From Candidatus Desulfaltia bathyphila (GTDB taxonomy: Bacteria > Desulfobacterota > Desulfobacteria > Desulfobacterales > ETH-SRB1): DNA of 34,508 nt. The stretch covers positions 1-34,508 of the forward strand of contig JACNLL010000042.1 of assembly GCA_014381545.1 (NCBI GenBank). The letters are read 5' to 3'. Positions within the stretch are counted from its first letter, which is position 1. Each line of letters opens with the position of its first letter. Under the pieces are notes generated by a model, which saw only the letters and a program-made list of their open reading frames with translations, ran no database searches and was not told where the DNA came from. Made by a program: the position numbers and the translations under genes. Of the stretch, positions 1 to 34,508 are shown piece by piece.

Positions 1-38
1 TTGTGGTCATTAAACCACTTAACAGTTCCATTTGTCAT
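1..38 (-). CDS. Cold-shock protein (CspA family), N-terminal fragment cut by the window edge
   Basis: Reading the minus strand from the ATG at 38-36 gives MTNGTVKWFNDH and then runs off the window. This is the standard opening of CspA-family proteins: a short lead, then the G-T-V-K-W-F-N strand that begins the OB fold and leads into RNP1. An AGGAGG ribosome-binding site (47-52 on the plus strand) lies 8 bases upstream of the ATG. Family members are about 65-70 residues and bind single-stranded RNA/DNA as RNA chaperones in the cytoplasm. Only twelve codons are visible, so whether it is cold-induced or constitutive cannot be told. The leader region up to about 217 carries a GC-rich hairpin (see the next entry). 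Confidence 0.8.
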   Translation of the reverse strand, partial: MTNGTVKWFNDH

Positions 39-127
39 AATATCATCCTCCTTTCGAAAAATTTCAACGTTACAAACTGAAGGATGATAGCGTTTAACAA
101 ACGGATAATTCCCACAGAAAGAACCCC

Positions 128-148
128 TCCCGCCAATTTACGGCGGGA
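128..148. other. GC-rich hairpin upstream of the cold-shock gene
   Basis: TCCCGCC (128-134) and GGCGGGA (142-148) form a perfect 7-bp stem around a 7-base AT-rich loop. On neither strand is it followed by a T run, so it does not look like an intrinsic terminator. It lies about 90 bases before the cold-shock start codon and could be part of a structured 5' leader, which is common for csp mRNAs. That role is inferred. Confidence 0.4.
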
Positions 149-217
149 CTTAATTGATGGCACATACTAAGCACCTTTATACGTAATAGCAAGCTAAATA
201 TTTATTTTTTTTAAGTA

Positions 218-568
218 TCACCTCTTCCCCTTTCTTCGGATCTCATATATTTCTGATATTACTGCTCCATCGTACCCCACCCCCACCCCATTTGTGAAGA
301 ATCTACCATTTACCTCCCCTACATCTATGTATCGAGTCGAACCCTGTATCAGAACAGTGTAGGCATCCTTTAGCCCACGTGGAATCCCGAGCCCCCTTGC
401 AGTATCATTTCCCAGGCCGGCAGGTATAATCCCTAATGCCGGATAATTGCCGGGCCTATCTTTATCTTGCATGCAAACCCTTATCATGCCATTTACTACT
501 TCATTGATGGTGCCATCACCACCGATGGCAACGATCCGGATTGAACCTTTCCTTTCCTGATTTTGGGT
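218..568 (-). pseudogene. Truncated diacylglycerol kinase/YegS-like lipid kinase remnant
   Basis: The minus-strand frame from 568 down to the TGA at 218-220 encodes an internal piece of a DAGK catalytic domain. It contains the GGDGT nucleotide-binding motif followed by INEVVNGM, then the IIPAGLGNDTARGLGIP segment, and an F-x-N-G-V-G-V-G-Y-D-G segment. An in-frame TAA at 569-571 removes the N-terminal strand of the domain. There is no credible start codon before GGDGT; the first ATG (485-487) lies after it. The frame ends just after RRKGKR, where complete enzymes run on for well over 100 residues. About 117 codons of a normally ~300-residue protein remain, so this is probably a decayed gene. 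If it were expressed from 487 it would lack the catalytic glycine-rich motif. A frameshift or assembly error is an alternative. Confidence 0.7.
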
Positions 569-640
569 TTATAATGAAACAGAATTTCATGGGTTACATT
601 TACTAAACCTTCACATTTTTTGCAAACTAAGGGAGGTGTT

Positions 641-1363
641 ATGAAAAGAGCTCTGGTGTACCTTGGTTTTGTGTTGTTGTTAGGCGGGCTGCTTTTAGCT
701 TCGTGTTCGGAAAATCAGATGACTGATAAAAGGGGAAACTACGATTGGGCGGAAAAACGCGCCGCAATGGTACAGCAACTGCGCGCATACGGTAGTAAGG
801 ATGAGCGGGTGCTAAAAGCTATGAGTACTGTCTGGCGTCACAAATTCATCCCTGAAGAATATCTCGGTGTTGCCTCACCTTATGGGGACCACCCCTGTCC
901 CATCGGTTATGATCAGACGATCTCGCAACCCTATATTGTCGCTTATATGACAGAAAAACTGAATATTCAGACCGGAGAAAAGGTGCTTGAAATTGGCACA
1001 GGGTCAGGGTATCAAGCCGCCATTCTTGCCGAGTTGGGCGCGGAGGTTTACAGCATTGAGATCATACCCGAACTGGCAAATCATGCCCGTAAAGCTCTGA
1101 CCACAGAGGGGTATGAGCAGGTCAAGGTGCTGACTGGTGATGGTTATAAAGGCTGGCCGGAACATAGTCCTTTTGATGCCATTATAGTAACCTGCGCGCC
1201 GGAAGATGTCCCGCAAGCCTTGGTAAATCAATTAAAAGAAGGTGGGCGAATGATTTTGCCCCTCGGTGTCTACATGCAACGTCTGGTTATCCTTCGCAAA
1301 AAATCAGGACGTATAGAAAAAGTTGATGATCTTCCCGTGCGGTTCGTGCCAATGGTGCGCTGA
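641..1363 (+). CDS. pcm: Protein-L-isoaspartate O-methyltransferase with a lipoprotein signal peptide
   Basis: This enzyme methylates L-isoaspartyl residues from S-adenosylmethionine so that damaged proteins can revert. The 240-residue product has the PCMT QTISQP motif (92-97) and the SAM-binding motif I, EIGTGSGYQAA (117-127). The C-terminus, ending RFVPMVR, is also typical of the family. I start at ATG 641 because a GGGAGG site lies just upstream (631-636); a TTG at 620 is in frame but has no Shine-Dalgarno. The N-terminus is unusual: Met-Lys-Arg, a hydrophobic stretch (residues 4-20), then an L-A-S-C lipobox with Cys22, which predicts lipidation and export. Residues after about 33 align with the normal cytoplasmic start of the family. 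The gene stands alone and converges with the acyl-CoA synthetase gene. The family call is secure; the cellular location is inferred. Confidence 0.9.
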   Translation: MKRALVYLGFVLLLGGLLLASCSENQMTDKRGNYDWAEKRAAMVQQLRAYGSKDERVLKAMSTVWRHKFIPEEYLGVASPYGDHPCPIGYDQTISQPYIVAYMTEKLNIQTGEKVLEIGTGSGYQAAILAELGAEVYSIEIIPELANHARKALTTEGYEQVKVLTGDGYKGWPEHSPFDAIIVTCAPEDVPQALVNQLKEGGRMILPLGVYMQRLVILRKKSGRIEKVDDLPVRFVPMVR

Positions 1364-1419
1364 TCGTAAGCCTCCCGCATGGACACCAAGCCGCTCGTTA
1401 GCGCTTATGGGGGGCAGGC

Positions 1420-2979
1420 TTAAAAGATACAACCGAACTTTTTTCTCATCTTCGGCTTTTCTATCTTGCCGGTGGGGCTTCTCGGGACATCGTCGAAAAA
1501 TATTTTCTTAGGCCTTTTATATCTTGGAAGCTCTTCACAAAACTTAAACACATCTTCTTCGTTCATATCTGCTGCTGGTTTTAGCTTTATAACAGCCGCA
1601 ACAACCTCTCCAAGACGATCATCAGGCACGCCGATTACTCCGACATCATGAATTTTGTCATTGTCCATTAAAAAGTTTTCGATCTCAACAGGAAAAATAT
1701 TCTCGCCGCCCGATATTATAACATCCTTTTTCCGATCAACCAGCCATATAAATCCGTCATCATCCATACGCGCGATATCCCCTGTAAGAAGCCATCCATC
1801 AATCAATGTTTCAGCCGTTGCCTCGGGATTTTTATAGTATTCCTTCATGACTCCCGGCCCTTTTACCAGGAGCTCGCCTGATTCTCCTCTGGGCAGGGCT
1901 TTCATATTGCTATCGACAATCATACATTTCCACTCAAACCCGGGAAGTCCTATCGCGCCGACCTTATGGAGATTTTGCATTCCAAGATGCACGCAACCCG
2001 GGCCTGTGGCTTCTGTAAGGCCATAGTTGGTGTCGTAATCATGATCAGGGAAAACCTTTTTCCATTTTTTAATAAGGCTTGGAGGAACAGGCTGAGCGCC
2101 GATATGCATTAATCGCCATTGATCAAGCTTATAGTCGCTTAAGTTTATATCCTTATTTTCAATGGCGACAAGTATATCATGTGCCCAGGGAACAAGAAGC
2201 CATACAATAGTTGCTTTTTCTTCGGAAATCGTTTCCAATATCCATTTTGGGCTAACCCCTTTCAGGATAACCGATTTTGCCCCGACAATAAAATTGCCGA
2301 ACCAATGCATCTTTGCGCCTGTATGGTAAAGAGGAGGTATGCACAAAAAGTTATCTTTATGTGTCTGTTTATGATGATCGCGCTCAACCAGACAGGCAAA
2401 TTCAAGATTTCTATGAGTCAAAAGCACGGCCTTTGGCCTGCCGGTAGTCCCTGAAGTAAAATACAGCGCTGCGCCATCAGAGGGTTTTATTTCAATCTTT
2501 GGATTTATAATGGAGCCTGATAAAAAAACATCTTTGTATTGCCGAGCATAATCCGGACGTTTATCATCATTGCCGACAAATATATAGGTGGCAACTGTTT
2601 TGTCTAAATAAGCTTTTATTGAATTTATCTTGTCAATAAATTCCTCTCCAAAGATAAAAACCTTTGCCTGCGCCGTTTCGGCACACATCATGATATCATC
2701 GGCTGACAGCCTGAAATTCAGCGGAACAGCCCAGGCGCCTGAACGAAGTATGCCGAAATAAACAGGAAGCCATTCAAGAGAGTTCATCATGAGCTGGATG
2801 ACCTTGTCTTCCTTTTTAATTCCCATGGCGATCAGTGAATTGGCGATGCTGTTTGCCTGGCTGTTGAATTCATTCCAGGCAATCTGCCTGCGTGTGTTTT
2901 TGGCGGGTTCTCTCTCGATAAGAGCGATTTCTTCGCCATAGTCGGCGGCATTTTTTTCTAATATTTCAGTTATAAGCAT
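1420..2979 (-). CDS. AMP-forming acyl-CoA synthetase/ligase (ANL superfamily)
   Basis: This enzyme activates a carboxylic acid to an acyl-adenylate and then to the CoA thioester. Visible ANL motifs in order are the P-loop YFTSGTTGRPKAVLLTH, the YGLTEATGP motif, the adenylate-binding GWLLTGDIARMDDDGF, the hinge DRKKDVIISGGENIFPVEIE, and the catalytic lysine near the C-terminus in PRSPTGKIEK. The 519-residue length is normal for medium- or long-chain fatty or aryl acyl-CoA ligases; the substrate cannot be read from sequence. The frame stays open to a GTG at 3000, but that GTG lies in the terminal inverted repeat of an intergenic repeat (2986-3209). I therefore prefer the ATG at 2979, which gives MLITEILEKNA, the usual family start. 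Neither start has a clear ribosome-binding site. Confidence 0.88.
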   Translation of the reverse strand: MLITEILEKNAADYGEEIALIEREPAKNTRRQIAWNEFNSQANSIANSLIAMGIKKEDKVIQLMMNSLEWLPVYFGILRSGAWAVPLNFRLSADDIMMCAETAQAKVFIFGEEFIDKINSIKAYLDKTVATYIFVGNDDKRPDYARQYKDVFLSGSIINPKIEIKPSDGAALYFTSGTTGRPKAVLLTHRNLEFACLVERDHHKQTHKDNFLCIPPLYHTGAKMHWFGNFIVGAKSVILKGVSPKWILETISEEKATIVWLLVPWAHDILVAIENKDINLSDYKLDQWRLMHIGAQPVPPSLIKKWKKVFPDHDYDTNYGLTEATGPGCVHLGMQNLHKVGAIGLPGFEWKCMIVDSNMKALPRGESGELLVKGPGVMKEYYKNPEATAETLIDGWLLTGDIARMDDDGFIWLVDRKKDVIISGGENIFPVEIENFLMDNDKIHDVGVIGVPDDRLGEVVAAVIKLKPAADMNEEDVFKFCEELPRYKRPKKIFFDDVPRSPTGKIEKPKMRKKFGCIF

Positions 2980-2985
2980 ATCTTG

Positions 2986-3209
2986 TAATAGTTCAGCCAC
3001 AAAGACACCAAGACACCAAGATTATAATATAATTCGTAATTTAGGAATTGCGAATTTAGGTATTTAGGGATTCGCTTCGCTTAATTGCGAATTTAGGAAT
3101 TTAGGAATTAAAGGTATTCTACTGATTTTAATTCCTTAATTCCTCAATCCCTTAATTGATCAATCATATCCCTTCTTTGTGCTTTTGTGCCTTAGTGGCT
3201 GAACTGTTA
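2986..3209. repeat. Intergenic element with imperfect terminal inverted repeats
   Basis: Both ends carry related inverted arms. The left arm contains GTTCAGCCACAAAGACACC (2991-3009). The right arm, read on the minus strand, contains CAGTTCAGCCACTAAGGCAC (3206-3187). Inside are two direct copies of a 21-base AT-rich unit at 3048-3068 and 3085-3105, differing at one base. The element fills the space between the dnaK stop and the acyl-CoA synthetase start and encodes no protein. It resembles a small non-autonomous repeat, but no transposase is present and no clear target duplication is seen. Confidence 0.6.
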
Positions 3210-3228
3210 AAATAATTTCTATTTCATA

Positions 3229-5157
3229 CTATTTTTTATCATCGCTTTTTACTTCCTCGAAATCGGCATCTACAACATCCTCGTCAGGAGTAGAAGGTCC
3301 TGGCTGAGCGGCTCCTTCCGCGCCAGGTTCAGCCTGCTGTTTCCCTGTCTGTGATGCCTGCTGATACATGGCTTCTGCCAGCTTATGGGAAGACTGTGTC
3401 AGTTCCTCGCTCAGGCGTTTGATTTCTTCCTTGTCATCCCCTTCCATAGCCTTTTTAAGGCGGCTGATAATCTCATCAATTTTACTTTTAGTTGCAGTGT
3501 CTACCTTGTCTCCAAGGTCTTTCATAGATTTTTCGGTTGAATAAATCAGGGTATCGGCTGTATTGCGGGCTTCTACCAGCTCCTTTTTCTTTTTGTCATC
3601 CTCGGAATGAAGCTCCGCGTCTTTGATCAGTTTGTCTATATCTTCCTTTGACAGTCCGGAAGAGGCCGTAATCTGAATAGACTGCTCCTTGCCGGTAGCC
3701 TGATCCTTTGCAGACACGTTAACAATGCCGTTTGCGTCTATGTCGAATGATACCTCTATTTGTGGGATACCTCTCGGAGCAGGGGGTATGCCAACCAATT
3801 CAAAACGCCCGAGTGTCTTATTGCCTGCCGCCATTTCACGTTCACCCTGGAGCACATGAATTGAAACAGCCGGCTGGCTGTCTGCGGCGGTTGAAAAAAT
3901 CTGGCTTTTTTTTGTAGGAATGGTTGTATTCTTTTCAATAAGCCTTGTCATAACTCCGCCCAGGGTTTCAATGCCAAGTGAAAGGGGTGTAACATCAAGA
4001 AGCAGAACATCCTTGACATCTCCTTTCAGGACACCTCCCTGAATAGCGGCGCCGATCGCGACAACTTCATCAGGATTAACCCCCTTGTGTGGTTCTTTGC
4101 CGAATATCTTCTTGACCCTTTCCTGAACAGCCGGCATGCGTGTCATGCCGCCAACCAGGATAACCTCATTTATATCTTTGGTAGCCAGGCCTGAATCCTT
4201 GAGCGCAATACGGCACGGGTTTTCAAGTTTGTCTAACAGAGCACCTGTCAGGGCTTCCAGCTTTGCCCTGGTTATCTTAATGTTAAGGTGCTTTGGGCCG
4301 CTGGAATCGGCAGTTATAAAGGGAAGATTAACATCTGTTTCCATAGATGTGGATAATTCCATCTTTGCCTTTTCAGCCGCTTCCTTAAGCCGTTGCAGGG
4401 CCATCTTGTCATTTCTGATATCAATTCCCTGATCCTTTTTAAATTCATCTGCCAGATAATCGATTAGCCTGAGATCGAAATCTTCCCCTCCAAGATGGGT
4501 ATCGCCGCTTGTAGACTTTACTTCAAATACACCTTCGCCGATTTCAAGTATGGATACATCAAACGTTCCTCCACCAAGATCAAAAACAATCACCTTTTCC
4601 TCTTTTTTCTTCTCTAGGCCGTAAGCAAGAGACGCGGCAGTCGGTTCATTAATAATCCTTAAAACATTAAGACCGGCAACCTTTCCGGCATCTTTAGTAG
4701 CCTGACGCTGACTATCGTTAAAATAGGCCGGCACGGTAACTACCGCATCCGTAACCTTTTCGCCAAGATATTCCTCAGCTGTTTTCTTGAGGTTTGCCAG
4801 TATAAAAGATGATATTTCCGCAGGACTGTGAAGTTTACCGCTAAGGTTTATGCGGATATCTCCATTGCTTGCCTGCTCCAGCTTATAAGGAAGTATTTTT
4901 ATATCATTTTGAACTATAGGTGATGCATACTTCCGGCCTATAAGTCGTTTAACAGCAAAAACCGTATTCTCAGGATTTGTGATAGCCTGCCTCTTTGCAA
5001 TTTGACCGACCAACCTCTCCCCTTTGTCTGTTGTTGCGACAATAGAAGGTGTTGTGCGACCACCTTCGGGATTCGTAATTACCTTTGCTTTGGTTCCTTC
5101 CATTATGGCTACGCACGAATTTGTAGTGCCGAGATCGATTCCAATTATCTTACCCAT
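3229..5157 (-). CDS. dnaK: Chaperone protein DnaK (Hsp70)
   Basis: This ATP-dependent chaperone binds exposed hydrophobic segments of client proteins and works with DnaJ and GrpE in the cytoplasm. The 642-residue length is typical. The N-terminal phosphate-1 motif [11 protein letters not shown] (5-15), the [15 protein letters not shown] phosphate-2 motif, the adenosine motif [14 protein letters not shown] and the [11 protein letters not shown] linker leading into the substrate domain are all intact. The C-terminus is rich in Q/G/P and then acidic, ending EEVKSDDKK, which is a variant of the usual terminal EEVD-like tail. The ATG at 5157 has an AAGGAGG site just upstream. grpE ends 23 bases upstream, so the two are co-transcribed. 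No dnaJ or hrcA lies in the window. Confidence 0.98.
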
Positions 5158-5180
5158 TATTTTCCTCCTTGATCTTATAT

Positions 5181-5825
5181 CTAATTTATTTTATCATTTT
5201 TATTTTTAATAGTTGAGCTTTTTTCATCATTTGATTTGACTTTTGGCATGGAAACTACAACCATAGCAGGTCGCAGCAGCCTGTCATGCATCATGTAACC
5301 CTTTTGAAGCTCATTTATAACGGTATGTTCAGTATAATCATCTGTTTCTTCAGTCATTACAGCCTGATGAAAATTGGGATCAAAACGCTTTTTCAATGAT
5401 TCGACAGGTTTTACGTTAAACTTTTCAAAAATTTTAAGTATCTCTTTAAGGGTTATATCAACCCCTTCCACTAAGCCGGAATTTGCCTGCTTGGCATCGT
5501 TGGAAGAATTTATTGCGCGCTCAAGATTATCAACCACTGAAAGCATCTCTTTAATTAAGGACTCATTTGCAAATTTCCTGAATTCATCCATTTCTCGAGA
5601 TGATCGCTTTTTGTAATTTTCAAACTCGGCTGAAACCCTTAAAAAACGATCATACGTTTCTTTGGATTCTTCTTGCGCAGCCTTTAGTTTGGCTTCCATC
5701 TCCTTAATTAAATCATGACCTTTTTTTTTATGCTTTTTCGCTGCATCGGTTTTTTTCAACTCTTTTTTTGCTGAATCAACCTCTTTAGTTTCAACAGCTA
5801 TTTTTATTTTCTTTTTGTCAGACAT
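5181..5825 (-). CDS. grpE: Nucleotide exchange factor GrpE
   Basis: GrpE accelerates ADP release from DnaK. The 214-residue protein has a very lysine-rich N-terminal 40 residues and a long helical dimerisation segment (about 40-100). The family signature is present: [21 protein letters not shown], then [12 protein letters not shown]. The C-terminal beta domain contains FDPNFHQAV and the [20 protein letters not shown] signature. It lies directly upstream of dnaK in the same orientation. The upstream DNA holds one copy of the 144-bp element (5852-5995), a palindrome (6025-6060) and a possible promoter (6072-6099). The spacing from the nearest AGGAG to the ATG is long (13 bases), so translation initiation may be weak or the true start may differ slightly. 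Confidence 0.95.
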
Positions 5826-5851
5826 TAGCAGGTATATGCTCCTGTTTTATA

Positions 5852-5995
5852 TGAGACCTTTGCAAACCGCCCCCTTTTGCCCAATTTCGGCGTCAGGCTC
5901 AAATTTTAAGCCTCGAAATATTCAATATATTCCTCCGGTTAAAATTTTCGCCTTCCTTGAACTTGAACAAAATTGAGCATTTTTCAAAGGTCTCA
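5852..5995 (-). repeat. 144-bp palindromic MITE-like element, copy A
   Basis: This copy begins TGAGACCTTTGCAAA and ends with the inverse complement, TTTCAAAGGTCTCA. Compared with copies at 12091-12234 and 14124-14267 it is in the opposite orientation and has exactly the same length. The interior is also an imperfect palindrome, so the whole element could fold as one long hairpin in RNA or single-stranded DNA. A TA flanks each end. It separates the grpE start from the candidate grpE promoter, so it would lie in the 5' leader of grpE-dnaK mRNA. It has no coding capacity. Confidence 0.85.
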
Positions 5996-6024
5996 TATGA
6001 AATTTTTTAAGTTTTAAGCGTTAA

Positions 6025-6060
6025 TTTTGATGAATTCGACTTTTTACGAATTCATCAAAA
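6025..6060. repeat. Perfect 14-bp palindrome with 8-base loop
   Basis: TTTTGATGAATTCG (6025-6038) and CGAATTCATCAAAA (6047-6060) are perfect inverted complements around ACTTTTTA. It could act as a hairpin in grpE leader RNA. The core GACTTTTTACGA recurs in the inverted repeat at 6454-6500, so it probably belongs to a small repeat family. Confidence 0.65.
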
Positions 6061-6071
6061 TATTGTTTAAA

Positions 6072-6099
6072 AAAATAATACTATTTGGAATATTGTCAA
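6072..6099 (-). promoter_or_regulatory. Candidate sigma-70 promoter for grpE-dnaK
   Basis: On the minus strand TTGACA (6099-6094) is a perfect -35 box, followed after 16 bases by TATTTT (6077-6072) as a possible -10. It lies just past the SRP RNA and about 250 bases upstream of grpE. Transcription from here would cross the palindrome and copy A of the 144-bp element. I saw no clear CIRCE operator or heat-shock sigma-factor promoter. Confidence 0.4.
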
Positions 6100-6145
6100 G
6101 GCGGTAATTATAAGGATAGCTTTAGAGGCAGGACATTTGTAAAAT

Positions 6146-6400
6146 GGTTGCGCACCCCCTGTCGAATCTTTTTCAGAAAAATATAAGCCAAGAAATTGAC
6201 CGGGATCGATCCGCGACACAGACCGCATCGTTTATCGCTGCTTCCTTCCGGACCTGACGAGGTTCGCGACCGTCTGTTGCGCAGTGTCCGATCGGGATGA
6301 CTTACAATTTTTCGGAATAAAAACCCTTTAGAGGGAATTCAGCCCCGCATAAAGCGGATTTCGGGAAAAGGGCACCGCTAGCTCCCCGCCTAGCACAACC
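6146..6400 (-). ncRNA. ffs: Signal recognition particle RNA, long type (about 255 nt)
   Basis: The minus strand carries the universally conserved SRP RNA apical hairpin: GTCAGGTCCGGAAGGAAGC and the adjacent AGC, which binds Ffh. Beyond this helix-8 core, flanking sequence pairs over a long distance. For example, TTCCGAAAAATTGTAAG upstream pairs imperfectly with CTTATATTTTTCTGAA downstream, forming helix 5. The two ends pair as GGTTGTGC (6400-6393) with GCGCAACC (6153-6146). The 5' part contains GTGCTAGGCGGGGAGCTAGC and GGTGCCCT, which resembles the 5' (Alu-like) domain of long bacterial SRP RNAs rather than the ~110-nt 4.5S form. The ends are set by the terminal pairing and by the promoter upstream. 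Confidence 0.87.
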
Positions 6401-6408
6401 ATGTATTA

Positions 6409-6436
6409 CTTATAATTCATAATATTATTTTTTCAA
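6409..6436 (-). promoter_or_regulatory. Promoter of the SRP RNA gene
   Basis: TTGAAA (6436-6431) and TATAAG (6414-6409) on the minus strand are separated by 16 bases. The first base of the paired terminal stem of the RNA (6400) lies 9 bases downstream of the -10 box, which is where transcription should start. This agreement supports both the promoter and the 5' end of the RNA. Confidence 0.65.
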
Positions 6437-6453
6437 GAGAAAAAAATTAACTT

Positions 6454-6500
6454 TGATGATCTCGTAAAAAATGGTTTTTTGACTTTTTACGACGCCATCA
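6454..6500. repeat. Imperfect inverted repeat upstream of the small lipoprotein gene
   Basis: TGATGATCTCGTAAAAA (6454-6470) and TTTTTACGACGCCATCA (6484-6500) pair with three mismatches. The sequence shares GACTTTTTACGA with the palindrome at 6025-6060. It lies in the leader of the lipoprotein-tilS transcript, and the in-frame TTG at 6479 falls within it, which argues against that upstream start. Confidence 0.5.
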
Positions 6501-6556
6501 TAGTTTTATTTAAATTATTTCTTGCTGATTTTCACAAAATCATTAATAATAAATTT

Positions 6557-6946
6557 ATGAGACAAAAATTTTTGATACCGATATTATTAGCCTGCTGTCT
6601 TATAACTACCGGTTGTGCATTCTTTGTTGTCGGAGTCGGCACCGGCGCGGCAGTTTGTACTTATAAGTGCGGCGAATTAAAAAAGTCGTATCAGGCATCT
6701 CTTGATAAAACAATCATTGCCTGCACCGCTGCTTTAAAAAGCCTTAAAATAACTATTACAGGAAAAACACCGGTTGGTATTACCGCAATAATTAAAGGCA
6801 GGTGCTCCGACAAAACATCGGTTAAAATAAAAATTGTAATGATAACAGACAGGATTACCGAGGTTTCCGTCCGTTCCGGCATTGTAGGAGTATGGAGTAA
6901 AAAAAGATCCGAGTTGATTCATGCCAGCATCGCTCAAAGGCTATAA
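6557..6946 (+). CDS. Small predicted lipoprotein (DUF3568-like)
   Basis: The 129-residue product begins MRQKF, has a hydrophobic stretch, and then a T-T-G-C lipobox with Cys20, followed by AFFVVGVGTGAAVCTY. The remainder alternates basic and hydrophobic residues in short beta-like segments (IKIVMITDRITEVSVRSGIVG). This pattern resembles the DUF3568 family of small envelope lipoproteins, whose function is unknown to me. An upstream in-frame TTG (6479) would destroy the signal peptide, so I use ATG 6557, although its ribosome-binding site is weak. The 3' end overlaps tilS by 26 bases, which suggests translational coupling. Confidence 0.7.
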   Translation: MRQKFLIPILLACCLITTGCAFFVVGVGTGAAVCTYKCGELKKSYQASLDKTIIACTAALKSLKITITGKTPVGITAIIKGRCSDKTSVKIKIVMITDRITEVSVRSGIVGVWSKKRSELIHASIAQRL

Positions 6947-8402
6947 TAAGATATTTTCTGCTGTAAAACAGGCCATTACAGCTTACAGGATGTTTCAACC
7001 AGGTGATTCTGTGCTGATATGTGTGTCAGGAGGGCCTGATTCCGTCGCTCTTCTCCATATATTGCTTTCATTAGCTCCCGAGTTCTCATGCACGCTTGGT
7101 GTTGCTCACCTTAATCACTGCCTTCGCAAAAAAGATTCAGATGATGATGCTGAATTTGTTGTATCCCTTGCCAAACAGCTTGATCTGCCCTGTTATATTA
7201 AGAAAAAAGATGTTCGCAAATATCAGAAGCAGCATAAACTCTCTCTGGAAGAAGCAGCCAGACGTGTTCGTTATGCCTTTTATGACCAGGTTGCGGAAAG
7301 AAATGGATTCAACAAAATTGCTCTTGGCCATCATTCTGATGATAATGCGGAACTTGTATTGATGTATTTGCTTCGAGGGAGCGGTCCCCTCGGTATTGCA
7401 GGGATACCCGCCGTGAGAAACTGCAAAAATAGCAACAGGCAGATTGTTCGACCCATGATAAATGTGAGACGATCCGAAATCATTGATTTTTTAGAAGCAA
7501 AAAAGTTAAGGTACGTTTCAGACAAATCCAACAAGGATATGAGATACCTTAGAAATAGAGTGCGTCATCAATTAATTCCCTTGCTAAAAGAATCGTACAA
7601 CCCAAGGATAGTCGAAACCCTTAACCGTCTTTCTTTAATTATAAGATCTGAAGAAAAATGGATTGAAAGTAATATAAATTCAATATTCAAAAAATTCGCT
7701 ATATCCATCCAGAATGATAAGATTATTCTTTCAGCGACAGGAATTGACGAAATAGATCCAGCGGTGCAAAGAAGGGTAATAAGAAAAGCAATTGCCGAGG
7801 TAAAAGGGGATTTAAGGCGCATTACATTTTCTCATATAGACTTGGCGATTAGTCTTTTGAAAAGCGGACGGCCCATTGCCTGTATCGATCTTCCCGACCG
7901 TATCAGGATTGAGCGGAACAAAGATCTTCTCTGCTTTTCAAAAGAAAAAAAGAGGTTGCGGGACCTGAATATAAAGGCCGGCAATATCGAACCGGTTTCT
8001 TTTAAATACAGTATCGTAAAACCGGGTCATAAGCCTGAATCAGTATATATAAAAGAGATAAACCTGAATCTGAAATTTTCTAAAATCAATATTGAAAACT
8101 TGCCTGACCTCCATTGCGCTGGACATAATATTGCTTTTTTTGATATGGTTGATGTTGCTTTTCCTTTGGTTTGCAGGCCATTTAGGCCTGGTGATTATTT
8201 TCAACCACTTGGTATGGCAGGCACCCAAAAAGTAAAAAAATTTTTTATAAATAACAAAATCGCAAGGCTCGAACGATTAAGATATCCGATCCTGCTTAGC
8301 AAAGGGAAAATAATCTGGGTCGTTGGCCTGAGGATCGATGATTCAGTTAAGATTAAACCATCAACAAGAATTGTGCTAAAGGCCGAACTTATACTTGCCT
8401 AA
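6921..8402 (+). CDS. tilS: tRNA(Ile)-lysidine synthase TilS
   Basis: TilS attaches lysine to C34 of the CAU-anticodon isoleucine tRNA using ATP, switching it from AUG to AUA decoding. The PP-loop motif SGGPDS is at 36-41, followed by the family's AHLNHCLR, ALGHHSDDNAE and LRNRVRHQLIPLL segments. The 493-residue length includes the C-terminal TilS domains (about 390-490, with RPFRPGDYFQPLGMAGTQKVKKFFIN and GLRIDD). The start at 6921 overlaps the lipoprotein gene. No upstream Shine-Dalgarno is obvious, so the start is probably coupled. ftsH follows closely. Confidence 0.95.
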   Translation: MPASLKGYNKIFSAVKQAITAYRMFQPGDSVLICVSGGPDSVALLHILLSLAPEFSCTLGVAHLNHCLRKKDSDDDAEFVVSLAKQLDLPCYIKKKDVRKYQKQHKLSLEEAARRVRYAFYDQVAERNGFNKIALGHHSDDNAELVLMYLLRGSGPLGIAGIPAVRNCKNSNRQIVRPMINVRRSEIIDFLEAKKLRYVSDKSNKDMRYLRNRVRHQLIPLLKESYNPRIVETLNRLSLIIRSEEKWIESNINSIFKKFAISIQNDKIILSATGIDEIDPAVQRRVIRKAIAEVKGDLRRITFSHIDLAISLLKSGRPIACIDLPDRIRIERNKDLLCFSKEKKRLRDLNIKAGNIEPVSFKYSIVKPGHKPESVYIKEINLNLKFSKINIENLPDLHCAGHNIAFFDMVDVAFPLVCRPFRPGDYFQPLGMAGTQKVKKFFINNKIARLERLRYPILLSKGKIIWVVGLRIDDSVKIKPSTRIVLKAELILA

Positions 8403-8433
8403 TTAACAATAATGATTAATATTTATGGCAACA

Positions 8434-8461
8434 GTTCACGGTTCAAGGTTCACAGTTCACG
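8434..8461. repeat. Heptamer array (GTTCANN)x4 before ftsH
   Basis: Four consecutive 7-base units, GTTCACG, GTTCAAG, GTTCACA and GTTCACG, run from 8434 to 8461 and end 18 bases before the ftsH ribosome-binding site. They keep the frame open from an ATG at 8425, giving a spurious N-terminal extension of ftsH. A related GTTCA array precedes proC (16355-16410). Confidence 0.7.
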
Positions 8462-8493
8462 AAAACAGATCTCTTTTATGGAGGTATTATCTT

Positions 8494-10335
8494 TTGAACC
8501 CATTTTATAAAAATCTCGCTTTATGGATAGTCATCACTTTGATGATGGTAATGTTATATAATCTTTTCAACCAGCAGCGCATACCTGAAACTAAGATCAC
8601 TTACTCAGACTTTCTTGCCATGGTGGAAGATGAAAGGGTGGCTGAGGTGGTGATACAGGGCCAGGAACTTTCTGTCACAGATATAAACCGCAATCGTTTC
8701 AAGGTATTTGCGCCCCAGGATGCCGATCTTATCAAAATTCTCAGGCAAAAGGGTGTGTCTATCAATGCAAAACCGCCATCCGAATCACCCTGGTATATAT
8801 CTATTCTTGTTTCATGGCTTCCCATGATTGTTCTCATAGGGATATGGATATTTTTTATGCGTCAAATGCAGGCCGGAGGGGGTAAGGCGCTTTCATTCGG
8901 CAAAAGTCGCGCGCGGCTGCAATCTGACCAGTCAAAAAAAGTAACATTTGACGATGTTGCGGGAATCGACGAGGCAAAGGAAGAGCTTGGTGAAATTATT
9001 GAGTTTCTGAAAGAGCCTAAAAAGTTTACACGTCTTGGAGGACGAATACCCAAAGGGGTTCTTCTGATGGGACCTCCAGGCACAGGAAAAACTCTTCTTG
9101 CACGCGCGATTGCAGGCGAAGCAGGGGTTCCTTTCTTTAGCATCAGCGGCTCAGATTTTGTAGAAATGTTTGTCGGTGTAGGAGCGTCACGCGTAAGAGA
9201 CCTTTTTGTTCAGGGCAAAAAGAACGCCCCCTGTATCATCTTCCTTGACGAACTCGATGCTGTAGGAAGACACAGGGGGGCCGGTCTCGGAGGGGGACAT
9301 GACGAAAGGGAACAGACATTAAACCAGCTTCTTGTAGAAATGGACGGATTTGAATCAAATGAAGGCGTTATCATGATATCTGCCACAAACCGGCCGGATG
9401 TGCTTGATCCCGCTCTTTTGCGTCCCGGCCGTTTCGACCGTCAGATAGTTGTTTCGCTGCCTGATATAAAGGGCCGTGAAGAAATTCTTAAGGTTCACAT
9501 AAAAAAAACACCTGTTGCGCCCGATGTCGATCCAATAATTCTGGCAAAGGGAACGCCCGGTTTTTCCGGCGCAGACCTGGAAAACCTGGTTAATGAAGCA
9601 GCTCTCCTTGGCGCTAAAAGAAACAAAGAAAAGATCGATATGTCCGACCTGGAAGATGCAAAAGATAAAGTTTACATGGGACTTGAGCGCAAGTCGAAAG
9701 TCGTCAAGGAAGAGGATAGAAAAGTCACAGCGTATCATGAAGGAGGGCATGCCCTTGTTGCCCGTTTGTTGCCCAATACAGATGCGATTAATAAGATAAC
9801 CATTATACCAAGAGGCCGGGCGGCAGGTGTTACATGGTTCTTGCCTGAAGAAAGGGATTTCAGATTTAAAGATCAGCTTGAAAATGAACTCTCGGTCGCC
9901 TTTGGAGGACGGGTAGCCGAAGAAATTGTTTTCGACCGGATCAGCACCGGCGCTGCAAATGATATCAAACAGGCAACCGAACTTGCCCAAAGGATGGTGC
10001 GTTCCTGGGGTATGAGTGAAGAGCTTGGTCCGCTTTCTTACGCAAAGGATGAAGAACAAATCTTTCTTGGCCGTGAAATATCTCAGCACCGGGATTACTC
10101 TGAAGAAACGGCGAAAAAGATAGACAAGGAGGTAACCAACCTGGTCAATAAAGCATATAACCAGGCCGGCAATATATTAAAGGAACATATAGACATTTTA
10201 CACAAACTCGCGGAACTTCTACTTAAAAAGGAAACGGTCAAGGGATCCGAGCTTGATGAACTCATACACTCCATGAAGCCGGAATTTAAGCTGTCGTCTG
10301 ATAAGCCTGAAGTTAAAGAGAATGAAAACATATAA
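8494..10335 (+). CDS. ftsH: ATP-dependent zinc metalloprotease FtsH
   Basis: FtsH is a membrane-anchored hexameric AAA+ protease that degrades misassembled membrane proteins and some regulators. With the TTG start at 8494 the product is 613 residues beginning [11 protein letters not shown], the canonical FtsH N-terminus, and has GGAGG 9 bases upstream (8480-8484). The earlier in-frame ATG (8425) only adds residues encoded by the heptamer repeat. Features in order are TM1 (about 8-24), a periplasmic domain, TM2 (about 102-122), Walker A GPPGTGKT (193-200), Walker [10 protein letters not shown] (248-256), the second region of homology [21 protein letters not shown], and the zinc site HEGGH (415-419). 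The last codons overlap folP by 14 bases. Confidence 0.97.
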
Positions 10336-11194
10336 TATTTCGTGCGGCGGGCATACTTTATCTTTTGGCATGCGTACCCGGATAATGGGTATTTTGAATG
10401 TTACCCCTGATTCATTTTCAGACGGAGGCAGCTTTTTTACCACAGATGCCGCTGTTGCTCATGGAGAAAAACTTGTTGAAGACGGAGCCGATATTATTGA
10501 TGTCGGAGGGGAATCCACCCGGCCCTTTTCCGATGCGGTTTCTGTTGAGGAGGAAGCCAGGCGCGTTGTGCCTGTTATTGAAAGACTCTCAAAACGGATT
10601 TCAATACCAATCTCCATCGATACAACAAAGACACCCGTTGCCAAACAGGCCATTGAAGCTGGCGCTTCCATAATAAATGATATCGGAGCATTGCGCAGCG
10701 ACAATAACATGGCGGCTGTTGCCGCCAAATACGGGGTTCCGGTTGTTTTGATGCATATGAAAGGAAACCCCAAAACAATGCAGGTGTCGCCTGTTTATGA
10801 TGATCTTATCAATGAGATCAAAAAGTTTTTAGAAAATGCAATCAACATGGCTGAAAAAAACGGGATTTCAAGATCAAAAATCATTATTGATCCTGGAATC
10901 GGTTTTGGTAAGACAGTTGAACATAATCTGCTTTTAATTAAGCATCTGCATGAATTTACAAGTCTGGATGCGCCTATTCTTATAGGACCTTCAAGAAAAT
11001 CATTTATTAGAAACATCCTTTTTGACAAACCAGCCAGAGATATCAAGGCTGATATACCTGCGCTGGAAACCGGCACCCAGGCAGCGGTTGCAGCTGCGGT
11101 TTTACATGGAGCCAATATTGTGCGTGTCCATGATGTTGCCGGAACATATAAGACAATAAAAATCGTTGATGCTATTAAAAATGCACGAATTTGA
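10322..11194 (+). CDS. folP: Dihydropteroate synthase
   Basis: This enzyme condenses p-aminobenzoate with 6-hydroxymethyl-dihydropterin pyrophosphate to make dihydropteroate in folate synthesis; it is the sulfonamide target. The 290-residue protein shows the two family signatures: MGILNVTPDSFSDGG (22-36) and GADIIDVGGESTRPF. Further motifs are IPISIDTTK, IINDIGAL, VVLMHMKGNPKTMQ, IIIDPGIGFGKT and the phosphate-binding GPSRKSF. The ATG lies inside the 3' end of ftsH, an ftsH-folP coupling found in many bacteria. The end of the gene is followed by an inverted repeat. Confidence 0.96.
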   Translation: MKTYNISCGGHTLSFGMRTRIMGILNVTPDSFSDGGSFFTTDAAVAHGEKLVEDGADIIDVGGESTRPFSDAVSVEEEARRVVPVIERLSKRISIPISIDTTKTPVAKQAIEAGASIINDIGALRSDNNMAAVAAKYGVPVVLMHMKGNPKTMQVSPVYDDLINEIKKFLENAINMAEKNGISRSKIIIDPGIGFGKTVEHNLLLIKHLHEFTSLDAPILIGPSRKSFIRNILFDKPARDIKADIPALETGTQAAVAAAVLHGANIVRVHDVAGTYKTIKIVDAIKNARI

Positions 11195-11202
11195 TTTTTC
11201 AT

Positions 11203-11292
11203 TTACCGCAAAGCCGCAGAGGACGCAAAGAAGTCCTTTTTTTTAAAACAAAAAACCCCTAATCTCTGCGTTCTTTGCGGCTCTGCGGTGAA
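11203..11292. repeat. Inverted repeat between folP and coaX
   Basis: The arms TTACCGCAAAGCCGCAGAGG (11203-11222) and, on the opposite strand from 11292, TTCACCGCAGAGCCGCAAAG are similar and inverted. They enclose a T-rich then A-rich centre. The left half with the following T8 run could also act as a weak terminator after folP. It fills most of the folP-coaX gap and has no coding capacity. Confidence 0.6.
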
Positions 11293-11322
11293 CTATTACG
11301 ATTTTTTATGGATAGTTAATAT

Positions 11323-12093
11323 ATGCTTTTAGTTATAGATATTGGAAATACAAATATTGTAATGGGCATTTATGATGGCAGTCATCTTTTAAAAGACTGG
11401 CGCATTCGCTCAGAAAAAAATACTACGGAAGATGAGTTCAACCTTCTTGTATCTAATCTTTTTGCGGGAAGCAATATTGACATTAATAAAATAGATAAAA
11501 CAATAATCTCCTGCGTGGTTCCACCAATGGCGGCTATTCTGGATTCATTCTGCCATAAATACTTAGGACACGCTCCATGCTGGGTAGATGCAAAATCAGC
11601 CGCCGGAATGCCGATTCTTTACAGCAATCCAGCAGAGGTTGGGGCAGACAGGATCGTAAATGCAGTTGCGGCCTTTCATAAATATAAAGTCAGCCTTGTT
11701 GTAGTGGATTTTGGCACAGCCACGACCTTTGATGCCATATCGACAAAGGGTGAATATCTTGGCGGTGCAATCAGTCCCGGAATTATAATTTCTTCCGAGG
11801 CTCTGTTTGAAAAAACATCCAAACTGCCCAGAGTGGAAATTTTTAAGCCTCCTGAAAGAGTAATCGGTAAAGATACCACGAGCAGCATGAAATCAGGCAT
11901 TATTTATGGACATGCCGGCCTTGTGGATGGAATTGTCAGGCGGATGAAAACAGAGATGGGAACCAACCCCAAAATAATTGCCACAGGAGGGCTGGCCAAA
12001 ATCATGGCCGAAATTTGCGAGAGCATAGACCTGGTAGATACTTCCCTGACCCTGGAAGGATTACGCATCATCTATGAAAAAATAAAAAACTGA
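11323..12093 (+). CDS. coaX: Type III pantothenate kinase
   Basis: CoaX phosphorylates pantothenate, the first step of CoA synthesis, and belongs to the ASKHA fold. The 256-residue length is standard. Visible motifs are the N-terminal phosphate loop LLVIDIGNTNIVMGIYDG, the pantothenate-binding GADRIVNAVAA, the second phosphate loop VVVDFGTATTFDAIS followed by GGAISPGI, and the adenosine motif IIATGGLAKIM. The stop codon TGA (12091-12093) is formed by the first three bases of copy B of the 144-bp element. Since the protein has normal length, little or nothing of its C-terminus was lost. Confidence 0.95.
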   Translation: MLLVIDIGNTNIVMGIYDGSHLLKDWRIRSEKNTTEDEFNLLVSNLFAGSNIDINKIDKTIISCVVPPMAAILDSFCHKYLGHAPCWVDAKSAAGMPILYSNPAEVGADRIVNAVAAFHKYKVSLVVVDFGTATTFDAISTKGEYLGGAISPGIIISSEALFEKTSKLPRVEIFKPPERVIGKDTTSSMKSGIIYGHAGLVDGIVRRMKTEMGTNPKIIATGGLAKIMAEICESIDLVDTSLTLEGLRIIYEKIKN

Positions 12094-12234
12094 GACCTTT
12101 GAAAAATGCTCAACTTTGTTCAAATTCAAGAAAGGCGAAAATTTTAAATGTAGGAATACATTGAGTATTTCGAGGCTTAAAATTTGAGCCTGACGCAGAA
12201 GTTGAGCAAAAGGGGGCGTTTTGCAAAGGTCTCA
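12091..12234 (+). repeat. 144-bp palindromic MITE-like element, copy B
   Basis: It runs from TGAGACCTTTGAAAAATGC to the inverse-complement end GCAAAGGTCTCA and is exactly as long as copies A and C. It fits precisely between two convergent genes: its first three bases are the coaX stop codon, and its last base abuts the TAA stop of the minus-strand zinc-ribbon gene. As a long imperfect hairpin, it might terminate transcription from both sides. Confidence 0.87.
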
Positions 12235-12927
12235 TTACACCTTCCCTGTTTTAACAAGGGAATCCTTGAAAACGCGGTAAAAAGCCGCATTGTCGGACAA
12301 GCCCTTTTTAATAATTTTTCCTATTTCATCTATGTTTTTCGTATTGACAACAATGTTGACGCTCTTGTTAAAGGCTGCCATGTTATCCGTGGTGCGGAAT
12401 CGGTTGGTAGCAAGAACCACAAAGATTTTCCGTCGTGTGGCCATAGGAAGCCGTTCCAGATACTTCATGACATTGTTTTCGTCCGGGTTTTCGGAGCTAA
12501 ATACTTCGTTTAACACCACCAGATCAAAGACATGAAAGCGCATCTGCTTGAGGGCATCTCTATCAGACTCCGGTTCAGTAACATTATATCCCATGTTTTC
12601 CAGGGTGGACCTGACTTTGCTTCTAACAGCCGAATCCGGCTCACACAGAAGGGCTGTCTGTGCTCCCTCTTCCAGAAAATCAAAAGGTTTTTCCGAGGCA
12701 TCATAAGTGCCGGAGTCTACTTCATCGATAATAGTCTTTTTTGTGACAGGCTCTGCTGCAGTCGATGGCTGCGGCTTCTCTTTAGATGATGGAGAAACGT
12801 CCTGGCGTGTATCAATGGAAATTTTATTTTTGCACTTTGGACATGAAAGTGTGAAAATTTGGCCCTTGGGAACCTTTTCGTCCGGAATTTTAAACTTGCT
12901 TTTGCATTGCTTACAAACAATATCCAT
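12235..12927 (-). CDS. Zinc-ribbon protein with a degenerate receiver-like domain
   Basis: The 230-residue protein starts with an MJ0042-type zinc ribbon: two CxxC pairs at C5/C8 and C29/C32, around KFKIPDEKVPKG. A charged linker follows (about 40-88). Residues 90-205 look like a CheY-type receiver: the strand TALLCEPD, the helix AVRSKVRSTLENMGYNV, and the strand VFDLVVLN. The phosphoacceptor aspartate expected after DLVVL is Asn140, so phosphorylation there is unlikely. The gene starts 2 bases after the pilU-like stop and is presumably translated with it, which suggests a role linked to type IV pili or twitching. I cannot name a function. Copy B of the 144-bp element follows directly. Confidence 0.7.
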   Translation of the reverse strand: MDIVCKQCKSKFKIPDEKVPKGQIFTLSCPKCKNKISIDTRQDVSPSSKEKPQPSTAAEPVTKKTIIDEVDSGTYDASEKPFDFLEEGAQTALLCEPDSAVRSKVRSTLENMGYNVTEPESDRDALKQMRFHVFDLVVLNEVFSSENPDENNVMKYLERLPMATRRKIFVVLATNRFRTTDNMAAFNKSVNIVVNTKNIDEIGKIIKKGLSDNAAFYRVFKDSLVKTGKV

Positions 12928-12929
12928 TA

Positions 12930-14099
12930 TTATTTCCTCGTTTTTCCGTAATCACTGTCAACCTGCAGGTCTTCGATATCTGTGGTAGCCTCCCCGCGGC
13001 CGCTCTTAACCGAATCGATTCCACGGCCAACAATTCCTTTGCGGGAAGCATAGGCCATAGCTGTTTCTTCGGTGATCAGGCCTTTTTCATACAAATTTAC
13101 TATATAGTCATCAAAGGTTGTCATGTCAAAGGCCTTTCCAGCGCCAATTATTTCATAAAAAGTTTTGCCCTCTGATTCTCCCTGCAAAATCGTATCTTTT
13201 ATCCGTAGATTGGTCCCCATGATTTCAAAGGCGGCAACACGTCCCCCGCCGACCTTTGGAAGAAGCCTCTGGCATACAATCCAGCGGACAGTATCGGCAA
13301 GCCGGATACGAATCTGGTTTTCCTCCTCTGTGTTGAACATACCAAGAATACGGTTGATTGTTTGCCCTGCGTCCACGGTATGGAGAGTGCTTAAGACCAG
13401 GTGGCCTGTTTCCGCGGCGCTAAGGCCAATTTCAACCGTTTCCCTGTCACGCATCTCGCCGACCAGAATTACCTTGGGAGCCTGGCGGAGGGCAGCCCTT
13501 AGTCCGCTGGCAAAGGTGTCAAAATCGTTTCCCATCTCCCGCTGGTTGAAGGTGGCCTTTTTTTGCGGATGCTGATATTCCACAGGGTCTTCAAGGGTCA
13601 CAACATGAACCGATTTAGTCTCGTTGATCTCGTTGAGAACCGCTGCAAGGGAGGTTGTTTTTCCAGACCCTGTCGAGCCTGTAACCAGAATAATCCCGTT
13701 TTTCTCCAGGGCAATTTTTTCAAATGCCTTTGGGAGCTTTAGCTTCTGGCGTGTGGGAATCTTAGATTCCAGTTTTCGCAAAACAATCGAATAGTTGCTC
13801 ATCTGAGAAAAGATATTTACTCTGAAACGCCCCCTGCCGTGAAGTTCGTATGACAAATCGCACGAACCCTCTGATAGAAGTGTCTCAGTAAGGCGATGGT
13901 CCTGGTTAATCAGATTAAGGGCGAAAATTTCGGTTTGAAACGGTGTGAGTCTGTGAAAAGGAGGGTCTATTTTAACAGGGATAAGCTCGCCGGAACTCTC
14001 TACCTGAAACGATTTGCCGACCGTTATATTAAGATCGGAAATATTGTCGCCAGCATCAAGCATCTTTGTCAATAGATAATCAATTTCCTGCTTTTTCAT
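12930..14099 (-). CDS. pilU: PilT/PilU-family type IV pilus retraction ATPase
   Basis: This is a hexameric secretion ATPase thought to power or assist pilus retraction at the inner membrane. The 389-residue protein has Walker A GSTGSGKT (141-148), the Asp box (VVTLEDPVEY), Walker B VILVGEMRD and the His box STLHTVDAG. The AIRNLIRE motif of PilT is replaced by a divergent LRIKDTILQGE. The C-terminal tail after about 360 is charged and unlike PilT. These points favour the PilU-like paralogue. It follows pilT on the same strand, with copy C of the 144-bp element between the genes, and is followed after 2 bases by the zinc-ribbon gene. The symbol rests on the PilT pairing rather than a search. 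Confidence 0.82.
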   Translation of the reverse strand: MKKQEIDYLLTKMLDAGDNISDLNITVGKSFQVESSGELIPVKIDPPFHRLTPFQTEIFALNLINQDHRLTETLLSEGSCDLSYELHGRGRFRVNIFSQMSNYSIVLRKLESKIPTRQKLKLPKAFEKIALEKNGIILVTGSTGSGKTTSLAAVLNEINETKSVHVVTLEDPVEYQHPQKKATFNQREMGNDFDTFASGLRAALRQAPKVILVGEMRDRETVEIGLSAAETGHLVLSTLHTVDAGQTINRILGMFNTEEENQIRIRLADTVRWIVCQRLLPKVGGGRVAAFEIMGTNLRIKDTILQGESEGKTFYEIIGAGKAFDMTTFDDYIVNLYEKGLITEETAMAYASRKGIVGRGIDSVKSGRGEATTDIEDLQVDSDYGKTRK

Positions 14100-14123
14100 G
14101 ATATAATCTCCACTTAAATATTA

Positions 14124-14267
14124 TGAGACCTTTGAAAAATGCCCCCTTTTGCTCAAGTTCAAGGAAGGCGAAAATTTTAAACGTAGGAATACATTGAGTA
14201 TTTCGAGGCTTAAAATTTGAGCCTGACGCAGTAATTGGGCAAAAGGGGGCATTTTGCAAAGGTCTCA
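14124..14267 (+). repeat. 144-bp palindromic MITE-like element, copy C
   Basis: It runs from TGAGACCTTTGAAAAATG to CATTTTGCAAAGGTCTCA. Its terminal inverted repeats extend for over 30 bases with only two mismatches (TGAGACCTTTG, A or C, AAAATGCCCCC and onwards). A TTA is present directly outside both ends and may be a target duplication. The right end abuts the TAA stop codon of pilT (14268-14270), and the left end is 24 bases from the pilU-like start, so it sits inside a probable operon. Confidence 0.87.
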
Positions 14268-15350
14268 TTATGCTTCTGTAAAGTCTGTGGGCGGAGTCTT
14301 TAAAAAGGGTCTGAATCTGGTTTTATCATTCGATTTCATATAAGCTTCGTCAGCGCTTATCCACCCTTTTTTATACAGTTCCATAATAGAGTCATCCAAA
14401 AGCTGCATCCCGTATTTCTTGCCGGTCTGAATCATTGAAGGTATCTGGTAAGTTTTCCCTTCTCTAATCAGATTCCGAACAGCAGGGTTTGCTATCAATA
14501 TCTCCAGCGCAGCGCAGCGCCCTTTTTTATCAATCCTTTTAAACAATACCTGCGCTACTACGGCTCTGAGCCCATCAGAGAGCGTGGAACGGATCTGTGA
14601 CTGTTCACTTGCGGGGAAAACCTCGATAACACGGTCAACCGTTTTAGGCGCGCTGGATGTATGAAGGGTGCCAAAAACAAGGTGCCCGGTAGATGCGGCC
14701 TCTATGGCAAGCGATATAGTTTCCAGGTCCCTCATTTCGCCGACCAGAATAATATCGGGATCTTCGCGCAAAGCGCCGCGCAAGGCTGCGCTGAATGTCT
14801 TTGTATGAAGACCGACTTCACGGTGGTTGACTATGCAACTCTGACTTTTGTGAACAAATTCAATGGGATCTTCGACAGTGATTATATGATCCTTACGGGT
14901 TCGATTTGCTTCATCAATTATTGCAGCAAGTGTGGTCGACTTTCCGCTTCCTGTTGGCCCGGTCACCAGAACCAGACCTCTTGGAAGGGAAGCCATTTTT
15001 GTTATAACAGGAGGAAGACCAAGCTGCTCGGCGGTCATTATATCTGCCGGAATCTCTCTAAAAACCGCGGCAGCGCCATATTTCTGCATAAAGAAATTTG
15101 CCCTGTACCTTGCAAGCCCCGGTATCTCATATCCAAAATCAACATCCCCTGTTTCCTCGAAGACCTTTACCTTTTCTTCGGGCGCAATTTCATAAAGCAT
15201 GGCCTTAAGCTCATCATTGTCAAGCACCTTATATTTGACCCTCTCCATCTCGCCTCTTATTCTGAGAACAGGAGGCTGTCCTGATATAAGATGAAGATCT
15301 GAAGCGCCCTGGTCGTGCATCAATTTAAAAAAAGCATCTATTTTTGCCAT
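14268..15350 (-). CDS. pilT: Twitching motility ATPase PilT
   Basis: PilT drives type IV pilus retraction. The 360-residue protein starts with the N-terminal PAS-like domain characteristic of the family (QGASDLHLISGQPPVLRIRGE). It then has Walker A GPTGSGKS (131-138), the Asp box ITVEDPIEF, Walker B IILVGEMRD (200-208), the His box GTLHTSSAPKT, and AVRNLIRE (290-297), equivalent to the AIRNLIRE retraction motif. It lies 9 bases downstream of the DivIVA-like gene stop and appears co-transcribed with yggT and divIVA. The final codon is followed immediately by the end of copy C of the 144-bp element. Confidence 0.94.
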   Translation of the reverse strand: MAKIDAFFKLMHDQGASDLHLISGQPPVLRIRGEMERVKYKVLDNDELKAMLYEIAPEEKVKVFEETGDVDFGYEIPGLARYRANFFMQKYGAAAVFREIPADIMTAEQLGLPPVITKMASLPRGLVLVTGPTGSGKSTTLAAIIDEANRTRKDHIITVEDPIEFVHKSQSCIVNHREVGLHTKTFSAALRGALREDPDIILVGEMRDLETISLAIEAASTGHLVFGTLHTSSAPKTVDRVIEVFPASEQSQIRSTLSDGLRAVVAQVLFKRIDKKGRCAALEILIANPAVRNLIREGKTYQIPSMIQTGKKYGMQLLDDSIMELYKKGWISADEAYMKSNDKTRFRPFLKTPPTDFTEA

Positions 15351-15359
15351 TTGTCGCTC

Positions 15360-15863
15360 CTATGTTGACTGTTTTAGCAATTTCAATTTGGCATCTTCCT
15401 CATCCATAGCCTTCATCCCCTCATTCCCGATTTCAAGAAGTTTGCTGTGCACTTCAATTATCGAGCGGATCTGAACTTCGATTTGCATTCGCTGCCGTTT
15501 CAATTCTGCGATGTCTTCATGCAACTGGGCAAGCCTTTTATGAGCTCTGTTTAAGATTTTTTCCGCCTTTAATTCAGAATTTGCGATAATTAACTCAGCC
15601 GATTTTCGAGCATTTTCCTTCATCTCATTCAGAACTTTCTGAGAGTTGAGCATGGCGCGCTTGAATGTTTCTTCACGCTCTTTGTATCCCTGGCTTTCGA
15701 GCTTGATTCTGCGAATCTCGTTTTGTGCATTCTCATTTTCTTGCTGTAACAATTCAAAAGTATCAGTCATCTGTTCAAGGAACCTGTCAACCTCCCTGAC
15801 GTCAAATCCTCTGAATCTTACTTTAAACTGCTGCTGTTGAATTTCAATTGGTGTGATTTTCAT
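15360..15863 (-). CDS. DivIVA-domain coiled-coil protein
   Basis: DivIVA-family proteins bind curved membrane and organise polar or septal machinery. The 167-residue product has the N-terminal DivIVA signature MKITPIEIQQQQFKVRFRGF, followed by DVREVDRFLEQM, and then an almost uninterrupted coiled coil (about 35-150) rich in E, K, R and Q. The YggT gene lies just upstream, as in many bacteria including Gram-positive dcw-linked clusters, and pilT just downstream. A role in cell polarity or division is known for the family; a link to polar pilus placement is my inference from the neighbourhood. Confidence 0.85.
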   Translation of the reverse strand: MKITPIEIQQQQFKVRFRGFDVREVDRFLEQMTDTFELLQQENENAQNEIRRIKLESQGYKEREETFKRAMLNSQKVLNEMKENARKSAELIIANSELKAEKILNRAHKRLAQLHEDIAELKRQRMQIEVQIRSIIEVHSKLLEIGNEGMKAMDEEDAKLKLLKQST

Positions 15864-15888
15864 GACATATCACCTGCTTTTTAATTAA

Positions 15889-16188
15889 TTATAACAAGGT
15901 TTCAGATAATCTGGACAGACTGCTGACAATGAAGGTGCGGAGAAAAATAATCACCAAAAAAACAATAATCGGTGAAAGATCAATACCACCGAAGTTAACA
16001 GGAAGGAATTGGCGTATGCGATATAGAACCGGTTCGGTAACATTGTGAATAAAACGAACAATAGGATTATAAGGATCCGGATTCACCCAGGACAAGACAG
16101 CCCGTGCTACAACAATCCACATAAAGCAAAGCAAAACAATATCAATGACCTTTGCTACAGCTATTAAAAGATAACCAACTATAAACAT
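15889..16188 (-). CDS. YggT family integral membrane protein
   Basis: The 99-residue protein has two hydrophobic segments (about 4-28 and 70-92). Between them is the family core WVNPDPYNPIVRFIHNVTEPVLYRIRQFLP, in which the N-P-D-P-Y-N-P and T-E-P-x-L motifs are diagnostic. The biochemical function of YggT is not established; it is linked to cell division, osmotic tolerance or cofactor assembly in different lineages. It is the first gene of the minus-strand yggT-divIVA-pilT-pilU group and is divergent from proC, a common arrangement. Confidence 0.85.
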   Translation of the reverse strand: MFIVGYLLIAVAKVIDIVLLCFMWIVVARAVLSWVNPDPYNPIVRFIHNVTEPVLYRIRQFLPVNFGGIDLSPIIVFLVIIFLRTFIVSSLSRLSETLL

Positions 16189-16354
16189 ACAAAAACCTTA
16201 TATTTTAATTTTTTTGTTCCAGCCACTGGTTGTGATTATAAAAAATCGACCCCATTTAATATAAAAACTAAATATTTCTAAATGATAAGTCAAGATGTTT
16301 CAAGCAAAATCATTGACATGCCATATATCAAACCGCTATTTATATGTTTAAATA

Positions 16355-16410
16355 GGTTCAGGGTTCAGAGGTTCAGAGGTTCAATTAACCCTGAACCGGG
16401 AACCCTGAAC
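16355..16410. repeat. GTTCA-type array with inverted arm before proC
   Basis: Units of GGTTCAG or GGTTCAGA repeat at 16355-16383 and are followed by an inverted arm, CTGAACCGGGAACCCTGAAC (16391-16410). The array ends 10 bases before the proC ribosome-binding site and keeps the frame open to an upstream ATG (16282), which is not the real start. It resembles the heptamer array in front of ftsH. Confidence 0.65.
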
Positions 16411-16428
16411 TTTATATATGGAGGCAGC

Positions 16429-17280
16429 ATGTCTGAGATTAACAAGAAAATCGGTTTTATTGGGGCCGGCAATATGGGGGAAGCATTTGTTGGGGCTATT
16501 ATAAAATCTAACATATTATCTCCTTCAATGATATATGTCAGCGATATAAATAAAGATCGCCTGAATGTTTTGCGCTCATCTTACGGCATATCCGTTTTAA
16601 GCGACAATGTTGAACTTTTTTCGACATGCGATATTATTGTACTTGCTGTAAAACCACAGCATATAGGGCAGGTACTCTCTCAAATTGCGGAGCAAAAGGG
16701 CTACAAAATTCATAACCAAAAACTGGTTGTTTCAATTGCAGCAGGAATTCCTCTGCGAAAAATTGAAGATATTCTTTATGCACCTCTTGACGAAAAATCC
16801 AGGATTAAGCTTCCTGTAATACGGGTGATGCCGAATACACCGGCTCTTGTTTTAGCCGGCATGGCCGGAATGAGCGCAAACAGACATGCTTCAGATGATG
16901 ATATCAAAATCGTCAGATCCATTCTTGAAGCAATGGGCAAAGTAATCGAATTTAATGAAGAAGATATCGATGCTGTAACCGCTCTGTCAGGTTCAGGGCC
17001 GGCCTATGTTTTTTATTTTATAGAATCTATGATCGAAGGAGGCATCTGTGTTGGTCTTGAACCGAATTATGCTGCAACGCTGACCATTGCAACCTTAAAA
17101 GGAGCTGTTAAGCTCATGGAAGAACTGAATGAATCCCCGGAACTTCTTCGCCGGAAAGTAACCTCTCCCGGTGGCACAACTGAAGCAGCCTTCAAAGTAC
17201 TGGACAAAAACCAGGTCAAGCAAAGCATAATCGAGGCAATAGCCGCGGCAGCCAACCGCTCAAAGGAGCTTAGCGGTTAA
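16429..17280 (+). CDS. proC: Pyrroline-5-carboxylate reductase
   Basis: ProC reduces 1-pyrroline-5-carboxylate to proline with NAD(P)H. From ATG 16429 the product is 283 residues and begins MSEINKKIGFIGAGNMGEAF, with the Rossmann GxGxxG motif where expected and a GGAGG site (16420-16424) just upstream. An earlier in-frame ATG (16282) only adds repeat-encoded residues. Other family motifs are IIVLAVKPQ, VRVMPNTPALV and the C-terminal signature ALSGSGPAYVFYFIESMIEGG, followed by VTSPGGTTEAAF. It is divergent from yggT and convergent with sdhB. Confidence 0.96.
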   Translation: MSEINKKIGFIGAGNMGEAFVGAIIKSNILSPSMIYVSDINKDRLNVLRSSYGISVLSDNVELFSTCDIIVLAVKPQHIGQVLSQIAEQKGYKIHNQKLVVSIAAGIPLRKIEDILYAPLDEKSRIKLPVIRVMPNTPALVLAGMAGMSANRHASDDDIKIVRSILEAMGKVIEFNEEDIDAVTALSGSGPAYVFYFIESMIEGGICVGLEPNYAATLTIATLKGAVKLMEELNESPELLRRKVTSPGGTTEAAFKVLDKNQVKQSIIEAIAAAANRSKELSG

Positions 17281-17304
17281 ACTGCCGTGTTAAAAAGAAA
17301 CAGT

Positions 17305-18069
17305 TTAAAAAAGGCCTGACTTTATAAATTCGCGGTTTAAGCGGGCAATATTGGTTATTGAAATTTCCTTTGGACATTCTGCTTCACATTCTCTGTGGTT
17401 TGTGCAGTTTCCAAAACATTGCCTGTCCATCTCATTAACCATAGCCATAACACGAATCATTGCTTCAGGCTTTCCCTGGGGCAGCAAAGCAAGATGAGAA
17501 ATCTTTGCTCCAACAAAGAGCATTGCGGATGCATTTGGGCATGAAGCAACACACGCGCCGCATCCTATGCATGCGGCTGCATCCATCGCTGTTTCTGCTG
17601 TTTCCTGGGGGATTGGGATGGCGTTTGCATCCGGCGCTTTGCCCGCGTTTACAGAAATATAGCCGCCTGCCTGAATGATTTTATCCAGAGGGCTGCGATC
17701 CACAACCAGGTCTTTGATTATTTTAAATGCCCTTGACCGCCACGGCTCAATTACAAGGGTATCGCCGTCTGCAAAATGCCTCATGTGGAGCTGGCAAAGT
17801 GTTGTGCCTTTTTCCGGTCCATGGGCGCGGCCGTTTATCATAGTTCCGCACGTCCCGCATATTCCTTCCCTGCAATCATGGTCAAATGCAACAGGGTCTT
17901 TCCCTTCAAGGGTAAGCCGTTCGTTTATGACGTCTATCATCTCAAGAAACGACATGTCGGTTGATATGTCATCGGCATAATATGTTTCAAAGCCGTTATT
18001 ATCCGGCCCATTTTGTCTCCAGATCTTTAATGTTAAATTTATGTTTTTTTTATCTGTTGTCGATGTCAC
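17305..18069 (-). CDS. sdhB: Succinate dehydrogenase/fumarate reductase iron-sulfur subunit
   Basis: This subunit carries electrons between the flavoprotein and the membrane quinone. The 254-residue protein has the plant-type [2Fe-2S] ligands in [10 protein letters not shown] and the later C of TTLCQLHM. The C-terminal ferredoxin-like cysteines are [12 protein letters not shown] and [16 protein letters not shown] for the [4Fe-4S] and [3Fe-4S] clusters. Length and motifs are typical of type B enzymes. The ATG overlaps the sdhA stop by 4 bases, so the two are translationally coupled. The operon order is sdhC-sdhA-sdhB. Confidence 0.95.
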
Positions 18070-19979
18070 TTGTAACTCCTTTGACTTAATTCTACATTCT
18101 CAAAGGCAAGAGGTTCCTTGTGAAATACCGGCTCGTTATCATCCCCTGCAAACTCCCATGCGGCAACATGGCAGAAGTCTTTATCATTACGTTTTGCCTC
18201 ATTTTCTTCTGTTTGGTATGCTTCGTTGAAGTGGCTCCCGCATGATTCTTTACGCGCCAGAGCATCGATTACCATCAGCTCTCCGAATTCAAGAAAATCG
18301 GCGACGCGGCCGGCTCGCTCCAAACTCTGATTGAATTCTTTGCCTGATCCCGGGACAATAACATTTTCCCAGAATTCTTCTCTTAGTTCGCGGATTAGGT
18401 TTTGCGCCCTTAACAATTGCTCACTATTTCTTGACATGCCGCAGTGTTCCCATAAAATTGAGCCCAGTTCTTTATGGAAATCATCAACAGTGCGCTTTCC
18501 CTTTATTGACAGGAGCCTGTTTATGCGTGATTCAGATTTTTTTGCAGCATCTTTGAATTCAGGGTGGTCGGCTGTTACTTTCTGCATGCTGGTTTCTGCA
18601 AGATATCCGCCTATTGTGTAAGGCAATATGAAATACCCATCAGCCAGTCCCTGCATCAGAGCGCTTGCTCCAAGGCGATTTGCTCCATGATCCGAAAAGT
18701 TGGCTTCACCGATTACAAAAAGACCGGGGACAGTAGACATCAGATTGTAATCAACCCACAGCCCGCCCATAGTGTAGTGAACAGCGGGATAGATCATCAT
18801 GGGATTTTCACAAGGATTATCGCCTGTAATTTTTTCGTACATCTGAAAAAGATTGCCGTATTTTTTTATAATAACATCCTTGCCGTCCCTTTTAATTGCA
18901 TCATCAAAGTCAAGGTATACGGCGAGCCCGGTTTCGCCAACCCCCTTGCCCATGTCACATTGCATTTTAGCGTTGCGTGAGGCCACATCTCGTGGAACAA
19001 GGTTGCCGAAAGCAGGATACCTGTTTTCAAGATAATAATCCCTTTCCGATTCCGGGATTTGATCCGGAGACCGTTTGTCTCCTGGATTTTTGGGGACCCA
19101 TACGCGGCCGTCGTTTCTCAGGCTTTCACTCATAAGTGTAAGCTTGGATTGATAGGCGCCGTGCACAGGTATGCATGTGGGATGAATTTGCGTAAAACAG
19201 GGGTTTGCAAAAAAGGCTCCTTTTTTATAAGCTTTAAAGTTTGCTGTGACATTGGATGTCATGGCATTTGTAGAAAGAAAAAAAACATTGCTGTAGCCGC
19301 CTGTAGCCAGAACAACGGCATCCGCGGCATGAGTTTCGATTGTACCGGTGATCAGACTTCTTGTAACAACCCCTCTTGCCTTATTGTTGACCAATACAAT
19401 ATCCAGTATTTCCCGGCGGGGAAACGTTTTGATTTTGCCTTCTGCAATCTGGCGCATTAATGCGCCGTAAGCTCCGAGGAGAAGTTGCTGGCCTGTCTGG
19501 CCGCGTGAGTAAAAGGTTCTGGATACCTGCGCGCCGCCAAAAGAGCGATTTGCGAGCAGGCCGCCATAGTCGCGTGCGAAAGGCACTCCTTGAGCAACAC
19601 AATGATCAATAATATTATTACTTATCTGGGCAAGGCGGTAAACATTGGCTTCTCTTGATCGGAAGTCGCCCCCCTTTATAGTGTCATAAAACAGGCGCCA
19701 TATACTATCGCCGTCATTTGAATAATTTTTGGCAGCGTTAATTCCGCCCTGAGCCGATATGCTATGGGCGCGGCGAGGGGTATCCTGCAAGCAGAAACTT
19801 TTTATGTTATAGCCAAGTTCGGCAAGTGTGGCAGATACGGAAGCTCCGGCAAGGCCGGTTCCAACCACAATAATATCAAGTTTTTTTTTATTTGCAGGAC
19901 TGACAAGCTTTAGCTCAAAAAGATTTCTATCCCACTTCTCTGTTAGCAGACCTCCGGGAATTTTTGCGTCAAGTTGCAT
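18066..19979 (-). CDS. sdhA: Succinate dehydrogenase/fumarate reductase flavoprotein subunit
   Basis: This subunit interconverts succinate and fumarate at a covalently bound FAD on the cytoplasmic face. The 637-residue protein has the dinucleotide motif [11 protein letters not shown] (38-48), and HSISAQGG with His72 as the expected FAD attachment site. Active-site segments are [28 protein letters not shown], the [11 protein letters not shown] motif and [18 protein letters not shown]. It begins [17 protein letters not shown], like flavoproteins of the one-membrane-subunit (type B) class. The direction of catalysis cannot be decided from sequence; in sulfate reducers such enzymes often run as succinate dehydrogenase in the citric acid cycle or as fumarate reductase in its reverse. 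Confidence 0.96.
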
Positions 19980-19991
19980 ATTTTTTGATCC

Positions 19992-20630
19992 TCAAATAAG
20001 CGAAACATAGACCGGGAGAAAACCAAATCCCACACCGAAAATCAGACTGATTACAATGCCTGCTATTCTTATAAGGGGCATATATTTAGGATGATTGACG
20101 CCTATGGTTTGGAATAGACTCCAAAAAGCGTGGCTGATATGGATTGCTAAAACAATCATTGCGGCAATGTATATGACAATATATAAAGGGTTTGCAAAAG
20201 CTTCAGCCACAATTTGGAAAATAGTATTGTTTGTTTTATCCGCAAAATGAAAGTTAATAAGGTGAAAAATGATAAATGCAAGAATAATAAAACCGCTGTA
20301 CGGCATGGTTGCCGAACCTAAGCTGCGGCCGCCTGCGCTTTTATAAACCTTATACTTGATCGGTCTGGCGAGAATGTTTTGATAAAACAGAACAGATCCG
20401 ATTAAAATATGCATAATGATCAAAAACAAAAGTCCAAGTTCTATTAGGGTTATAACCGGGCCAAATGTATGAAGACGTTCGACATAAGAGTTGAAGGCAT
20501 TTTCGCCGCCGTAAAGAGTAAGGTTGCCGGCAAGATGTGCCATAAGAAAGCAGATAAAGCTCAGTCCTGTTACAGCCATTATCAGCTTTTTGCCGATGGA
20601 AGTTTTAAATGTATTTGTAAACCAGCTCAT
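19992..20630 (-). CDS. sdhC: Succinate dehydrogenase/fumarate reductase cytochrome b subunit (type B)
   Basis: The single membrane subunit holds two hemes b and the menaquinone site. The 212-residue protein has five hydrophobic segments. Candidate heme histidines are MAHLAGNL, IMHILIGS, IFHLINFHF and AIHISHAF. One long subunit rather than separate SdhC and SdhD defines the type B arrangement. I start at ATG 20630 (MSWFTNTFKTSIGKKL), the usual family N-terminus. A TTG seven codons upstream is also in frame. A good sigma-70 promoter lies 45-75 bases upstream, and this is the first gene of sdhCAB. Confidence 0.92.
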   Translation of the reverse strand: MSWFTNTFKTSIGKKLIMAVTGLSFICFLMAHLAGNLTLYGGENAFNSYVERLHTFGPVITLIELGLLFLIIMHILIGSVLFYQNILARPIKYKVYKSAGGRSLGSATMPYSGFIILAFIIFHLINFHFADKTNNTIFQIVAEAFANPLYIVIYIAAMIVLAIHISHAFWSLFQTIGVNHPKYMPLIRIAGIVISLIFGVGFGFLPVYVSLI

Positions 20631-20675
20631 ATTTTTCTTTACATTGCGCAATGATTTTGATTTGAACCCGTTGTT

Positions 20676-20704
20676 TTTCTAAGTAGTTCTGCCTGATCTG
20701 TCAA
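20676..20704 (-). promoter_or_regulatory. Predicted sigma-70 promoter of sdhCAB
   Basis: TTGACA (20704-20699) and TAGAAA (20681-20676) on the minus strand have ideal 17-base spacing. Transcription would begin near 20668, about 38 bases before the sdhC ATG. No operator could be recognised. Confidence 0.55.
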
Positions 20705-20785
20705 TATAATTCTTGAGCCTCCACAAACAACAAACCATCCAAATTCCTTGACACTATAGCCTGATTTATATTATTTCTATAATTT

Positions 20786-21072
20786 AAGTTTCGCACCCTT
20801 GATTTCTATCAAGCTCAAGGCGGTAAAGGAGCCAAATTCAATTTTTCAAGCGAAATGATTTATCTGTCTTTTTTAACCAGCACTCCACGACTTGTGCCAA
20901 GAACAGGCACAAGGGATATATAACATACTGAACTCATACGTGGTTTCAAGCAGTGTCTTAATGTTTGTTATTGGTGCCGTTGTCGAAGTTTAAGGTATAA
21001 TATTTCGCTTTAAAAATTTATTTTGGCCCTTACCGTTTAGAGACTTTAATAAATAAAAAGGGTGCGAAACTT
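20786..21072. repeat. 287-bp element with perfect 15-bp terminal inverted repeats, between sdhC and tolQ
   Basis: AAGTTTCGCACCCTT (20786-20800) is matched by its exact inverse complement at 21058-21072. The repeats continue inward imperfectly: the left side has CGGTAAAGGAGCC and further on AAGCGAAAT, and the right side has ATTTCGCTT and then GGCCCTTACCG. This gives arms of roughly 75 bases. The centre holds an 8-bp hairpin, CTTGTGCC/GGCACAAG (20891-20913). A 10-bp direct repeat, CTATAATTTA, lies at 20777-20786 and 21087-21096. There is no open reading frame. It is probably a non-autonomous inserted element and fills most of the divergent promoter region. Confidence 0.75.
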
Positions 21073-21087
21073 GAGTATTAAGATTAC

Positions 21088-21093
21088 TATAAT
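21088..21093 (+). promoter_or_regulatory. Possible -10 box of the tol-pal operon
   Basis: A perfect TATAAT lies 33 bases before the tolQ ATG. No good -35 lies 16-18 bases upstream; the position is occupied by the terminal inverted repeat of the 287-bp element (21065-21070 reads CGAAAC). A separate TTGACA at 20748-20753 lies on the far side of the element. Confidence 0.35.
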
Positions 21094-21125
21094 TTATATT
21101 AAATTAATCAACCGGAGATGTTTTT

Positions 21126-21860
21126 ATGATTCAGACTGATTTGATCCACATGGTATATAATGCTTGTCTTATGGTGCAGTTTGTGTTGCTTATCCTGCTT
21201 TTTTTTTCCATTACATCATGGGCCATTATGATAGTTAAATATCGATATATCAAAAGAGCATTTAAGGAGTCGGTATATTTTACAGATTTTTTCTGGAAAA
21301 GCCGCGATCTTTCCGATGCTTTTGTAAAGGCCAAACATCTTCAAGGAAGTCCTGTTGCAAGAATCTTCCGTGTAGGATATTTTGAGCTTAAAAAACTAAG
21401 CCAGTCAGGTGTTTCAGTAACATCTCAATCTCAACGATCATCTGAGACTGAAATTCCATCATTAAACGCCAAATTCGCAGGCATAGATAATCTCAAGAGA
21501 GCTTTGCGACGGGCAATTAATACAGAAACAACCCGAATGACCCATCTTGTTCCTTTTCTTGCCACAACCGGCAATACAACTCCCTTTATTGGTTTGTTTG
21601 GCACAGTATGGGGTATCATGAATTCTTTTCATGGTATCGGGCTTAAAGGTTCGGCCAGTCTGGCTGTTGTAGCTCCTGGAATTTCCGAGGCGCTCATTGC
21701 AACAGCAGCAGGTTTGGCTGTGGCAATACCTGCGGTTATTGCTTTTAACTACTTTATGCAGAAAATAAGAATTATTGAAACCGAACTACAAAGTTTTTCC
21801 GCAGATTTTCTTAATATTATTGAGCGGGACTTATTAAGTGAAAAGGAGAGTGGCAAATGA
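21126..21860 (+). CDS. tolQ: TolQ, MotA/TolQ/ExbB proton channel protein
   Basis: TolQ forms the proton channel with TolR that energises TolA in outer-membrane constriction and integrity. The 244-residue protein has TM1 at about 14-38 (MVQFVLLILLFFSITSWAIMIV). The conserved C-terminal MotA/ExbB block includes FLATTGNTTPFIGLFGTVWGIMNSFHGIG and PGISEALIATAAGLAVAIPAVIAFNYF, containing TM2 and TM3 with their channel threonines. A cytoplasmic loop of about 100 residues includes a serine-rich insertion (QSGVSVTSQSQRSS). An ACCGGAG site lies upstream of the ATG. It overlaps tolR by 4 bases (ATGA) and heads a complete tol-pal cluster. Confidence 0.93.
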   Translation: MIQTDLIHMVYNACLMVQFVLLILLFFSITSWAIMIVKYRYIKRAFKESVYFTDFFWKSRDLSDAFVKAKHLQGSPVARIFRVGYFELKKLSQSGVSVTSQSQRSSETEIPSLNAKFAGIDNLKRALRRAINTETTRMTHLVPFLATTGNTTPFIGLFGTVWGIMNSFHGIGLKGSASLAVVAPGISEALIATAAGLAVAIPAVIAFNYFMQKIRIIETELQSFSADFLNIIERDLLSEKESGK

Positions 21861-22282
21861 CATCCGGCGACCACAATAGACTCATGTCGGATATAAATGT
21901 GACGCCGTTTGTTGATGTTATGTTAGTGCTATTGATCATTTTTATGGTAACCGCACCGATGATGATGCAAGGAGTAGATGTTTCTTTGCCGAAAACAGTT
22001 TCGGAACCCCTTTCTTCTAAAGAAGATTACATTGTTATTACTATTGACAGCAATAATCGGGTATATATTAATGATTACCACGTAACGCTTGATTTTCTTA
22101 AAGAAAAACTTATAAAAATTTTTGAGGGCCGTATCGACCGTGAGATATACCTTCGTGCTGACAAAGGAATTCCTTATGGGGTAGTAGTTCGTGTTATGTC
22201 GGAGATAAAAGGGGCGGGAATTGATAAGGTAGGTATGGTGACAGAGCCGATTATTGATGGGAACAAAAAGAAAAAAAGCTAA
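21857..22282 (+). CDS. tolR: TolR, ExbD/TolR family
   Basis: TolR is the partner of TolQ and has one N-terminal membrane anchor. The 141-residue protein opens with the ExbD/TolR signature SDINVTPFVDVMLVLLIIFMV, in which the Asp of P-F-V-D-V-M is the proton-conducting residue. The periplasmic domain contains IYLRADKGIPYGVVVRVMSEIKGAGIDKVGMVTE, as usual. The tolQ/tolR start-stop overlap implies coupled, stoichiometric synthesis. Confidence 0.94.
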   Translation: MTSGDHNRLMSDINVTPFVDVMLVLLIIFMVTAPMMMQGVDVSLPKTVSEPLSSKEDYIVITIDSNNRVYINDYHVTLDFLKEKLIKIFEGRIDREIYLRADKGIPYGVVVRVMSEIKGAGIDKVGMVTEPIIDGNKKKKS

Positions 22283-22288
22283 TGGCAA

Positions 22289-23170
22289 ATGAAAAAAAAT
22301 TTAAACCGTCATGCTTATTTGCTTCGAGTGATGGAAGAGGAACCGCGCGTCCTGTTTTTTACTTTTGCTGTTTCCGCAATATTGCATATGATCTTTTTTG
22401 CGGCTTTGATTTTTGTGCCCGGCCCAAAGCCATATAAACATTTTTCACCTTCTGTTATAAATGTCAGCATGGTTACATTACCTGGCCAGAAGAAAGCGCC
22501 GGGCAGACTAACCGGTTTTGAGCTGGAAAAGAAAATCGCAAAACCTGAAAAGGCGCCGGTTTCCAGGATTTCACCCGAAAGAGTCGCAAAATCGGATCGA
22601 GATTCCTCGAAAGCCATTTCTGTAAGCCCTAAAAGAAAGAGGATAAAAAAGTCGCTCAAAAAAAAGACTTTTAAATCTTCGAGGGTTGTGAAAAGCGTTA
22701 TTGCGCGGGTTGAAAAGAAGGTTGAGGAGGCAAGGCCAAATCCTGTTGCCGAGGCAATTGACCGTTTAAAAAATAAAGTGGCGATTGACCGTAAAGAGCC
22801 TCAATCAGGAACAGGCGCGACGTCATCTTCTATCAGCGTACCGGGCAGTCCTGGGGGCGGCGGAAAAAAAGCGCTTGAATTAATAGATATATATAGGGCG
22901 CAAATTTCATATTATATTGAAAAAAACTGGGCTTTTTCCAAACAGTTGGCTGGGGGGCGTACCGATTTGGCGGCTGTGGTGGTGATTAGGATTATGCGAA
23001 ATGGCGAGATTAAAGATGTTTGGTTTGAAAAAAAGTCAGGCAACAGCTATTTTGATGAGTCTGCCTATAAGGCGGTTATGAAATCAAATCCGCTTCCCAT
23101 GCTTCCAAAAGGGTATTTGCGCCCGTATTATAACCTTGGTCTGATTTTTACTCCATCAGGCTTGCGATAG
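22289..23170 (+). CDS. tolA: TolA/TonB-like energy-transducing protein
   Basis: The protein spans the periplasm, linking TolQR to TolB/Pal. Of its 293 residues, about 20-45 form a single membrane anchor. Residues 60-185 form a lysine-, proline- and serine-rich spacer. Residues about 195-290 form a TonB/TolA C-terminal domain (ISYYIEKNWAF, then VVVIRIMRNGEIKDVWFEKKSGNSYFDESAYKAV). The C-terminus fits the TonB_C or TolA_bind_tri type equally well, but its position between tolR and tolB makes TolA the functional call. The spacer is much shorter than in E. coli TolA and is not alanine-rich. Confidence 0.85.
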   Translation: MKKNLNRHAYLLRVMEEEPRVLFFTFAVSAILHMIFFAALIFVPGPKPYKHFSPSVINVSMVTLPGQKKAPGRLTGFELEKKIAKPEKAPVSRISPERVAKSDRDSSKAISVSPKRKRIKKSLKKKTFKSSRVVKSVIARVEKKVEEARPNPVAEAIDRLKNKVAIDRKEPQSGTGATSSSISVPGSPGGGGKKALELIDIYRAQISYYIEKNWAFSKQLAGGRTDLAAVVVIRIMRNGEIKDVWFEKKSGNSYFDESAYKAVMKSNPLPMLPKGYLRPYYNLGLIFTPSGLR

Positions 23171-23235
23171 GGCTTATTTAAAGAACCTGAAACCGATCAC
23201 TTTAGATAGAAGTATGATGGTTGATATTAATGTTT

Positions 23236-24579
23236 ATGAAACGTGTTAACAGATTGCGGGCATGGCCCGCTTATATTATCTTCCTGGTTATGATGGCATC
23301 CTTTTTGATTTGTCCTGCTTTGTGCCTGTCAGAATATGATTATGTTGATATAAACAGTCCTTTTCTGAGAAAGATACCGATTGCAATTCCATTATTTAAG
23401 ACCATGGCTAAAAGTCCGGTTGAGAAACGCTTGTCTGAAAAGGCTTCTGATCTGCTCTCTGAAACTTTGGAATTTACAGGTTATTTCAAAATGCTTGACC
23501 GGGATGCCTTTCTTGTTGATCCTGAGAAATCTGATATAACCGCTTTGAACATCAATTTTCAGAACTGGACAAGTATCGGCGCTGAACTTTTGATAACCGG
23601 AAGTCTCCAGGTTAAGGATGAGATTATTGACATGGAGCTCAGGTTGTATGATACTTTTAAATCAAGATTGCTAATAGGTAAAAGATACAGAGGATGGATA
23701 AATGATCAACGGAAAATGATACGTCGTTTTTGCAACGATGTTATTCATTGTCTAACCGGCAAAAGGGGTATTTTTGATAGTAAAATAGCTTTTATCTCAA
23801 CAGGCTCAGGGAATAAGGAGATATACATATGCGAATTTGATGGTTACAATCCGATCCAAAAAACTCATAATAAAAATATCACCCTTTCTCCGGCATGGTC
23901 GTGTGACGGAAAATGGATTGCTTACACTGCTTACAAAAAAGGCAGGCCTGATCTTTACATAGAGCATTTAAAGGAAAAACGCGGTTTTATAGTCGAAAAA
24001 AAAGGTATTAATATTACACCTGCCTGGGTTCCCGGCAAATTTGCATTGGCTGCGACTCTTTCATTTTCAGGTGACCCGGAAATTTATATGTTGACCGGAA
24101 CCGGTAAAATTATTAAGAAATTGACTAACAAACGGGGAATTGATGTGTCCCCTTCATGGTCTCCGGACGGTAAAAAGATGGCCTTTGTATCAAACAGGTC
24201 TGGAACGCCGCAGATTTATATTATGGATATTGATTCCAGAAACGTCGAAAGATTAACTTTTCAGGGGCGATACAATACATCACCAAGCTGGTCTCCAGAT
24301 GGGGACAAGATAGCCTATTGCGGCATGGAAAACGGAGAATTTAATATCTATGTAATTGGTGTTGACGGCAATGACCTGCTTCAATTGACCTTTAATGAGG
24401 GAGACAATGAATCCCCTTCATGGTCGCCGGATGGAAGCCTTATCGCTTTTAGTTCAAACAGAGAAGGCCCTTATAGAATTTATGTTATGAGCGCCTATGG
24501 AACCGACCAGAGATCTTTGCTTGCCCTGCCGGGTGAGCAAACAAATCCGAGATGGTCGCCAGGCATAGTAAGTAATTAA
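23236..24579 (+). CDS. tolB: TolB, periplasmic beta-propeller of the Tol-Pal system
   Basis: TolB binds Pal and TolA in the periplasm. From ATG 23236 the product is 447 residues. It begins with an export signal ([20 protein letters not shown] and onwards, cleavage near the C-L-S region). An N-terminal alpha/beta domain follows (about 30-170, with IPIAIPLFK and [11 protein letters not shown]). The six-bladed propeller shows repeated S-P-S-W-S-P-D-G blocks (for example [17 protein letters not shown]) with Y-I-M-D or Y-V-M strands. An ATG at 23230 and a TTG at 23221 are alternative starts; none has a clear Shine-Dalgarno. Confidence 0.94.
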
Positions 24580-24611
24580 AATATGGCAGACTTATAATAA
24601 AGGAGGAGAAA

Positions 24612-25199
24612 ATGCGGAAAAAAATATGGATAAGTTTGGTTTTATTGCTGGTAATTCCTGGATTGCTGTGTATTGCTTCATGCGCTAAAAAGGCTGTTAA
24701 GGTTGAGCCTGCTGAGGTTGTGTCGGCTGAGGATGAGGCAGCAAGAAAGGCTGCCGCCGAAGCGGCTGAAAGAGCAGAGCAGGAAAAGCTGGCAAAGCAG
24801 CGGGCTATTGAGGTGCAGCGCCTGAAAGAGGAGCAGGCGGCGCGTGAGAAGATGGCTGCCAGGAATATGTTCATTAATGAAAATATTTATTTTGACTTTG
24901 ACAAGTATAATCTTCTTCCTTTGGCCCGGAAGATTTTAAAGAGAAAAGCAGATTGGCTGTGGAATAATCCCGACGTGTCCGTGATTATTGAGGGGCATTG
25001 TGATGAACGCGGCACCAATGAGTACAACCTTGCTCTTGGAGACAGGCGGGCCGAAAGCGCAAAGGCATACCTGGTTGATCTAGGTATTGCCAGAGCTCGA
25101 CTGACAACTGTAAGCTATGGTGAAGAACGTCCTGTAGATCCCGGCCACAATGAAGTTGCCTGGGCAAAAAACAGGCGGGCCCATTTCACAATAGAATAA
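24612..25199 (+). CDS. pal: Peptidoglycan-associated lipoprotein Pal
   Basis: Pal tethers the outer membrane to peptidoglycan. The 195-residue precursor has a signal peptide ending in the lipobox I-A-S-C (Cys24). A highly charged, alanine/glutamate-rich helical segment follows (about 32-85). The OmpA-like domain begins [11 protein letters not shown], with the peptidoglycan-binding core [26 protein letters not shown] and the C-terminal NRRAHFTIE. The helical spacer between the lipid anchor and the OmpA domain is longer than in E. coli Pal. GGAGGAG precedes the ATG. Confidence 0.96.
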
Positions 25200-25237
25200 A
25201 CTAAGGATCATCTCCAAAAGAGTTTGTAGGATCATAA

Positions 25238-25280
25238 GGATTGAAGATTCCCTGTAGCAAGCTACAGGGTTCTTCAATCC
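25238..25280. repeat. Strong hairpin between pal and cpoB
   Basis: GGATTGAAGA (25238-25247) pairs with TCTTCAATCC (25271-25280), and inside it CCCTGTAG (25250-25257) pairs with CTACAGGG (25262-25269) around a CAAG tetraloop. No T run follows, so it is more likely a palindromic repeat or mRNA-processing/stabilising hairpin than an efficient terminator. It could lower expression of cpoB relative to pal. Confidence 0.6.
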
Positions 25281-25317
25281 TCGAACCCTTTGCATCGAAA
25301 GCTTTAATATGTTTGTT

Positions 25318-26160
25318 ATGAAAAATATTGTTTTATTTATTATCTGTCTTGCCATTTTGTGTGGGTGCGCGATGCAGCAGGATGTTATAGCGCTCTATGA
25401 TCGTACGACTGTTCTTGAACAGCGCAATGTTGAGCTGGAGAAGGATGAGGCTCAGCTTAAATCCCTGATGCAAGAATGCATAAAAAAACAGGGGAAAAAA
25501 GAGCGTCTTCATAAAACTAAGTTTGCAGATATGCATGTCATGTTAGACGGGATCAGGGAGGAAATCCGGGCCTTAAATGGAAAACTTGAGGAAGCCGAAT
25601 ACCTGTTAAAGCGGAAAATAGCAGCTCTTGAAGATGCGGAAGCAAAGAGTAAAGATATTTTAGATAAAGTTGAAGAAAGATCTGCTTTAAATTACGATCG
25701 CATTGTAAATATACAGCAATATCTTAATTTAGAGTCTTCAGGCTCTGATTCAAAAATCGAAACTGTTGGCAAAACCGAAAAGGGTTTTTCGGAAGATGAA
25801 GTTTACACATCAGCAAAACAGGCATTTGATCAGGGTGATATTGAGGCTGCTCGTGAGGGGTTTCAAAAAATAATAAAGCAATATCCAAAGTCACGGCATA
25901 CCGACAATGCACAATTCTGGATCGGCGAAATATACTATCGTGAAAAATGGTATGAAAAAGCGATATTGGAATACCAGAAGGTGTTAGAAAAATATCCGAA
26001 AGGCAACAAGGTGCCCGCTTCGCTTTTGAAACAGGGGCTTGCTTTTTTAAACCTCGGAGAAAAGGCAACTGCCCGTCTTATTTTAAACGAGTTGGTTGTA
26101 AAACACCCTAAATCAAATGAAGCAAAGATAGCAAAGCAGAAATTAAAGGGGCTGAAATAA
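25318..26160 (+). CDS. cpoB: CpoB (YbgF), Tol-associated coiled-coil/TPR protein, predicted lipoprotein form
   Basis: CpoB coordinates outer-membrane constriction with peptidoglycan synthesis at the septum. From ATG 25318 (280 residues) the protein begins MKNIVLFIICLAILCGC, with a plausible lipobox and Cys17; an ATG at 25309 is in frame. Residues about 25-125 form a long coiled coil. The C-terminal part has tetratricopeptide repeats typical of CpoB: YTSAKQAFDQGDIEAAREGFQKIIKQYP, then NAQFWIGEIYYREKWYEKAILEYQKVLEKYP. E. coli CpoB is soluble rather than lipidated, so the anchor is a difference. The stop codon overlaps the apparent ruvC start. Confidence 0.9.
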   Translation: MKNIVLFIICLAILCGCAMQQDVIALYDRTTVLEQRNVELEKDEAQLKSLMQECIKKQGKKERLHKTKFADMHVMLDGIREEIRALNGKLEEAEYLLKRKIAALEDAEAKSKDILDKVEERSALNYDRIVNIQQYLNLESSGSDSKIETVGKTEKGFSEDEVYTSAKQAFDQGDIEAAREGFQKIIKQYPKSRHTDNAQFWIGEIYYREKWYEKAILEYQKVLEKYPKGNKVPASLLKQGLAFLNLGEKATARLILNELVVKHPKSNEAKIAKQKLKGLK

Positions 26161-26690
26161 AAAACACAGCGATTAAGACCATCGGCATAGATCCCGGCCT
26201 GGCCTCAACCGGCATCGGCATCGTCAGAGGGACGGAGCTTAAGGTTGAAGCTTATTCCTATGGCAGCATAACTACTTCAAAAAATATTCCATTGCCAAGT
26301 CGCCTCAACAAAATCTTTTCAAAACTTTTTATCATTTTAAAAGATGAAAAGCCGGATCTTATGGTTGTAGAGGATATATTTTCTCTTCAGAAATATCCGA
26401 AGTCTGGTATAACTCTGGGTAAGGTGACAGGTGTAATTCTTCTTGCCGGGAACAAACTTGATTTGCCTGTTATCGAAGTACAGGTGCGTGAAGCTAAGCA
26501 AATTTTGACGGGCAACGGTAATGCCAGTAAAATGCAGCTCGAAAGGGCGGTCAGACATTTTCTAAATTTGACGACACCGATTAGGCCGTACCATGCTTCT
26601 GATGCAATTGGTTTAGCCCTTATAGGTCTTTTTCGATACCAGGACGGTTTAAAAACTCAAACAATGAAATCCCATAAGACAAATAAATGA
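26157..26690 (+). CDS. ruvC: Holliday junction endonuclease RuvC with an apparent non-canonical start codon
   Basis: RuvC resolves Holliday junctions with RuvAB. The reading frame clearly extends upstream of the first ATG/GTG/TTG-type codon (26292) to include the essential N-terminus KTIGIDPGLASTGIGIV. From the ATA at 26157 the product is 177 residues, the usual length. Catalytic residues are Asp12 (IDPG), Glu72 (VVEDIF) and Asp149. His146 stands three residues before, as in the H-x-x-D form known from Thermus RuvC. AAAGGGG (26145-26151) is a good Shine-Dalgarno 5-6 bases before ATA, and ATAA overlaps the cpoB stop just as ATGA overlaps do. An ATT at 26172 is the other candidate. The 3' end overlaps ruvA by 4 bases. 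Confidence 0.88.
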   Translation: MKNTAIKTIGIDPGLASTGIGIVRGTELKVEAYSYGSITTSKNIPLPSRLNKIFSKLFIILKDEKPDLMVVEDIFSLQKYPKSGITLGKVTGVILLAGNKLDLPVIEVQVREAKQILTGNGNASKMQLERAVRHFLNLTTPIRPYHASDAIGLALIGLFRYQDGLKTQTMKSHKTNK

Positions 26691-27310
26691 TAGGTTATAT
26701 TGAAGGAAAGTTGCTGAAAAAAGAGGATGAGCGCATACTGCTTCTTGCCGGTCAGGTAGGATATGAGGTTCTGCTTCCTGCATTTGTTATGGACAGTTTT
26801 AAGTCAAAGGTGATCGGTGACGAGGTTTCTCTGTATATTTATTACCAACAAACCGAACGGCAACCAAAGCCTGTATTGATCGGTTTTAATCTTGAGGTAG
26901 AGAGAGAATTTTTTCAATATTTTATTTCTGTTGAAGATATAGGCCCTCTGAAAGCAGTTAAAGCCATGAGCCTTCCTGTTCGTGAAATAGCCAGGGCCAT
27001 TGAATCAAAAGACGTTGCCGGGCTTAAGCGATTAAAAGGCATCGGGAACAGGACCGCGCAGAAAATAATTGCCACACTTGAAGGCAAGATGAATAAGTTC
27101 GCATTAATCCGCAAAACAGAAAAGGAGCGGGAGGAGACGCCTGTTGCCCGGGACTTTTCAAGGCAGGTGTTTGATGTGCTTGTTGGGCAGCTGGGTTACA
27201 GAGCTGGCGATGCCAAACGGATAATTTCTGAAGCTGTGAAACGCAATATAAATATATCAACGCCCGAAGAACTTATTGAAGAGGTATATCGTGGAGAAAA
27301 GACCCCTTAG
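26687..27310 (+). CDS. ruvA: Holliday junction branch migration protein RuvA
   Basis: RuvA binds four-way junctions and loads RuvB. The 207-residue protein has the OB-fold N-terminus ([19 protein letters not shown]), and domain II with helix-hairpin-helix motifs ([15 protein letters not shown] and [22 protein letters not shown]). Domain III contacts RuvB ([24 protein letters not shown]). ATGA overlap with ruvC and a 20-base overlap with ruvB indicate a tightly coupled ruvCAB operon. Confidence 0.95.
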
Positions 27311-28340
27311 CGGCATGCTTTCCGGATCAAGTCTGCCTATTGACCGTGAACCGGAGATTCTGTCATTGCGTCCGGAAAGACTTTCAGAATATATCGGCCA
27401 GACAGAGATAGTCGAAACACTTAAAATAGCGATAGAAGCCGCTACGCAGCGTAAGGAGCCGATAGATCATGTCCTTTTTCATGGCCCTCCGGGGCTTGGG
27501 AAAACTACCCTGTCATATATTATTGCCAATGAAATGGGGAGCAATATTACTGTGACTTCAGGGCCGGCGCTTGAAAAAGGCGGAGATTTGATAGGAATTC
27601 TGACCCACCTTGAAGAAGGGGATGTCCTGTTTGTAGATGAGATTCATAGAATGCCAAAGACGGTGGAAGAGTTTCTATATCCTGCAATGGAGGATTTCGC
27701 CGTTGATTTTATGTTTGATAAGGGGGCGCATGCCCGTAGTCATAGATACCGTCTAAACACTTTTACCCTTGTCGGCGCAACTACTCGTGTCGGGCTGTTA
27801 TCGGCCCCTTTGCGGGATCGATTCGGCATATTAAGAAGCCTTGATTTTTATGGAGAAGAGGATCTTGTAAAAATCGGCAGACGTTCTGCAGAATTACTTA
27901 AAGTTAGTATTGATGATAAAGGCGCAATTGAGCTTGCAAAGAGATCCAGAGGAACTCCAAGAATTATAAACAGGCTTCTTAAACGTGTAAGGGATTATGT
28001 CCAGGTTCGGGCAGATGGAAAAATTACAAAGAAAACGGTTGAAGAAGCTCTATCTCTAGAAGGAGTTGATAAAAAAGGGCTGACTCATCTTGATCGCCGA
28101 TACCTTAAAACAGTAATCGAGTTTTATCATGGCGGTCCGGTCGGCATTGAAGCAATTTCTGCAACACTTCAGGAAGAGGCGGATACGCTCGTTGACGTTG
28201 TTGAGCCGTATCTTCTTAAAATCGGTCTGATTATAAGGACCCCTTCAGGAAGAAAGGCTACTGAATCGGCATACAGGCACCTTGGTTTTAGTGTTCAGCA
28301 ACCAGCAGAAGGTCAGAAGGTCAGAAGATTAGAAGATTAG
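27291..28340 (+). CDS. ruvB: Holliday junction branch migration ATPase RuvB
   Basis: RuvB is the AAA+ hexameric motor of branch migration. The product is 349 residues from GTG 27291, which has AGAGG just upstream; a TTG at 27276 is also in frame. Motifs are [12 protein letters not shown], Walker [13 protein letters not shown], Walker [11 protein letters not shown], sensor 1 [20 protein letters not shown], and the C-terminal winged helix with [13 protein letters not shown]. The normal end of the family is near YRHLGFSV. Beyond it the sequence [11 protein letters not shown] is encoded by a tandem octamer array (28307-28338), so the last ten or so residues appear to be repeat-derived. Confidence 0.96.
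28307..28338. repeat. Tandem octamer array at the 3' end of ruvB
   Basis: Four 8-base units run head to tail: AGAAGGTC, AGAAGGTC, AGAAGATT, AGAAGATT. They lie within the ruvB reading frame and end on its TAG stop (28338-28340). Confidence 0.75.
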
Positions 28341-28371
28341 ACAGCAACGAGAAGCTCAAAGGTGAAAGCAA

Positions 28372-28399
28372 AGAGCATAGAGCATAGAGGATAGAGGAT
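28372..28399. repeat. Tandem heptamer array between ruvB and the SAM hydrolase gene
   Basis: Four 7-base units run head to tail: AGAGCAT, AGAGCAT, AGAGGAT, AGAGGAT. The region from 28341 to 28466 otherwise holds two copies of CAGCAACGAG (28343-28352 and 28454-28463) bracketing the array. No promoter is evident. Confidence 0.7.
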
Positions 28400-28466
28400 A
28401 GAGTAACACTCTTTTCTCTTAACTCTTTCCTATTTCCTTTTCGGAACGAGTAACCAGCAACGAGCT

Positions 28467-29276
28467 ATGTCAATAATTACTCTTATTACCGATTTTGGTG
28501 TTGATGATGAGTATGTTGGTGTCATGAAGGGCGTTATCCTTTCCATTAACCCTGCCGCAGTCATTGTCGATATTGCTCACCATATCGAGCCTCAAAATTT
28601 AATCCAGGCCGCATATATAATAAAACATTCTTTCAAATATTTTCCTGAAGGAACAGTTCATATTGTCGTTGTAGATCCGGAAGTTGGGAGTGAGCGTGCA
28701 ATAATCGCCCTTGAAATGAAGGGACATATTTTTCTTGCGCCGGACAATGGCGTTTTAACCCTTTTAATGGATGAAGCTAATATAGGCTTGATCGTTCGTG
28801 TTGAGGACTCACGTTATTTTTTAGAATCTGTAAGCCGAACCTTTCACGGAAGAGATATTTTTGCTCCTGTTGCCGCTCACCTGTCTAATGGAGTTGAAAT
28901 TAAAGCATTAGGTATGCCAATAGATAAAATAGATTTAGAAATGCTGTCTGTCAAATATGCAGGCATTTCAAACAGCGGCGAACTTGTAGGGGCTGTTGTA
29001 TTTATTGATCGATTCGGAAACCTGATTACAAATATAGATGCAAAGAGCCTTGATAAATTTTGTAAGGTCTGCAAGGAAGAAAAACTGGAATTCAGGATAG
29101 GCCAAAACAAAATTATTGGATTATCCAAAAGCTATAAAAGCGCACAGCCACAAAGCCCTCTTGCAATTATTGGCAGCAGGGGCTATCTTGAAATAGCTGT
29201 AAATTGCGGCAACGCCAGGCGCTATTTTATGGCCAACAGGGGGGATACGGTTACAGTAGTATCGAACAACTTATAG
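28467..29276 (+). CDS. SAM hydrolase/SAM hydroxide adenosyltransferase (DUF62 family)
   Basis: Characterised members cleave S-adenosylmethionine to adenosine and methionine with water or hydroxide as nucleophile; homologues include fluorinase and chlorinase. The 269-residue length and motifs fit: LITDFGVDDEYVGVMKGVI (6-24), VVVDPEVGSERAIIA with the conserved Asp and Arg of the catalytic D-R-H triad, FLAPDNGVLT, and TFHGRDIFAPVAAHL with the His. C-terminal residues about 170-265 form the beta-barrel part (VVFIDRFGNLITNI). There is no halogenase-specific loop that I can recognise. No good Shine-Dalgarno is visible. The gene lies between ruvB and the cell-shape set; whether it belongs with either is uncertain. 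Confidence 0.88.
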   Translation: MSIITLITDFGVDDEYVGVMKGVILSINPAAVIVDIAHHIEPQNLIQAAYIIKHSFKYFPEGTVHIVVVDPEVGSERAIIALEMKGHIFLAPDNGVLTLLMDEANIGLIVRVEDSRYFLESVSRTFHGRDIFAPVAAHLSNGVEIKALGMPIDKIDLEMLSVKYAGISNSGELVGAVVFIDRFGNLITNIDAKSLDKFCKVCKEEKLEFRIGQNKIIGLSKSYKSAQPQSPLAIIGSRGYLEIAVNCGNARRYFMANRGDTVTVVSNNL

Positions 29277-29295
29277 GTTTTTTTTAGAGAAGGTG

Positions 29296-30672
29296 ATGGC
29301 TCGTTATATTCAGATGCGGATATTTTATACATGGCTTGCAGTGATTATGTTGCCGGTAATTAGCTCCGGAGTTTCAGCATCACAGCATAAGGAGGCCGGG
29401 TTGAAAGCCGTTGCAAGCCGTCATCTGAGCAGGGCCAGAGCGCCGGATGTGCTTATTTCATTTGATAATGACAGTAGTACAAAATATGCGATGGTGGTTG
29501 AAAAGGAGACTCAGCAATTACTTGTCTATTCTTATGATGATTATGATGATTCCTTTAAGGAAATGTCTATCTTTAAATGTTCAACCGGCGAAATGGCCGG
29601 GGGAAAATTACGTTCCGGAGACAAAAAGACGCCTGAAGGGGTCTACTTTTTCACCAATGAGCATAAAAAGAGGGATCTTTCGCCAATCTATGGGAATAAG
29701 GCCTTTCCGATAGATTATCCTAATTTTTTTGATCGTATTGAAGGCCGTAGAGGCCATTCAATTTGGCTTCATGGAACCAACCAGTCTATAAAAGCAAGGG
29801 ATTCAAACGGGTGTGTTGTGCTGGCAAACCAGGATATTGATAAACTGGCAAAATATATTGTCTTGCATAAAACCCCTATTATCATTGTGGACAAGCTTTC
29901 GTATGCTTCTTTTGATGATAAGAGCAGGATCAAGAGCTCTATCTTTAATTTTCTTAAACAATGGAACCATGCGCTTGAGAACGGCACTTATCATGAATAT
30001 CTGGAGTGTTATGCTCCTGAATATTTGCCTGATATTTCCTGGTGGACCGAGTGGAACAAAGTTAAAAAGATTTATTCTGCGTCTAATCTGGACCTATCTG
30101 TTGGAATGAAAAGAAGATCAATTTTAAGGCATAACGGGGTTTATGTTATTTTGTTTGATCAGTTTGTAAGATCATCAGGCAAGGATTTACATGCAGGAAG
30201 CAAAAAACTTTATTTGGCGGATAAGGGAGGTTACTTCAGGATAGTCGGCGAAGAATGTCATGGAGCTTCAACAAACCAAAAGAATAACAATCCTCTTGTT
30301 TCAGCAGGTCTTAACCTGAAAAGATTGCTTAAAGGTAAGTATGAAATTGCAAACTTTGTTGATGGGTGGTTGAAAGCATGGTCTGCAAAGGATATTAAGC
30401 GATATGGAAGTTATTATTCATGCGATTTCCGTTTCCAGGGAATGAATCTCAAAGCATGGCTTAACTACAAGGCTCGCTTGAATCGTAAATACGATTTTAT
30501 TCATGTTTCAAAAGATGATATGATTATTCAAAAAGGAAAAAATAAGATTACAGTGTCATTTACTCAGACTTACACATCGAGCGCATTCAAGGCAAAGGGA
30601 ATAAAAAAGCTTATATTAATACAGGGAAAAGGTGGATGGAAGATCTTTCGAGAAACCTGGCAAAAATTGTAA
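29296..30672 (+). CDS. Exported L,D-transpeptidase/carboxypeptidase-fold (YkuD) protein with C-terminal NTF2-like domains, Csd6-like
   Basis: YkuD enzymes cut or crosslink peptidoglycan stem peptides with a catalytic cysteine. The 458-residue protein has an N-terminal signal or anchor (about 8-28). The catalytic domain (about 60-195) contains KTPEGVYFF, HSIWLHG with His159, and the catalytic SNGCVVL with Cys173. Two segments follow, about 210-320 and 340-458, each starting F-x-x-W-x-x-A and having a beta-rich end; the second ends GGWKIFRETW, like NTF2/SnoaL-type folds. YkuD plus C-terminal NTF2-like architecture is that of H. pylori Csd6, a stem-peptide trimming enzyme needed for helical shape. 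Start choices are GTG 29293, ATG 29296 and ATG 29314. The gene overlaps the next by 37 bases. Confidence 0.85.
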   Translation: MARYIQMRIFYTWLAVIMLPVISSGVSASQHKEAGLKAVASRHLSRARAPDVLISFDNDSSTKYAMVVEKETQQLLVYSYDDYDDSFKEMSIFKCSTGEMAGGKLRSGDKKTPEGVYFFTNEHKKRDLSPIYGNKAFPIDYPNFFDRIEGRRGHSIWLHGTNQSIKARDSNGCVVLANQDIDKLAKYIVLHKTPIIIVDKLSYASFDDKSRIKSSIFNFLKQWNHALENGTYHEYLECYAPEYLPDISWWTEWNKVKKIYSASNLDLSVGMKRRSILRHNGVYVILFDQFVRSSGKDLHAGSKKLYLADKGGYFRIVGEECHGASTNQKNNNPLVSAGLNLKRLLKGKYEIANFVDGWLKAWSAKDIKRYGSYYSCDFRFQGMNLKAWLNYKARLNRKYDFIHVSKDDMIIQKGKNKITVSFTQTYTSSAFKAKGIKKLILIQGKGGWKIFRETWQKL

Positions 30673-31508
30673 AAGCGCACACACCGCCAAAATCATCAAA
30701 ACCGTCAAAAAAGGCCGGTTCCTGGAGTATTTTGTTTTTAGGGGATCATGGGCAGATAATATCGATAAAAAGGCCCAAAAAGCTGGTAATTACATTAGCG
30801 GTTGTACTGGTTGTCGCTATAGTTTCTTTTTCCTGGTTATTAATTGTTTTCAAAAGCACAAGAGAAGATAATAAGAATTTGAGTAGTGCTTTGGATATTT
30901 CACGCCAGAAGGTTATGTCTTTGCGTGATGAAAAGGATCTGCTAATGGTGCGTCTTGTTGTGGCGGAATCCAAGATTAAAAATAAAGACGCCGATATGTC
31001 TCTTGATACAGACCCTTCTGTTGAAACCGAGGCTGATTCCGAAAAGGTTGACAAAACTGCTTCTTTGCCAAACAAAAAGCAGGTCGAAGAGAAAACAGCT
31101 TTTACCCGGTCTGAAAAGTTTAAGAAAACAACTGTCGAGGATTTTATTGTTTTATTTGAACCTGACACCGCTGCATTGAAGGTTGAATTTAAAATAGTAA
31201 ACACTTCTCAAAATGCCCAGCCTGTTTCAGGGCATGCATTCGTGATATTAAAACAAAGTGAAGTTGATCAAAAAAGCTGGTTGACATTTCCATCCGTGCC
31301 TCTGGCTTCAGGAAAACCTACCCTGTTTAAAAAAGGGCAACATTTTTCAATATCGCGCTTTAAAACCATGAAATTTAAAACACAGAATAAAGTCGATCCA
31401 AAACAATTTAAAACAGCCACTGTATTTGTATTTACCACAACAGGTGAACTGCTGCTGGAAAAGAGTTTTCCAGTAGAGATTAAAGAAACTGTTTCAAGCC
31501 AAACATGA
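30636..31508 (+). CDS. Single-pass membrane protein of unknown function with coiled coil and C-terminal beta-rich domain
   Basis: I do not recognise this 290-residue protein. It has a basic, proline/lysine-rich N-terminal segment (1-49), expected to be cytoplasmic, which includes SWSILFLGDHGQIISIKR. One transmembrane helix (50-72) is followed by a probable coiled coil (about 75-115, TREDNKNLSSALDISRQKVM), then an acidic low-complexity linker (116-155). The C-terminal domain (about 160-285) is predicted to be beta-rich and periplasmic (LKVEFKIVNTSQNAQPVSGHAFVILK). It overlaps the Csd6-like gene by 37 bases and precedes the Csd4-like gene by 21. Its topology is that of a scaffold joining cytoplasmic bactofilin to periplasmic hydrolases, a role filled by Csd5/Csd7 in H. 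pylori. No sequence similarity to those is claimed. Confidence 0.75.
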   Translation: MEDLSRNLAKIVKAHTPPKSSKPSKKAGSWSILFLGDHGQIISIKRPKKLVITLAVVLVVAIVSFSWLLIVFKSTREDNKNLSSALDISRQKVMSLRDEKDLLMVRLVVAESKIKNKDADMSLDTDPSVETEADSEKVDKTASLPNKKQVEEKTAFTRSEKFKKTTVEDFIVLFEPDTAALKVEFKIVNTSQNAQPVSGHAFVILKQSEVDQKSWLTFPSVPLASGKPTLFKKGQHFSISRFKTMKFKTQNKVDPKQFKTATVFVFTTTGELLLEKSFPVEIKETVSSQT

Positions 31509-31529
31509 TGGCATCGTAAAAGGACAACA

Positions 31530-33056
31530 TTGTTTAAGAAAAACAAACAGACCGGATTTAACATGGTCTGCAAAGCCATAATTATCGCGTTTTTAATTAT
31601 CCCTGTTTTTTTTCTGCCGGGTATTGCCTCAGCACAAAAAAGGGTTCATACAATATTTTTTGAGGGCACAGATCATGAACTTCATGTGTACAATATTTAC
31701 GGTGAAATTCCCGGGAAAACGCTTCTGCTTATAGGCGGCATACAGGGAGATGAACCAGGAGGCTTTCTTGCTGTTGACCATTATGCAGATATCAGCCTGG
31801 CTAAAGGGAATCTGATAGTCGTGCCAAGAGCCAATTTTCAGTCCATTGTTTTATATCGCCGGAAAATAAATGATGATATGAATCGGAAGTTTGCAGAAGA
31901 CCGTAAAAACAACTATGAAACTAAGATCGTTGAAATTTTAAAAAAATTGATTAATGAAAGTGATTGCCTGCTTAATCTGCACGACGGATCAGGTTTTTAT
32001 TCCGACAAATGGGAGGGGTCTGAAAGAAATCCAACAAGATATGGCCAGTCGATTATTGCTGATTGCGAGTTCCATGTAAATTCTGAAACAGGGCAGACAC
32101 TTTATCTTGGGGATATGGCAAGATCGGTAGCCGCAAAGATTAATAAAGATATAAAGGATGCCGCTTATTACTTTCATTTCAACAATCACAGAACAATTGA
32201 AAAAACCTCATTGCATAAGGAGCAACGCAAATCCGCAACATATTATGCTTTGTATAAACGCGGGATACCGGCATTTGGAATTGAGACCAGCAAATCGTTG
32301 CCCCTGGAGATGAAGGTGCGGCATCATCATCTTGCGATTAACGCATTTATGGAAAAACTCGGTATTGTTCTTGAGACGCCGGGCCTGAACCTTGACAAAC
32401 CTGTGCTTGATTATCTGATTATTTCGGTAAATGATTCTTTTCCGATAGTTGTTGAAAACCAGCAGACGCTGAATATTAATTCCGGAGATACTGTTTTAAT
32501 ATCGCATATGGAATCTAATTACGAAAGAGGGCTTTCTGTAGATATTATCGGCTACGGAACTCTTCACGATATGCGAAAAAAAATTAGAATAACCGGGCCT
32601 ACACGAGTTGTCGCAAGAAAAGATTTCTTTTCATGTGGAAGCCTTTATATAGCGATTAATAAAAGCAAAAAAAGGATGGCTCAAGGTATATCGATCACAA
32701 AAAGGCCGTTTTTGACCCAGCATATAGATTCCTTTAAAATAAAAATTAACGGCAAGGAACATATCTTCTCAAACAATAATAGTGTTAAACTGATCAAGGG
32801 CGATAGGTTTGAAATTGTTGATGTAATCGGCGGTCCCGGAGACCCGGCAGATATGATCGTGAATTTTAAAGGCTATGTCGGCAATACCCGTCATAATACC
32901 GGAGAAGACAGGGGGTATGTAATTAACACGGCCAGAGATCTTTGGAAACGTTATTCTCTGAACAAAAAGGGGATTGCCTATCGGGTGATAGTTACCTATA
33001 ATGAAAAGCAGGTAGGCGAATTGATTATCGATTTGAAAGAGCCTGTTTTACAATAG
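31530..33056 (+). CDS. Exported M14/M99-type zinc carboxypeptidase, Csd4-like, with a Gln zinc ligand
   Basis: Csd4-type enzymes trim muramyl tripeptide to dipeptide in the periplasm. The 508-residue protein starts at TTG 31530 with AGGA five bases upstream and has a signal peptide (about 12-35, ending ASA). The metal site reads GGIQGDEPGG: Gln72-x-x-Glu75, with the third ligand His151 in NLHDGSGF. M14 enzymes normally have His in place of Gln72; glutamine is the atypical zinc ligand described for H. pylori Csd4 (M99). N118-R119 in DDMNRKF match the substrate-carboxylate motif, and Glu252 in FGIETS the general base. Residues after about 275 form extra beta domains of unknown role, as in Csd4. 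Confidence 0.87.
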   Translation: MFKKNKQTGFNMVCKAIIIAFLIIPVFFLPGIASAQKRVHTIFFEGTDHELHVYNIYGEIPGKTLLLIGGIQGDEPGGFLAVDHYADISLAKGNLIVVPRANFQSIVLYRRKINDDMNRKFAEDRKNNYETKIVEILKKLINESDCLLNLHDGSGFYSDKWEGSERNPTRYGQSIIADCEFHVNSETGQTLYLGDMARSVAAKINKDIKDAAYYFHFNNHRTIEKTSLHKEQRKSATYYALYKRGIPAFGIETSKSLPLEMKVRHHHLAINAFMEKLGIVLETPGLNLDKPVLDYLIISVNDSFPIVVENQQTLNINSGDTVLISHMESNYERGLSVDIIGYGTLHDMRKKIRITGPTRVVARKDFFSCGSLYIAINKSKKRMAQGISITKRPFLTQHIDSFKIKINGKEHIFSNNNSVKLIKGDRFEIVDVIGGPGDPADMIVNFKGYVGNTRHNTGEDRGYVINTARDLWKRYSLNKKGIAYRVIVTYNEKQVGELIIDLKEPVLQ

Positions 33057-33124
33057 ATACTTGGCCATGTTGTATGAACGTACTTTTATGAGAGTGTTCG
33101 CTTTTGCGGTTCAGGAGAGGCATT

Positions 33125-33469
33125 ATGTTGAACAAATCGGATAATATTTCTATCATTGATGAGGGGCTGACAGTTGATGGCACTGTTTCTGTTAAAGGAA
33201 AATTGATAATAAAGGGGGCTGTGAAGGGAACGCTTGTCGGAGAAACCGTGATTATTGCCGAAGGCGGGGTTGTTTGCGCTGATACTAAGGTCGCAAGCAT
33301 AACAATGGGCGGCAAATTTGAAGGGGATCTCAATGCGTCTAAAGAGCTGATTATACTTTCAACAGGAAGCTGTGACGGCAGGGTCGTATGTAAAAGTCTT
33401 GTTGTTGAGGCCGGTGGAATATTAAATGCCGAGGTAAATTGTATTTCGAAACAGGAGCCGATAAAATAA
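33125..33469 (+). CDS. Bactofilin (CcmA-like)
   Basis: Bactofilins polymerise without nucleotide into cytoskeletal filaments that position cell-wall enzymes. From ATG 33125, preceded by AGGAGAGG, the product is 114 residues. The whole chain is a right-handed beta-helix-type repeat: strands of alternating hydrophobic residues with glycine turns (GLTVDGTVSVKGKLIIKGAVKGTL, then GGKFEGDLNASKELIILSTG). A short N-terminal tail and a C-terminal SKQEPIK tail flank it. A TTG at 33104 is in frame but less likely. It is the last gene of the 29296-33469 set and the orthologous type to H. pylori CcmA. Confidence 0.92.
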   Translation: MLNKSDNISIIDEGLTVDGTVSVKGKLIIKGAVKGTLVGETVIIAEGGVVCADTKVASITMGGKFEGDLNASKELIILSTGSCDGRVVCKSLVVEAGGILNAEVNCISKQEPIK

Positions 33470-33478
33470 AGAGATTCT

Positions 33479-34267
33479 TTAAACTTCAGCCTTTTCCCAT
33501 TTGAATTTTGCATAAAGTGGGTAGTGATCTGACGGATAAACTCCGTCAATTGTATCATATATTATTTTACATTCCTGAAGAATAATCCCGCCGCGATAAA
33601 GAATCCAGTCAATATGATTTCCGTTAATATTTCCTGTAAATCCATGATGGGTGCCCGGATAAGGCTCCTTGAAAATGTTTTTAAAATATAGCCGGTTGTT
33701 TGGCTTTAATTTTTGATCTCCTCCGGTGAATATCATGTAACATGGATGGTATGGTGTTGCATTAAAGTCTCCTATGAGAATTACGGGCGGCTCAGGCGGC
33801 AGGTGTGATAGCCGTTCCATAATCAGCTTGGCGCTTTTGGTCTGGACTGCGGCATCAAAATCAAAGTGGGTATTTATATATATCAAAACCCGGTTTTTAT
33901 TTTTGAACATTCCAATAGTGCATTGCCTGGGCCAGCGACTTTCCCGGGAACGGCTGGGCATCACCGGCGTTGGGCTCAGGAAAAAGTGTTCGTTATGAAT
34001 ACATTCCCAGGTTTTTTTATAGAAAATAATATTGTTTTGCCAAAAGGACGGAGCAGGGCTTCTCTTTCCAATAAAGTTAAATTCAGGCAGGATATTTTTG
34101 AGAAAATCTGTCTGGAAATCGTTTGCTTCCTGAAAACCGATAAAGTCTACGCTATGGTTTTTGAAAAGACAGGGAAAGCATTTTTTCCGGTGATTCCAGC
34201 TGTTGGGGCCGTCATCTGCCAAGCCAAAACGCAGATTGAGTGTTAATACAGAAAATGTATTATCCAT
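33479..34267 (-). CDS. Endonuclease/exonuclease/phosphatase-family protein
   Basis: The 262-residue protein has the metal-dependent phosphodiesterase motifs of the EEP superfamily. These are FSVLTLNLRFG with its Asn, DFIGFQEA with the catalytic Glu, YINTHFDFDA with His, ILIGDFNATP with Asp and Asn, and the terminal SDHYPLYAKF with the Asp-His pair. No signal peptide is visible, so it is probably cytoplasmic. The family ranges from DNases and phosphatases to sphingomyelinase-like enzymes, and the substrate cannot be inferred. It is convergent with the bactofilin gene, 9 bases apart. Confidence 0.87.
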   Translation of the reverse strand: MDNTFSVLTLNLRFGLADDGPNSWNHRKKCFPCLFKNHSVDFIGFQEANDFQTDFLKNILPEFNFIGKRSPAPSFWQNNIIFYKKTWECIHNEHFFLSPTPVMPSRSRESRWPRQCTIGMFKNKNRVLIYINTHFDFDAAVQTKSAKLIMERLSHLPPEPPVILIGDFNATPYHPCYMIFTGGDQKLKPNNRLYFKNIFKEPYPGTHHGFTGNINGNHIDWILYRGGIILQECKIIYDTIDGVYPSDHYPLYAKFKWEKAEV

Positions 34268-34421
34268 AAGCCGATAAATCGATTGAGGCCTTCAATTTTA
34301 CTTTGGTTTCAAACAACTTCATTTTGCAAAGGCTTCTCAAAGTGCTAAGCTTTTCGATTATTTCTAACCATTTCAGTAGATAATAGTCAATCTAAAAATA
34401 TATTCTACCTGATTTTTATCC

Positions 34422-34450
34422 TTGACACAATATAATATTTTAATTTATAA
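34422..34450 (+). promoter_or_regulatory. Strong sigma-70 promoter at the right edge
   Basis: TTGACA (34422-34427) is followed after 17 bases by TTATAA (34445-34450), or after 18 by TATAAA. It lies upstream of the GTG start at 34479, in an AT-rich stretch typical of strong promoters. Confidence 0.6.
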
Positions 34451-34478
34451 ATTTTTTTTTTGGGGGAGGAAAGATAGA

Positions 34479-34508
34479 GTGAAAAAATATACATACAGTG
34501 CGACTCAG
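34479..34508 (+). CDS. Start of a gene of unknown product, cut by the window edge
   Basis: A GTG at 34479, preceded at 8-base spacing by GGGGGAGGA (34462-34470), opens a frame reading MKKYTYSATQ to the window end. Ten residues are not enough for identification. The strong promoter and ribosome-binding site support a real and probably well-expressed gene. Confidence 0.5.
   Translation, partial: MKKYTYSATQ

Follow-up and report, generated by a model that had tools for sequence, protein, structure and literature searches.

A four-gene cassette of Candidatus Desulfaltia bathyphila combines two predicted peptidoglycan carboxypeptidases, a putative membrane adaptor and a bactofilin

The analyzed stretch of DNA (the window, 34,508 nucleotides) stems from the 2.07-Mb draft genome of Candidatus Desulfaltia bathyphila and harbors at positions 29296-33469 a cassette of four genes, all on the plus strand. 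The four open reading frames that an earlier note on this DNA had placed here were all found by an ORF check, and a Pfam profile search over the four proteins returned, in gene order, YkuD plus Cds6_C, nothing significant, Peptidase_M99 and Bactofilin, i.e. the protein types that the note had named (a YkuD enzyme with an NTF2-like tail, a single-pass membrane protein, an M99 enzyme and a bactofilin). Gene 1 (29296-30672) encodes a Csd6/Bd1075-like periplasmic YkuD enzyme, gene 2 (30636-31508) a single-pass membrane protein, gene 3 (31563-33056; alternative start TTG at 31530) an M99 metallocarboxypeptidase and gene 4 (33125-33469; alternative start TTG at 33104) a bactofilin. Positions 30636-30672 (plus strand) belong to both gene 1 and gene 2, and the same overlap of 34 nt (stop codon left out) is found in 68/96 loci, a constant length that likely reflects translational coupling. 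Taking the longest ORFs, spacers of 21 bp (genes 2-3) and 47 bp (genes 3-4) follow. Scans for promoters and terminators yielded no excess over shuffled sequences. Upstream of the cassette the window carries tolQ-tolR-tolA-tolB-pal-ybgF and then ruvC-ruvA-ruvB (21126-28340), followed by a SAM hydroxide adenosyltransferase gene; 19 bp separate its end from the cassette's first ATG, and a convergent gene ends 9 bp past the cassette's last stop. Elsewhere in the window a DivIVA-family gene (15360-15863, minus strand) adjoins two type II/IV secretion ATPase genes.

The gene 1 protein comprises a signal peptide, a YkuD domain (aa 64-197; PF03734, 1.2e-17) and Cds6_C NTF2-like matches (1.4e-24) in two stretches, which correspond to two NTF2-like domains at about aa 206-322 and 351-453, the latter encoded at 30346-30654 (plus strand). 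The two halves match each other with a probability of 97.8% (hhalign), and the tandem is also seen in the AlphaFold model. By profile comparison the best match is Bd1075 of Bdellovibrio, a curvature LD-carboxypeptidase (1.1e-71; PDB 7O21), besides Pgp2 (1.6e-31) and Csd6 (2.1e-31), and these same three proteins are the top PDB matches of the AlphaFold model. The putative catalytic residues H159, G160 and C173 are invariant in 24/24 homologues. Judged by its YkuD H/G/C residues and C-terminal NTF2-like domain, gene 1 would be a member of the Csd6/Pgp2/Bd1075 family of LD-carboxypeptidases. The label "Csd6-like" that had been proposed for it holds for the YkuD/NTF2-like type, while the protein itself is closer to Bd1075 than to Csd6 and its NTF2-like domain is duplicated. 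Just past the end of the second NTF2-like domain, W455 aligns with Bd1075 W303, a residue required for convex-face targeting and reported to be absent from other LD-carboxypeptidases (PMC8938487); it is a tryptophan in 19/24 homologues. Gene 2 begins within the stretch around W455, so that part of the conservation seen there may come from dual coding. At locus L200, which is without the gene 1/gene 2 overlap, the NTF2-like domain still ends in EEW.

In the AlphaFold model of the gene 2 protein (mean pLDDT 82) a short N-terminal helix precedes a beta-hairpin at residues 32-44 (30729-30767, plus strand). A long helix follows at 47-121, which includes a coiled coil and the transmembrane (TM) segment, and a disordered linker connects it to an Ig-like sandwich at 165-284 (31128-31487, plus strand). 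The predicted topology places the N-terminal tail with the hairpin in the cytoplasm and the Ig-like domain in the periplasm. No significant Pfam family was obtained with either the single protein or a set of 28 relatives. DUF6776 (PF20567), considered on the grounds of its architecture, exceeded its curated cut-off in 0/247 genomes, with an E value of 0.021 for the best adaptor member. In the PDB the best Foldseek results were ammonia/methane monooxygenase subunits and glycosidase domains with low TM-scores, so that a generic Ig-like fold is all that is supported for this domain. The gene occurs in 87/147 genomes of the class, and we treat its product as a newly named, so far undescribed family. 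In two relatives the Csd6-like enzyme and the Ig-like domain of this family are joined in a single protein (L200:7774-9312 and L202:8124-9854). That the membrane protein acts as the adaptor of the cassette, a guess already made in the earlier note, is the best explanation of its predicted architecture and gains support from our data.

A candidate bactofilin-binding site of this adaptor is suggested by analogy to LmdC, in which a conserved cytoplasmic beta-hairpin preceding the TM segment binds bactofilin (PMC10945521). The turn glycine of the adaptor hairpin, G39, is among just six invariant columns of the adaptor alignment, and an LmdC-type M23 protein encoded in the window genome itself has a tail similar to that of the adaptor. 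Profile comparison with LmdC-type M23 proteins gave a weak match with a probability of 49% (one comparison, TM segment included) and of 8% for the hairpin alone. Position, topology and secondary structure thus agree with the LmdC hairpin but the profile match is weak, which makes the likeness a lead, with homology unproven.

The gene 3 protein matches Peptidase_M99 (PF17033) at 3.6e-38 and 132 bits against a cut-off of 27; its M99_C match is weak (6e-4) and below the cut-off. A profile of 21 homologues matches Helicobacter pylori Csd4 at 2.8e-47. Csd4 is known for its unusual Q-E-H metal ligands, plus R86 and E222 (PMC4220969), and all five positions (Q46, E49, H128, R86 and E222 in Csd4) are intact in gene 3 as Q61, E64, H140, R100 and E241, invariant in 21/21 sequences. 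Thus, the M99 family and the active-site residues expected of a "Csd4-like" enzyme are present. Orthology to Csd4 is not supported: in an M99 tree rooted at its midpoint and including one outside sequence, Csd4 of H. pylori clusters with Desulfobacterota M99 genes that stand alone (support 1.0); the cassette M99 is part of the other clade. Gene 3 therefore encodes an M99 enzyme of a clade sister to Csd4, and two M99 subfamilies are separated here that one database label would merge. The two types were divided by Pfam bit score ahead of adjacency scoring, and the tree upholds this division. The stand-alone genes (L174-L182, L209), nearer to H. pylori Csd4, never adjoin an adaptor gene; at L174 and L180 a TPR-protein gene comes after them, and at L180 a YgjP-like metallopeptidase gene after that. 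These genes may belong to another shape system.

Within the order, M99 is the least retained member of the cassette. The same-genus locus L033 is without it and has a spacer of about 200 nt with palindromic, REP-like sequence (L033:4050-4270) where M99 would be; the remainder of this genome yielded no M99 either. In genome G002 the M99 gene contains an internal stop codon. An apparent M99-bactofilin fusion (L052:8232-10415, identical in L126; one MAG of the Olavius algarvensis Delta 4 symbiont) probably arises from read-through of the ORF, with the bactofilin probably starting at an internal GTG, and was not counted as evidence.

Gene 4 encodes a bactofilin (PF04519, 4e-19; 69.1 bits against a cut-off of 27.9) that matches the BacA structure at 6.5e-14. 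The genome possesses another bactofilin (on contig C100), 25% identical to the cassette's, which was rejected as the partner of the cassette: it sits after mreC-mreD-mrdA-rodA-type genes, with no cassette gene adjoining. In L187:2718-7729 this second bactofilin of the genome is seen to come after genes resembling mreC/mreD, a penicillin-binding protein and rodA, a further setting of wall synthesis. Also considered were M23 genes of the LmdC type, which the same genomes do possess, yet their 1.5-kb flanks are without a bactofilin of the cassette type.

Conservation of the neighborhood, one of the points on which the earlier note had staked its reading, extends well beyond a single genome. In a survey of 144 genomes of the class, a cassette-type M99 gene lies within 2.5 kb of an adaptor gene on the same strand in 35/35 cases, and near a Cds6_C (Csd6-like) gene in 32/35, as compared with 0/9 for stand-alone, Csd4-type M99 genes. 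The order csd6-adaptor-M99-bactofilin recurs among 60 loci around adaptor relatives, and exactly this order is seen in 55/80 named loci, contig ends interrupting many of the remainder. Together with the frame overlap and the short gaps, this bears out the operon-like arrangement. The proposed placement in the Desulfobacterota was supported, the nearest named relatives of the window genome being a Candidatus Desulfaltia MAG of the same genus with its own locus and Eth-SRB1 of the same family, both Desulfobacterales. Within the order, the tol-pal-ruv context flanks the cassette in about 100 loci, so that synteny at this level is partly plain vertical inheritance. In other classes the tol-pal-ruv surroundings are lost and csd6, adaptor and M99 are still together, with or without bactofilin. 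At many loci outside the order the bactofilin gene is not adjacent, and tsaD or other housekeeping genes come after csd6-adaptor-M99 in several classes; inside the order, too, several adaptor loci are without an adjacent bactofilin. The link between enzymes and adaptor is thus firmer than that to bactofilin. Retention within the order is highest for adaptor and bactofilin, followed by the Csd6-like enzyme and finally M99, and several genomes retain just adaptor plus bactofilin or are without M99. The cassette is modular and, at variance with the earlier suggestion, self-contained in some genomes and incomplete in others.

Among characterized systems, the cassette resembles BacA-LmdC of Hyphomonas neptunium and Rhodospirillum rubrum (PMC10945521) in the combination of a bactofilin with a bitopic protein that has a cytoplasmic beta-hairpin (here predicted), a TM segment and a periplasmic coiled coil, leading to peptidoglycan hydrolysis. 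In contrast to LmdC, an M23 endopeptidase, the adaptor carries a non-enzymatic Ig-like domain at its end; the enzymatic part falls to YkuD and M99 carboxypeptidases that are secreted as proteins of their own, and the cassette is without an M23 gene. By analogy it may work like a split LmdC, with the hydrolase detached from the membrane protein; having no M23 domain, it does not belong to the LmdC family. With the Csd4/Csd5/Csd6/Csd7/CcmA set of H. pylori it shares the enzyme types, the bactofilin and the principle of transmembrane adaptors. It differs in being one operon (in H. pylori, according to the earlier note, the loci are scattered), in an M99 that is sister to Csd4, in two NTF2-like domains and in an adaptor with an Ig-like domain, where Csd5 has an SH3 domain. 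Bd1075 has one NTF2-like domain, whereas gene 1 has two, plus a linked adaptor and bactofilin. The Campylobacter pair Pgp1/Pgp2 offers a parallel for DL- and LD-carboxypeptidases acting sequentially (here predicted); Pgp2, unlike gene 1, has a single NTF2-like domain.

Enzymes and adaptor, linked across the phylum and in the window's order usually accompanied by bactofilin, probably form a single apparatus that sets the sites of wall trimming. We consider the four genes likely to be a single morphogenetic module, positioned by bactofilin, that directs the trimming of stem peptides to chosen wall sites. By analogy to work on Csd6, Csd4, Bd1075 and LmdC, bactofilin would polymerize at the inner face of the membrane and its filament would recruit the adaptor via the juxtamembrane beta-hairpin. 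The adaptor would span into the periplasm by its coiled coil, capped with the Ig-like domain, which in turn may dock or activate the secreted Csd6-like enzyme and perhaps M99 as well. As an L,D-carboxypeptidase, the Csd6-like enzyme would then remove D-Ala from tetrapeptides (tetra to tri), and M99, as a D,L-carboxypeptidase, meso-DAP from tripeptides (tri to di). Fewer cross-linkable stems would locally bias wall growth and hence shape. More tentatively, and short of an even bet, we propose that an undescribed adaptor family of the Desulfobacterota physically relays positional cues from the cytoskeleton through the inner membrane to free secreted carboxypeptidases, with an LmdC-like hairpin on the cytoplasmic side and an Ig-like domain for docking on the periplasmic side.

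Alternative scenarios differ in how much of this they would change. That the four genes are chance or merely inherited neighbors with no common function is very improbable: conservation of the surrounding region within the order would fit such a scenario, but linkage persists in the different surroundings of other classes, the 34-nt overlap is constant in length and the Csd6-Ig fusion exists, all of which argues for a shared function and for contact between Ig-like domain and enzyme. YkuD folds serve L,D-transpeptidase and amidase as well as L,D-carboxypeptidase reactions, and gene 1 also matches the meso-DAP protein amidase DpaA/YafK, albeit more weakly; a module that alters cross-linking or frees lipoproteins is conceivable on these grounds. 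Against it stand the best sequence and fold matches, which are three LD-carboxypeptidases with NTF2-like domains, and the neighboring M99, whose substrate would be the product of an LD-carboxypeptidase, and we regard it as quite unlikely. Less remote, albeit still unlikely, are two sets side by side, with Csd6-like enzyme and M99 held by the Ig-like domain and a separate bactofilin, unbound by the adaptor, joined mainly in Desulfobacterales. The loci of several classes where tsaD or another housekeeping gene takes the place next to csd6-adaptor-M99 would agree with this arrangement; yet adaptor and bactofilin are often retained in the class where the enzymes are missing, and a conserved predicted cytoplasmic hairpin would be superfluous for a purely periplasmic clamp.

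The most serious alternative concerns the output of the module and not its composition. The same four genes may maintain an ordinary rod or oval shape, or serve at the division site with Tol-Pal/CpoB, making neither curvature nor a stalk, a scenario to which we assign a substantial chance, somewhat below even. The cassette directly follows tolQRAB-pal-ybgF-ruvCAB and the SAM hydroxide adenosyltransferase gene, a context kept at about 100 loci of the order, and among the carriers of the cassette are MAGs classified as Desulfotignum and Desulfobacula; Desulfotignum phosphitoxidans is rod-shaped (PMC4046663). The cell curvature or stalk-like shape suggested in the earlier note is accordingly a guess, given full sets in MAGs of genera with rod-shaped members. 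On the other side, each of the nearest characterized relatives (Bd1075, Csd6, Pgp2 and Csd4) has a role in curvature or helicity (PMC8938487, PMC4599014, PMC3310797), and other classes retain the linkage without tol-pal-ruv.

A search of the open-access PMC literature found no description of this gene set (subscription papers and preprints lay outside its scope). For Bd1075, its authors noted that no mechanism is known for targeting to one lateral wall (PMC8938487). The morphogenetic module proposed here is a likely answer to one-sided enzyme placement written as an operon, which unites the scaffold, the adaptor and the two trimming enzymes and whose adaptor-enzyme part has been kept over a phylum. 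The new adaptor family receives a defined candidate binding site (the hairpin, residues 32-44), and the Csd6-Ig fusion predicts the adaptor's docking partner. If true, the adaptor relay would be a general answer to the question of how LD-carboxypeptidases reach one side of the cell.
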